Shown: positions 1 through 64,000 of the stretch, piece after piece
Layout: each line of letters starts with the position of its first letter
Position numbering within the stretch: the stretch's first letter is position 1
Origin: Clytia hemisphaerica
Lineage: Eukaryota > Cnidaria > Hydrozoa > Leptothecata > Clytiidae
Direction of reading: 5' to 3'
NCBI GenBank assembly: GCA_902728285.1
Contig: CACVBU010000178.1
Span: 186,001-250,000 of the forward strand
Length of the DNA stretch: 64,000 nt
Translations under genes and position numbers: made by a program
Notes under the pieces: generated by a model
What the model was told of the DNA's origin: nothing
The model's input: the letters and a program-made list of their open reading frames with translations, nothing else
Databases searched by the model: none

Positions 1-880
1 AAATAATTTTTATTTTAAGAGTTATTGATAAGTTTCTTATAAAAGCAGTTCTTATAAAAAATGTAGATGTTCATGTTGTTCATCGTACCTTGTTTAAAGT
101 CTGTCTCGAAATAATTTGCAGCTGGAGAAAAAAATGGCTGTAACTTTTGATAGAATTCGAATCAAGTTGCGGTTTTGTGCTCGTTAAAAAGATATTCGTG
201 AGTGGAATATTATCAAGAAAAAAAAATGAGAAAAAAAAGGAAAATGAAAATGAAAAATGAAGAAGAAAAAAATCAACTTCTTGTAGAAATGTGGTATAAT
301 TATCATTTTCACAGGAGTGACTCATGAATCTTAGATCATCATCACTGTGAAAAAATTTTTCAAAAATATTCATTTAATCAAAAGATATCAAACAAAGTTT
401 ATTGCTGGTTGATCGACAAAAGGCAGGTTTTTTCGTGTTTTTTTGTCGTTTTTTACTACTTTATAGAGTCAACCAGCAATAAATTTTGTTTGATATCTTT
501 TGATTGAATGAATATTTTTGAAAATTTTTTGACAGTGATGATGATCTAAGATTGAAGAATCACTCCTGTGAAAATGATAATTATACCACATTTCTACAAG
601 AAGTTGATTTTTTTCTTCTTCATTTTTCATTTTCATTTTCCTTTTTTTTCTCATTTTTTTTTCTTGATAATATTCCACTCACGAATATCTTTTTAACGAG
701 CACAAAACCGCAACTTGATTCGAATTCTATCAAAAGTTACAGTCATTTTTTTCTCCAGCTGCAAATTATTTCGAGACAGACTTTACTTCGAAATAAACAA
801 TTACCGACAAGAAATAATTTTCATTTTACGAGTTATTGATTAGTTTCTTATAAAAGCAGTTCTTATAAAAAATTATGTCC
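1..880. repeat. Inverted repeat (hairpin) flanked by direct repeats
   Basis: Arms at about 95-412 and 469-785 are near-perfect reverse complements around a 56-bp spacer. Outside them, a ~60-bp segment with two TTATAAAA motifs (about 4-63) recurs in the same orientation at 809-874. The two ~95-residue ORFs in the arms are only two readings of the same low-complexity arm, so I do not call them genes. The layout suggests a hairpin element or an inverted duplication between tandem copies of a longer repeat that runs off the left edge. Confidence 0.8.
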
Positions 881-1077
881 GCGCTATTCTCATAAACAAT
901 TTTTATATTACCAGATAAATTTCTTATAAAAGCACTGCTTAGAAATATTAATTGATTATTTATTCGATGTGCTCAATAATCACAACTTTATTTGGGTATT
1001 ATTTTCTAAGTCTTTTTTAATGCATTTTGTTCGCAGAATAAAATTTGCTTACCATTGAAAATATCAATTCCAAATTA

Positions 1078-1245
1078 CAAATGTGCGCAGAGAAGTATTA
1101 CATTTCTGCGCAGCTCAAGTATTACAAATTTGCGCAAAGTTTATTACAAATTTGCGCAGGTATTACAAATCTGCGCAGAAAGTATTACAAATTTGCGCAG
1201 GTATTACAAATCTACGCAAGTATTACAAATCTGCGCACAACAACA
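1078..1245. repeat. Minisatellite, ~18-20 bp unit
   Basis: About eight imperfect units of the form GTATTACAAATYTGCGCA follow one another. All three forward frames stay open only because the unit lacks stops. I see no sign of a real gene. Confidence 0.85.
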
Positions 1246-1283
1246 AGACCCTTCTTCGTCTAAGGAGGGCCCCATCAAAATAC

Positions 1284-1440
1284 TAGCATACTCGGTTTAT
1301 TCAGTTTACTCAGAATACTCGGTTTACTAAGGACACTCCGTTTATTCCACTTATTTTGGTTTATGCAACTCACTTGGTTTATTTGACCCACTTGATTTAT
1401 CCAGCTAACTTAACTTACTCAGCTCACTCAACATACAAAG
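1284..1440. repeat. Degenerate short tandem repeat (CTCGGTTTAYT-like)
   Basis: A run of ~10-bp motifs related to CTCRGTTTACT decays to the right. No coding evidence; 1440-1678 holds nothing recognisable. Confidence 0.6.
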
Positions 1441-1678
1441 CATTCAAAACATTAATATTTTGAATAAAAATTGAATTTAATAAAAACTCATTTTGTTGAT
1501 TTATTTTGTGTTATAACCGAAGAATTTTTTCGTCTGGATGAGGGGGGTCAACCTTCTGATTTTTAACACAAAAGACAAACTTGAAATAATAGCCATATTT
1601 GTTTTGACATGTGACATTTGTTTTGATTTCACGTCCCGCTGTATTGTTTACAAATTTCACAAATACTTTAGTGTTCCT

Positions 1679-2344
1679 TTATGATGCTGGGCCTTCAAGC
1701 CCTCTGGGCTTCTTGTCTGGAGATAATTCCCAAGTAGGGTTAACATTCATTACAGGATCAATACTGTCATTCAAAATGTAATCTATTTTACTGTCTTCAG
1801 CTTCTTCCTTGATGGAATGATTTACACTTTTGATGTGTTTCATGCACATCTGTCCTCCAAAAGGGAATTGGTATCCTGGAAACGCTTTATTTAGCCATTC
1901 TAGTTGATTCGTAGATGCTGCTTGCATGGTTGTGCCTATAATATGTTTACCGTGATGAGGATGAAAACATTTGACAGATATTTTGTAATAGCGCCTATAA
2001 AAAAAACGATGGAATGCACATATCTTATCAGGTGACTTGAGTACTTGATTTGAACGACTCGCGATAACTTCTTGTTCACTGATAGCAATACAATCTTTTG
2101 GAATATAAGGCGATTCAAAGACTGTAGCTAACTCATTTGTACCAAAAAGTCCTTCTTTTCTACTCTTATTATGCACTCCACAGCGTCCTTTATCAAAAAA
2201 TACACATTCTTTGTATCTCTCACCATCACTATTATCATCACTTTGGCGATCTTTAGGTGTAGTCTGTTCCGTTTGAATGCTATCATCACTTTGGTGATCT
2301 CCAGGTTTCGTCTGTTCTGGATGTGTACTATCTTCTTTTATCAT
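1679..2344 (-). CDS. Hypothetical Cys/His-rich protein, 221 aa
   Basis: An uninterrupted ORF from ATG (2344) to a stop at 1679. The N-terminal ~40 residues are hydrophilic and contain a short internal duplication (two QSDD-type blocks with TEQT/PEQT). The middle has spaced cysteines and histidines (CVFF..C.VHN, CAFHRFFYRR, CFHPHHGKH, CMKH), arranged like a metal-binding domain. No family was recognised. It has no introns, no signal peptide and no membrane segment. It could be the first exon or a fragment of a transposon-associated protein, since its neighbours are all repeats. Length and composition favour real or recently lost coding capacity over chance. Confidence 0.5.
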   Translation of the reverse strand: MIKEDSTHPEQTKPGDHQSDDSIQTEQTTPKDRQSDDNSDGERYKECVFFDKGRCGVHNKSRKEGLFGTNELATVFESPYIPKDCIAISEQEVIASRSNQVLKSPDKICAFHRFFYRRYYKISVKCFHPHHGKHIIGTTMQAASTNQLEWLNKAFPGYQFPFGGQMCMKHIKSVNHSIKEEAEDSKIDYILNDSIDPVMNVNPTWELSPDKKPRGLEGPAS

Positions 2345-2394
2345 TTTTATTATCTATTTATCGAAATAATCTAATAAATCATCATTGAAATGAA

Positions 2395-3035
2395 ATGCTT
2401 TCAATAAAAAAAATTATCAAACACAAATGAAAAGGAGTGAAAAACCCAAACAACACCATGAAAGTTTTTGAATAAAATAAAAACAAAAATGTTTTATGAT
2501 GAAATAAAAACTTTCCATTTGATATTATTTAGCAATACAATGACTTCAGAAAAAATAGCTTTCAAAAAAGAAAAATATTATCACACAAATATAAATGATT
2601 TAAAAAACCCAACCTACACCATGAATTTTTTTTGAATAAAATTAAAACAATAACATATCTTATGATTGAATAAAAATAATAATATAATTAGCAATGCAAT
2701 GACATCCTTATTGAAGAAAAATTTGCTTTCAACAAAAATAAGACTACCATTACAAATGAAAAGAAGAGACAAAAACCCAAACTGAAAATTAAAACAATAA
2801 CATATCTTATGATTGAATAACATAATAATATAATTAGCAATGCAATGACATCCTTATTGAAGAAAAATTTGCTTTCAACAAAAATAAGACTACCATTACA
2901 AATGAAAAGAAGAGACAAAAACCCAAACTGCACCATGAAAGTTTCTAAATTAAAAATAAAACAAAAATATATGATTGAATAAATATCTTCCATTTGATAT
3001 TATTTAGCAATACAATGACTTCATTGCTTTAGAAA
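2395..3035. repeat. Tandem array, unit ~147-180 bp
   Basis: Four degenerate units each contain a CACCATGAA...AAAAAC stretch followed by ATTTAGCAATRCAATGAC. The two central units (about 2638-2785 and 2785-2932) are almost identical with a period near 147 bp. The minus-strand ORFs here are translations of the repeat and are not called. Confidence 0.75.
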
Positions 3036-3837
3036 AGTGGTACAACATTAGGTTTGTACCAGAGAGCCATAAAAAAAAAAGAAAATAACCAATTTTTAGT
3101 TGACACTGCATCACTTTAGAGAATCTAAGTAAATAGGTTCTATGAAAAATTTTATTCTTTATTTCAGAGCAATCCTAAGGTAAAAATATACGATTAATAT
3201 TTCCTAAATTCACCAAATTTACCTAAAATTTATTTATTTACAGATATTTTAGCCTTTTTATGTGATAAAAAAGAGTTTTAAATCACTTTTTGGGTCTTTT
3301 AGATAATATTTCAAGTAAATTATGAATATATTGTCAAATTTCATGTTTGCAAACTGCTGTTAAAAGGCTGCAAAGCTTGTCAAAATAGCAAAAAAATTTG
3401 ATTTTTAGGCAGTCCAAATGGTGTTCTTTCATTGTTATTCAATTTTCTGCGAAAATTTCTTCTAGATGGACTGCAAAATGAGCTCAAAGTACACCGAAAA
3501 TTGAAAGGTTTGCATTTTCGGGCCACCATAGCTGCGCGCGCCCTTATGGTCACAAATTTTTTTTTTCGGATTTTGGTAGTATTTTTGGTATAGTTTCAAT
3601 ATATGAAAAAAATCCATGTGATCTTTAGGGCGCAAAAAGTTATTGAGGTTAGAAATTGCTATCTCAGCTAATTTTTGGCTTTTTTGAATTTTCGCAAAAT
3701 CTTTAAAACCCCTTAAATCCACCATTATGGATTTTTGAGACTTGTCCTTTTGGATTTCTCATTTGTTCACCTTGTAGAACAAAATATCCAAAAATGAGAT
3801 CATTTAAAATCCCTTACTATCTGGACCTGCCCCACTC
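3036..3837. other. No gene seen
   Basis: AT-rich intergenic DNA with homopolymer runs. The short minus-strand ORF at 3462-3725 shows no domain and sits in repeat-like sequence. Confidence 0.5.
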
Positions 3838-4559
3838 TTACAGAAAATGGCTCTTAAAAACCACCGATTGAGGGCTAACAATATGCAGTTCTAGAAACAG
3901 GGTCGGCAGTAATGGCTTGTAAAGCTGGTTGAGCAGGGTGAAATTTTTGAAGTTCTTTCGCGCGTAAACCTTATTTGTTAATGTCAATGTTATTCTTTTT
4001 GTCATCTGAGCGAATCTTTTTCCGAATTTCAATATCTTTAACTTGTTTTGGAACAATGTCTCTCTTTGTTTTTTTGTTCCAGTCACATGGAACATCAGTA
4101 CAAGCTGGATCAAGGTAGCCTTTTTGATTTGCATACTCCATTTTATATAAAACAGCAATGACATGATTACACGAGCGGCTACTACCAGCCATACAGCCAC
4201 ACCAGAGAGTCAAAATCAAAACAGGATCTTTTTGAATAGCTATCCACAAATGTTTCGTATCACTGACCGTCAATGAAGCTTGTACTTTAGAATACATAAA
4301 AATTGGTTTTTGATGATGAAGGCTCGTACATGTAGATTGGATGGATAAACCCACTATCGAAGTAAGAAAAAGTTTTTTGGTCTTTGTATCTACCAACATA
4401 GTCAATATCGAAATCCCGCACTTTCAAAATATAATTGAAAATTTTTCCCAAATCTAATTTTGGACATTTAAAAAAATCATCCGAATGTTTCTCTGTCTCG
4501 ATCGAAAGAAGGTCACAGATCTTGAACTCCTTCAGTCTTTTATGGTATTCAGCTGCCAA
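3838..4559 (-). pseudogene. SWIM zinc-finger protein remnant
   Basis: Two overlapping minus-strand frames (4559-4287 and 4405-3971) form one broken gene. The second contains a SWIM-type finger: WCGCMAG followed by SCNHVIAVLYKMEY gives the CxC...CxH ligands, then a conserved PCDWN segment. Proteins with this arrangement are abundant in cnidarians and are often coupled to a YqaJ-like recombinase domain; that domain is not present here. The frame change near 4300-4400, missing ends and repeat setting indicate a decayed copy. SWIM assignment is fairly sure; the cellular or transposon role is not. Confidence 0.6.
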
Positions 4560-4640
4560 AGCCTTGATCTTCTAGTGTTCCAATTATTGGTAATTTATTT
4601 TCGTAGGCATAGAAAGCCCTGGCAACAAGAATTACCTTTT

Positions 4641-5747
4641 TGGACCTACCCCGGTGGGATGGAAGTCCTATAAATTAACCTTTGTCCGTTCGTCCGTTCG
4701 TTCGTTCGTTCGTTATGAGCTTTCCTCGTGATTGGCTCATTAGTTTTTTCTGATTTTTTGCACAAAGATGTATAACTATAAACCCTCGAAAAAATGTGAA
4801 ATTTTTTGGGCAAATTTGGGCCAAAAAACGGCTAAAAAACGGGTTTTTTGGACTTTGTGAAAAATTGGATCATTAACTTTTTCTGATTTTTTGCATGAAA
4901 GTAGGGTACCATCATAGGTAAAATATGGCTGAAGCAGATTTTTAAAAAAAAATTCTGTTGCCCCAAAAAACGCATGTTTATCTATAAGAATCACTATTAT
5001 TAAGCAAACATCAATGTTCTTAGTTAAATTACTCAAATTTTTTATGGGGTATATGTTTTTTTTTGCTCATGAGGGCTTACTTATGAAGAATGTGTGTGTT
5101 TAGACATAAAATTTTGGTTTCTTGGCGTGTTTTTATAGGAAAACTGGCCAAATTTGATATTTATTTATAAGCACATTATCAATTACTTAGGTATTAGCTT
5201 TTCTTGAGATTGGCTCTTTGATTCTTTATGATTTTTTGCACAAAGATGCATAACTATAAACCCTCGAATGTGATGGAGCCCGACTTTCGACAAAGAAAAT
5301 TTGGGGCAAATTTGGGCCAAAAAACGGCTAAAAAACGGGTTTTTTAGTCTTTGTGAAAAATTGGATCATTAACTTTTTCTGATTTTTTGCTTGAAAGTAG
5401 GGTGCCATCATAGGTAAAAGATGGCTCAAGCTGATTTTTTCAAAAAATTTTGTTGGCTCAAAAAACGCATGTTTATCTATAAGAATCACTATTAATAAGC
5501 ATACATCAATGTTCTTAGCCAAATTACTCAATTTTTTGACGAGATAGATGTTTTTTTGCTCACAAAGTCTTGAATTTGAAAGAATATTTCAAGAGCATGA
5601 AATTTTGGTTTCTAAACGTTTTTTTATAAGAAACAAACGACTAATTTTGATAGATCGTCACTATTTGTGTTCTGAATGATTGTTTAATGGTCACGCTCAC
5701 GTAGATATCAATTATAAATGTGTTAAATGCATAACCAGGTAGGTCCA
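4641..5747. mobile_element. Non-autonomous element, GGACCTACC family, copy 1
   Basis: Bounded by TGGACCTACC on the left and GGTAGGTCCA on the right. Just inside the left end is a (CGTT)n run at about 4685-4715. The interior has two diverged direct copies of a ~450-bp block (about 4725-5040 and 5205-5560) with the words TTTTCTGATTTTTTGC and GGGCCAAAAAACGGCTAAAAAACGGG. No target duplication could be defined and no coding capacity is seen. A related copy lies at 12073-13654. Confidence 0.65.
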
Positions 5748-6102
5748 TAAAAGTATCACTTGTTACCAGTAACTTTACCAGTCAAATTATTGAGACCAAG
5801 GTCCATAAAATCTTCATATACTTTCATTGACATAGTAATAATTTGTTATTTTTCTACAGCTGAAATGAAAGAGAAAATTATCACAACACAACTCTGAGTT
5901 ACAAACGCTCTCACTGTAAAAATAATACACGCACTCACTGTAAAAATAATACACGCACTCACTGAATACGCCTTTTCGGGGTTCACGACGCGATTTTGTA
6001 AGCAGAGCAAAAATATGGCGGGATCGAGAAAATTTCAGTGGGTGGGGGCAAAGTTCAAAAGAGGATTCCTTCGCGAGAACAAAAAATATAAACAAAACAG
6101 AA
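5748..6102. other. Region downstream of the Harbinger transposase
   Basis: Contains a short direct repeat of GCACTCACTGTAAAAATAATACAC at about 5910-5960. No gene is supported; the minus-strand ORF at 5814-6095 reads through this repeat. Confidence 0.4.
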
Positions 6103-7245
6103 TCACCACTTGCATCTTGAACAACCGAAAGTTAAAGTTAATTCACAGATGAAAACATAATACATATATCTTCTCTGTCTGATATCTTTCATTTGATTTG
6201 TATAAAGGATATATAGGTTTTCTTTTTGGTCAAGAAAAACAGTGAGTGCGTTTTTCATTTTGAATCCACGGTCTGCCATGACAAGATCATAAGGCTCCAA
6301 CAATTTTTAAAATCCAAAGTTTTGCACAATGTGAACATCCGTAGTACGTCCTCCATATGCAGGCGAAATCCAGGAAACAGACCCATTTGGAGTGATGCAA
6401 ACTATAAACTTGATTGTACAATGGTGTTTGTAGTCACTCCAAAGAAGGCAATGAGATTCTAAACTACTGGGGGTTTCTGTGAATACCTCTGTACAGTCAA
6501 TAATTGTTCTTGTCTTTTTGTACCGGTGAAATTTTTTGAAACATTTTGGCAAGGTTTTCGCAATTTGCTCTTTTGACGGCCAAATTATCAAAACACCAAG
6601 TTCCTTCGACATCAGTTTTATCCACGTAATAAAAATTTGTGAAGCTTTTCCAATTGAAATTCCAAATCGGTAAGGCAGATCATGTTCTAGTGACAATGTT
6701 CTTGAGGGTCCGGGTTTCGAATTGTGATAATTTAGCAATGAAATATCATAGTCATGTGTTTCAACAATATCACTCAACCTTGTTTGATAGCTAGTTGGTT
6801 TTAGTGTCTTTTCCTGACCATCCCAATATCTCATTGTCGATGCCTTCAATTTCAGATAGTCAAAAAGACAGTTCAGGATCTTAGTGTAAAATCTGACATC
6901 ATACTCCCTAGTGACTGCTTCAAATGACCTTGAAGGGAGGTATGGTGAGTAGTCTATTCCATTGATAACTGCTGATGAGAACGAAGAAGTAGAAGGCGTT
7001 GGTGGAGAGGTAATGGTTGAAAGGATAGTTGGTGTATGAGTGTCTGTATTTGGTGGTGTCATTATAAGATTTCTCCTGCACTCCCAAACACTTCGTCTTT
7101 TGGTTGGACTTTTGTTTTTTATGGATGCAGTTGTCATGAATAATTTCGGAAATGGATTTTGTGTTGTTGGTTCTCCATCAGGGAAATGGTTTGAGCACAC
7201 AAAAGTCCATTGCCCAGGTGAAAAGTCTGTTCTCCCTCTCCTCAC
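6103..7245 (-). pseudogene. PIF/Harbinger transposase with THAP domain, one in-frame stop
   Basis: The minus-strand frame starts in the C-terminal half of a THAP DNA-binding domain (WTFVCSNHF at residues 13-21). It continues through a helix-turn-helix segment (FGISIGKASQIFITWI) typical of DDE_4 proteins into the catalytic core. IIDCTEVF supplies the first Asp (residue 250). After a TAA at 6307-6309 the same frame goes on at once with LMEPYD-like sequence and MADRGF, which supplies the second Asp. So a single nonsense codon splits an otherwise continuous nuclease. The zinc-binding N-terminus of the THAP domain must lie on an upstream exon or be lost. Terminal repeats were not found. Confidence 0.75.
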
Positions 7246-7589
7246 CTATCTCGTCCATTCCTTTCTGATATCCTGGTGGCTGGTGAACCTGTGCCATTTC
7301 AATTTAGCCACATGACTCCTTTTAACGGTGTTATTCATATATCTTTTATCGTTCTTGCAGCCTGAGACACAACAATGATATCATTTTTCCCCATCTTGAT
7401 TCCACCACAGAGGTGAATTATTTTATTATTTTGTTTTTGTTTTATTTACATTTGATTGACATTTTGTATCGAAGGAAACACCGTCTGGACTTTGCCCCGC
7501 GTATCACGCAAAATTTGCTCCGCCTACAAAATGGCGTCGTGAACCCCGAAAAGCCGTATAAAAATAAAACGTAAACACAAAAGGGTTTT

Positions 7590-7815
7590 ATATGTACAAT
7601 ACACATATTTCCTATTAGCAGATTCATGCAAAAGTCACGAAAAAACATCGAGTAAACAAACCTTTGATTGGCGGCACGCAAAGATTACCTAATACTCTGG
7701 ATATTTTGAAAAAATATGCTTGTATGTGCAATATTTCAGCCAATCAGAGACTTTCTCAACGTTTTTCGTGACTTTTTTACATGAATCCGCTAATAAGAAA
7801 AATGTGTATTAGATT
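7590..7815. repeat. Imperfect inverted repeat, ~80-bp arms
   Basis: Sequence near 7595-7675 (AGCAGATTCATGCAAAAGTCACG...GATTGGC) is repeated in reverse complement at about 7736-7813 with roughly 80 percent identity. The small ORFs across it are shadows. Confidence 0.6.
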
Positions 7816-7965
7816 TTCCTGGGTCGTTACCACTGACCTTTATAATTCCCTGGACCAAGCAATATCCGCCATCTTTGATCAGAGTTTTTTGAAAAGTGGT
7901 ACCCTAATGGCGGCGATATTCAATAGCGGTGTAAATGTACCGGCTTTGAAAGTAACCAAAACAAA
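7816..7965 (-). repeat. Dispersed ~130-bp repeat with TATA-like end, copy 1
   Basis: On the minus strand this stretch reads GGTACATTTACACCGCTATT...CGCCATTAGGGTACCAC...TTGGTCCAGGG...TATAAAGGTCAGTG. The same block occurs at 51595-51722 (plus) and its first half at 21023-21080 (plus). Confidence 0.7.
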
Positions 7966-8620
7966 GCAATGAGCTGCGTGACTCGCAAGACTGATGCAAA
8001 AGGAGGAATTTGTTTTGTTGGCAAGATGCTTTTTTTATCTTTTATAAACTTGACCATGCCATGTACAATGATAAGTTTAACATCAGTTATAAAATACAAT
8101 TTGTGATATTTACAATTATCTAGTATTGTCTAATAAAAATATTATACAAGAATTGTTAACTACTTTGTTATAAAAAATACACACTTTTGAAACAAGATCA
8201 GGAATTATAACCATTTTTAAGTAATCTTACAGCTAAAAAAATAAAGTACAAGGACCTCAATGTAGCTGCTACTACCAGAGTGGTTAGAGATAATCCGTCC
8301 AGCTAAATATTTCACCAAATGATGCTTTTTCAGTGAGTAATTTCATAGTTTTTAAAATAAACCTTTTTTTTTGGCAAGAAAACCTAAAACATTGGGCCAT
8401 ACCAGTTTTTATCTGTTACTCCCCAATGGACGACATGGAATTTCGGAATTTCCGTAACAAATTTACAGAATTACCTATCAAAACGTGGAATTTCATTCTG
8501 TAACTGTAACTTAAAAATATCATGGAGTTCCAATTGTACTTTAATGCGAAATTTCGGTAAGTACTCATGGAATTTCGATACTTTCTCTCTAAATCACATT
8601 TGTTACAGTACTCATAAATC
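7966..8620. other. No gene seen
   Basis: AT-rich sequence between the dispersed repeat and the last exon of the P-element-like gene. The 72-residue minus ORF at 8416-8634 has no recognisable domain and is probably 3' untranslated or intergenic. Confidence 0.4.
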
Positions 8621-8842
8621 TCATTGTCCGGCAAATAAAATTTGTTTACTTAATTTTTTTCTGATTTTCTTCTTTTGAATTTTTTGATTTTCTTCTACTG
8701 CCAGTTCATGTAATTTGATTTTGCAGTAGTATGTTGCAATCAATCTAACTGAAGTGTACAGATGGTTCTCGTTGAGGGTGCTGTCTTCTCGAAAATGAAT
8801 TTCAAGCTCGGGAAATAAAGTTGAGTACTCCAAGTCGTTCAA
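8621..8842 (-). CDS. Terminal exon of the P-element-like gene
   Basis: Encodes LFPELEIHFRE, then IATYYCKIKLHELA and a basic end KKIRKKLSKQILFAGQ before the stop. This matches the usual C-terminus of THAP9-like transposases. The exact acceptor is unclear because the sequence just upstream is out of frame. Confidence 0.55.
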   Translation of the reverse strand: MNDLEYSTLFPELEIHFREDSTLNENHLYTSVRLIATYYCKIKLHELAVEENQKIQKKKIRKKLSKQILFAGQ

Positions 8843-11800
8843 GACAGAATTCAGAATTTACAATTGCTGGTAGTATGCCTTTAGCTAAAAAAAATTAAGG
8901 GTGCTTATAACAGGGGGGGGGGTCGGTAGTAAAATCTCAGAAATAATGACGTTTACTACGGTGTAGCCTGGGAATCCAAGCTCATAATTTTAGAAAAAAC
9001 AAAAAATACCTCACCTCACAAAGTTCTAAAATTATAGAGCTTGGTGCAGGTAGATTAAGTTTGACACAGAATGTTATAAACAGTCTGTGTGTGAACCCTT
9101 GTTGACAGACTTGCTGAACTTTGGAAACCCAGGCAAACACACATAATCAACTTACCATAAAAACTCCTCCACAATCTATAAAGACTTTCAAAGCTACTAA
9201 AAACCAAATAAAAACATCAGCCACATGTATTTAGACTTCCAGCCAACAGCCATTTTGTTTTGAAATGAATCTATGTTTTCATTTTCATTTGTTTTCCTTT
9301 TTTCTGCAGAGCCAGCTTTTTCCATAAATTATGCGCCCGCATCAAAATTATCAAAATGCGCGCGAAAGTACTGCTAAGTAATATGCCGAAAGCTGGCCAA
9401 TCAGGCCGAACCTGCATTGCAGGGAAAAATCTCCCTGCAGGCGTGTTACCTGCGCCAAGCGTTAAACCAGCAGCAAAAATATCATAAACTAGACTGTCAA
9501 AAAAGTTTAACGCTTGGATTCCCAGGCTAACTACGGTGGTGGTGTGACGAAAAATTGAAAAAAACTTTTACTACCCAGGGTAGTTAAATACTAAAATGGG
9601 TGGTATCTGTGTGTTAAAATAAATGTTGAAAAAAAATTACTATCTGGGTAGTTAAAACTGGTAAAATTAGCAAATTTTTGCTATTTTTGTAATTCTTTTA
9701 ATTTTTTAGATGACTTTTATGAAAAAGTCTGAAAGTTTTTATAATTTGGAAAAATTTTCTGTTGGAAAGTTGTTTGCTGTAAAAAGAAAATTCTCGAAAT
9801 TTTAAATTTTTTGTCAATATAAAAAACACTTGAATTCTAAGGGCAAAACATTAATTTTTAAACTAAATGAAAAATGTGTCACAGAAATAATCATTTTTTA
9901 GCTTTTTTTGTAAAATCAGTCCGAAAAGCAACCAAAAAATAGATGGTCTCCATGACAAATTGTCCCAAAAACTTTTACTACCAGGGTAGTAAAATACCCC
10001 TTCCAAGAGTGTTGGTGGTGGTACGTAAAAATTCGTAGAAATCCTTTTACTACGCATATATGTCTGGGATTTTGCTACCGACCCCCCCCCCTGCTTATAA
10101 TGGAGCTAAAATAAAAAAGCAAAATAACTACCGTGAGATAGGGTAACTTGCATCAGTGGAGCCTAACATGCATAACTGATGCAAGTTACCCAATCTCACG
10201 GTAGTTCATCAGATGTCATTGGTTTTTGAAATAAAAAATACAGTATTATATAGTAGTATTATTATACATAAGTCTAGTCAAAATTCTAACATTTCATTTC
10301 TTACCTTTTGGCAATTTCTCCTTTGTTTTATTTAGCATTCTTTGAAATCTCTTTTCTGTGGCACAACACACCTTTACTACACTTTTTGATGGAACGGTGA
10401 GACCTCCACGATTTTTGTGTTTTATAAAACTTGGCTGCTCAATTGTGGTGAGCCCATTGCAGCAATGAAAGAATGCCATCTTGACTTTCAATTTTTTCAC
10501 CACAAATCCTGAGAATGAGAATGGATGCAAAAATTTGTTAAGCAAGATCAAATGTAATGAATTTTGAGCTTTACACTGCTTTACACAATAACTAAATAAT
10601 ATTCAGTTAACAATTGCTATGGGGTTATATAATTACCAGCTATGTATGATACTGCTGCTTCCTTGAATTCTGATTGGGGTTGTAGAAAATCTGGTGCATC
10701 ATGATAATCATGTTCGATTTGTAGAGGTTTACTGAGAATTAAAAAAAAGAAAAATGTAATGTCTATTATGATGATTTATTACATTGCAAAAAGAGTGAAA
10801 CGCACACATGAGATTTTAACAAATAACTATTTTTTTTGGGTTGGTGTAATTTAAGATGCACGATCTAACGATTTACGATTCACGATTCGCGATCCGTGCA
10901 TAAAATATGTTAATTCATGCGTAATTATGCTAATCATGATAAAATATTTAGGCCATTTACAAACTTTCATTCGCTGAAACTGAATTATTTTTAAAAACAT
11001 CATTTATGTAAAATTATACAAATTATATTTAAAGAAGCTTTCAGTGCGTTTTCCTGATTATACCATGATCCTTTTCTCTTTTCAATTTCAATTCAGTCAT
11101 AGATTAAAAGAAAGTGAAAGCCACGTGTATTCACCTTCTGTACTCTCCTCTCTCTCTTTTTCATAACTTGAATCAATATAGGGGAATTGATTACCGAAAG
11201 AAAATTCTTTCTCATAATAAAGCACCCGTTTTTTGCTTCGTACATTACGGTCCGCAAAACATATTGTTCGCCAATATATTCTTTTATTTGCTTTAAGAAA
11301 GAAATTCCTATATTCGATTATGATTGTTAAAACTGAGAGCAAAAATATTTCTTGTGCATTGTTTACTTTTACTCTCTGTCTATTGTAAGATTATGTTTTC
11401 ATTATCAATATTACGTAAGTTTTTTCATAATTTTAAGGTCGTAATTATTCTTACTTTCATTGCTTACTTATTTCGTTTTTGTTGCATAAATTTACTTGAA
11501 TTTACCGTGGTAAACAAAAGCGAGAAAAGATTATGCCATTGTTTTAGAATTATACAATATAATTTAAGTTATATGACAATTATTATGAATAATCAGCATA
11601 CTTTATGCATGGATTGCGCATCGTGAATCGTAAATCGTTAGATCGTGCATCTTAAATTACACCAACCCATTTTGTTTTCAAAATAGAACATACCTGTCAT
11701 CCAACTTATACTTTCTCCTCAAACATATTGTTGTCATTGTCAAATCTTCTTCACTGTCAACAACCACATCGACCAGATTTTGGTGGGATCTTCCTGGACA

Positions 11801-14800
11801 TTTCCTTTTCTGCCTATCAGTAAAAATGAATCAGTTTAGATTTTCATTGGTTTGTTTTGAAATGCAATTTTGCATTTTAAAGCATTTGAATATCAACTAA
11901 TATCAAATTATTTATTGTGTCAAATTTTGTTTGAGTGATCTGTACACAATTTTTTCTGCTGTTCCAGTCTTATTGTTGGGAGTGTTCTTCATGAATTTTC
12001 ATAGCTATAAGACTGGAGCTTCTAAGAATCAATGTGTATGGATTTCATTAGTTTTGTAATTGTGTCAATTTTTGGACCTACCTAAGGTAGTCCTTTAAAT
12101 TAACCCTTGTCCGTTCGTTCGTCCGTTCGTTCGTCTGTTGCCAGCTTTTCTCGAGATCGGCTCAATAGTTTTTTCTAATTTTTTGCACAATGATGCAAAA
12201 TGGCAATGCCCAAAATGTGACGGAGCCCGATTTTCGAAAAAAAAATTTTTCCGGCCGAAAATGGCGGAAATATGCCGGAAAAACTGGTTTTTCGGCATTT
12301 TCTCGAGATTTCATCATTAGTTTTTTCTGATTTTTTGCTCAAAGATGCGTATTAACAATGCCCAAAACATGGCCTAGTCCGATTTTTGAGAAAAAATTTT
12401 TTCCGGCCGAAAATGCCGGAAATATGCCGGAAATCGCCGTTTTTCTGGATTTTCATTGGACTTTTCCATATAATTGGTTGTTTTTTCATTCAAAAAGATT
12501 ATTAATAGCAATGCCCACCATAAAGCATGTTTCAATTTTCAATAAAATTGATTTTTGAACCCGGAACTTTCTAAAAATCGCCGGAACAGCCGATTTTCGC
12601 CGGAAAAACGGTATTTCTTGAATTTCTTGAGCTGTACTTTATATTTTTTCATGAAATTTTGCACACTGATGCAAAATGTCAATACCTAAATATTGACGGA
12701 GCCCGATTTTCGAAAAAATTCATTTCCGGCCGAAAATGCCGGAAATATGCCGGAAAAACTGTTTTTTTGGCATTTTCTCGAGATTTTATCATTAGTTTTT
12801 TCTGATTTTTTGCAGAAAGATGCGTATTAACAATGCTCAAAGCATGGCCGAGTCCGATTTTTAAGAAAAAATTTTTTCCGGCGGAAAATGCCGGAAATAT
12901 GCCGGAAATCGCCGTTTTTCTAGATTTTCATTGGACTTTTCAATATAATTAGTTGTTTTTTCATTCAAAAACATTATTAATAGCAATGCCCACCATCAAG
13001 CATGTTCCAATTTTCAATAAAATTGATTTTTGAAGCCGGAACTTTCTAAAAATCGTCGGAACAGCCGATTTTCGCTGGAAAAACGGTATTTCTTGAATTT
13101 CTTGAGCTGTACTTTATATTTTTTCATGAAATTGTGCACACTGATGCAAAATGTCAATACCTAAATTGTGACGGAGCCCGATTTTCGAAAAACATTTTTT
13201 TCCGGCCGGAAATATGCCGAAAATACCGGTTTTTTGACTTTTTCTCGAATTTTCATTTTTAGTTTTTTCTGATTTTTTGCAGAAAGATGCGAATTCGCAA
13301 TGCTCAAAAAATGGCCGAGTTCGATTTTTGAGAAAAAAAATTTTCCGGTTGCCGGAAATCGCCGTTTTTGCAGATTTTCATTGGATTTTTTCCTTGTATT
13401 TCTATGTTTTTCACACAAAAACATTATTGATAACAATGCTCACCATCAAGCATGATTCAATTGTCACTAAAACTGATTTTTGCGACCAGAACTTCGTATT
13501 TATTTTTTCCCTACAACCCTTCTCTCTTCCCCCATCAACAATCAATGATGAATTTATTGTGTTGTGTATTTTCGCTAAATGCTATATTTTCTGACTGATT
13601 TTTTTCATTTTTCTTTTCGCATTGCTAACTAACTTTCATCATCAGGTAGGTCCATTCAGCATGTTGCTTGTTTATGTTGTTTTGCATATCAAGATACGGT
13701 ACTAATATACTGAGATTAAGTTACCCCATGTCACCAAATGTTGATGTCTGAGATTTTGGTACTGAATCGCTGCATTTGATAATAAATACTACCTTTGATA
13801 TGACTGCACATTAGAAGTCTTTTGTATGAGGCAGTAAATTGCTTGACAGTTGGATTGTTGTTGAAGCCACCAGCTTGGCGCACTGCACCTAAAAACAATT
13901 TAAGGTGGTCTTGGGAAATTTTGTACATTTGGAGGTATTTCATTGGTGGGTTTGGACATCCAACAAGCTTGCAAAAAAGATCTTTAGTACTCTTGATACA
14001 GGCAAGAAACCCAATAAAACCAGTTTTCCTATTGGATGAAACCATCAACTTTCCATCTTGATTTTTCAAACATTTGATGTATGCCGATGCTTCATCCAAG
14101 AAGTTTAATTGGATGGATTTTTTAAGCAGACTTATAGCCTAAAAAGAGTTTTAAAAATTAGAAAAGATATCATATTATCGCTTTTAATTGCTAGGAAGGG
14201 AAAAAATATGAAATGTATGAATAAAGTGAATTATTACTTCGAGAACTTTTGAGAAGATTATGTTTAATGGGCTATATTATCTTTCAATTTGAACACATAA
14301 AAAATTAAAAAAAGAAATGATAAAAACCTTTAGCAAAAGGGTTTCTGGAATTAAGCATGTCAAACAGATGATCAATTGTACGTATGAACTTGTTACAGTT
14401 GCTTGCTACAGTTGCTTCACAGCCTTTGAAATCAAGGAGATTCAAAACAACATTACAATATTGTAAGGCATCCGCCACGCTCGCGCTAAATGTTTGAGCA
14501 GCAAGGTTGACTTTCATTTTTTGTGAGACCCAGTTTATGTGTGCCAGTCGTAGTTTAGTTGCAAGTCTAGATTAGAATGAATAATGTATGATGAGTGTGA
14601 GGTTTTTAAAGCTATTGTAAAACTCATTCCTTCATAGTCACCATGAATTTATTTTTGTACCCCGTAAAGAGACCTTATTTTGAAATTTCAGCAAAAAAGG
14701 CATCACTTTATTGATTGTTACCGATCGTGGAATTAGCCGGGTATATTTACCTCACTATCCTTTCCTCAGAGCTGGATCACTCACAGGTAGTGATCTCGAT

Positions 14801-16535
14801 GGCCGGCAACAAAAATCAGACACCTGAGACATGTATATGTTAAAGATATTGTTTAAAGGATGGTTCCTGCAGAGCTGGCCTACCATTTTAGCAAGTAGTA
14901 TATAAAGATTACCTTATCCCTTCACTTCCTTGTAGTTTTTGTAACCTTTCAATGCGTACAGCCATTTTATCTCATTACCATCTGCGTCTTTTAGAATGCC
15001 ATAATCACCAAGGGTGTTCCCCAACAATTTTAGCATGTGGCAAACATCAAGAAGAACATAAATTAACTTGGAACTATCAGAAGGATGGCAAAAATATGGT
15101 TTAAAATTGTTGACATTCATGCTTCCACCAAGTTCGTTAATCATTGCAAAATGGCAAGATGGCCCATCACGTGTTAAAGACACAATCTGCAAAATTTATT
15201 ATACTTATTTTGCAAACTATTTAATACACATACTAAATTTTACAAAGGTAGAATGATTGCTTAAAATTTCTTTGAAAATCTGATTCTTTCCCCGACACAC
15301 AAAAGCTATTATAAGGTCTAAAAATCTTACTTCAGCTTTGACATCATTTAATTTTTCTATTGGAACCTGAACCAAATCAGCATGTTCTTGCCCAGTCATT
15401 CCATCAATGAAAAAATAGCCAATTGGGACTTTCCAAGAACTATTGATGCAGACTGCCATGAAAACCAATGCATCTTTAGCAAGCGGTAGAGTGTCATCCT
15501 CTATACCATTGCCTATGTCCACATAGCCTACAAACCGGTTACCATCCCAAAAGGAATGCTTTTTGATTGACATCTCATCAATTATCAGTGCAACGATAAC
15601 TGGTTTGTCATAAGTTGATCTGACTTTGTGGTTTATGGCTCTAAAAGAGGATTTTGTGAAGCCGACATCTGCACTGACGGAACTATACCACATCCTGATG
15701 GTCTCTCTATGGGGTAGTGCTTTGTTAAATGTATCCCTGACAAAATTATAGGCCTTGGTGCTGTAAAACTGAAGCGTGAGAGCAAATGACTTCAATTCTG
15801 GTGGATATGCTGAACCCTTTTGACTGGTGTTTTTTGTACGCATCAACAATTCCAGTAGTGTCCCTGAAAAGTGTTGTTTCAACAACTGCTCACAGTTTTC
15901 GGAAATAAAGCTACGAGAACGAAGCTCATCTATTACACTCTTTAAAGATTTTACTTTGGTCTCTAGCCTTCTATTTTTTAGTTGTGCTGCATCCAACCTT
16001 TTCCTGATTTTAACTAGTTTTTCCTTTCCTTTATCTAAAGCAATTTCAATTCCACTTTTTACGTCTTTCACTGGTGTTACCTGAAGAGTAAAGGGATAAG
16101 ATACAATATGTATATATATAAAGTTTAAAACTTCTGATTTCAAGCAAATTGAAATTTAACTAAGAAGCTTCTCCAGAGTGAAAAAAACATATGCTTTATT
16201 TTCACTGATAATCTACCTATATTAGTTATCAATACATCTGTAACTTTTTCTTTTCTTAGCAGGTTGGTACTTAAATTTATTTGACATAATGCCAAAATTT
16301 TTGTTTTGAGAATTACTGTAAAAACACTAACTTTGAATCTTGTGGAGACAGCATAATCAGATAGTTTGATCAAATTTCTAGATCTGTTGATATATTTTTT
16401 TCTATAAAATGATCTGAACAGATCCGGCCCCAGGTCATCTTATTAGAGATGGGTTTCGTCGTTTGAGCTGTTTCCTCCTCAAATTTTAGGATGTTAATTT
16501 TCCATTCTTCTAATTTTCCTTTGTTAGCTGGAAAT
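8621..16535 (-). CDS. P-element/THAP9-like transposase gene (multi-exon)
   Basis: Minus-strand exons, in order: 16332-16535 (THAP C-terminal half, RICSDHF), 15331-16080 (coiled coil, then catalytic domain with VALIIDEMSI, first Asp), about 14914-15186 (second Asp in LLDVCHMLKLLG), 14328-14566 (NLAAQTFSASVADAL), 13793-14138 (RKTGFIGFL, SQDHLKLFLGAVR), 11694-11813, 10637-10731, 10305-10508 (NRGGLTVPS) and about 8621-8842 (C-terminal LSKQILFAGQ). Most junctions have GT/AG, and the phases at 11694/10731 and 10637/10508 join exactly. This is the domain order of P-element and THAP9 transposases. Defects: an in-frame TGA in the THAP exon, a frameshift/stop at the end of the third exon, an unexplained phase before 11813, and no exon with the first THAP cysteines. 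Four younger transposons sit in its introns, so it is an old resident, either a decaying copy or a former host gene. Confidence 0.75.
8911..10093. mobile_element. hAT-like non-autonomous element with nested element
   Basis: Ends are CAGGGGGGGGGTCGGTAGTA and its inverted counterpart ending CCCCCTG. It is flanked by CTTATAA at 8904-8910 and 10094-10100, a 7-bp direct repeat. A CAGGGG end with a 7-8 bp duplication points to hAT. The inside repeats ACTACC(AGGGT)AGT motifs and has no gene. It lies in the last intron of the P-element-like gene and is itself split by the element at 8964-9529. Confidence 0.8.
8964..9529. mobile_element. Small inverted-repeat element with 9-bp duplication, copy 1
   Basis: Begins TAGCCTGGGAATCCAAGC and ends GCTTGGATTCCCAGGCTA. 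It is flanked by the 9-bp direct repeat ACTACGGTG (8955-8963, 9530-9538). A second copy at 63180-63693 also has a 9-bp duplication. The duplication length suggests a Mutator-like mobiliser. No coding sequence is present. Confidence 0.9.
10129..10203. mobile_element. Short palindromic element (TACCGTGAGAT ends), copy 1
   Basis: 75 bp from TACCGTGAGATAGGGTAACT to its reverse complement ending ATCTCACGGTA. Both ends include TA, so the duplicated target may be TA as in Tc1/mariner. A longer copy lies at 38807-39016. Confidence 0.8.
10305..10508 (-). CDS. Exon with FVVKKL and NRGGL motifs
   Basis: Starts after TTCTCAG and ends at a GTAAGAAATG donor. It encodes FVVKKLKVK, then HKNRGGLTVPSKSVVKVCC, a conserved C-terminal block of P-element and THAP9 transposases. 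Without the donor the frame would stop four codons later. Confidence 0.65.
10637..10731 (-). CDS. Exon ending in YIAG of the P-element-like gene
   Basis: AG acceptor at 10732-10733 and GTAATT donor at 10635-10636. Encodes EFKEAAVSYIAG, the motif that precedes the FVVKKL segment of the next exon; the codon split across the junction restores Gly. Confidence 0.65.
10838..11668. mobile_element. Inverted-repeat element GGGTTGGTG...CACCAACCC
   Basis: About 50-bp terminal inverted repeats continue inward as TAATTTAAGATGCACGATCT with repeated ACGATT motifs. The flanks ATTTTTTT and ATTTTGTT suggest an 8-bp duplication with one mismatch. The three ~60-100 residue ORFs inside show no domain. It lies in an intron of the P-element-like gene. 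Confidence 0.8.
11694..11813 (-). CDS. Acidic linker exon of the P-element-like gene
   Basis: Lies between an AG acceptor (TTACTGATAG) and a GTATGT donor, and reads as an open frame with VDVVVDSEEDLTMTT. It has no domain of its own, but its 3' phase joins the 10731 exon exactly. The small transposon at 10838-11668 ends 24 bp into its downstream intron. Confidence 0.5.
12073..13654. mobile_element. Non-autonomous element, GGACCTACC family, copy 2
   Basis: Ends TGGACCTACC and GGTAGGTCCA as at 4641-5747, again with a CCGTTCGTTCG run just inside the left end. The interior is about 2.5 tandem copies of a ~500-bp unit rich in GCCGGAAATATGCCGG; GACGGAGCCCGATTTTCG recurs near 12222, 12696 and 13170. 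It sits in an intron of the P-element-like gene. ORFs inside are repeat translations. Confidence 0.7.
13793..14138 (-). CDS. Exon with the P-element C-terminal core
   Basis: Starts after TTTTTAG. It contains RKTGFIGFLACI, YKISQDHLKLFLGAVR and GGFNNNPTVKQF, strongly typical of P-element transposases. A GTAGTA donor lies after SHIK; without splicing the frame ends at 13731. Confidence 0.75.
14328..14566 (-). CDS. Middle exon of the P-element-like gene
   Basis: Bounded by CTAG at 14567-14568 and a GTTTTTA donor. It encodes LRLAHINWVSQKMKVNLAAQ and FIRTIDHLFDMLNSRNPF, both typical of THAP9-like proteins. It joins the next exon (14138) in phase. Confidence 0.75.
14914..15186 (-). CDS. Second catalytic exon of the P-element-like gene
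   Basis: Starts after a TTTTGCAG acceptor. It carries YVLLDVCHMLKLLGNTLG, the segment holding the second catalytic Asp in P-type transposases. The frame meets a TAA two codons before the best donor (GATAAG/GTAATC). The phase needed by the next exon would fit if one base had been lost here. Confidence 0.7.
   Translation of the reverse strand: MVSLTRDGPSCHFAMINELGGSMNVNNFKPYFCHPSDSSKLIYVLLDVCHMLKLLGNTLGDYGILKDADGNEIKWLYALKGYKNYKEVKG
15331..16080 (-). CDS. Transposase core exon (P-element/THAP9 type)
   Basis: Runs from an AG acceptor (16081-16082) to a GTAAG donor (15326-15330). The first third is a charged helical stretch that looks like a coiled coil. Then follow PPELKSFALTLQFYSTKAY and ETIRMWYSSV, well conserved in THAP9-type proteins. 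VALIIDEMSI holds the first catalytic Asp. The exon is open throughout its 250 codons. Confidence 0.75.
16332..16535 (-). CDS. THAP-domain exon of the P-element-like gene
   Basis: Begins after an AG acceptor (16536-16537) and ends at a GTTAGTG donor. It encodes FPANKGKLEEWKINI followed by TWGRICSDHF, the second half of a THAP zinc finger. A TGA about 20 codons after the SDHF motif interrupts the frame, so the exon is either mutated or spliced differently from my reading. Confidence 0.55.
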
Positions 16536-16823
16536 CTGCAAATTAGGACAGGACAATGATAAATAAAAGAAGCCCGTTAGGCGTGAAGGCCCAGCAAAAG
16601 CAAATTTTCGCAAATTTCGCGAATTTCAGGATTTCCAAAAATTCCAAAAAATGTTTAACAAGAATTCAAATTTCCCGCAGGAAAGGGATGACCAAAGGAT
16701 TAAAAATTTTACTGCGTCGAGCAAAACAAAATGAAAAATAAGTCGACAAGGATAACTTTCCCTTTCTTCATTTCTTAGAACAGGGAAGTGAAAAAATAAA
16801 CGAAACATAATGTAGTCAATCAA

Positions 16824-17029
16824 AAATTAATTGAATGTTGAAATCTCGAAACTTTCTACCCGAAGGTAAACAATCAAATTCAAAATATCGTTAAATTCAA
16901 CTTCCATAAGAAACAACATCAAAAAATGTAAAAATGGTGCCACATCGATTTATTGAGCTTCTTCGTTGTATTGTCTTTGTTCATCTTCTCCCTCTTTCCT
17001 CCATCAAGGTCAATTCGACTTGAAAACAA
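16824..17029. other. Upstream flank of the P-element-like gene; no gene seen
   Basis: The expected first exon (start codon and first THAP cysteines) should lie near or right of 16536, but I could not identify it in this stretch. Confidence 0.3.
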
Positions 17030-17705
17030 TTATGTGAGTCGAGTTTGAATAATCCAAGCCATCGACCGTTAAATGTGACAGCTCCAGAAATGACCATTTC
17101 ATATAATGTGTAGCATCATGAAAAAAGTTCCAATCTTGTTTAAATTTACACATGAGCTTCATTTTAGTCTCCATTTACCATGTCCATATTCCCTTTAAAA
17201 TTAGTATTTGAAATAATTCTGTGCTGAGTTTGAAAAGTCAAGCCGGCAATTCGTATTACGAAACAGATCCAGAAACAACCATTTTCACACGTAGCATCAT
17301 AGAAAAAGTTCCAATCTTGTTCAAATTTACACATGAGCTGCATTTTAGTCTCCATTGCCATATTCCATTTAATCGGTATTTGAAATAATTCTGTGTCGAG
17401 TTTGAAAAATCAAGCCACCAATTCGTTAAACGAGGTAGATCTAGAAATAACCATTTTCACACGTAGCATCATCGAAAAAGTTCCAATCTTGTTCTAATTT
17501 ACATATGAACTCCATTTTAGTGTCCATCAGCAAATTCCAGAATCAGTTTACTTGAAATGATTCTGTGTCGAGTTTGAAAATCATGCTACGTCCTAGCCTA
17601 GACCTTTGTTAACGGCGACCGATCCAGAAGTAACCTTGTGTAGCATCACGAAATATGTTTCAATCTTATTCAAATTTACACATGAGCTGCATTTCTGTTT
17701 ATTTA
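17030..17705. repeat. Satellite-like tandem repeat, ~177 bp period
   Basis: The block ACATGAGCTNCATTTTAGTCTCC recurs near 17150, 17331, 17503 and 17680, with GTAGCATCATVGAAAAAGTTCCAATCTTG between. That is about 3.5 diverged units. The short minus ORF at 17164-17361 translates one unit. Confidence 0.85.
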
Positions 17706-18850
17706 TTTTTATGTTAGAAGCCATTATTTCCTAAAAATAAAGTCTTTTTGAAAACAAGAAACTAAAAATGAAAGTGATTTAAGGTAGAATTTTCACTCAG
17801 AAAGCTTTATGAAAACTATAACATATGACAGAATGTTGAAAAAGTTTACAAAGTAAAATCACCACAAAGTTTCTTTGCTTTGAAAATCTCTTGACCACTA
17901 AAGCAAAGAAAATGTTCAAGAAAGTATGAATCAACACACGAAATCAATCTCCTCGCTTCAACCGCCATCTTGTTTTGTTTTGAAAACGTTTGTTGTTTAA
18001 GGAGCGCGGAATCAGAAAATATATATTTTTTAGCCAGTACCCGACTTTCGCAAGCTTTTCCCTAGCCTAGAAATCTAAGCTAGTTTGATTCAGTCACTTG
18101 GATAAATCTGATGGTTTAGTTGTGACTGAATAACTAGCTTAGGGACAGTAAACTCGGTAGCTTATCAACTGACAACAACGACAATTCAAATTTCGCGGCG
18201 AGGGACAACGTAAACTCACATAATTTGCATAATTATTCGTCGTTGACTTAATTCGTTTCATATCAAAAATATGAAATCACACCACACACATAACATAATA
18301 TCAAAACATTATTTAGAATTTTTTTATCTTGTCTTTTTTTCTATCTTCTGATTGGCTCTTATTGTAAGATTAGATAAACAAACTCTCCGTCTTACAGTTT
18401 ATGCGCTCCTTTTGTAAAATATAAAATGAAATTCTATTGTAAAGTGTGCCGATGGAGAGTGAAGGAAAAATTTGTTCAATTTTTTCAAAAAGTTATGTTC
18501 GTGTTATATGGAAAAGTCAACAAGAGACAAATTCGTTTCTTGAGTGATAATTTTGTGATTTGACACAAAAGTATTTTGTATGATTTTTACAAAGCTCATC
18601 ATAAAAATAACCTTCAACAAAATAAATAAAAATTACTTTAGACTAGCAGGCTAAAATACCGTATACAAAACAATGTAATCAATCCCCCCAAAAAAAACAT
18701 TTTCTTGAGTCTTGAATTCGTATAGCTTTCACTGAAAATAAGCACCGACAATTTTATGTTCTTCGAAAACGAAAGATGTCATTGTCTGTAAAATCGAGCA
18801 TGAAGTCTCTAATTCATAAAACAACAAGAAACCACAACCAGTCAAAAACC
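17706..18850. other. No gene seen
   Basis: AT-rich intergenic sequence. Nothing coding or structural stood out on either strand. Confidence 0.4.
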
Positions 18851-18854
18851 AAGA

Positions 18855-19413
18855 CCAGACGGTGTCAATCGAACAACTTCGAACGGAAATCGCAATCGAA
18901 CCAATCGAACGCCATCGAACGCGATCGAATGATTGCGATTCGATTGCCGAACGCAATCGAATCTCAATCGAACGGCCGATTCTTGGGTAATATTCTATTG
19001 TGTTCGATTGCGTTCAAGTAACGTCGATTGGTTCGATTGATAGTCAACCTATGTTTAATTGGTTCGATTGATTGTAAATTACCTTCGATTGATCTTCGAT
19101 TATGATTATTTTCGATAAGTTTGATTGCGATTAAATTAAATTTGATCACTCCTTTAAAGCTCTTTTTAGCGTGGACAGCTGAGTGCGTAAGTAACCGTAC
19201 TAGAATGAATAAAAAAGAATACAATTGAATCAATCGAACGCAATCGAACATAATCGAATACAATCGAACGTAATCGAAGCAATCGAACGGCAAATTCTGG
19301 GTAATATTCGATTGCGATTCGATTGCGTTCGACAATCGAATCGCAATTATTCGATTGTGTTCGATTGCATTCAATTGATTCGGCGTTCGATTCGTTCGAT
19401 TGACACCGTCTGG
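18855..19413. mobile_element. CGATTG-rich inverted-repeat element
   Basis: Ends CCAGACGGTGTCAATCGAAC and GTTCGATTGACACCGTCTGG, flanked by CCAAGA at 18849-18854 and 19414-19419 (6-bp duplication). Both arms are packed with TCGAACGCAATCGAA and its reverse complement, which gives many nested hairpins. All ORFs here (poly Asn/Ile/Glu/Arg types) are repeat translations. Confidence 0.85.
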
Positions 19414-19419
19414 CCAAGA

Positions 19420-20305
19420 GCTGTCTATCATCTATCCATTACAGTATAATACAATATCATGTCATGCAATCCAATCAGAATACAGAACTACAGCATAGGA
19501 TCTGTACAAGTACTCTCTCTTATATATTGCCACATACGATAGTCAATGTTCAATCACAAATCTTTACATTATTATTTGCCATTCTGGAAACAAGCAACTT
19601 TTGCTGTCTTTACGACGAATAGCATTCTTTTTTCTTCATCAGTTCGATTCTTCCCAAAAACAAGAGAAGCACTATCAGGTCGGGATCAGGTCTTGAAAGC
19701 TTTTTCTGATACAGTATTCCAAATATATCTCTCGGCTCTCTCATGGTAATAGTCTCACGTCATAATATAATCGAAGAAAGATCTTGCATTCAATGAGTCC
19801 CATCCTCTTCTACTCGTTTTCTGATAAAATAATTATAAACTTCTATCGCTCACGAAAACTCCCGATTTTTTACCACGTGACCCACTCTGACCAATTAGAA
19901 GCTCACCGAATCCTGCGTTCATATTATGAACGCGCCCTTTCCCTAAGCCAGTATTCCAAGGCAAACTTAAAATCCGTAAATATAAAAAATCTTAAAGCGC
20001 CGAAAACGCTATATTGCATAAGCCATGTGTCCTAGCCTTGTGAATACGGGCTTAGTTAACTAGGCTAGCTTTTCCCTGTCCAGACGGCAAAAAGTGTTAC
20101 TGGTATTAAGCGCCGTTTCTACCAAAACGGATAGACTGAAGGAAACACGGACAAAAAAATAGTGACTCTCTCTTTAAAGGCCCACTCGCTAGCGCTGGGC
20201 CAATTATGAAATGTTGCTCTAAATTTAATATGAGTGGCAATAGGAAAAGAAGAACCAAATCACATATGATTCCACCACCGAATGACAGATCGACCCCCTC
20301 TCCGC
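19420..20305. other. No gene seen
   Basis: Mixed sequence, slightly richer in GC from 19860 on. ORFs of 67-83 residues show no domain. Confidence 0.35.
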
Positions 20306-20641
20306 TCCCCCGGGGGGGGGGGTACTTAGGCAAATGGAGGATACGGTACGTGCTGCCCTTAAGGGTACCTTTTTTGGACTTCCAAAGTCCTGCTAAGGGT
20401 CGGAAAAATCAGAAAATCTAATTTCAGTCCCACTAAAGGTCGGAAAAATAGGAAAATTTCAACTTTTTATCCCCTGAAAGATCGAAATTTGGTCAAAATT
20501 GGTCAAATTTGTCCCGCTAAGGGTCGTGAAATTCCCAAAATTTTCCTTTGTTTTCTCCTTTTTAGTCCCGGTAAGGGTCCAAAGTTCGAAAGTCGGGCGG
20601 CATCCCCCGTCAGCTCGCAACCCTAGTACCCCCCTCCCGGG
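20306..20641. mobile_element. G/C-ended small element, copy 1
   Basis: Starts CCCCCGGGGGGGGGG and ends CCCCCTCCCGGG. The interior repeats TAAGGGTCGGAAAA and AGTCCCGCTAAGGGTC. A copy in the opposite orientation at 45944-46278 has a clean 8-bp target duplication; here the duplication is not clear. Confidence 0.75.
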
Positions 20642-21022
20642 TCCGGTTCGAATAATAAAATAATTTTCATAAATACAATACTGAAATAATTTACTGTCAT
20701 AATTCGGTGATTGCTGTTCAAATCTAATCTTTACAAAAAAAGGAATTTCATCTACAATACCTGTGAAAAGTTCTTGGATATTTCCTTTTTATTTCTGTCT
20801 GGCTGTCAGGATCACCTTCACTATCGCTCCTTGCTTCATTTTCTTTGGTATTTTTTCGCTTTCGATAGCCAGCCACAACGCATTGTTGTTGTTTTTTCCC
20901 CATTTTAACCTTTAATCAACCACTTTCAGTTTCAGTGACTTTTCTTGTTTTGTTTTGTTTACATTTTTTATGTTTTGATTTGTTTATATCGTTCCCAGGC
21001 CGTCACTCCGGATAAATCAAAG

Positions 21023-21080
21023 CTGGTACATTTACACCGCTATTGAATAGCTCCGCCATTAGGGTACCAATTCCGGTACT
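21023..21080 (+). repeat. Dispersed repeat, copy 2 (partial)
   Basis: GGTACATTTACACCGCTATTGAATAGCTCCGCCATTAGGGTACCA matches the first half of the copies at 7816-7965 and 51595-51722. It lies immediately in front of the reverse-transcriptase remnant. Confidence 0.65.
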
Positions 21081-21871
21081 CAAAGCCGCAAATCGAAAAA
21101 AGGGAGCTGGAGGACCCTCCCACATGGACGCAGAACTCTACCGTCACCTAATAAGCAGTAAAAAGTTTAAAAAGGAGAACAAGGACCTGCGTGACCAAAT
21201 AGCCAAACTTGCAAAAAAAACTAGCATCTGAGTACGTTAATCCCCATATCATTGAAACTCTAACAGCATGTAGACTAATACCACTAGACAAAAACCCTGG
21301 AGTACGCCCAATTGGAGTAGGAGAAGTTCTGAGGAGGATTGTCGGTAAATGTATAGGGTGGGTACTTAAGAACGATATTCAGGAGGCAGCAGGACCCCTT
21401 CAAGTGGCCACAGGATTAGATGCTGGAGCCGAAGCTGCCATTCATGCCATGAGGGACATTTAGGCAAATGACGAGACAGATACTAGTAGATGCAAGCAAT
21501 GCTTTTAACTCAATGAACAGGAGTGCCGCCCTACACAACATAAGAATTCATCAGTGCGTCCACAATTCGCATGTATTATTATAAACACCTACAGAATACC
21601 ATTAAACATGATAATTCGGAACGGTAGAAACATTTTCTCAGTTGAGCGAACGACACAAGGGGATAATCTAGCAATGTCATTTTACGCCCTATGGATTTCA
21701 CCGATTATAGAACATCTCAGGGAAAATACCCAAAGTTAAGAATGTATCTTTAGCAGACGACATCACAGGAGCCGGAAAGTTAGAACACCTAAAAACCTGG
21801 TGGGAAACTGTTATATCTGAGGGAGGAAAATACGGATACAATATCAATGAATCCAAAAGCTGGTTGATAAC
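21043..21871 (+). pseudogene. Reverse transcriptase gene, 5' part, split by palindromic element
   Basis: Successive plus frames encode KKGAGGPSHMDAELYRHL, then RPIGVGEVLRRIVGK and AGPLQVATGLDAGAEAAIHA. The catalytic segment follows as DASNAFNSMNR (motif A), RTTQGDNLAM and LADDITGAG (degenerate Y/F-x-DD). Frameshifts lie near 21215, 21465 and 21740. This reverse-transcriptase lineage is common in cnidarians and other invertebrates; I am unsure whether it is LINE-like or DIRS-like. The frame reaches NESKSWLIT and is cut by the element starting at 21872. Its continuation resumes at 28203. Confidence 0.75.
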
Positions 21872-21923
21872 AGTAGTAAGATATGGAGAAAGCTGGCACA
21901 TTTTTAACACCTCCAGCAATGCC

Positions 21924-22040
21924 GAAAGTGAGTGACACTACAGAAAGTGAGTGACACTACAGAAAGTGAGTGACACTACAGAAAGTGAGTACACGACAGA
22001 ACGTGATTGACACCTTACAGAAAGTAAGTGTCACCACAGA
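21924..22040. repeat. 19-bp subterminal tandem repeat, left arm
   Basis: Four to five units of AGAAAGTGAGTGACACTAC just inside the left terminus. The mirror copy lies at about 28034-28150. Confidence 0.85.
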
Positions 22041-22265
22041 ATAAGTTTTAAATGGTAAATAATTTTCTGGTTATCTATAAAAGCATTAAAGTCATTTTCC
22101 CTATCGGAAACACCCGAAAACACCGGAATTTGACCAATGAGTGTTACTAAAATTGCAACACATGGGTCAATTTCAACACCTCCAGTACTGTCAAAAGAAT
22201 AAGTTCCGAGTGGTAAATAATTTTCTGGTTATCTATTAAAGCACTGAGCTTCTTAGTCTAATTAT

Positions 22266-22532
22266 TCATAAATCATAAAAACTGAGTACATTGTTGACAA
22301 TAACACCATCACCATGTGAAAGATTTGATATATAGGTAATTTTATCAGTAACAGGAAACATATGCGAGATAGCAACAATTCTTATTAAAGAAAATAACCA
22401 AGTCTTATTTCTAATTGTAAAAGATGAATTTGGAAACTTTCGTTTTTTGAAAGTCTTCAAGGCATTTGATTGAAAATTCTTTAAGCGTTTATTAAGCTTG
22501 TACATTTTTTGAGGTAAGCAACACTGCTGCAC
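22266..22532 (-). CDS. Hypothetical 88-aa ORF, left arm
   Basis: Lysine-rich first half, then a hydrophobic stretch (LFSLIRIVAISHMF). The same ORF appears in the right arm at 27539-27805 because the arms are identical. There is no recognisable family. Conservation of the frame carries no weight, since the whole arm is duplicated. Confidence 0.3.
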   Translation of the reverse strand: MQQCCLPQKMYKLNKRLKNFQSNALKTFKKRKFPNSSFTIRNKTWLFSLIRIVAISHMFPVTDKITYISNLSHGDGVIVNNVLSFYDL

Positions 22533-23215
22533 ATGTAAAAATCGAGTCAGGTATAAACAAGTCTAGGTTGATGAATTAAGCAAATCTAAGTGAAATTCTC
22601 AAATTGGAAGAACAAAAGAACACTAAATTTGATGTTGAAAACTACTTTAATAAAGACAAGGAGGAATTTTTTATCGTAATTCAACGACCCAACATTTGAA
22701 GTCCAAAGAAAATTTGTGAAGGAGGCTCAGAGGAGTACCCAGAGTCAATTAAATTACCACTATTGTCTAGCCACTGGAAACAAGTGTTCATAGAAGATGG
22801 TTTTTCGAACTTCACGAAAGTTGTTAGTGATAGGGAATCAAACGATATTTGTAATAGTACGCTGGATGGATGGAGAAATTGAGTATATAAAGTTGGAACT
22901 CTTAGCTGATGATCGATGGATTAAAAATCTAAGATTACAAAAATTTTAGATTGTTAAATAGGGAATGAATGAAATAGTTTATTTGAGAAGAAACAAAACA
23001 ACATTGGTAACAAAATTGAACGTGGATACACCAAATAAAAGATGTGTAAACGAATGTATTTAAGTTATTACTATAATCCAAAAACCCTATGTAACACTAC
23101 TTTGAGCTAAAATCGTAGAGGCAATAAAAAGAACTGAGAAAACAAAATATTTATTGCTTGATGGTAATATATTTCTAGCTTATAAAAACAATGTTATAAT
23201 TTACAAGGTCAAATC

Positions 23216-23716
23216 TCATTCTTTCATTGCATCATTTGGAATTTGTCGATTAATTAGAAAGCGACGTTTTTCAACAGCGAAATCTAATGCTTCTTCAAAA
23301 TCCATATCTTCCTCATCTCTAACCCTTTGTAAAGTTTCCATCACAGATTTATGTGTTTTATCCTTTTTCATTGCTCGAAGAAAAAGGATTTTGTATTTAT
23401 AAATCTCATGAATTGATAAGTCAGTCTCTTGACATTCGTTCAACATGATCTCCCAAATATTAAATGTTTCTTTAACACCTTGAGATTCTTCACTATCACT
23501 GGACATGGGCTCGCTGTCTGTAAAGTCTTCATCAGACTCTTCATCTTCTTCTTCAGATTCTTCAGGGTGGGCCTTTGCAACATGTCGATTATAATTGCTT
23601 TTATTGGAAAAGGTCTTTTCGCAATCGTCGCATTCATACATCGTGTTTCTCCCGCTGGTTTTAAACTTATTTGAAGAAGTAGCATCCTTACTTACGAATT
23701 TATATGCAAAACACAA
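23216..23716 (-). CDS. C2H2 zinc-finger protein of the palindromic element, left copy
   Basis: 166 residues. One C2H2 finger at about residues 29-50 (CDDCEKTF...HVAKAH) is followed by a very acidic tract (about residues 53-80, mostly Glu/Asp/Ser). A charged helical C-terminal half follows, with no other domain. The ATG lies near the inner end of the frame and the stop toward the arm tip. The combination suggests a nucleic-acid-binding protein with an acidic interaction region. A second, identical copy is transcribed divergently in the other arm, both pointing outward from the centre. Confidence 0.7.
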   Translation of the reverse strand: MCFAYKFVSKDATSSNKFKTSGRNTMYECDDCEKTFSNKSNYNRHVAKAHPEESEEEDEESDEDFTDSEPMSSDSEESQGVKETFNIWEIMLNECQETDLSIHEIYKYKILFLRAMKKDKTHKSVMETLQRVRDEEDMDFEEALDFAVEKRRFLINRQIPNDAMKE

Positions 23717-24119
23717 GAGTAATCCGATATCGGGTTTCTCTTTAGGAGCCTGGTTTCTCTCTAAGATCTTTGTTTCTTCCAGATTTCCTAGTCTTTATTG
23801 GTCCACGTTCGTTTCTTGGTCCGGGACTAGCTTGAGAAATCTAGTCTTACTTGATCCTCTTTTGGGACTCCAGTAGTTCTTTACCTAGTCCTTGTTAGTC
23901 CCTTTTTTGAGACCAACCAATTCTTATTGGTGGCTGCAAAAAGTAATCCCTTTTTGTGTCGACATAGTCCCTTTTACCCGATTCCTGTTTCGGACTACTT
24001 AGTTTTGATAAATCGTTTTCGAAATTAGCTAAATCCTGTTTTGGATACCCTATTTAAGCTTCATGAGTTTCTAATCCTCTTTTGTATCTACATAGTCCTA
24101 GCTTAATTATCCTTAGGAT

Positions 24120-24480
24120 TAACGGGATTACCTAATCCTTCTTTGGAACTAACCAATCCTTATTTGGGATTGCCTAATCCCTCTTTGGGATCAACTAATC
24201 CTCATTTGAGATTACCTGATCCCTCTTTAGGATCAACTAATCCTCATTTAGGATTACCTAATCCCTCTTTGGGATCAACTAATCCTCATTTAGGATTACC
24301 TAATCCTTCTCTGGGATCAACTAATCCTCATTAGGGATTACCTAATCCCTCTTTAGGATCAACTACTCCTCATTTGGGATTACCTAATCCCTCTTTGGGA
24401 TCAACTAATCTTCATTTGGGATTACCTAGTCCCTCTTTGGGACCAACTAATCCTCATTTGGGGACTAGCTTGAGAAATCT
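24120..24480. repeat. 42-bp tandem repeat, left arm
   Basis: About eight units of a GGATTACCTAATCCCTCTTT-GGGATCAACTAATCCTCATTT type. One frame reads a 14-residue repeat (LGLPNPSLGSTNPH). The related words CTAATCC and TAGTCC extend diffusely from 23,740 to 24,620. Mirrored at about 25590-25950. Confidence 0.85.
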
Positions 24481-24748
24481 AGTCTTACATGATCCTCTTT
24501 TGGGACTATGTAGTTCTGCACCTAGTCCTTGTTAGTCCCTTTTTTGAGACCAACCAATCGGAACTGCGTGATTCTAGTTAATCCCTCTTTTAGGATTACT
24601 TAATCACTAGTTGGATCCTTTCTTCCAATTCATATCAAAGGCTCATGGTATGTTGTTGTTGTTGTTTCCTTTTTCTTTTCTTTTTTTTTTTTTTTTTTAC
24701 GCGTTTTTTGTTTGGTGTGGGATTTTATTATTTTGTTAGTTACACCCG

Positions 24749-24777
24749 TAAGTCCCGCCAAAGGCGGGGCTTACGCC
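24749..24777. other. GC-rich hairpin, left arm
   Basis: CGTAAGTCCCGCC-AAA-GGCGGGGCTTACG forms a 13-bp stem with a 3-base loop in otherwise AT-rich DNA. The reverse-complement copy lies at about 25294-25322. Between the two hairpins lie the ATPase fragment and the arm junctions. Confidence 0.7.
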
Positions 24778-24833
24778 CCGGGCCCCGTCAGAAGTGCAGT
24801 GAAGGTCAAATTTAGGGATAAATATAAATCCGA

Positions 24834-25193
24834 TCAACTTTGACGTTTCAAGTCATCACTTTGTGATAAACACCTTTGCAGATTGTTTTTCGATTTGTCG
24901 AACATTTCATCAAGATCGGCGGGCAAACCAATTACATATTCTACGGTTGGAAAGTAGGACTTCAACCTTTCCAAAAGATCTTCCTGATGCTTGGTGATTA
25001 ACCACACTGTTCTATCAAACTCTTTATCGAAGACATTATTTCTGTATTTGATAAGATTTTGGGCAAAAACAGATTTCTCTGCACCTCTTAAACAGCTAAC
25101 GAGTATACTAAAGGATGCTTTAGCTTTACATCCATTGTTTAAATCATAGTTTAATTTCTTAGCAGTCGTTACGACTTTTACTGCATGAACGTG
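24834..25193 (-). pseudogene. Packaging-ATPase-like fragment (Polinton type)
   Basis: An open frame of 119 codons without a proper start spans the unique centre and ends a few bases inside the left arm. It contains SFSILVSCLRGAEKSVFAQN, where a P-loop would be expected but the glycine pattern is degraded. EFDRTVWLIT and VEYVIGLPADLDEMFDKSKN follow. This resembles the A32/FtsK-HerA-type packaging ATPase of Polintons, in the region from Walker A to a segment rich in LP.DLDE. A stop precedes it and the second half of an ATPase (Walker B onward) is missing. Assignment is by motif memory only. Confidence 0.55.
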
Positions 25194-25589
25194 TTAGCTT
25201 CAAAGATGCTTATCCAGGACTTGAAACGTCAAAGTTGATCGGATTTATATTTATCCCTAAATTTGACCTTCACTGCACTTCTGACGGGGCCCGGGGCGTA
25301 AGCCCCGCCTTTGGCGGGACTTACGGGTGTAACTAACAAAATAACAAAATCCCACACCAAACAAAAAACGCGTAAAAAAAAAAAAAAAAAGAAAAGAAAA
25401 AGGAAACAACAACAACAACATACCATGAGCCTTTGATATGAATTGGAAGAAAGGATCCAACTAGTGATTAAGTAATCCTAAAAGAGGGATTAACTAGAAT
25501 CACGCAGTTCCGATTGGTTGGTCTCAAAAAAGGGACTAACAAGGACTAGGTGCAGAACTACATAGTCCCAAAAGAGGATCATGTAAGAC

Positions 25590-25950
25590 TAGATTTCTCA
25601 AGCTAGTCCCCAAATGAGGATTAGTTGGTCCCAAAGAGGGACTAGGTAATCCCAAATGAAGATTAGTTGATCCCAAAGAGGGATTAGGTAATCCCAAATG
25701 AGGAGTAGTTGATCCTAAAGAGGGATTAGGTAATCCCTAATGAGGATTAGTTGATCCCAGAGAAGGATTAGGTAATCCTAAATGAGGATTAGTTGATCCC
25801 AAAGAGGGATTAGGTAATCCTAAATGAGGATTAGTTGATCCTAAAGAGGGATCAGGTAATCTCAAATGAGGATTAGTTGATCCCAAAGAGGGATTAGGCA
25901 ATCCCAAATAAGGATTGGTTAGTTCCAAAGAAGGATTAGGTAATCCCGTT
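25590..25950. repeat. 42-bp tandem repeat, right arm
   Basis: Mirror copy of the left-arm array at 24120-24480, with the same units in reverse complement. Confidence 0.85.
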
Positions 25951-26353
25951 AATCCTAAGGATAATTAAGCTAGGACTATGTAGATACAAAAGAGGATTAG
26001 AAACTCATGAAGCTTAAATAGGGTATCCAAAACAGGATTTAGCTAATTCGAAAACGATTTATCAAAACTAAGTAGTCCGAAACAGGAATCGGGTAAAAGG
26101 GACTATGTCGACACAAAAAGGGATTACTTTTTGCAGCCACCAATAAGAATTGGTTGGTCTCAAAAAAGGGACTAACAAGGACTAGGTAAAGAACTACTGG
26201 AGTCCCAAAAGAGGATCAAGTAAGACTAGATTTCTCAAGCTAGTCCCGGACCAAGAAACGAACGTGGACCAATAAAGACTAGGAAATCTGGAAGAAACAA
26301 AGATCTTAGAGAGAAACCAGGCTCCTAAAGAGAAACCCGATATCGGATTACTC

Positions 26354-26854
26354 TTGTGTTTTGCATATAAATTCGTAAGTAAGGATGCTACTTCTTCAAA
26401 TAAGTTTAAAACCAGCGGGAGAAACACGATGTATGAATGCGACGATTGCGAAAAGACCTTTTCCAATAAAAGCAATTATAATCGACATGTTGCAAAGGCC
26501 CACCCTGAAGAATCTGAAGAAGAAGATGAAGAGTCTGATGAAGACTTTACAGACAGCGAGCCCATGTCCAGTGATAGTGAAGAATCTCAAGGTGTTAAAG
26601 AAACATTTAATATTTGGGAGATCATGTTGAACGAATGTCAAGAGACTGACTTATCAATTCATGAGATTTATAAATACAAAATCCTTTTTCTTCGAGCAAT
26701 GAAAAAGGATAAAACACATAAATCTGTGATGGAAACTTTACAAAGGGTTAGAGATGAGGAAGATATGGATTTTGAAGAAGCATTAGATTTCGCTGTTGAA
26801 AAACGTCGCTTTCTAATTAATCGACAAATTCCAAATGATGCAATGAAAGAATGA
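26354..26854 (+). CDS. C2H2 zinc-finger protein of the palindromic element, right copy
   Basis: Identical in all 166 residues to the product of 23216-23716. The single finger, the acidic tract and the helical C-terminus are all kept. The preserved frame in both arms indicates that the duplication is recent or that arm conversion continues. Confidence 0.7.
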   Translation: MCFAYKFVSKDATSSNKFKTSGRNTMYECDDCEKTFSNKSNYNRHVAKAHPEESEEEDEESDEDFTDSEPMSSDSEESQGVKETFNIWEIMLNECQETDLSIHEIYKYKILFLRAMKKDKTHKSVMETLQRVRDEEDMDFEEALDFAVEKRRFLINRQIPNDAMKE

Positions 26855-27538
26855 GATTTGACCTTGTAAATTATAACATTGTTTTTATAAGCTAGAAATA
26901 TATTACCATCAAGCAATAAATATTTTCGTTTTCTCAGTTCTTTTTATTGCCTCTACGATTTTAGCTCAAAGTAGTGTTACATAGGGTTTTTGGATTATAG
27001 TAATAACTTAAATACATTCGTTTACACATCTTTTATTTGGTGTATCCACGTTCAATTTTGTTACCAATGTTGTTTTGTTTCTTCTCAAATAAACTATTTC
27101 ATTCATTCCCTATTTAACAATCTAAAATTTTTGTAATCTTAGATTTTTAATCCATCGATCATCAGCTAAGAGTTCCAACTTTATATACTCAATTTCTCCA
27201 TCCATCCAGCGTACTATTACAAATATCGTTTGATTCCCTATCACTAACAACTTTCGTGAAGTTCGAAAAACCATCTTCTATGAACACTTGTTTCCAGTGG
27301 CTAGACAATAGTGGTAATTTAATTGACTCTGGGTACTCCTCTGAGCCTCCTTCACAAATTTTCTTTGGACTTCAAATGTTGGGTCGTTGAATTACGATAA
27401 AAAATTCCTCCTTGTCTTTATTAAAGTAGTTTTCAACATCAAATTTAGTGTTCTTTTGTTCTTCCAATTTGAGAATTTCACTTAGATTTGCTTAATTCAT
27501 CAACCTAGACTTGTTTATACCTGACTCGATTTTTACAT

Positions 27539-27805
27539 GTGCAGCAGTGTTGCTTACCTCAAAAAATGTACAAGCTTAATAAACGCTTAAAGAATTTTCA
27601 ATCAAATGCCTTGAAGACTTTCAAAAAACGAAAGTTTCCAAATTCATCTTTTACAATTAGAAATAAGACTTGGTTATTTTCTTTAATAAGAATTGTTGCT
27701 ATCTCGCATATGTTTCCTGTTACTGATAAAATTACCTATATATCAAATCTTTCACATGGTGATGGTGTTATTGTCAACAATGTACTCAGTTTTTATGATT
27801 TATGA
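27539..27805 (+). CDS. Hypothetical 88-aa ORF, right arm
   Basis: Mirror copy of 22266-22532; same uncertain status. Confidence 0.3.
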   Translation: MQQCCLPQKMYKLNKRLKNFQSNALKTFKKRKFPNSSFTIRNKTWLFSLIRIVAISHMFPVTDKITYISNLSHGDGVIVNNVLSFYDL

Positions 27806-28033
27806 ATAATTAGACTAAGAAGCTCAGTGCTTTAATAGATAACCAGAAAATTATTTACCACTCGGAACTTATTCTGTGTTGACACTTACTGGAGGTGTTG
27901 AAATTGACCCATGTGTTGCAATTTTAGTAACACTCATTGGTCAAATTCCGGTGTTTTCGGGTGTTTCCGATAGGGAAAATGACTTTAATGCTTTTATAGA
28001 TAACCAGAAAATTATTTACCATTTAAAACTTAT

Positions 28034-28150
28034 TCTGTGGTGACACTTACTTTCTGTAAGGTGTCAATCACGTTCTGTCGTGTACTCACTTTCTGTAGTG
28101 TCACTCACTTTCTGTAGTGTCACTCACTTTCTGTAGTGTCACTCACTTTC
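28034..28150. repeat. 19-bp subterminal tandem repeat, right arm
   Basis: Mirror of the array at 21924-22040, units GTAGTGTCACTCACTTTCT. Confidence 0.85.
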
Positions 28151-28202
28151 GGCATTGCTGGAGGTGTTAAAAATGTGCCAGCTTTCTCCATATCTTACTA
28201 CT

Positions 28203-28275
28203 GATAACAAAAAATCCGGATCTTCTACAACAAGCTAAGAATAGAGAACTATTAGAGAGATTACATTTGTGATTT
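28203..28275 (+). pseudogene. Reverse transcriptase gene, continuation after insertion
   Basis: Directly after the duplicated GATAAC the plus frame reads KNPDLLQQAKNRELLERLHL before a stop. It restores the frame interrupted at 21871, where SKSWLIT ends. This confirms the 21872-28202 insertion and its 6-bp duplication. Confidence 0.7.
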
Positions 28276-29338
28276 ATCATTTCTTTTATATCTTTTAGTT
28301 CCAACATTGAAATGAATTTATTTACGGTTTGAGAGAAAATTGTTTTGCCGAAAGAGTTGGCGTTCCGTAAATTAGTTGAGGCGTTTTGAGAAATGTAGAC
28401 TTTGACCTAAATGTGCGTTCCGTAAACTATTCAGATTTCAAGAGTTTCGCGTGCTAATCAAAAGGGTAGCCAAAAATAGTTTTCATCACACGTCGAACTT
28501 AGCCTCAAACAAGTAACTTCTAGCAACTTTCCTCATAAAGGTTACAGGTCATAATTCGATAATAGTTACGTTGATGAAATCACATGTTCGTGCGAGGGTG
28601 CACAGTCTTTAAAACATTTCATTCACAAATTTAGTTTATTCTGATGTTGAACGTGCTAGGGTGCACAGTCGTCAAACGTGATACAGTATTTACAAATTGC
28701 AATTTATATGATTTCCAAGATTGCGAGGGTGCATACAAGACGTGATTAATCTGATTTTCGAAATTCTACTCCTTACGGTTTCTTTCAAACAGCTCAGTTT
28801 TCAGAGGCAGTCTGGGCACCCAATTTTGACCACCGGGGTTTGAAAGTTTTTGTCCGGGGGAGAACGAAATTCGAAGTGTTTTATCATAAAGAAAGAGGTT
28901 CAAAGAAAGTGGTTTACTCGTTTTAATTGAAACCTATTACTGATGGTCAGAAGAATGAAAACAATATTTATTTAAAGAGCAGTGTGGAAGATGCTTTATC
29001 TGTCACTGATCGACTTTTATGCAAAGTGTTATGTTACTTGAAAATAATTTATACTTTATTATAGTTTATTATAAGGAATATTGAAAGTATGATGTAATTT
29101 GTTTTTCGTTTGAGGGCTTCTCCTTCGACATTTACTATAAGATAAAGTGTGAAAGCTGTCTCGAGTTAAACTACATATGCTTCAATTTATTTTCCCTTTG
29201 ACTTACTGGTGTTCTCATTTTCGGAAAAATAGTAAATAGATAAAGTTATTTTCGTTTCGAAGATAAGAAAATAAATATTTACAAAAAGTATATTCAAATG
29301 ATCTCGGATCTATTCATGTTGGAACTTTTAGTTTAAAT
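28276..29338. other. No gene seen
   Basis: Contains three spaced copies of GCGAGGGTGCA / CTAGGGTGCACAGTC between 28590 and 28730. No coding frame is supported. Confidence 0.35.
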
Positions 29339-29660
29339 ATGCCGTCTGTTAACTGCCCCTTCCCTGGGTGCAACTATAACACCCCAGACACATTGTTGCA
29401 GCCCTTATCACCGCCCACGCCAATTCGACACATAACGGTCCAGCCCAAGCAGGTCAAGGCACAACCAAGGTGGAGAAAGTCAAGCGCCCAACAATCGTAT
29501 CATCCAGCACATCTGAAGACTGGACGTACTTCCTGACCCAATGGAATGAGTAAAGCCACACGTGTCGCTGGAATAGCCCATGATCTAGAAACCAGATTTT
29601 GGCAAATCGGGCTCACTCGACGGAGGAAGCCTCACTATGATTTTCGGAAGCCTTGACTAC
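29339..29660 (+). pseudogene. Ty3/Gypsy gag remnant
   Basis: Starts ATG with PSVNCPFPGCNYNTPD, then frameshifts into KVEKVKRPTIVSSSTSEDWT and YFLTQWNE. A CPFPGC start followed by a TSEDW-YFLTxW block is, from memory, the usual N-terminus of a Gypsy gag family in cnidarians. The frame is lost after about 100 codons. Confidence 0.5.
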
Positions 29661-30169
29661 TATATTTTAAGAAAAATCAGGGTGCTTTTTTCAAACTCAC
29701 AGCTTTTGACCGAAATTTTTAACTTTTTTAGGGGGTGGTAAACGCTAAGTTTTCATTTTTGCTTGGATTTCCTTAGGAAATAAAATTACCATGTCATCTT
29801 TAAAATAGTATATCTCGGTCAATAATGTTCAAAAATGCACCAAGTTTTCAAGATTTACTCTTAATATACTAATTTTTTAAAAACTGAAAAAAAAATTGAA
29901 AAATAATTTTCTAGGGGGTTTGTACCGGAGAAAATTACCGAAAAAACCGGAATTTTAGCCATTGTTTTCATTTTTTGGACTTTCCTTAGTCAATTATCAC
30001 ATTTCATCTCTAAACAGTGTTATTTGGGTTTCTTTACATAAATATATTAGAAATATGAGAAGAATGGCAGGTTTGGGTCCGACCGGGGGTGTCCAGACCA
30101 AAAAACGGCGAAAAACTCCGGAAAATGGTCATTTTTGACCCATTTTAGCCTTACTTTCATATTTGGTCC

Positions 30170-30660
30170 CAAAACCAACAAAGCCACATTCATGCCCGAA
30201 TCGAAAAAGAAACAACACCTCGACAAGTGCACCCGAAGCCATATTCAACAATCATTGACGGAATAGCACTTGTTAGGAAGCAAAAAACCAAGGGCAAGAC
30301 GTACCAACAGTTTGCAGATGAAATGATGTAGTCCATCATCGAACACAACTCTGCATCCCAAAGAAGTGATATAGTTTTCGATGTATATTTGGACTCATCT
30401 ATCAAGAATGCTGAAAGAGTTCACCGTGCTGTTGGTAAACTGCATTCAAAAAGATAATTGGAAGTCAGTTGATCAAACAATGGGGTGCCTTCCTGTCGAG
30501 TAGCAACAACAAAAAAGCTTTGATCGAGTACCTTGTCAAGTAATGGGACCAATATGATGTAGGCGATCGAATCATTTACGTTGCATAGGAAGGCATATGT
30601 GTAAAGCTGATGTCCAATCTCACAGCTGAAAATGTGCCAGAGCTATAATATCGTAAACAC
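30170..30660 (+). pseudogene. Degenerate gene fragment of an invertebrate multicopy family
   Basis: Short plus-strand stretches read IIDGIALVRK, SQRSDIVFDVYLDSSIKNAE and FLSSSNNKKALIEYLVK, separated by stops and frame changes. They resemble a multicopy protein family with the consensus IVFDVYxxxSIKNAE that I associate with cnidarians and molluscs. Its function is unknown to me. This copy is clearly dead. Confidence 0.45.
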
Positions 30661-30802
30661 GGTGTGTAATGTATGTATAATGTAACCTATCTCTTCAACT
30701 ACTAACTAAATCATATATACAAAAGATAACCTAATAAAATATAGCGCATGCGTAAATAGTAACTAAGAATAATATAACTATTGTCTTGTCTTGATGTCTC
30801 GA

Positions 30803-31790
30803 TTATTCATCTTCACAATACAACATCTTCCCCTTGCCAACTTGTTTGCTTGAACGAAGGAGCAATGGATGACAATCTAAATACAAACAAACTAAAATGT
30901 GTAGTATCATGTGTTCTATTATATACATTATCGATGGTACGGTCTGTGGCATTCGACGTTTATTAGTGTAATCAGCTGCTCTCTCTTTGGCATTGTATTC
31001 TCGTTTCGTTAAGTCGGTATTAGAAGATTGAACCGTTGGTAGCTGTGGTAATACGTGTTGCAGCTTTCGAGCAAACATTAAGTCAGCCGGTGCTTCTTTC
31101 GTAATGCTGTGTGGTGTAGCAAGGTATTGACGTAAAAATCTGTAAGTTTCAGTTTCTAAATCCTTCCCTTCAACGTAGGCGGCACGTATTGCTTTCATCA
31201 AAGGTTTATTAAAGTTTTCAACTTGTCCATTGGCTTGCGGCCATAACGGTGTAATACGGTGATGAGTGATACCGTTGTCTCCCATGAATTCTCGTACCTC
31301 TTTCGAAGGAAATGGTGGGCCATTATCAGTAACAACTTTTGACGGATTTCCATAAGTAGCAAATGTTCTATGTAAAACGTCTGTCAAAGATTTAGCCGTT
31401 GTACTTTTGACGAATGCTATTTCTGGGTAACGTGAACGTTTATCAATTATAACGAGAACATACTTGTTTAACACTGGAATTGGGCCCAAATAATCGATAT
31501 GTAGCGTATCCCAAACAGCTTCTGGAATTTCGGTAGCTTTAATCAGAGCAGGTGGTTTTGATGGACCGGTACATTGACATGCGATGCAATTTTTAACATG
31601 ATTTTCAACCATTTTGTCAATACCGTAGAAAAAAACTTTTGTTCGTAAGAGTTGTTTCGTTTTCTCGATACCTTGGTGTCCAACATGACAAATACGGACA
31701 GCATCTTTGTGAAATTTTGTGGGCAGTACGATTCGGTTACCTTTAAGAATGACACCCCAATTGGCTACCCTGCTTTTTAGACCAACCCAT
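30803..31790 (-). pseudogene. Ty3/Gypsy integrase fragment
   Basis: The minus frame is open from about 31790. It has the zinc-binding H-H-C-C module (HKDAVRICHVGHQG ... CIACQC) followed by the integrase core. Counting from the Met at 31612, the catalytic residues are D40 (LHIDYLGP), D96 (VTDNGPPF) and E132 (GQVENF), a D,D-35-E spacing with all three intact. The sequence ends shortly after an MPQTVP segment. No reverse transcriptase, RNase H or LTR is visible upstream (beyond 31790), so this is a truncated element even though the integrase itself is unbroken. Confidence 0.8.
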
Positions 31791-32829
31791 CATACCTGGG
31801 TTGTTGTCGTGAAATGTATGTGGTGGAGATGTTCGAAAAGTATACTTTTAAATCTATGTCAAGATCCCTAGCACTATAATAGTTAATTGGTGCATTCACT
31901 AACTACACAAACATAAAATACTATGTACAACTTGAAACGAATATAAATCTCTTTAAATACTCTAAAAAAACACATTATAACATTATAATGATACACCACT
32001 CAACTCAAGCTCGAGAAGCCATTAAAAAAACTCTCACGAGGAATGTTTACAAATGCTTGGTTACGTTAACTGTGCATTTTGCGGTCTCAAAACAGTAGGT
32101 TTTATCTTAGCAAGTGAGTCCATTTTTTGAATCTATTCGAGAATATTCTAGAAGTTTCTACGCTTCTACACCGTGTTAGTTATACTTTCGTTTTCTAATT
32201 TTTCTTCCGATATCGCCGCACCATGCCTATCGTAATACTTTCGCTAAGAGACTGTTCATCTAACGTTTCCAGATCATCTTAAAAGAATGACAAATAACTA
32301 TTAAAAAGCGACAAAAAGAACGACATTTTTTTAAAGAACGACAAATTTCATATTTTACATTTATAAAATTATTATATATACTAGTGAGATGCTCTGACCG
32401 GCTACGCTAGCAAAATAGAGTGTTAGTAATTGTATGTAGAAGATTGACTCAGAATTGGGACGATATCTAGTCCCGCGACCAGAAGTAATAAAATTCTAAT
32501 GCAGCCAAACGAAGATAAACCGGTATAGCAAGGCCTGTTTGTCATTTTCAATATTTTAAGGTGAACATAAAATAAATAACTAACTTTACCTAAAAAAACA
32601 ACAAAAAACGTAATACTGGTAGACCACCAATGAAATAGATGATGAAATATGGAATTAGGTTAGACTATACAAAATTGGATGGGAGATAGGAATTGTAAAT
32701 ACTAATTGAGCTAATCGAGACTATGTAGATAAGTAAACGAAGAACTGGATAGACATATAGAATAGATACTAAATACGAGTGCGAAGGGGTCTGTACCAGT
32801 GCCTATGAACATATCATACTGTATATAAC
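31791..32829. other. No gene seen
   Basis: AT-rich sequence upstream of the integrase fragment, where the rest of a Gypsy pol would be expected. Nothing recognisable. Confidence 0.4.
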
Positions 32830-33435
32830 TAGCCATAATTTTCATTAAAGTGCCACCGCACAAGAACGATCAAGTAAGTTGTTGAATTGGGAAAGAAATG
32901 TTACTGATAGCCGTTACTTCTGTTAGAATGGCATCTCATCTGAAGCAAAATTTAGTCCACAAATATTAGCAATTTGTGTCTATATCTCATAGATATCTTC
33001 TTATAGAGATAATATAAAGTTATTTATCTGTTTTTTTGTCATCTCTTTTATTACCAAATTAATGGTATGTAATGGTTTATTTATATCATACTAAACGCTA
33101 CTGTACTAAACTGCCATTTTACTGTAATAATCAAACGACAAGTTTTTGAAAGGATAAAATTTCTAGTTTTGATTGCTCAGAGCGGTTAATAACTACTTGT
33201 GGTTTAAATAGGGAAGTTCCCAATAAAAAAGGAATTTCCCTTAATTCGACTCCCTGAGGTAATAAAAAAAGACATATAGAGCTTTTTTGAAAATGGGTAA
33301 TCAGATCAAAACAAATCCGGAAAAGTGTTTTTAATGATGATAAAACAATAGAAATACAGTCACGCTAAGAATGTTACCGGTACACCATTTAACCGGAACT
33401 AAAATACTGAAAAACGCGCGCAAAATTATGAAATG
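32830..33435. repeat. Diverged large repeat, copy 1
   Basis: Starts with ATTTTCATTAAAGTGCCACCGCA and ends with ACCGGAACTAAAATACTGAAAAA. The same two blocks occur at about 42625-43600 and 47690-47910 in the same order, where they are separated by a LINE and a small transposon. No coding capacity was recognised. Confidence 0.6.
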
Positions 33436-33576
33436 TTTGCCCAACTTCCTTATGCGTGAAGCTATGAATGCCATCTTCGGAAGCTTTAGGCTTCCTGCGG
33501 TGGCAACAAATAGTTCGGCCTAGCTCCACTTGCTTAGCTAGAAAGTAGAATGGGCATTATCTCTTAAAAACATATC

Positions 33577-33966
33577 ATGTTACAACCTTACTACTTTATA
33601 ATACGTCTAATGTTTGTTGGAATACCGTCAGATTTAGATCTGACGTGTATTGAAAAGGCCGACGATTCCGCTTGCCAATACATTGCGAGCTTGCCGAAGC
33701 GTCCCTCTAAGGGATTATGTGCACACATATTATTGAAGTTTACTCATTTTAACAGGCTATCCTACCGTGAAAAGCACAGCTCAAAATCATATATTTACGC
33801 TGTGCCGACGAATCGAGATTCTATTCATCGCGCAATCAGCGAAGACAAAAGTAACCATGACGACCATCCAAGATCTTGGATGAGCGTCATAGTCGATATT
33901 TTTATTCCCGTCGTTGAAAACACAACTTACAAAAAGTCATCAATGCTTTGTAAAACGAGTCAGTGA
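33577..33966 (+). CDS. Hypothetical 129-aa ORF, weakly MAP-kinase-like
   Basis: The start of the ORF, with VGIPSDLDLTCIEKADDS and CQYIASLPKRPS, resembles the segment after subdomain X of MAP kinases (GTP-S..D, then YI.SLP). The remainder has no similarity I recognise. There are no kinase catalytic motifs, so if related it is a fragment or retrocopy piece. Low confidence. Confidence 0.3.
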   Translation: MLQPYYFIIRLMFVGIPSDLDLTCIEKADDSACQYIASLPKRPSKGLCAHILLKFTHFNRLSYREKHSSKSYIYAVPTNRDSIHRAISEDKSNHDDHPRSWMSVIVDIFIPVVENTTYKKSSMLCKTSQ

Positions 33967-34577
33967 TAGAGAATCATAACATAAAGTCTGTCTATTATTT
34001 CGTTTCAATTAAAGTGACATTTCCATAATTAAAAGTTTAGTAATTACTGTTATACATTTGGGGATCATGTAAAAGATTTCTTTCGAAATAAACTCATTTC
34101 AACTACACTTGGAGGTTTCTGGGGAATTCGTAAATAGTAAACTGCATACTGATACAGTCTACTAGACATTAATATGGTAACATTTGCTCTTCATCTTTGA
34201 TTTTTTCTACAGTGATTAGATTGACACATGCGCGATAAAATTTCTATTATTTGTCTTCAGAGGTTACTATTTTCTTTGAAAACTTAACCTCTGATACTCA
34301 GGGTAAGGCTATCCACGATCAATACACTTTTTTCATAAGAACATCAAATTTTTCCTCGTCTTCTTCAGAAGCACTTGTGACTTTTCGAGTTTTAAGCATG
34401 GTTTTAAGCCTAAAAATGTAACTTGCGGGTTTTAATTTTCGCGATTTTGTCGAAAAATCATGCAAAAAGCGAAAGTTAGTTAAGGTAGTCTTCATACAGT
34501 AGCACAAAATGATTGATTGAAATTGTTGAAAGGAAATTTAATTTTAACAAAACTGAATTGGAGAATAATAAACTCTA
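33967..34577. other. 3' flank of the CD225-like gene; no gene seen
   Basis: The end of the CD225-like gene lies at 34578. A short minus ORF (34319-34507) here has no domain. Confidence 0.35.
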
Positions 34578-36876
34578 TTAAAAGTGCTTTCGACCAGCAG
34601 TAAAGGCGAGGACAAAATTCAGAATAATTAAAAAAGTTCCAACAACAATAGCAACAATGGCCAACGTTTTTGTTCGTCGAGAATGGAGATCAGCAGCTTC
34701 GTAGTTTCTCATTGTCATTGCTATATCAACCTGGATAAAAAGTGAAAAAATATATGAATGGTTAAAGGCTTGGCGAGAATTTTTTTCGCGTTGGTGCAAT
34801 GCAATGTGCTCCATCCCACCCTTTTTTTGTTTCATGGGACAAAAAAGGAGGGAAATACCCAAAAGACTTTGTTCCAGGGACAAAAGCGAAATTTCACTTT
34901 TATTGGTAGAAAGGAAAATGGGAGATTGCAGGCTCTCTGTGTATTCTTGAGATAATACACCCCTGTGTCACAGACCCGCTGGGACCCCAGCCCCACTGGA
35001 AAATACCTTGGAATTTCGGGAATTTCAGCCCCACTGGGAAATTGACTTTGATTTTATCCCCACTCGAAATTCAATTTATTATTGCACTCCAAAACCATCC
35101 CCACTGGATTTTTTAACATTGAATAGAATTTCTATCCCCATTGGGATTTCAAAAGGAATCTTTATGTCCACAGAGGAAAAAAGTTTCACCGGGACTGTGA
35201 GACAGGGGTGTGATAATGGTAGCCACTTACGTGATTCGATGATGCCACAGCAGCTATACCTATTGGACAACAACAGCATATCAATCCTGTGCAAGCCAAG
35301 CATTTATAGTTAGGCGGATAAAGTTCCAATGATTGCATCTGAACAGGAAATCCAACTGGATTCTATAAATATGAAGAAATTGTAGTCAAAAGATCAAAGT
35401 CACTTTTCTGCCAAGAATAGAAACTAATAAAGACATTACCAATTTTCTGAAAAACGGATCCGAGTCCTACTCTTTTTAATTTTTTTGTTTCTCTGTTACA
35501 AATCATTAAAGGTTTTGTATTTAAATAAAAGTGCTATCGTTTGCTTTTGCTTGCTCGTTGATTTTATTTAGCAAGCTTTTTCACACTGGTAATTGACATG
35601 GATGTGGAGCAAGATTGATTGGAAAGAGGAAAAGAAAAACATTTTTTGCTTATATCAGCATACTACCATAACAATAGACAGACACTGTCCTGATATGAAC
35701 TTAGCCATAAGTTACGAACCTGCTGTAAAGGTATTGGTTGATTTGCAATTGGCGTCATGTTAACGCCTTCATTGTAATACCCTGGGTTTCCTGTAAAAAA
35801 TCGAGGCAAAATAAATATTTGCTTTTTACACAGCCTTAAGTAAATTCATAAGAGCGTTATCGTTTGTTAATCAGTTAAAAAAGGAAAAATAATTATTTTG
35901 ATCACTTAAACAATTTCTTGTAACAGTATCAATTTTGAGCCCGATGAGGGTATTAACATTCACATCAATTTTTCAAATCTCGAATAATAATTTTAATGGA
36001 AATTAAGGAAATTTCGAAAAATTATGGGCAAAAAGCCAAAAGCCAAGTAATTACTTGTTAGTAAATAGTGTAATGTGCCATTTTAGAATAATTTTACTAT
36101 TTCTATACCGTGAAAATTGAAAAAATTGATGTCCTTCAATTAAAATTAATTAGAGTCTCTTAAACTCAAACCTCTACGGCTCGAATGTCTCGCTGAACTT
36201 GAACAAGTTTTCTCATCACTTCAGTTAACAATAGGTTAAGCAAGTGTTTATTTAGACCGTTCAATGCGATACTGTAGGCCTGTACATAAGACTTCACTTG
36301 CATGGTTTGTTTTGGCAAGTTATGTACACAAAATAAACCCGTGCTTAACCTCGCTAATGTCTTGCAAACCTTACCCCATAACCCGAATTTTTCTTAACTC
36401 GAACAAATTTGTTCCCCTCGTGACGGTTCGATTCATAAAGATAACGACTTAACTGTATAGAGTTTCACTGTAGCAGATTTTTGAGCTTGCTCCTAAATCA
36501 AATTTATGACAGCCGAAAAATTTCTCTTGTCCGTATGACACCCCCTTCTCACAGACCCACTGGGAACCCTTCCCACTGGAAAAATTGGCCAAAATATCGT
36601 CCCCAGTGGAAGATTCTACTCTGATTTTTGTCTCCACTGAAAATAATCAAATAAGAAAATCCCCACTGCAAAATATTGTGCTATTTTTTCCATCCCCACT
36701 GAATTTTCTGGCTAGAAGACAATGGAATTCAAATCCCCAGCCATAAGAACTATTGGAATATCAATCTCCATCGATTTTTGGTCCGTTATTTTTACCCCCA
36801 CTAGCTGATAAAATCCCACCGGCTCTGTGAGAAGGGGGTGTAGTATGGAAAACGTCTAGATACCTTGGTTGTTCAT
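34578..36876 (-). CDS. CD225/dispanin-like small membrane protein (four exons)
   Basis: Minus-strand exons 36864-36876, 35720-35790, 35231-35338 and 34578-34730 join to 345 bp, 114 residues plus stop, with GT/AG at every junction and all phases matching. The product has a short Pro/Asn/Gln-rich N-terminus. A cysteine-rich hydrophobic segment (CTGLICCCCPIGIAAVASS, about residues 45-63) follows. Then come a polar loop with NYEAADLHSRR and a C-terminal membrane helix (LAIVAIVVGTFLIILNFVLAF). That is the CD225 layout of IFITM, PRRT and dispanin proteins, in which the cysteines are usually palmitoylated. The frame upstream of the chosen ATG is open to 37122 without another ATG, so a longer 5' coding exon is possible. 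Exact function is not inferable. It looks like an intact host gene. Confidence 0.8.
34957..35211. mobile_element. ACACCCC-family element, copy 1 (intron of CD225-like gene)
   Basis: Ends ACACCCCTGTGTCACAGACC and CTGTGAGACAGGGGTGT, flanked by GATAAT at 34951-34956 and 35212-35217. The interior repeats CCCCACTGG-type words. Its inner edge is 18 bp downstream of the splice donor at 35229-35230. Confidence 0.85.
36538..36841. mobile_element. ACACCCC-family element, copy 2 (intron of CD225-like gene)
   Basis: Ends ACACCCCCTTCTCACAGACCC and CTGTGAGAAGGGGGTGT. Flanked by GTATG on both sides (a sixth base differs). The interior has repeated CCCCACTGNAAAAT blocks. It lies about 20 bp downstream of the first splice donor (36862-36863). 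Confidence 0.85.
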
Positions 36877-37320
36877 AGCTTTATAATGTTGTTTTAGCTC
36901 TTCTTTGGTTTCTTGGCTGAAATTGTCTTTTCTTCTTGTTATGTGATCCTGCTCCTCTTGCTTATCAATGTTCAATGTATTCTGCTTTTCTTCTGCTCCT
37001 TCAAAGTTCAAGTACTTGTTAATTAAAGGAGGAAGATTTTTTTGGCAGGTTAAAGTTATACGATTGTAGAGAGCTATAGGTTTATCCGTACGACTTATAT
37101 GTAAATAAACTCTCTCCTTCACACGTTTTTAAACACTGTCAGATCTGACAATTATGAAGGCATGTCATAAAATTAATCAATTTTGGTCAAGATGATTGCT
37201 ATAAGTAATACACATGGAAAAGGTATTTCTCGTTAATCATGTTAAGCGAACATGTGCTTGAGATATTTGACTTTTTCAAAGCTTGTTTTACACTTGAACA
37301 GTCTAATTCAATAGTCAAAT

Positions 37321-40300
37321 CAAAGAGATAGAAAATAGAGGAGGTTGCACGCAACTGCTTTAAAGCCGGGCGACTCTTGTTTTCTATTCAATTTCCTTTG
37401 TTTTGCAACAAAGAAAAATCGCCTTTGACGCGAGCTGAGTTATGCCGCCAATCGAGAAGGAAGCAAACATGGCGGGTCGAAGCGGTGATTTTTCTGCAGT
37501 TATTTTTGTTATGTCTATTCGAGTTATGACTAAAACAACGTCTACAGCAAGTACTACATTGTTTAAAACATCTCAAATGCTTTTGGATATATTTATTTCA
37601 ACCAATCAAATGATTTGTTTACGTTTTGACTAGGGAGACAGTGAAATTATCATCGAAGAAAGATAGTCTGTCTTGTTGAGTAGCTAACAGCACCTACTGA
37701 TGAAAATCGCTCGAAATCGAAAAGATGGACAATTTTTTTCAAATTGGGAACAATTTTCCTTGGTAGAGGATGCCTTGAGGTATGTATATCTGAAGTTTCT
37801 AGTGTGGTCTGGCTCTTTTCACTGTGGTCTGGCTCTTTGAGTTCAGCCCATTTTTCAATTTCATGTACTCAACCATCGACTAGGTAGTTCTTGCAGTTCT
37901 TGTTATCTTTCACTTTGTTTACGTGATCAGCTAAAAGTTGGCGGTTAATTTCAAAAATTTTGCTTCTTCATTTCTTTTTTTATTACTGAAGGAAGAGACA
38001 GCGGAAGAAGAATTTGAATTTCATCGAACAAACAGCTAGCTGCCTGTAGTAAAGTAGTGTAGATTATTATGCGGCCGGTGCGTAGAAAACTGTGGACTGT
38101 GGTTCGGACTGTAGAAAACTTAAAGAGACAGCTTCTTTTAAAGATGCTTTCAATTCAATGCTTTGGGAGTTGATATTACTAATGATACTGCGTTGATGTT
38201 CATCCTGAGAAAATCTGTGAAAAGTGTAGAGTTGTTTGTACGAAGTTTGAATCAGCATTGAAAGGCACCCAGAGGCACCCAAGCTGAAAGTAGGAAAAAA
38301 GAGAAAGTTAGGCATAAATCAACACAGTGTGTTATAAAACAATAACAACATCAGATATTGATACCAGTGGTTTCGCAGATTGTGTTGATGGAGAGAAAAT
38401 TTCAGAAAAGTGACCGTGGCTTTGTCTTATTATTGATGCTGAAGACTTTATATTTATTATTGATTGGTTTTAAATGAGGAAATCAATAGGTTGGAAAGGC
38501 AATGTGATGTGGAGGGCCAACAAGCAAGATATTTCAGCCTCACATGTTTTAGCTTTTATTGTACGAGGTATCTACACTGGATTACTTTTGTTTTTGTTTT
38601 CTCCCTACTGCCATCTGCTTCAAGTGATGAGTTATTTCCTGTTGTCTGGGAGCTGTTGAAGTGTTGGAATATTTGAGTTTGAAAGTCAGGTGTTTGGTAT
38701 CTGATAGAGCTTCTAACAAACCGTTCATTTTATAAACTCAAAGAATAAGGAAGATAAAGTCCATTTCTTCAGCATTAATCTATGTGCTTTGGATAGAAAT
38801 AAGCTCTACCATGAGATTGGGTAACTTGCATCAGTGGAGGCAAACATGCATAGCCCTCAAATAAAAGACCTGGCTGGTCATCAAAATACAACTACGCAGC
38901 TCTACTCTACCATTTTTGTTTTGATTTAACTTTGTATTTTAATGACAAGCCAGGTCTTTCATTTGAGGGCTATGCATGTTAGCCTCAACTGATGCAAGTT
39001 ACCCAATCTCACGGTATTTATTTCATTTGTGAGGACAAAACAATTTTGAAAACTCTTATGAAAATAGTAGCACCAAAAATTTTGTAAGTCAATGATTTGT
39101 CTATTATTTCCGGAGGAAATACCTTAAATGATATTAATGATGATTTGTTTGAAATATTTATCACTACCAGGTGTTGAAATTCAAAAAAAATGATTGAAAT
39201 TATACAGTTTAATTCCTTTCCTTTTAGCTGGACAAACACTCAATCAGTTGGAACCATTCTGAACCATTTGGTACAACACTGGGAGTTCGACTTAAATACT
39301 TAAATCCCAGGGCTTTATACATGATCAAATTAGCAGGAGAACACATCAACTAAATATGATGAACGTTTAAACTTGCAGCTCAGGTAACTTTAGATGATTA
39401 CCATATTATCTCAAAAAATGTGCATATATGTTATCTAATCAGGTTAGGTAAAGTCTGAGAATTAGGTCTGTCTGAAATAAAATGGCCTTTTTATGACAAT
39501 AAAAATCCCATGATATGCATTCATTTATTGTCAATGACATTGAAATGACTATAGCTATAAGTCTGGTCTCAATAATTTTAGTTTGATGACTAGCTTGATA
39601 TAAACAGAAATTTTGAATAATTTTTCTGGGCTCAACATCAAAACTTCTTGAGTGGCTTTTTTCAGCTGTGAAACACACATATTGAATGTTTGGATGGTGA
39701 CAAAGACTCTAGCTTATTTTCATTATTTGTCCTGGATTCCTTTTGAAAGTTACTTCATTTTTATTTTAGTGTCTCAGTACTAGAGTCACAAGGTTCACTT
39801 GTGACCAAATTATAACTTTTTATCATTTTAGTGGCTGACAGATACATTTTTGAAAAGTGGGAAAACAGAGGCACCTACACCTGGCTTGCAAAAAAAGAAA
39901 GAAAAAAGGAGACTGTACCTGGCTATTCAAACTGTTGAAGGGCTGTATGCAAACTACAGGTTTGTTATGATTTTGCATTCAAAGGTTTTTTAGTATGAAA
40001 TAGTACAATGTTAATTTTAAGCAATCAATGTTTCTGCGATTGCTCCTGGCCTTGCATGTTTTAGAGGTGTTTTTTTTTTAATATAGAAAACCGACATTTT
40101 CTCAGTCTTTTATTCTTTCAATCAGACCTTTTTCACTTTTCATCTTGCAGGAGCTGCTTGTTGAATATCCTGGATTTTACATTTTGGATCATGGTCGTCT
40201 TAGTCAGCCAACCTCAACTTATGTGGGCAGGTCGTTCTGACGGTTTTTCTATTGTTTAAATTATTGTTATTTAAAATATTGTTTTTTAGATTTTAGCTGG

Positions 40301-40989
40301 ATTTGATTTGGATAAATTCCACTTATTTTTTGTGGAATTTCGAAAAAAAATTAGATAAGCAGAAAAAGTAAATAAACATACATAAACGACAGAAAGGATA
40401 CCTCTTACCTTTACACTTGTGACAAATTATAGATCTTAATACATTTGCTAGTAGATATTTATCTTTTGATGATAGTTCATTATATGATTAAATTATGTTA
40501 ATATATTTTATATATTAACATATTATGGTTTTTGTTGAAAAACATACATTTTTTAGCTGATAAAAAAAGCTAAAATTGACAACTGGTGCTAGATTTCTCC
40601 CTATACTTACCTTACCTTATTTGCAGCTATATAGACTTTCATTGAAGTAAACTTTTCTTTAGAACGTGAAAAAGTGAACAGTATATTTCAAGAGAGCTAA
40701 TATCTAAGAAAAAAATTCCAAAAGACTCAGGCTGTCAAGGAAAACAGCAGTGCAGCCATTTTTTCATATTTGTCTCTCTGCCCGTTCTACTTTCGTTTTC
40801 AAGCACTTTTTTACGGCATTGATTATATGGGGATTATATCTTTTTGAATAAAACACCGATTGTTTCAATATAGTCGGTTCCGTAAAACTTTCCCTCTTTT
40901 TTTCTTCCCTCATTAATTATTCATGATCATAACTAACATAGTATAATAGAAAGAGAATCGTGCAACCTCCTCTATTTTCTATCTCTTTG
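37321..40989. mobile_element. 3.67-kb DNA transposon with exact 31-bp inverted repeats
   Basis: CAAAGAGATAGAAAATAGAG plus 11 further bases form a perfect 31-bp terminal inverted repeat. The flanking direct repeat is GTCAAAT (37314-37320, 40990-40996). The interior is long but has only short broken frames. Near 39840 and 40150 they read ADRYIFEKWENRGTYTWLAK and ELLVEYPGFYILDHG, from no family I recognise. Inverted-repeat length equals that of P elements, but no P-type motif is visible, so the superfamily is open. It starts about 200 bp upstream of the open frame that precedes the CD225-like gene. Confidence 0.8.
38807..39016. mobile_element. TACCGTGAGAT-family element, copy 2 (nested)
   Basis: Ends TACCATGAGATTGGGTAACT and its counterpart ending ATCTCACGGTA, with nested palindromic arms (ATGCATAGCCCTCAAATRAAAGACCTGGCT and its reverse complement). 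Inserted in the 37321-40989 element and related to 10129-10203. Confidence 0.85.
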
Positions 40990-41032
40990 GTCAAATCAAC
41001 GGAAACATGGCCCAAAATAATATTTCCCTGTA

Positions 41033-41235
41033 TACACCCCTTTCTCACAGACACGGTGTGACTTTATCAGTCAGTAGGGATAAAATAACGAACGAAAACT
41101 CGATGGGGATTGATATTCCCATGTTTTTTTTATGGCTGGGGATTTAAATTTCCATTGTTCAGTGGGGATAAAAAAATAGCATAGTATTTTGCAGTGAGGA
41201 TTTGCTTATATTCTCAGAAAAAAGTAAAGACGAAA
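41033..41235. mobile_element. ACACCCC-family element, truncated copy 3
   Basis: Begins ACACCCCTTTCTCACAGACAC like the copies at 34957 and 36538 and holds the CAGTGGGGATAAAA interior words, but the other terminus is missing. Confidence 0.65.
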
Positions 41236-41497
41236 AAAAAAATTTTGTTCATTCATACTTGACTGTTGATAAATCAAAATTTCAAAATAACATCTAGCAT
41301 TTTTTCCATCGGATACGGAAGCTTTGGCCAAAATTTTGCATTGAGACGAGTTTCTAGTTTCAAATATTCTGAAAAAAATATCAATGGAAAACTTTTTTCT
41401 TGTAAAAACCAAGCTACTGAGAGGAACCTCCATCGATTCAGAATTTTTAGAAGCTCGAGTGAGTATTTCTTAATCTTTCAGGAATCTTTGCGTCTAT

Positions 41498-41867
41498 GGG
41501 GCCGTCCACATAGTGCGTACGCACTAAAATGTCGAGTACCCCCTCCCCCTGTGCAAGCGGACGCAAATGGCTATACCCCTCGTAAGTACGTACTTTTTCA
41601 TTCCCCCCCCTTCCCCTCGGTTGAAGAAAATTTCGAATTCAAATCGTTTGGCTCGGACCTTTATTTCATACATGAAACTCAATGTTTATTAAAAAACTTC
41701 TTCTTTTCTTTGATGCGTATAAGCGTAAAAGTCGACAAAAAAAACAAGCAAAAAAAAGCTATGAAAAATTTTTCTCTGCGTAAGTACATTTTCCTTTGAC
41801 CTCTAACAGCATACGCTTTTGAGAAGACCCCCCTTCCCCCTTACTGCGTACGTACTATGTGGGCCCC
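41498..41867. mobile_element. GGGGCC(GTC)CACATAGT inverted-repeat element
   Basis: Left end GGGGCCGTCCACATAGTGCG and right end TACGTACTATGTGGGCCCC form an imperfect ~27-bp inverted repeat, with GTACGTACT motifs inside. The 177-residue plus ORF at 41266-41799 reads across the left boundary and is not a gene. Confidence 0.7.
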
Positions 41868-42624
41868 CATGGGGACACAAAATACATCCTACAATTTTAT
41901 TTTTCGTTTTCCACTGGATGTTGGTTAAGTAGTGATAAGTAGTGGTACATTATTTTTTGACCTTCAAAAATTACCTGTAAGAGACCTAAACACTTAATTT
42001 CTCAATATTTAGCTTTTTTCAACTTTTTTATACCCCAAGATTTCCGGTTTTCAAAAATCATGCTTGGTCAACCCTCCCGCAATCCGGCAAAACTAGGGTA
42101 CCCTGACCCTCGAACCTCTTTACCGGGTCGATTATACCCGGTTTCATTTGTAGCAGGTAAAAGGAACCATTTCGAAACCTTGACAAAAAGAATGTAGTGT
42201 ATACTGACCCATATCTCATTGACAATTGATAGGCAAACAATCATTATTAAAAATTCTTAGAAAGTAATTAAAACATTATCGTTAAGAAAAACACGACCAT
42301 GTAGGCATGGTTTTTAATGAAGTTTTTTAGCAATATTTAACATCTGTAATCGCGTTTACGTAAATCGGTGTTGTTTGATGAAAGAAATATCTTGGTTTCG
42401 TAACTCAGGATTTTTCCACGAAATTCTTATCTTCTCAATTATATCCCAACTATTGTGACGAAGGGAAGTTAGTCGATTGGGGTCAACTTTTAGCTATTGA
42501 AGGGACCTCTCAGATCACTTAATCTGTTTTATCGATCAGGGTATCCCTTATTAGAGATAAGTCTATGGACACTTAGTAATGGTACACTAATAATCAATTT
42601 TGTTTCTCCAATTAACTAACTAGA
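41868..42624. other. No gene seen
   Basis: AT-rich sequence with no convincing ORF; 42058-42240 is a short minus frame without domain. Confidence 0.35.
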
Positions 42625-43600
42625 CATAACTTTCATTAAGGTGCCACCGCAGCAAAACGAACACATAGAGTTGAATTTGCGTTCAAAAGGACTGATCTTA
42701 GCCCTACAGTAATTTTTGTTAAGAGCATGAATTTAATATAGACACTGGATAAACAACGTATAAAACGGTGGAGAGCGAAACATTGTCTTTCTTTTGTTTA
42801 AGAAAACAATCGAGGAACTAGCTTTGTCCGCAAAGGACAACTGTCATGGCGGCTCGAAGTTCTCTGATTTTGAAAAATGATTAATAATCTCATTTCTAAA
42901 AAGTCCTCTATCTTTATCTTTTTGTACTTTTACTCGCCAAAAATTTGGAAATAAATGCTAAAATACTTAACAGATACATGTATTAAATCTGGTGTGACAA
43001 AAACATCATCAGACAAGAAAAATCAAACAAAAGGCATAAAATGACACAGAATTTTAAGTTGGCGATATCTTTCTAACATCTTTCTGAGAAGAGCTAAGAT
43101 TAACATATATTAGACTTGAGTGTCTTGGCTTCACCGTGGTATGAAAATATTTTGGAGAGGCTCGTGGTGGATCGGTGGTTTTATTGAGGTTAAAGTTTGA
43201 AAATTTCTGGTGTCAACATTTGATTTTTCATACAAATGATGTTTTTCATCTTTCTTACGACTTGAAACGTCATAACTACACATAATTAGCAATTATTTTG
43301 ATGCGTTCGCCTCTTTAAGGAAAACTTAATTTTCATTTGGGAATTGAAATGACTGTGTTAAGATGAAAAAAATGATTAAAATGTTACGAAAAATCGTTTA
43401 ATGAAGGAAGGAGAGTGAACAATAATGTCATTACTGCGGACAAGGCTATAGAACATGAGAAATCAATGAAAATATAGCTCGTTGTTTATCCAGTGTCTAT
43501 AATAAATTCTTGTTAAGAGTGACCTCTCATCTGAGACAAAATTCTTTCAAATGCTAACAAATGTGTCAAGGGAGTGATTTACAGTCTACTTAGAGTGACA
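42625..43600. repeat. Diverged large repeat, copy 2 (left part)
   Basis: ACTTTCATTAAGGTGCCACCGCA and CTCTCATCTGAGACAAAATT correspond to 32830-33435. The alignment is broken by the small element at 42737-43501. The right part of the same repeat reappears at 47690. Confidence 0.55.
42737..43501. mobile_element. TATAGACACTGG inverted-repeat element
   Basis: Ends TATAGACACTGGATAAACAACG and CGTTGTTTATCCAGTGTCTATA. A TAATA direct repeat may overlap the ends, so the duplication could be 5 bp or just TA. No gene inside. Confidence 0.8.
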
Positions 43601-43916
43601 TCCGTGCCTTGTCTTACACGTTTTTTATAAGAACAATTTCATAAGAATACGAGGCTGAAATTTGGCCAAAACCTAAGAACAAATTAAGAAGAATCTGAAC
43701 CTCAGATTTCAGAAATTACTGAGAAGTACATGTTTCCACTTTAATTAATATCATTGACATTTAAGGCTGAAAAACTGATATAAATTTAAGAGCAGCCCAG
43801 CCAGAATCATATGACTTACTGGTTTTTCCTATAAAAAGCGTATATATCTGAAGATACTGCTCTTCATATGTTATTTTACTAATGTACACGTTTAGCAACA
43901 TAACTGTTCGAATACT

Positions 43917-44366
43917 TTGAGTAGAGTAATATTTTTAACCTATGAAGAGGCGCTTAATAGAAAGTGTAGAAAGATGGAAAAGTGTGATAGAGAAAATTGC
44001 TGGTTCAGTCATGATACCACAGTAATATGTAAGTTTGAGGCAAAAGGATTTTGTAGAAATGGAGAAAGATGTAGGTTCCTACATATAAAACCTACCAACA
44101 GACATGCAGAGAATGAACAAAAGGGGCAGAAACAGCAAAGAGGAGGTTCAAACACTAGACACAATGAGATATCAATGATTGAGGAAAAAGGGATTGAAGA
44201 GAGACTTTTTGAAAAGATCACAAAATGGATGTCAGAGAACCCTTTTTTACAAGCAGGACAGGGACAAGGATACCAGATGCGCAGGATCGGAACTTCTACA
44301 CTCAAACCAACCAACAAGCTCAACCATACCCATTGTGGTAGAAAATTCAAGGGAAGAAGAAAATGA
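43917..44366 (+). pseudogene. LINE ORF segment with two CCCH zinc fingers
   Basis: CRKMEKCDRENCWFSH and CKFEAKGFCRNGERCRFLH are two consecutive CCCH fingers (the second with C-x7-C-x5-C-x3-H spacing), suited to RNA binding. The frame changes after about residue 130 into the endonuclease frame (44179-44931). Confidence 0.7.
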
Positions 44367-45290
44367 AAAAAACAAAAAAAAGAGTAAAAAGGAAAAAAAA
44401 CAAAAGAAAAAAAGCTTAGTCATATACTATGTCAACATAAGGGGACTAAAATCAAAGTTGGAAAGCCTGGAAGAAATAATAGAAAGACACCGACCAGATA
44501 TTGTTGGAATTGTGGAAACGCACTTGGGAGGAGAGGAGAACATCGAAATAGAAGAATACAAACCTATAAGGAGAGACAGAAACACTGACGGTGGAGGAGT
44601 TATGTTGCAAATCAAGAAAGATTATGACGATAATTGTGTGGAAATCCCAATAAAAGAGAAAGTACAAGACCTTGAAAAGTTGTGGATTGAGTTTGGGACA
44701 AAAACAAGATATAGAGCAGGAATAGTATATGCCCCAAAAGGAGAGAATGCGAACCTAGAAGAAATTAAAAGTATATATAGATCAATAGAAGAGGATGTAA
44801 TGGAATGCCAAGCAGCAGATTGTAAGATGGTGTTAATGGGAGACCTCAACTCAAAGATCCAACAGCTGAAAAACGGTGCAGAAACTGCAAAGAAAACAGA
44901 CAAAGGTGGGAGACAGCTGCTAACTCTGTAGAAAGAAACAAGCTTGAGATAATTAATGGGATGAACATCACAAAAGGCAAATGGACAAGAATACAAGGGG
45001 AAACAAAGTCAGCAATAGACTATATGATGGTTGAGGAGAAGGAAAGTGAAAGTGTACTATCCATGGTCATTGATGAGGAGAAACTGGAGACACCATACTA
45101 TGTCACAGATGAGGCTGAAGAAAAGTTCACAGATCACACTGCTATGATCTGTACGATGAAATGGTGTAATATTGTAAAAACAAGGGAGAAGAGAAGATAT
45201 AAGAGATTCGCAGAGATGATTAATAATAAAAGACTATCAAGACTTATGGGAGCTTACAAAATGTATATGGTGCATGGGATAAGGAGGTGA
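44179..45290 (+). pseudogene. LINE endonuclease (EEP family), split by frameshift
   Basis: YYVNIRGLKSKLESL (catalytic Asn), VGIVETHLGG (Glu), KMVLMGDLNSK (Asp/Asn), then after a frameshift near 44931-44961 SAIDYMMV and FTDHTAMI (terminal Asp-His). All hallmark motifs of an apurinic-like endonuclease are present. The break between them shows the copy is inactive as it stands. Confidence 0.75.
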
Positions 45291-45517
45291 TAATGATCAA
45301 AGAAAAGTGTATGACTACAATAAAGAATAAAAGGAACAACAGCAGGACAGTCAGAACTCTAATGAGTATCAAAAGACGACTGAGGTGAAATCCAACGACA
45401 CCACATTACACGATTAGGAAGAAACAACTGAACAAATATATTGCAACTGATCAAAAACAGAGATTAGCAAAGAAAATAGCAAAAACAATCGAGCAACTAA
45501 GAAAAAATGGAAGAGGG

Positions 45518-47595
45518 ATGAAAGAAGAAAGCTTCTGGGAGTTTAGAAGGAAAATTGACCCCAGAAAAAAAGAACCCATAATGCAAATGGAAGATGACCA
45601 AGGCAGACTAACATCAGATACGAAAAGAATTAAAGAGATATACCAAGAGTTTTATGAAAAGTTATTCATAAAAACAGAGGGCGAAACGAAAGAGGAGAGG
45701 AAGCTGAACTCAAAGTAAACAGAAAGATAGAAGAAATTGAAAAATATGCAACGAAGGAGGGGTTAAAGGAAGATCAACAAAGGACTGGCTAGCCCTGATG
45801 GCGGTCATGGACATGAATAGACAGCTGAAGAGAAATACATACGTTCTGTTTGCAGATGCTGAGAAGAGCTTCGACAAATTGTGGATGGAGGATTGTGTCA
45901 GTGACATTGTTAAAAATGGACTACGAGAAAGAGAAGCCATGCTCCCGGGGGGGGGGTACTAGGGTTGCGAGCTGACGGGGGGGTGCCGCCCGACTTTCGA
46001 ACTTTGGACCCTTACCGGGACTAAAAAGGAGAAAACAAAGGAAAATTTTGGGAATTTTACGACCCTTAGCGGGACTAATTTGACCAATTTTGACCAAATT
46101 TCGATCTTTCAGGGGGTAAAAAGTTGAAATTTTCCTTTTTTTCCGACCCTTACTGGGACTGAAATTTGATTTTCTGATTTTTCCGACCCTTAGCGGGACT
46201 TTGGAAGTCCAAAAAGGTACCCTTAAGGGCGGCACATACCGTACCCTCCATATGCCTAAGTAGCCCCCCCCCCCGGGGGCCATGCTACTGTACACAATGA
46301 ATAGGAATGCACAGATGAAAGTTAGAACGTTGAGATACAGAGACCTTCAACATAGAGAAAGTAGTAAAGCAAGGGACAATTTTTGGCCCTATACTATGTT
46401 GCAGCAGTACGTCAAAAATAACTGAATTAGGAGAACCAACAGGAATGACAGTTGCTCCAAATACTTAAGTGAATAGTCTCATATATGTTGATGACATTGC
46501 TATGGCAGGGAGGAGTACGGATGTAGAGAAAGTTGATCATGAACTACGACTTATGGAAGATGAAAAGAAATTCACGTTTAACATTGACAAAGGTAAAACA
46601 AGCTACATGGTAGTGAAAACTGGCAAAGATTCAGACCAAGAGCCAGTAATAAAATTGAGAAAAGGAAAGGTTGAGAAGACAAGTGAATACAACTACCTGG
46701 GAAACTGGTTGTCAGAGAGCGGAAAAGTAGAAAGACAATAGAAGAGCTAAAAAAGAAAAATAATGTATTTACCACCGAAGTCATGAGGATTGCGAGGGAA
46801 GATCAACTTGGAGCAATGTCGACAGAAGCAAGACTATTGATTTATGAAAAAACAGTGGTGCCAACACTTACACACAATCTTGAGTGCTGGACGAATATTG
46901 AAGAAAAGAGTTTGCAAAGACTTGAAAAACTACAAGGAGCGATTCTAAAAGCCATCCTGATACTCCCCCCACAACACCATACTGGGGTATTATACATTAT
47001 AAAAGAAGTAGGGATATGGCCAATGAGGCAAAGAGTACAGTACCAAAGACTAATGTTGTATGAAAGCATGATGAAATCGGATGACAATAGATTGGGGAAA
47101 ATTGTGATACAAGGCCAGAAAAATTCGGAAAGGAGAGACAATTGGTATCATAAAACAGAAGAAATAGCTAGAAAGATGGGTGTAGAGATTGATCAGGCAG
47201 GAGAGATGACAACAGAGGCATGGAAAAAGATGATCAAGTTGAAAATGAAGGAAGGAATTGAGATAGAATGGGATGAAAATCAGAAAGGAAAGAGGAAAAC
47301 CAGACACCAAATTGGCCAACAATTTGAGAGAAAGGAATACATCAAGGAAATGGGAGTAACAGAAGCTAGTAAGACAATAAGAAGGAGGTTAAAAATGGTG
47401 GATATTGGTAATAATTTCGGTAAAGGAAGAAGATGTGAATGTGGTGAGAAAGAAACAACGGAACACCTATTCACATGCCTAAACAATGAAGATCTGGAAG
47501 CTGAGTGGGTCAGAGAGACTCATGATTTAAAAAAGATAAGAAAAGTAGATAAATTTATAGATGGAAAAATAGGACAGAGAAAGGAACAAGAATAA
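45518..47595 (+). pseudogene. LINE reverse transcriptase and C-terminal region, broken
   Basis: Segments 45518-45718, ~45785-46320, 46469-46741 and 46783-47595 carry the palm motifs FADAEKSFDKLW and LIYVDDIAMAGR. Thumb/connection sequence follows (GAMSTEARLLIYEKTVVPTLTHNLECWT), then a CxC..H...C finger (CECGEKETTEHLFTC). Several frameshifts and a 335-bp insertion disrupt it. The last segment (270 codons) is open. Confidence 0.75.
45944..46278. mobile_element. G/C-ended small element, copy 2, in the LINE
   Basis: CCCGGGGGGGGGGTACTAGG at one end and a CCCCCCCCGGGG end at the other. The 8-bp duplication GCCATGCT lies at 45936-45943 and 46279-46286. Removing the insertion and one duplicate restores EREAMLLYTMNRN in the reverse transcriptase. 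It is the inverse-oriented relative of 20306-20641. An 8-bp duplication fits hAT or P mobilisers. Confidence 0.9.
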
Positions 47596-47690
47596 AGGAA
47601 AAAGAAAGGAATCGGAAAAGTCCTGCATCACCAGTAGATTCTTGTTTTAACCAACAAAGTGGACGACGCTACAGATACAGATACAGATAA

Positions 47691-47930
47691 CTACTAGTGG
47701 TATAAAAAGGGAATTTCCCAGAAAAGGGAATTTCCTTAGATTCATTTAACTCTCCAGGGATAAGAAAAAGACAAACTGACATTTGAAAATGAGTAATCAG
47801 ATCAAAATAACTCCGGAAAAGTATTTTTAATGATGATAAAACAATAGAGAGACCGTAAGATAAGAATGCTACCGTTAGCGGAACTAAAATACTGAAAAAG
47901 TAAAAGAAGGAGTAAAAAGAAGACATTACT
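47691..47930. repeat. Diverged large repeat, copy 2 (right part)
   Basis: Matches the end of 32830-33435 over GAAAATGRGTAATCAGATCAAAA and TTTTTAATGATGATAAAACAATAG. It resumes directly after the LINE tail. Confidence 0.65.
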
Positions 47931-48081
47931 GTCTTTTCACCTAACCCCTTGAAGCGAAGTTTGTTTATTTACAGACAGTAGTGGCAAAAAGTATAAATTT
48001 AAGTTCATATAATAATAAAGAGAGAAAGAAGTAGAAGATAAAATTATTAACAAAGAGACATTTCGAGTTTTTACGATAGCA

Positions 48082-48920
48082 TTAAAAATATTTCTCAATG
48101 TCAAGATTCATTATATATTTTTTAGTTGATTTATTGAAACATAATTTAGATTTTTCTGTGCAGGATTTTTTGAGTTCTTTGCTAAGAACATTATTCCACA
48201 TGAATGGACCCCAGTATTTGATTGCAAACCTTTTTACGGCTAATTTCACGTCCTGTATTTTAAAAGCATTCTTTGAATATCTTGTTTGATATTTGTGTGA
48301 TATTGTCGGGAATTGGGTTAAAAACACTTTTGGGCAAGTCTTGGTTTTGACACTACCCATAAAAGAAATTGTTTGCAAGATATTTAATTGATAAATATTA
48401 AGTGCGCTCAATTCTTTGAAACGATGACTAACCGGAGCAAATTTGTTTACACCAAACATAATGCGCAATGCATATTTTTGTTTACTATAGAGTTTTTTAA
48501 GACTAGTTTTAAAAGTACTACCCCATATTATCAATAGTTAAGGTAACTATGAATGAAAGCAAAGTATAGTTTTTTTAAGGAATCTATGTCTAGTACCTGT
48601 TTAGCTTTATATAAGATACCTTTGACTGGAGTCGTTTATAATGCGTGTAATACTAATAATACCAATACTAATAATAATAATACGGGATGTAGTTTGTATA
48701 AAATTGTTCCATTCATTTCTTTTTGCTTTATTTCTACTATGTATAAATTAGTCGTCTAGCTTGCTAATGCTAGACTAAAGATACCTATATTTTTAGAGAT
48801 TTTATTTTCGATGCTTGATATATGTTTATTCCAGTTTAGAGACTCATCAATTATTACTCCAAGAAAAGTTGTATCATACACGCAGTATTTTGTTCTCATT
48901 GTGGAACCAAAACCTATTGT
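48082..48920 (-). pseudogene. Second LINE, RT thumb and C-terminal region, 5'-truncated
   Basis: The minus strand reads FLGVIIDESLNWNKHISSIE near 48870-48800. This is the RT thumb motif of CR1/Jockey-type LINEs. After an interruption it continues in the open frame 48534-48082 (WGSTFKTSLKKLYSKQKYALR, MWNNVLSKELKKS). The palm domain with YxDD is absent. Interrupting sequence near 48620-48760 contains ATTATTA-type microsatellite. Confidence 0.7.
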
Positions 48921-48959
48921 CGTCAGAGGAGATTAAGAAGGCAAGATGTAACTGATGAA

Positions 48960-50106
48960 CGTGAAATAATCGAGCATTATTTTAAAGAGGGCTTGTTGAA
49001 ATATAAGCAAATCGTCCTCATGTTGAGGATTTACCATGGTATTGATATGAGTGAAAGGACATTGAAACGTCGTTTAAAGACTTATCATCTATCACGAAGT
49101 TTTACAGATATCACAATACCTGCTTTATCTGCTTTAATTTTACGTGAAATGGAAGGATCTGGACTCAGTATGGGATATCGAGCTATGTGTAATCATCTTA
49201 GACATTCTTTTGGTATTCGCGTAAAGCGGGATTTGGTGATGCAGTTGATGAGCGAGCTTGATCCTCATGGTGTTTTGATCAGACGAAATCGACGATTAGA
49301 TAGACGAGCTTATTCCTCCCCTGGTGCAAACCATTGCTGGCATGTGGATGGGTATGATAAGCTAAAACCTTATGGTTTAGCAATTCATGGTTGCATAGAT
49401 GGATTTTCGCGGAAGATCCTCTGGCTTAAGGTAGTTGAATCAAATAACAATCCTATCATTATTGCATCTAAGTACTTAGAGGTTGTGAGGGAGTTTAAAT
49501 TTTGCCCAACTATAATGAGAACAGATCTTGGAACTGAAAATGGAATCATGGCTGATGTTCATTGTTTTTTTGTCCAAAATGAGGATGCACATTTTTATGG
49601 CACTTCAGTTGCGAATCAAAGGATCGAGAACTGGTAGTCTTTTTTAAAAGAGATCCTTTACTGGATGGATAATTGATTTCTTTAAAGAACTTGTTAGTGA
49701 CGGAAGTCTCATCCCAGGACATCACGTTCATTTAAAATGTGTGTGGTTCGTCTTTTCGAGATTTTTACAAAATCAACTTGATGATGTAAAACATGAATGG
49801 AACTCTCATTATATAAGAAAGTCACGACATGATACCATAGGAGGCATTCCGGATGTACTATTTTACGCTCCAGAGTCAGTCGATTTCGAAGACCGAAAAG
49901 TAAACCTAGACGATAATTTGATAGCTAACCTTTTAAACGAAAGAAACATTCCCCAAGAAGCGACCTTAGCGGTTAAGGCTACCACAGATGAAGAGTTAAA
50001 TGACTTTTTTCAATATGTTATAGAATCAGAAAATCTTATATTTCCACCAAACAACTGGGCAGCGGCAAGAGAGTTATTTTTGCAAATTATCAACAGATGT
50101 GTCTGA
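48960..50106 (+). pseudogene. Integrase-type (rve) transposase, one nonsense and one frameshift
   Basis: The plus frame from about 48960 carries an N-terminal helix-turn-helix region (ERTLKRRLKTYHLS). The DDE core follows: NHCWHVDGYDKLKPYG (first Asp), CIDGFSRKILWL, MRTDLGTENGI (second Asp) and NQRIENW (Glu). At 49635 a TAG stands where Trp is usual, and a frameshift follows near 49650-49670. The frame resumes at about 49670 and runs through 49741-50106 with KHEWNSHYIRKSRH and GGIPDVLFYAPE. This family is widespread in corals, anemones and fish; it may belong to the IS3EU or Ginger groups, which I cannot decide. No termini were found. Confidence 0.75.
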
Positions 50107-50944
50107 TGACCTTTAAAATAAGTTTTATCCATGATACACAAGATTTATTATTTCTTTATTAAGTTTAAATATATCATAAATTTTCGAACTGAGTTACATG
50201 AACAGCTAGTGAAATTCGAAACCCCCGAAACTCCCGTCTTCGCGTTTGCTCCCCATCCAGTTTGAAACTCATCTTAGATTATTGCTATGACTTTAAGAAC
50301 AGATACTTTCGCACAGATACTTTCACGAGGTTGCAAAATCGCTAAATTTCGCGAATCTTACTTTTGCTTTGCAACGAATTCATCGGATATAACTTTCGCG
50401 AATTTTAGAATGTATTTCATTTCGTAGGCAAAAAAGCATAAAAATGCACTAAAACTGAAAACTGAGTATAAAATAGCAAAAAAGTTCACTTTTCCCGAAA
50501 AAAACTTGGGCAAACTTTTCGTGTACTTGGCAGAACATTTTGCGAAAAGGGCAAGAATCGCGAAAGAATTCGTGAAAGTTCTGCCCTTAAATTAATCACA
50601 TAATACACCTATCAATCCTCTTAACGACACTTTATGCATGTGAGGGGACTGGTAAAGAGATTACTAGGATATTTCCTTTCAGTCACGGTATCGAACACAC
50701 AAAAGTAGAGGTTAGACTCCACCCTTTGCACGCGCTGTATGCGATCGCCTCTTTTCAAGAAACGCATTTGGTCCATTCTACCGAAATGGTTGAAAACGCA
50801 ATTACAAATTTTCATCCTAGGTGACGTCGAAAATGCACACTGCGCATTCGCTAAAAATTTCATCCCTAGCGGAAAATAAGGAATCATTGGAAAAAAGGCT
50901 TTTGTCGAACTAAGGATACTTTTAAAGTTCTCTTCGGTTGAACT
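50107..50944. other. No gene seen
   Basis: AT-rich sequence with repeated CGCGAAA/TTCGCGAA words around 50330-50580. The 88-residue minus ORF at 50621-50887 has no recognisable domain. Confidence 0.35.
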
Positions 50945-51459
50945 GGAACTAAAGCAAGATTATGCGCCATCTTTGAAGAAAAAGACCACATAAGACCATT
51001 GAGTTTAAAGCCCCGAAGGGGCTAGAGGAGAAACTTCTGGATGGGAAATGAAGCTACTTATTTCCCATCCAGAACGCCCGCGCGTGGTTTTTACACAAAC
51101 GCCGGATTAAAAGTAAAATCTACCGCTAGATTTCAAAAATTGTAGTCCTTAAAAACAAAAGAAACGCTAGATACAATCCGTCGTCATGATTACGTCGCGT
51201 TCCAGGCGCGTTCTGGATGGGAAATAAGTGGCTTCACTTTTTCTTGCCTGGGAAAGGTTAGAGATTCTTCTCTAGCCCTTCGGGCTTTAAACTCAATGCA
51301 TAAGACCACTTTTCGGTACCGGCAATTTGTTCAATCAATCCATCTTCTCGCTTATTGTTTCCCACGCTTTGTGAGTTATTTGGTTGATTGAACAAATTGC
51401 CGGCACCGTAAAGTGGTCTACCGCTAAGTAAAGATAGCGCATAATTTTGCTTCAACTCC
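50945..51459. mobile_element. Foldback-type element with nested hairpins
   Basis: Outer ends GGAACTAAAGCAAGATTATG and its imperfect inverse (51430-51459). Inside them arms at about 50980-51075 and 51210-51310 pair (TTGAGTTTAAAGCCC...CATCCAGAACGC). Two smaller hairpins lie at 51037-51072 and 51318-51410 (GGTACCGGCAATTTGTTCAATCAA and its inverse). No coding sequence. Confidence 0.7.
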
Positions 51460-51594
51460 CATTGCTTGGGAAATACGCTCTATATTATATAAGATATCTG
51501 TGATTGGTACCCGTAAAGAAGCCATTGCAGTGTTAAAAATTAACGTCTAACGGTGCTACATCATCAAAAGTTTGCAGGGAAAAGTAAATCTAGC

Positions 51595-51722
51595 GATCTC
51601 GATGCATTTACACCGCTACTGAGTAGTGCCGCCATTAGGGTACCACTTTTCAAAAAACTCCGATCAATGATTTTACTTGGCCGGGATTGAGAAGCTTGGT
51701 CCAGGGTATATAAAGGTCAGTG
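51595..51722 (+). repeat. Dispersed ~130-bp repeat with TATA-like end, copy 3
   Basis: CATTTACACCGCTACTGAGTAGTGCCGCCATTAGGGTACCACTTTTCAAAAAACTCCGATCAA, then TTGGTCCAGGGTATATAAAGGTCAGTG. It matches the minus strand of 7816-7965 along its length. Confidence 0.7.
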
Positions 51723-52753
51723 ATTATGGACCTAAATTTTTCGAGATTTTGTTAGGAGTGAAAAACGTGAAAGTATACAGTTAAAGTATGTATTTATAGT
51801 GTATATTTATAACGTGATTTTAACGTAGGAGAGGATGTACATGCATCGTAAAATATCAGCAGTGGTTAAATCTATGTCATAGAAGAAAAAAGCTACAAAT
51901 TGATCCTTGGATAAAATCTAAGTGATCTCAATGATATATCTAAAATAAAGTTTTAACGGGTGTTAACAGTTCATACCAGTACTTTATAAATGCTTTGAAA
52001 AAAGTGATATATTTCTAATCTCAATAAAAAAACATCTTAAAAATGCTTAACTATGTATTCCGCTTCAAACAGTTTATTTTTTATAATGAAAATGTTCACT
52101 TAAAAAGCCCCTCAACAGCCCTCAAAAGACTATAAAAAAACAAGTTCTCAACAGCCCTCAAAAGACTATAAAAAACAAGTTAGACTATAAAGTAAACATG
52201 TGATGTTTAAAAACTTCAAAATACCAACCCTGACAGAGATGACAAAAAGTGCCAACCATAAAATAACGAAAGAAAACACTCTAGCAATATTAAGGGAAAA
52301 AAATATCAACTTAGTTCCATTATAGGAGGGGGTATAATTAATAAAATTCCGTTCCTTCCGATTTTCTACAGTAGCTTAATAACAAGTTGTTTTTTGGACA
52401 TTTTGTGGTTGCTGATTCCAGCCAACTTGGTGCATAGGGATATGATTTTCGGAATTAGCACCCAAAAAATGCAAAAACAATTTGTCCTTGACAAACTAAA
52501 ATCTCCAAATAACAAGAAGAATGAAGCAACAAAAAGGATTGTCAGAGTTATCAACCAGAAGTCTACAAAATATAAAAACATTCTACACCAGTTTTCTATT
52601 AATTTGACCTTCTTTAGCGTATTCCTAAGAGAAGTAATGATCAAAATTTTTCAGCCAAATAGCAAAGTGAACATTTAACTATTTAACAAAATAACAACTG
52701 AATAACAGAAATTAACATCATAATCTAGACCTAAAAAATTCAATCACGAGAAA
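51723..52753. other. No gene seen
   Basis: AT-rich 3' flank of the HECT gene. It includes a direct repeat of CAACAGCCCTCAAAAGACTATAAAAAA near 52106-52185. The overlapping ORFs at 52366-52678 show no domain. Confidence 0.4.
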
Positions 52754-54666
52754 TTATTGCTTACCAAAACCAGGTGATTCACAAATGTCCTCAGACATAG
52801 CTTTGTTGAATTGTTCTGTGTTGACACAATACCTTTTATTCAATGGTATTTCAATTAAAAGTTGGCAGGTGCTTACAGAGATGTGTTCGCCACTATCACA
52901 ATCCTTGGGCATCTTGAATTTGATCCTACATTTACCAATCATAGAAGGCAAAACGAATCGAGAGCCAGAAATAAATTTCACAAAGTCAGAGAGAGTTACT
53001 TTTCTTTGCTTGGTGGTTTCTACTTCTCCGTCGATCTGTAAAACTGTTAAAATAAACGGCTTGTCCTCAGCCTCTTGTGCATAATTTGTCAAGTTATAGA
53101 ATATGTCACCTTGCAGGGTTTTGATCTCTTTTGATTCTTGGCAATAATCGACATCTGCAAACATCCTGATGACATCCTCTGAGGAAGGTTTTGATTTCTC
53201 TCCGAGCGAGAATTCACTAAAAATTTCCTCAAGGTGGCAGGAAAGAATAACGTGTAGATTGAAAATATCTAATCCACTAGCAACATCGAAAATTTCCTCT
53301 GAACACCGACTGACAATAAAATGCTCGATCATGTTTTGAACAAAGCTATCCTTCTCTTGAAACTTTATTGAAGGTTTTGATATAGCATCAAAACGTTCAG
53401 GGAAATCATCGATGGCATTTTGAAAATCCGTTTCTGATTTTGCAATGTCAATTTTAATTAATTTTTGCTGGATCTCTAAATCTGGAATGTCATGAATAAA
53501 GAATCGACAATTTGCCTTTCGGAAAAACATTTTCGAGACAACTGCAGCCATCAAGTATCTTGGACCCGCACACCCATACAAAATGGCTAAACCGAGTAGA
53601 TTCCCAAAGATTGCGAACTCGTGTCGTTTTAGGCGTTCAATATCGTGCTTAAAAGTGTATCCATCACCGGCTCCAGCACATAGGAGGTATTTCTTTACAT
53701 CCTCAAATATCACAATAAAGAACTCTCTCTTCAGTCCACCCCTATCTTTAGCATCTTCCCCAATGAATGTTACATCAAATGGTCTTACTCCCTTTTTGAA
53801 AGCTCGAGCAAGTTTCTGAAAAGTATCTGGCCAAGCCATCCTTCTTCTTATGGCAAGGTTGAAAGAAGTTGATTTCTCAAAAGCTGATTGGATGGATTTC
53901 ATTTTATTTTCAAGAGTACCATCATCTGAGGGGCTGACTGTGTTTTCTGACAGCTGCACAGAAGTATTGGTGGGATTAGAATGAGCAGTTGATTGTGACT
54001 TTGTTTCATTTCTATAAAAAAAAATATATTCTCTATTCTCTTAAAAATGTTTGACCTGATTGAACTTAAAACAATTTCCAAGCAATACCCAGATTCATGG
54101 CCGCAAGAAAAGTTTTCAAACTCTCTTTTTTCTCTTCCTGTAAATGTATATTGTTTTGTACATTTCCTTATTTGCATTGTAAACAGTAAATAAATATTTA
54201 CTTACTTGCCAGAAGAAAGGCTATTTTCATCAAGTTTATTGACTGTATTCTCTTGTGGTTGCAAATCGGTATTGATGGCAGTTGATTGAGCCTTTGTTTC
54301 GTTTCTATCAAAAAAGATATTGTCTCATCAAATGGTGGGTCAACATCCAGACAACAAATCTATAGCCCAGTCAGGACCAGTGTAATATACTCTATGCTCT
54401 TAAAAAACTTTGACCTAACTTAGCTTAACAACAATTTCCAAGCAATACCCAGATTCATGGCCACAAGAAAAAATTCCAAACTTTCTTTTTACTCTTCCTG
54501 TAAATATATATTTGTTTTGTACACTTCCTGTATTTGCATTGTAAACAGTAAATAAATATTTACTTACTTGCCAGAAGAAAGGCTATTTTCATCAGGTTTA
54601 TTGGCTGTGTTCTCTTGTGGCTGCAGATTTGTATTGATGGCAGTTGATTGAAACATTGCTTTGTTT
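52754..54666 (-). CDS. HECT-domain E3 ubiquitin ligase-like protein with repeated 5' exons
   Basis: The main exon (52754-54011, AG acceptor at 54012-54013) encodes a complete HECT domain. It starts with AFEKSTSFNLAIRRRM and FDVTFIGEDAKDRGGLKREF (N-lobe, like G2E3-type ligases) and ends with ISVSTCQLLIEIPL, which holds the expected catalytic Cys (residue 365 of the ORF starting at 53959). HECT proteins transfer ubiquitin from an E2 through this Cys. Upstream exons 54206-54304 and 54568-54666 are 99 bp each, near copies of one another and similar to the start of the HECT exon (N-x-T-x-Q-S-T-A). All are in the same phase. Further 5' exons are not seen; the BEL element lies next. A GTAAGC at the very end of the frame could be a donor to one more exon. 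Confidence 0.75.
54206..54304 (-). CDS. Repeated 99-bp exon, unit 2, of the HECT gene
   Basis: AG acceptor at 54305-54306 and GTAAG donor at 54201-54205, 33 codons. It encodes AQSTAINTDLQPQENTVNKL and DENSLSSG. Confidence 0.65.
54568..54666 (-). CDS. Repeated 99-bp exon, unit 1, of the HECT gene
   Basis: Same length, phase and splice sites as 54206-54304. Encodes FQSTAINTNLQPQENTANKP and DENSLSSG. The flanking intron sequence is duplicated too, so the repeat unit is about 362 bp. Confidence 0.65.
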
Positions 54667-54883
54667 CTGTAAAGAAAAGAAAGTATCTACACGTGAAACC
54701 TGAAAACAGTCACTATTGAACAAAGCCTAAGCCAATATGCAAAAATATTAGACGTGCAAATATTGGATGAGCTTGTGGTCAAATTAAGTGGATTTCAGTT
54801 TTCCTTACACGCTTTTTTTTTTATAAGAATGGTGTTTTTCCATTCTACCATGAATATTCTCAACTTTTTGGGAAAAATCATAT

Positions 54884-55666
54884 TCAGAAGGTTCAAACTA
54901 GAAAAGTAAAAAATGACAAACATAAGGACTAGAAAAACAAAAAACAAAACAGAAATTTTCTAAGTTCTGAGGCTAGTGTAGTACTAGCCAAAGATGGCTC
55001 AGAGAAAGACAAGTCTTAAGACAAAACACTATTATCAAATTCATTGTATAATTATATGATGTAATAGTATAAAGTAAAAGTGAAAGATAGACTAAAAATA
55101 TCTACCCTAACCTAAGTCCAGTGCTGTGCCTCAACACTGGACTGGTGAGCTGATGGGAGAACAAAAAGCAAAACAAAAACCAAAATGTGGCCATGCAAAA
55201 AGGTTGCAAAAAGAGGAGTGGCAAAAGAAACTTACCAAATTGGCCACATGTGTGAGCTGGTGAAAATAGCCAAAAGAAAACACTACTGATGTGTTGACTG
55301 ATCAGTGAGTGTGTGTGCAAGTGTAAAGTGTATTAACAAAAATAAAAAGTGTATTAAATTTGTTGCATCCTCTCAAGAAAACATACAATCTTGTCTCTAT
55401 GAAGTATTCTCAAGAATGAATAGAAAAATGACACAATCAACTCTTATATCATGTGTGAGAAATCACTGCAGACCAATTATAAACTAATTATAAAAAAGAA
55501 AACGCTTTTTTATAAGAATATTTAAATCTAAGAAACATATTTTAATGCAAAATAAATGTGCTTATAAAGAATAGAAAATGATACTTTTATAGGAAACAAA
55601 GTATGTGAAATTTTAGCAAGAAGGAAATATTTCCCCTTTTCTAATTAGACATTAGTTCATTTTACA
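54884..55666 (-). repeat. BEL/Pao 3' LTR
   Basis: From TCAGAAGGTTCAAACTAG to CATTTTACA in plus orientation, nearly identical to 62396-63716 apart from the insertion there and small indels (for example CAAAAAC repeats near 62690). The minus ORF at 55102-55320 is repeated in both LTRs and is not a gene. Confidence 0.85.
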
Positions 55667-55688
55667 CTCCCCTCAAAAGGGGAATTAT

Positions 55689-58600
55689 TTACTTTGTGGA
55701 AAGATCAATGTTTGTAGCAATCTTACCAAGACCAGTCATTATATCAGAGTCATCAGCTCTATGTATTACAACCAAACCACGTACAGCTCTCGATGTTTCA
55801 CGAAAGGACATTTTCGTTAGCATTTCTGTATTGGATGATCGCTTTTCGAGGTAAACCATCATTCGAAAGCTCCAAACTGACAACCTGACCATACGTATAT
55901 GACTGACATATAATAGAGTCGATTTTCGAAATATGATAACGTCACCAACATTGATTGAGTCATGATAAACACTTTTGTTGCTTCATAAGCTTGGGTACGT
56001 GTACGATAACCAAACTTCAAACCAGGTTTCATAGATTTTCTGGTTCTCCTTTAAAATTTTCGTCGGATTTTCACTTGTTAACATAATACCATCAGGACAT
56101 CTTTCGTTGTTTCTTCCAAGTAGAAGACGATTAGGTGTGATAAGGTCCATAACTTCAAAATCACCTGTTATGTTCCCAATTGCCAATGGAAGATTATTTA
56201 TCGTATTAGCAATGGTTGCTCCAAGGGTTTCCCACTGCATCAGCGAGAGTCGATGGTTGTGAGCATTTTTCTCTATCGAAAGGTTGATTTCCTTTATCTT
56301 CCTCTCGACCTTGCCATGGAAGTTGTGTCCTTGGACAGGACATACCTTGAAATCGATCTTCCTGTTCGTCATCAGCTGAGATTTCAGATCTCGAATGTCC
56401 AGTCTCATGTCTTTGCACCCCTTTACAAGTTGAGTACCTTCGTCACAGAGCAGTTTGGCAGGGAATCCGTGATCACATGCAAATCTCGTAAAAGCAAGCA
56501 TGAAAGCTGGTGTTGAATAATCGTCCATTAATTTGATCGAAACAGCAGACGTTGAGCAGCAACAGAAGACCACAAGCCATATCTTAACAGTCGTTCGTTT
56601 ATGTTGTGGGGAATATGACATATGTGGTCCTGAGAGATCAATTTGGGAGTGGAAGAAGGCTGGTGCGATGGTCAGGTTTGAAACTGATACTGGGCCCATT
56701 GCAATGTTAACTGTCCGCTTCATGAGGTATCGACATCTCTCACATGACTCGCGCACTTGTTTCACCAACTGCCTCCCCTCGATTATGTACGCTTTCATCA
56801 AGACAAAACGGTGAGTTGTCTCAATGCCAGAGTGTTTGACTGTTGGGTGATTCCAATGCACATCCATGACAATGCTGAATGCCACAGGTGAGTTCTTCTC
56901 CAGAATTGGCACACAGAAAGACGAACGAGTGAGATCCTTCATCACTGTTGTGAATTGACCAACGATGGATACTTCTTGCTCGGGAAGAATTCGACCGGTG
57001 TAAACAAGAATACCATCTTTTTCTCTGGAGATCTTCTGGTATTGTTGTGGTTTCAGGAAGTGTTTGACTTCTATTGTTCCTTTCCTAAAGAAATATGATT
57101 CTGCATCCTTCATCAAATCTTGACTTGGTGGCTTAGAAGAATGCTTAGATTTCCGAGTTTGATTGATGAACTTCATGACAAAGGTAAGGATTCGAATAAC
57201 CTTCTGAAAACAATGTTGATTAGGATCAATAATGTAACCTGAGAATTTGTAGCGTTTCTTGAATTCGTCTAACCATTCAGTCGTAGATAAGTGGACTTCG
57301 AATTGATTGACGGATAACTCCTTTTTGATTTCTGAGAGTTCGCTTTGTTCCAATGTGATCTCTTCAACACGCTTTGCCGGAAATTCAGACTTTGGTAGAT
57401 GCATCCATGGTTGACCATTGATCCATGGAGATTCTGGTTTGACATCATGAATTGTTGCTCCTCTTCTAGTGCCAACATCAACAACCATTTGTTTTGACCT
57501 GATATGGTACCATTGATCTTTGGTGGTGAAACGATGTATCTCGATGACTCTGCTCCTAACCCATTGTTTCAAGGTTTTCTGGTCATTTGATATCCAGTGT
57601 AGTGATATCTGGCTGTCTGTGAATTTTGTGGATGATTTGAAGAAGGATTTGAAAGAGCGACGAACAATCTCTCCTGTATGAGCATTGATCAGCGATGCCA
57701 TTAGTTCAGCACGAGGAAGTGTCAAATCTTTTGGAACCATTCGTGAACGTGCAAACACCAATTGACAAGAGAATGTTCCATCCTTTCGAAGGAATCTAGC
57801 ATAGATGCCAACACAGATAGTTGTTTGACTGGAATCACCAAAATCCAAGGTTTCAACGTCAAGTGAGACTGCATCTTCTGGGACCACAAGGCGTTTGAAT
57901 CTCAAATGATTGATTTCGGACATCATCTCAAAGTGGGATAACCAGACTGGTCTCAGTTCCTCTGGTATTGCATCATCCCAGCTGAGTTGGCGATCAGTTA
58001 ATTCTCGTAAATCAATTTTCATTGCAGCTATCAATGGGACAATCTTTCCGGTTATGTCGAATATCTCTCCAACTTTTGATAGACAGTGTCGACGTGTCAG
58101 AACATCAGGAATCAAATTGGTTGAATTGGAACTTTTCTTACCTCTACGTTTGGGCGCAAAGTTGAGATCTGGAATAGACAATGACAATTCGTCAGATTTG
58201 GAAAACCACTTCATTCCACCAACACCAACGGAAATGCCATCTTCAGTCAAATGTGATGGTGGGTTTTCTCCAGAAATTGTGATGCCTTTCAGATTGAAAG
58301 CACCTTTGGATGTTACAATTTGAAGCTCATCAGCACGTTTGTAAGCTTCTTCTTTGGTGTCAGTTCCAGTAATGCAATCATCCACATATACGTCTTTTTG
58401 GATGATTTGGTTGACTTCAGGGTACTCCTGGCTGTTCATTTCAGCAATACGTCTGAGAGCGAATTCCGATTGGTTACCACTTGATTTAATACCATAGATT
58501 AAAGTTTTGATAACTTTCTCTTTCGGAATTTTGGTAGGATCCAATTCTTCATTCCATAGGTAACGTTGCAATGTCCAATGATCTTGGTGTAGTTTGACAG

Positions 58601-58952
58601 TATTGTACATCTTGCTTACATCGCTGTGGATACCTACAGGGTGTATTTGAAATCGGATCATGAGATCTTGTAGTTTGTTGAGGTTGTTAGTTCCCTTTGC
58701 TAATATGTCGTTCAAACTGTGTCCGGATGCTGTTGGGTGAGAAGCATCAAAGACAATACGGCATGGAGTGCTGATGGATGAAGGCTTCCATACAGCTCGC
58801 CAAGGGATGAAGTTCTGGATACTGCTTAAACGCAGCATTTCTTGTTGTGAAGATGGAAGGTCTTGGACATAGGCGACAAAACCAAGGGTCTCCAACTTCT
58901 TCTCTGAAGTGATGATGTCATCCTTGTCCTGTTTGTTCTCTCTGGTTTGCAA
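55689..58952 (-). pseudogene. BEL/Pao pol: RT, RNase H, integrase
   Basis: The 989-residue frame (58952-55983) holds VWKPSSISTPCRIVFDAS, GIHSDVSKMYNTV (RT Asp 111) and DVYVDDCITG (YVDD at 189-192). An RNase H-like region follows (PRAELMASL, FTDSQISLHWI). Next come an integrase zinc module (HPTVKHSGIE ... CERCRYL) and core (QIDLSGPH, LCDEGTQLVKG, HGKVERKIKE, giving D, D, E). The frame shifts at the C-terminus, which continues at 55892-55689 with RAVRGLVVIHRADDS, the usual BEL ending. The first residues overlap the protease frame by ~127 bp, joined by a -1 shift near 58952. All catalytic motifs are kept. Confidence 0.85.
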
Positions 58953-60211
58953 AGTTTCTTGAGCTGCTGGTTGTAAACCTTTAAAGCAATGTCTTTATTT
59001 GGTGCCAATCTTGAAGGGTCTTTAATCAGTGGTAAGGTTGCAGTCACAGTGTTCGTTTTGCTATCAAAGGATACTGAGTTGTTTATGAGTTCTTGTTCAG
59101 CTTCCTCTCTGATGCTCAAATCATGAGTATGATCTGATTCCTTGCATGTCCTGCAGCTGCGACATTTCACACAACGATATGTGATTTCTGTTCCTGTGGT
59201 TTCAACTTCGTCAAAGCGTTTCAGTTTGGATGTGAAGGACAGTCTCTTCAGATCAGGGTTAATTTGTACACCCCATTTATAGAGCTTCAATTGATCGGTG
59301 AAGAAATCCATTGCTTGATCTTCACTGAAGTAGGATTGGTGGATTGCTGTAAAAATCTCATGGGGTCCTCCGATTACTCCCCTTCCACCATCATCGGCGT
59401 TCTTGAAAACAGATTCGTAGATACCCAGACCAGATGGTAGCTGATAGATTAACTTGGGATGATAACGAATATACTTCATACCTATCATCATATGGACGTC
59501 GCCACCAACCACTGGTGCAGGTTTTGGAAGAGTTGTAGAGGAGCCACTTGCGATGTGTGACTGCTTGATGTCGTTCATGACTTCGCTCAACGGGTACTGT
59601 GGAAATGTTTCTGTAATAGCATCCATGCAGATCCCACATACTGAAGCTTGTTTTCCATCAGCTAGTGGTAAGTGAATGCTGTAAATTCCATTGTTGGTTT
59701 CTGTTGATGTACCACCAACACCTCCAATACGCATGGTTCCTGATGACACTTGGGTTGCATTGTCACCAAGGAGTGAGATTGCTGATTTTTTGACGATAAA
59801 ATCACTGCATCCATTGTCATAAAATATGGTCATACGATTCTTGTTAACATTGATAGTTTGAAGTAAATAGATACCTCTGTGCTCGTCCTTCTTTGGTGTT
59901 GAAATGTTGGATGGGAAGGCAGCATGAAAGATACTGATGTCCTTTGCAAATCTTGGTAGGTTGGCACTCTTCATGTATCTGTCTTTGAAGAGTTGAAGAA
60001 CATCTTGATTTTCCTGTGAGTTTTTGTGCTCCTCACAGACCAGAACATGTTTGCGGATTGGATACTTCGCATGTGATGGATGTGGACAGGTGAATGTGCT
60101 TTGACATCTCCCATCTCTATGTCTTCCGGATGAAACATCAGCACCAGGGAACAAGCATTGGTGACAGAAGTCCTTCTTGCGAAGCAATGAATATCGATGT
60201 CCAGGTGTCAT
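58826..60211 (-). pseudogene. BEL/Pao gag zinc knuckle and protease segment
   Basis: Begins with a Cys/His cluster (FCHQCLFPG...HRDGRCQS..CPHPSHAKYP), as found between BEL gag and protease. A retropepsin-like domain follows with TIFYDNGCSDFIV, in which the active site is D-N-G rather than D-S/T-G. A CxxCRTCKESD cluster precedes the junction with the RT frame. No stop interrupts the 461 codons. Confidence 0.75.
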
Positions 60212-61590
60212 CTCGACGAACTTCTTGCAAGTGAAATATTGGATGATTGGATGAGTTGCATCTTGTTGGGTCCATTGGTTGCGATGTGGTCATCACTGCT
60301 GCGTCAGGACTGTCACAGATTGAACATGTTGGATTCGGCAGTGGACCAGAAGTGTAGGTGCTGTTTGATGATGAATTTCGATTGCCTCGATTGCCTCTTG
60401 AGTCTGAATTCTTTAGAGGTTGCTTTTTCTTGGAATCGGATGCCACTGAATTGAAGATAAGTACTTTCTGTTGTTCGAGCTGCAGTTCCTTCTCGAGAAA
60501 CTTAATGAATCTCAACCATGTTGTTTTGGGGGGGATAACGTTTCGTTGGAAATTGAGGTTAGCCATCTGGTCAATCTGGTAGTGCCAATGGTGCGATAAA
60601 TCTGGTTCAAGCCATCACCGTAGAATAAATGTTCTTCTATATTGTGTTCGACGGCAAGTTTCATCAATTCTTTGATAATATTGATAAGATTGTTGAGAGA
60701 GTTGATGAGATTGTCAGAATCTTGTTTGCGGTTGAGCGATTCATTTTCGGTGAGTGAATGTAATTTCTTTGATAAGAGTAGTTTGGTGTCACCATAAGCA
60801 GACTTCAGACGCGACCACATCTCGTCAATGTCATCTAGGGTCGTGACGAGTGACAGGGCAGCACCTTTCAGTAGATTGTTTTTCAGTAGGTCTGGAAGCA
60901 TATGATGAGGGGTTGTACGATGATAAATCTTTTCGAATGCTGTTTTGAACGAATAGATATCCATCGGACTGTCGTAGCCAGAGAATTTGTCAAGACGTAT
61001 GTTGAGTTTGGACTCATCGAAACTACGTTGTTTGTAGACATCTCTTGTGGTGAGTGAGTCATTGAGCATCTCTTGGTATTTGGCTTCTGATTTACAGAGT
61101 CCTTTATGCTGTTTGCCTATCTCGTCTAACTTATCGAGAAGTTCTGTGTCGTTGATATCTGATTGTAGTAACGTTCATACCTCTCCGAAATTTGGATGAC
61201 TGTAGTTGCTAGGGATGTCGAAGAATTTTTTCAGCTCGATGAGTTGAGCATCACTTATTGCGTCGAAATCAGGTGATAAACTGGACTTGACGAGGGCCAT
61301 ACTTTGGGTGATGGAATCAATGTTCATGTACGTTTGTACTTTGCATCATCAGAAGACTTGAGAGATCTTTCTTGACTTCGATTGAGTTGTCGTTTGTAAT
61401 TATTTGAGTTTAAGACAAACTCTTTGATGGTAGCAAGGGTCGAGTTGATGAATGATAACAGCTTGGCATCTTCTGGACTGGGATCGTCAGTGGTTTCGTC
61501 TTGGTTGAGAACGTCCAAACGATATTGACGTAATTTGAGTCGAAATTGTTCAAGTCTTTCAAGCGTTTCATCTAACTGTGGTATGGACAA
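60138..61590 (-). pseudogene. BEL/Pao gag (DUF1759-like), frameshifted
   Basis: Segments 61590-61324 (coiled-coil-like), 61069-60512 and 60566-60138 together make a gag. LDKFSGYDSPMDIYSFKTAF and LKGAALSLVTTLDDIDEMWS are typical of DUF1759 gag domains. NLNFQRNVIPPKTTWLRFIK continues in another frame. At least two frameshifts and a gap at 61070-61323 break it. Confidence 0.75.
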
Positions 61591-62381
61591 CCATCCACTT
61601 GAACTTCATCAACGATATCGGTTACTTGCTCGGACATGAGCATGACATCATTCATTACGGATGTCATTTTGGAAGAGCAATTTATGGTTCCAGCTCTGGT
61701 GGAATCGATGGAAGATACGATGTCTTTAAGTGAAGAGGAATGGTCTTCGAGTAATTGCAAAGTAGATAGTAAGGATAATTGATGTACCTCAACAGATTTG
61801 ATGATTGGTTGAAGTGTGAGTTGATCGGCTAAGGATCTTGAAGTGAGTTGATCGGCTGAGGATCTTGAAGTGAGTTGATCGGCTGAGGATCTTGAAGTGA
61901 GTTGATCAGCTGAGGATCTTGAAGTGAGTTGATCGGCTGAGGATCTTGAAGTGAGTTGATCGGCTGAGGATCTTGAAGTGAGTTGATCGACTGAGGATCT
62001 TGAAGTGAGTTGATCGGCTGAGGATCTTGAAGTGAGTTGATCGACTGAGGATCTTGAAGTGAGTTGATCAGCTGAGGATCTTGAAGTGAGTTGATCGGCT
62101 GAGGATCTTGAAGTGAGTTGATCGGCTGAGGATCTTGAAGTGAGTTGATCGACTGAGGATCGAGGGTTGACGTGATCGGCTGAGGATCGAGAGTTGACGT
62201 GATCGGCTGATGATCTTGAAGGCTGAGGGACCTTCTCTCCAGTATTGTTGAAGATACGGTAGTTGATACGAGGATTTCGTCCTCCAGACATACATACAGT
62301 GCACTTTGTTTGAATGTGCCGTGTCAGACTGCACACGAGCGGGAATGGTTTGGAACAATCAAAATATCGGTAGCATGTCAA
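61572..62381 (-). CDS. BEL/Pao 5' ORF with 9-residue repeats, 269 aa
   Basis: Starts close to the 5' LTR. The N-terminus has CSLTRHIQTKCTVC, a possible zinc-binding site. About fourteen copies of SSADQLTSR (or SSVDQLTSR) follow, then a helical C-terminus with KMTSVMNDVMLMSEQV. The coding repeat is unusual for BEL and may be a gag extension. It ends just where the 61590 gag frame begins, in a different frame. Confidence 0.6.
   Translation of the reverse strand: MTCYRYFDCSKPFPLVCSLTRHIQTKCTVCMSGGRNPRINYRIFNNTGEKVPQPSRSSADHVNSRSSADHVNPRSSVDQLTSRSSADQLTSRSSADQLTSRSSADQLTSRSSVDQLTSRSSADQLTSRSSVDQLTSRSSADQLTSRSSADQLTSRSSADQLTSRSSADQLTSRSSADQLTSRSLADQLTLQPIIKSVEVHQLSLLSTLQLLEDHSSSLKDIVSSIDSTRAGTINCSSKMTSVMNDVMLMSEQVTDIVDEVQVDGCPYHS
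61812..62212. repeat. 27-bp coding minisatellite
   Basis: About 13 units of GATCGGCTGAGGATCTTGAAGTGAGTT with G/A variation at two positions, plus two variant units with GTTGACGT at the right end. The array is in frame with the minus-strand ORF at 62381-61572. Confidence 0.95.
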
Positions 62382-62395
62382 CTATCTTTATTGAT

Positions 62396-63716
62396 ATCAG
62401 AAGGTTCAAACTAGAAAAGTAAAAAATGACAAACATAAGGACTAGAAAAACAAAAAATAAAACAGAAATTTTCTAAGTTCTGAGGCTAGTGTAGTACTAG
62501 CCAAAGATGGCTCAGAGAAAGACATGTCTTAAGACAAAACACTATTATCAAATTCATTGTATAATTATATGATGTAATAGTATAAAGTAAAAGTGAAAGA
62601 TAGACTAAAAATATCTACCCTAACCTAAGTCCAGTGCTGTGCCTCAACACTGGACTGGTGAGCTGATGGGAGAACAAAAAGCAAAACAAAAACAAAAACA
62701 AAAATGTGGCCATGCAAAAAGGTTGCAAAAAGAGGAGTGGCAAAAGAAACTTACCAAATTGGCCACATGTGTGAGCTGGTGAAAATAGCCAAAAGAAAAC
62801 ACTACTGATGTGTTGACTGATCAGTGAGTGTGTGTGCAAGTGTAAAGTGTATTAACAAAAATAAAAAAGTGTATTAAATTTGTTGCATCCTCTCAAGAAA
62901 ACATACATCTTGTCTCTATGAAGTATTCTCAAGAATGAATAGAAAAATGACACAAATCAACTCTTATATGCATGTGTGAGAAATCACTGCAGACCAATTA
63001 TAAACTAATTATAAAAAGAGAAACGCTTTTTTATAAGAATATTTAAATCTAAGAAACATATTTTAATGCAAAATAAATGTGCTTATAAAGAAAATAGAAA
63101 ATGATACTTTTTATAGGAAACAAAGTATGTGAAATATTTTAGCAAGAAGGAAATTATTTCCCCTTTTCTAATTAGACATTAGCCTGGATATCCAAGCTCA
63201 AAATTTTAGAAAAAACAAAAATTACCTCAACATACAAAGTTCTAAAATTATAGAGCTTGGTCTCCCTAGAGAATGAAAGTGAAAACCCATGTTTCGTAGC
63301 CAACCGAGGGCAGCAAAACAGAAATTAATAGAGAGCAGTCTTACAAGATCTAAAACTATTAAAAACATCCAAAGATTACACCAAAGTCCATAAAAAAGTT
63401 TGCATGCATTATCATGACCAACCATGTTTTCTTGGAAAATGAACTTGCCTCTGTTTTCTTCTTTTTCATGTTTTCATGTAACAGAAAGCCCTATCTTCAC
63501 TAGCAACTGGAGGACTATCCTATTTTTGCTTTAGAATTGCTCCGCGCTGTGTAGATTGGCCCTTACGGCTTTAGGGAAGTGAGCGCAAGCAAGCGGACTG
63601 CAAATCGCTCTAGGGAGACCAGGCTGTAAACCAGAACATAAAAATATCAAAAACTAGACTGTGAAATAGTTTACAGCCTGGATATCCAGGCTAATTAGAC
63701 ATTAGTTCATTTTACA
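62396..63716 (-). repeat. BEL/Pao 5' LTR, interrupted
   Basis: Matches 54884-55666 except for a 514-bp inserted element and its 9-bp duplication (63180-63702). Without them the length is about 798 bp. Confidence 0.85.
63180..63693. mobile_element. Small inverted-repeat element with 9-bp duplication, copy 2
   Basis: Ends TAGCCTGGATATCCAAGC and GATATCCAGGCTA, flanked by ATTAGACAT at 63171-63179 and 63694-63702. The uninterrupted site is seen in the other LTR at 55644-55654. Same family as 8964-9529. Confidence 0.9.
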
Positions 63717-63721
63717 CTTAC

Positions 63722-63964
63722 CATTTGACTTTTTTTAGACATTTCCTTCGAGTGTTTATGTGGAATATGCTGAACAACGCAATCCTTCATTTTTGTTAAG
63801 CATTGGATATCTTCAACAATGACTCGTTGAACCAAAGTGATATAATCAGATCGTTGTTTCTTGTGATCATCTTTATCAAAAAGGAACTCTCCATTTGGAA
63901 CATCATTCAGCTTTCTTCTTGGAGAATCAGTGCTCAAATCATTACCACCAACTCTGTTCATCAC
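63722..63964 (-). CDS. Exon of a DUF6589-like protein (partial)
   Basis: The minus frame from 63964 encodes DYITLVQRVIVEDIQCLTKM and QHIPHKHSKEMSKKSQM and then meets a good splice donor (ATG/GTAAGT) at 63720-63721. The HKYSKEMSKKS-type motif is, from memory, part of the DUF6589 family common in cnidarians and fungi, of unknown function. The donor's GTAAG abuts the BEL LTR, so the next exon would lie beyond the retrotransposon. The exon may extend past 63988 toward the window edge. Confidence 0.45.
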
Positions 63965-64000
63965 ATACGCCTTAACACAATCATGTGAGTCAACATTTTG

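What the first reader, a model, noticed from the sequence alone, without database searches (positions are those of the whole stretch)
21872..28202. Near-perfect 6.3-kb palindromic Polinton/Maverick derivative
Arms of ~2.98 kb differ by only a few bases around a 363-bp centre, with 6-bp target duplications (GATAAC) and AGT...ACT ends. Known Polintons have inverted repeats of hundreds of bases and 15-20 kb of genes. Here nearly the whole element is inverted repeat, and polymerase B, integrase and capsid genes are gone. Such a form could arise from hairpin or self-primed replication of one end and would fold as a giant cruciform. It may be a Polinton-derived parasite class not described before.
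Basis: partly seen in the sequence, partly recalled or inferred. Interest (0 to 1): 0.9.

Follow-up and report, generated by a model that had tools for sequence, protein, structure and literature searches.

The report
Transposon family shaped as giant palindromes
A small relative of a virus-like Polinton transposon has become a mirror-image palindrome that has jumped to many places in this genome, and the two halves of a copy usually match each other better than they match other copies, which suggests that it copies itself through a folded hairpin.

Summary
The palindrome is real: arms of 2,983 and 2,985 bp around a 363-bp centre, AGT...ACT ends, 6-bp target duplication; two paralogous sites lack the insert. 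Of 25 copies examined in this 417-Mb genome, 20 have both inverted arms, 17 of these with perfect, mutually different 6-bp duplications. A Polinton in the genome has the same end, plus integrase, A32-type ATPase and PolB pieces. The window's centre is a relic of that ATPase gene, and the arms hold an inverted and a direct copy of the region beside it. In 13 of 13 copies tested, the two arms are sisters in a tree; most large length variants are mirrored. One copy has a Polinton-derived segment in both arms inside its target duplication, so symmetry preceded that insertion. Each arm carries a zinc-finger gene under purifying selection (dN/dS 0.09-0.17 between diverged families). Best reading: a non-autonomous Polinton derivative, mobilised in trans and re-symmetrised through a hairpin replication intermediate. 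Ancestry is strongly supported; the replication step is inferred.

The parts
21866..21871 (.). left target-site duplication GATAAC
   Evidence: empty-site paralogues
28203..28208 (.). right target-site duplication GATAAC
21872..24854 (+). left arm of the palindrome
25218..28202 (-). right arm of the palindrome
24855..25217 (-). 363-bp single-copy centre; most of it is the N-terminal part of a Polinton A32-type ATPase gene, decayed (Walker A altered, by eye)
   Evidence: the C308 relative hits Pox_A32
24879..24881 (.). fold-back junction: inverted Polinton copy to the left, direct Polinton ATPase sequence to the right; the two matches overlap here by about 3 bp
21872..22006 (+). terminal segment 97% identical to the right end of the Polinton on C308
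28068..28202 (-). same terminal segment, right end
21924..22041 (+). 19-bp subterminal tandem repeats, left
28033..28150 (-). 19-bp subterminal tandem repeats, right
23216..23641 (-). C2H2 zinc-finger gene, left arm (141 aa from MYEC)
26429..26854 (+). C2H2 zinc-finger gene, right arm, identical protein
24124..24462 (+). 21/42-bp tandem repeat array, left arm
25609..25947 (-). 21/42-bp tandem repeat array, right arm
24646..24881 (-). inverted copy of the Polinton region upstream of the ATPase gene (79%)
25218..25425 (+). direct copy of the Polinton region upstream of the ATPase gene (part of an 82% match that includes the centre)
22188..22195 (.). patch in which the arms differ (counterpart 27876-27886)
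21209..21865 (+). flanking reverse-transcriptase-like relic (named by eye) interrupted by the insertion; continues at 28209

Best explanation
The element belongs to a family of non-autonomous Polinton derivatives. Shown: its ends and its centre match a Polinton in the same genome, and it is inserted in many places as a whole palindrome with 6-bp target duplications. Shown by comparison with that Polinton: the axis is a fold-back that joins an inverted copy of the region upstream of the ATPase gene to the N-terminal part of that gene. Inferred: the PolB-side end of a Polinton, with PolB lost, was copied back on itself during replication; the product kept two functional ends and is mobilised by Polinton polymerase and integrase supplied in trans. 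Inferred: at each cycle a single-stranded copy folds into a hairpin of about 3 kb with the centre as loop, and heteroduplex repair or self-templated synthesis on the other arm makes both arms alike before integration. The zinc-finger gene is kept by selection and is probably a DNA-binding protein that serves the element; its function was not tested.
For:: anatomy; empty sites; 20 of 25 copies (window plus 24 fetched) have both arms; the centre, whole or in part, is found in 19 of these 20, so the palindrome is inherited; 17 of 20 have perfect 6-bp TSDs, all different; shared end and fold-back point; integrase (chromodomain above and rve just below Pfam's cut-off), Pox_A32 ATPase above cut-off, weak PolB pieces; four loci encode ATPases 100% identical (only C308 was read), hence recent activity; the arms of one copy are sisters in 13 of 13 copies tested (12 with bootstrap 100); median divergence 0.35% within a copy (13 pairs), 3.2% between copies (312 pairs); the terminal segment with the 19-bp array is within 3 bp in both arms in 13 of 13 copies while lengths range from 123 to 185; the 21-bp array is within 3 bp in 11 of 13; the C276 copy has the same Polinton-derived outer segment in both arms (99.8% over 523 bp to C308), all within TSD CAAAAT; dN/dS 0.09-0.17 between families A or B and C or D.
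Against: No extrachromosomal or single-stranded form was seen. Of 235 within-copy arm substitutions, 49 (37 of them transitions) show both states in other copies, so some arms may have inserted while not fully symmetric, or sites mutate recurrently. Arm L012_R is nearer to another copy than to its sister. The segment 1080-2200 agrees within 3 bp in only 8 of 13 copies, and in C38 a 109-bp inner deletion is in one arm only. No Polinton with this zinc-finger gene was found: 0 of 21 ATPase loci have one of the 108 listed gene pieces within 100 kb (capped list). The middle of the window's arm matches the Polinton only weakly. PolB in C308 scores below Pfam's cut-off piece by piece. Some close dN/dS comparisons gave 0.73-1.26 at dS below 0.03. 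About 11 loci carry the gene once in a context that I did not resolve.
Confidence: 0.72

Rival explanations
1. The elements transpose as ordinary inverted-repeat transposons, and the arms are made alike afterwards by gene conversion between the arms in the chromosome, as in sex-chromosome palindromes (recalled).
For: Arms of one copy are sisters. The C717 copy shows a later fold-back that includes about 730 bp of flank at 96% identity, so arm-to-arm copying can occur in place.
Against: The most diverged copies have arms that drift apart in sequence and in repeat length (L012 408/437, L023 419/605), so conversion does not go on in all residents. The symmetric recombinant at C276 lies inside one TSD, so its symmetry came before insertion there. 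A one-sided insertion of about 1.2 kb in the C780 copy has not spread.
Confidence: 0.2
2. A foldback transposon of an unrelated cut-and-paste superfamily that captured Polinton fragments.
For: The overall shape resembles Foldback and Galileo elements (PMC3573991, passages), and the arms hold tandem repeats.
Against: The ends themselves are Polinton ends, 97% over 136 bp. TSD is 6 bp; the Galileo passages speak of 7 bp. The longest stop-free frame in the element is the 192-codon one of the zinc-finger gene.
Confidence: 0.04
3. Assembly artefact: a read folded back on itself made a false palindrome.
For: Raw reads could not be checked; fold-back chimeras are a known artefact (recalled).
Against: 20 of 25 copies are palindromic, on 19 contigs, 17 with TSDs, with a shared centre and small arm differences; empty sites exist.
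Confidence: 0.01
4. Each palindrome formed independently by abortive repair at its own site.
For: The C717 copy has its own axis and a palindromic flank.
Against: 19 of 20 copies share the same single-copy centre, and TSDs lie outside both arms in 17 of 20.
Confidence: 0.03

Closest known systems
Polinton/Maverick self-synthesising transposons
   Same: AGT...ACT ends and 6-bp TSD (as features of Polintons recalled), terminal sequence shared with a Polinton in this genome, ATPase relic at the centre.
   Different: No integrase, capsid or PolB gene was found in the window element; nearly the whole element is inverted repeat; it has a zinc-finger gene in each arm that was not found in C308.
Foldback-like elements (FB, Galileo of the P superfamily)
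   Same: Most of the element is long inverted repeat with internal tandem repeats; the first Galileo copies consisted only of long inverted repeats (PMC3573991, passages).
   Different: Different ends and TSD length. In Galileo F copies the two repeats differ in tandem-repeat number (same passages); here the arms mostly agree.
Self-complementary (snap-back) defective genomes of adenovirus and AAV
   Same: Recalled: protein-primed or hairpin-primed linear DNAs yield symmetric molecules made of one duplicated end.
   Different: Those arise in infected cells; here the symmetric form is an inherited, integrating family. My searches listed no paper on the adenovirus case.
Tetrahymena rDNA palindrome
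   Same: A palindrome made from one copy by way of short inverted repeats (PMC5182062, passages); a small ATCAC-N3-GTGAT hairpin lies beside the fold-back point here (read by eye).
   Different: A programmed somatic chromosome, not a transposon.

Membership tests
Polinton/Maverick (as a non-autonomous derivative) | ends beginning AGT and ending ACT with 6-bp target duplication (feature recalled) | tested here: met
   window and 16 further two-armed copies, 17 of 20; empty sites
Polinton/Maverick (as a non-autonomous derivative) | terminal sequence shared with a Polinton in the genome | tested here: met
   97% over 136 bp with the right end on C308; the left end there was not compared
Polinton/Maverick (as a non-autonomous derivative) | internal sequence derived from and collinear with a Polinton | tested here: met
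   ATPase relic and its upstream region at 79-82%; the middle of the arm gives only weak matches; family C arms keep a homologue of the last C308 ORF (60% over 143 aa) and a PolB-like piece (54% over 48 aa)
Polinton/Maverick, autonomous | own PolB, integrase, protease and capsid genes | tested here: not met
   none found in the window element
Polinton/Maverick, autonomous | intact A32-type packaging ATPase | tested here: not met
   N-terminal part only (residues 9-106 of 215, one stop), no Pfam hit above cut-off
Polinton/Maverick (as a non-autonomous derivative) | mobilised by Polinton enzymes | not testable with these tools
   inferred from shared ends and TSD; four loci with identical ATPase suggest a recently active helper
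Foldback/Galileo (P superfamily) | 7-bp TSD and P-type transposase | tested here: not met
   6-bp TSD; no long ORF besides the zinc finger; the Galileo features are from PMC3573991 passages

The most novel reading that the evidence does not exclude
A previously undescribed class of hairpin-replicating Polinton satellites: several families of wholly palindromic elements, each with a conserved zinc-finger gene in both arms, that depend on Polintons, recombine with them and rebuild their symmetry at every cycle through a folded single strand, which makes them a natural record of Polinton replication intermediates.
Probability: 0.5. Interest if true: 0.88.

Novelty: new variant of a known kind. 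Interest (0 to 1): 0.76.

Why it matters
How Polintons replicate is, as far as I know, inferred from their genes and not observed. A palindromic family whose two halves are equalised within copies is evidence that a single strand of the element may fold on itself during its cycle, and it allows tests in genome data alone. It also suggests that Polintons can have satellites that keep a selected gene of their own. Six-kilobase palindromes spread through a genome should also affect its stability; the C717 copy, which has folded back its own flank, is a possible example.

Tried and rejected
Searches that led nowhere: the centre's peptide had no significant hit in Pfam, PDB sequences or the protein database; its origin came from comparison with C308. 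The zinc-finger family was not found in viral contigs by pattern search (79 stretches matched a pattern, none was confirmed). AlphaFold of the zinc-finger protein was poor (mean pLDDT 60.6, pTM 0.24), so no fold search was made. Prior work on palindromic Polintons: ten full-text searches, judged by the listed titles and abstract starts (some lists were cut, for example 25 of 44 papers and 20 of 40), plus passages of three papers. None that I saw describes such elements. Most subscription journals are not in the library, and Repbase was not searched.

Rejected: assembly artefact, unrelated foldback transposon, independent formation at each site (see rivals). Rows left out: for the arm tree I used 13 of the 20 two-armed copies; left out were C553:107000 (partial arm), C780 (insertion in one arm), C717 (secondary fold-back) and four family-B copies. 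For that alignment some arms were trimmed by about 12 bp at the inner end, and the right arm of the C38 copy by 109 bp; the apparent match of the last segment of C38 is due to this trimming, and the deletion there is in fact one-sided. The AGT/ACT duplication scan allowed offsets of up to 60 bp.
Full report
OBSERVATION. The palindrome is as described: left arm 21872-24854, right arm 25218-28202, centre 24855-25217. A gapped comparison of the arms finds 13 differing columns, nine of them in one patch. GATAAC flanks the element on both sides, directly outside AGTAGT...ACTACT. The reading frame on the left (reverse-transcriptase-like by eye) continues on the right when the flanks are joined at one GATAAC. 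Two paralogous places in the same genome, C633 (97%) and C793 (95%), match the joined flanks at positions 1-205, 33 bases past the joint. So this is an insertion of the whole palindrome.

A FAMILY. One arm as query gave 75 matching pieces, many in inverted pairs; the tool scored only 40 of 382 candidates, so counts are lower bounds. I fetched 24 of these places. With the window, 20 of 25 show both arms in inverted order. The other five are one truncated single arm (L021), one at a contig end (L027) and three cut by withheld stretches (L022, L025, L028). Perfect 6-bp duplications next to AGT/ACT were found by script for 16 of the 20 and read by eye for C276 once its outer ends were fetched: 17 of 20, all 17 six-mers different. 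The three without: the C553:107000 copy (one end not in the fetched piece), C224 (left end outside the piece) and C717 (see below). The two C553 copies have nearly the same right flank, so they are probably one insertion duplicated with its surroundings. The single-copy centre is present, whole or in part, in 19 of the 20. The palindrome is therefore an inherited design and not remade at each site.

PARENT. Searches with the centre and with the terminal 316 bp both pointed to C308. There lies a Polinton: integrase (chromodomain above Pfam's cut-off, rve slightly below), an A32-type ATPase above cut-off, PolB pieces that match DNA_pol_B_2 only weakly one by one, and ORFs without Pfam hits that by eye look like capsid and protease genes. 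Its right end is 97% identical to the window's terminal 136 bp. The window's 24879-25425 matches its ATPase N-terminal part and upstream region at 82%, and 24646-24881 is an inverted copy of that upstream region at 79%; the two matches meet at 24879-24881. End and upstream region lie in the same order and orientation in arm and Polinton. Between them the match is weak: a 56-bp piece at 82% and short tblastx pieces of 25-52% identity to the last ORF. No PolB match was among the 20 tblastx rows printed. The zinc-finger gene has no clear counterpart in C308; a C2H2-like ORF (by eye; no Pfam hit) lies at about that place. Four loci (C248, C308, C792, C856; only C308 was read) encode identical ATPases, so a helper was probably active recently.

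SYMMETRY WITHIN COPIES. For 13 two-armed family-A copies I aligned all 26 arms. In the tree the two arms of a copy are sisters in 13 of 13, with bootstrap 100 in 12 and 83 in one. Median divergence is 0.35% within copies (13 pairs) and 3.2% between copies (312 pairs); the nearest neighbour is the sister arm for 25 of 26 arms, the exception being L012_R. The terminal segment with the 19-bp array agrees within 3 bp in 13 of 13 copies, though its length ranges from 123 to 185; the 21-bp array agrees within 3 bp in 11 of 13, the exceptions being L012 (408/437) and L023 (419/605); the stretch 1080-2200 agrees in only 8 of 13. Two large deletions in C630, one in C597 and an insertion of about 310 bp in C236 are in both arms. 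In C38 an inner deletion of about 109 bp is in one arm only. Of 235 within-copy substitutions, 49 have both states in other copies (37 transitions), compared with 2,877 of 7,662 for differences between copies.

BEFORE OR AFTER INSERTION. The C276 copy runs from 552854 to 563320. Its two arms match each other into the outer 2 kb (99.5% and 99.8%). This outer part has the family's terminal 122 bp at 99% and includes a segment 99.8% identical over 523 bp to the C308 Polinton. The whole lies within TSD CAAAAT. A recombination with a Polinton was thus present in both arms before this insertion. The C717 copy shows the other possibility: its centre is lost, and the palindrome includes about 730 bp of flank at 96% identity, without TSD. 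That looks like a later fold-back in the chromosome, too diverged to be an assembly error.

OTHER FAMILIES. The zinc-finger protein gave 142 matches, with 150 of 318 candidates scored; 108 of these rows fall into 69 places. Family B (C224, C711, C797, C471; C862 with TSD TATGAG) and family C (C769, TSD TATAGT by eye) are palindromes too. In family C the self-match runs through the axis with almost no loop. Its arms keep an ORF like the last one of C308 (60% over 143 aa) and a piece like the end of the C308 polymerase (54% over 48 aa; that C308 ORF has no Pfam hit and is named by eye). Both arms longer than 2.3 kb were found at eight places. C273 is a fourth family, arms 98.7% identical, with only a 5-bp ATATG duplication. 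The axis differs among the families. The protein is under purifying selection: dN/dS 0.09-0.17 between families A or B and C or D, at dS 0.5-2.4; a few close comparisons at dS below 0.03 gave 0.73-1.26. Twelve relatives were found in public protein sets, one of them distant.

MECHANISM. Shown: Polinton end, ATPase relic and fold-back junction, integration with 6-bp duplications, arms alike within copies, symmetry before insertion at C276. Inferred: Polinton polymerase and integrase act in trans; a displaced single strand folds into a hairpin; repair of the stem or self-templated synthesis equalises the arms. Chromosomal gene conversion is the main rival, at about 0.2.

KNOWN THINGS. Foldback and Galileo elements look alike but differ in ends and TSD, and the two repeats of a Galileo F copy differ in tandem-repeat number (PMC3573991, passages). 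Ten text searches listed no palindromic Polinton (see Tried and rejected). Snap-back adenovirus and AAV genomes are recalled parallels. I file this as a new variant of a known kind: a non-autonomous, palindromic Polinton derivative.

I withdrew a mirrored deletion in C38, the statement of a 128-bp loop in family C and the claim that the whole arm is clearly collinear with C308; I added the C553 duplication, the weaker agreement at 1080-2200 and the close dN/dS values. None of these requires a change of the odds.

Noticed in passing
L015, L035, L036 (C276:552854-563320): A palindromic copy with Polinton-derived outer segments in both arms inside one target duplication.
   Followed up: yes
L019 (C717:147000-154300): Palindrome includes about 730 bp of flank on both sides at 96% identity; centre lost; no TSD.
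   Followed up: partly
L013 and L014 (C553): Two palindromic copies with nearly the same right flank, probably one insertion duplicated with its surroundings.
   Followed up: partly
L043 (C649) and about ten other loci: The zinc-finger gene occurs once, in C649 beside an ORF with a CKGC-like motif, in an unresolved context; possible source element.
   Followed up: partly
L039 (C273:1624298-1629552): Fourth palindromic family with a diverged zinc-finger gene and only a 5-bp ATATG duplication.
   Followed up: partly
L020, L032, L040: The zinc-finger gene of the family-A copy L020 is almost identical at silent sites to family B (dS 0.014-0.028), though the outer arms of the families match at only about 80-83%; this hints at recombination between families.
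   Followed up: no
window 21924-22041 and 28033-28150: 19-bp tandem repeats near both ends; from memory, Tetrahymena Tlr elements also have 19-bp repeats in their inverted repeats.
   Followed up: no
C224:3430234, C635:955939, C8:129999 and others: Further ATPase genes at 52-59% identity, probably other Polinton lineages; not checked for palindromic derivatives of their own.
   Followed up: no
window 55983-60289: Long minus-strand ORFs that look by eye like a BEL/Pao-type retrotransposon.
   Followed up: no
window 61572-62381: ORF with a repeated SRSSADQLT-like motif, roughly 15 units by eye.
   Followed up: no
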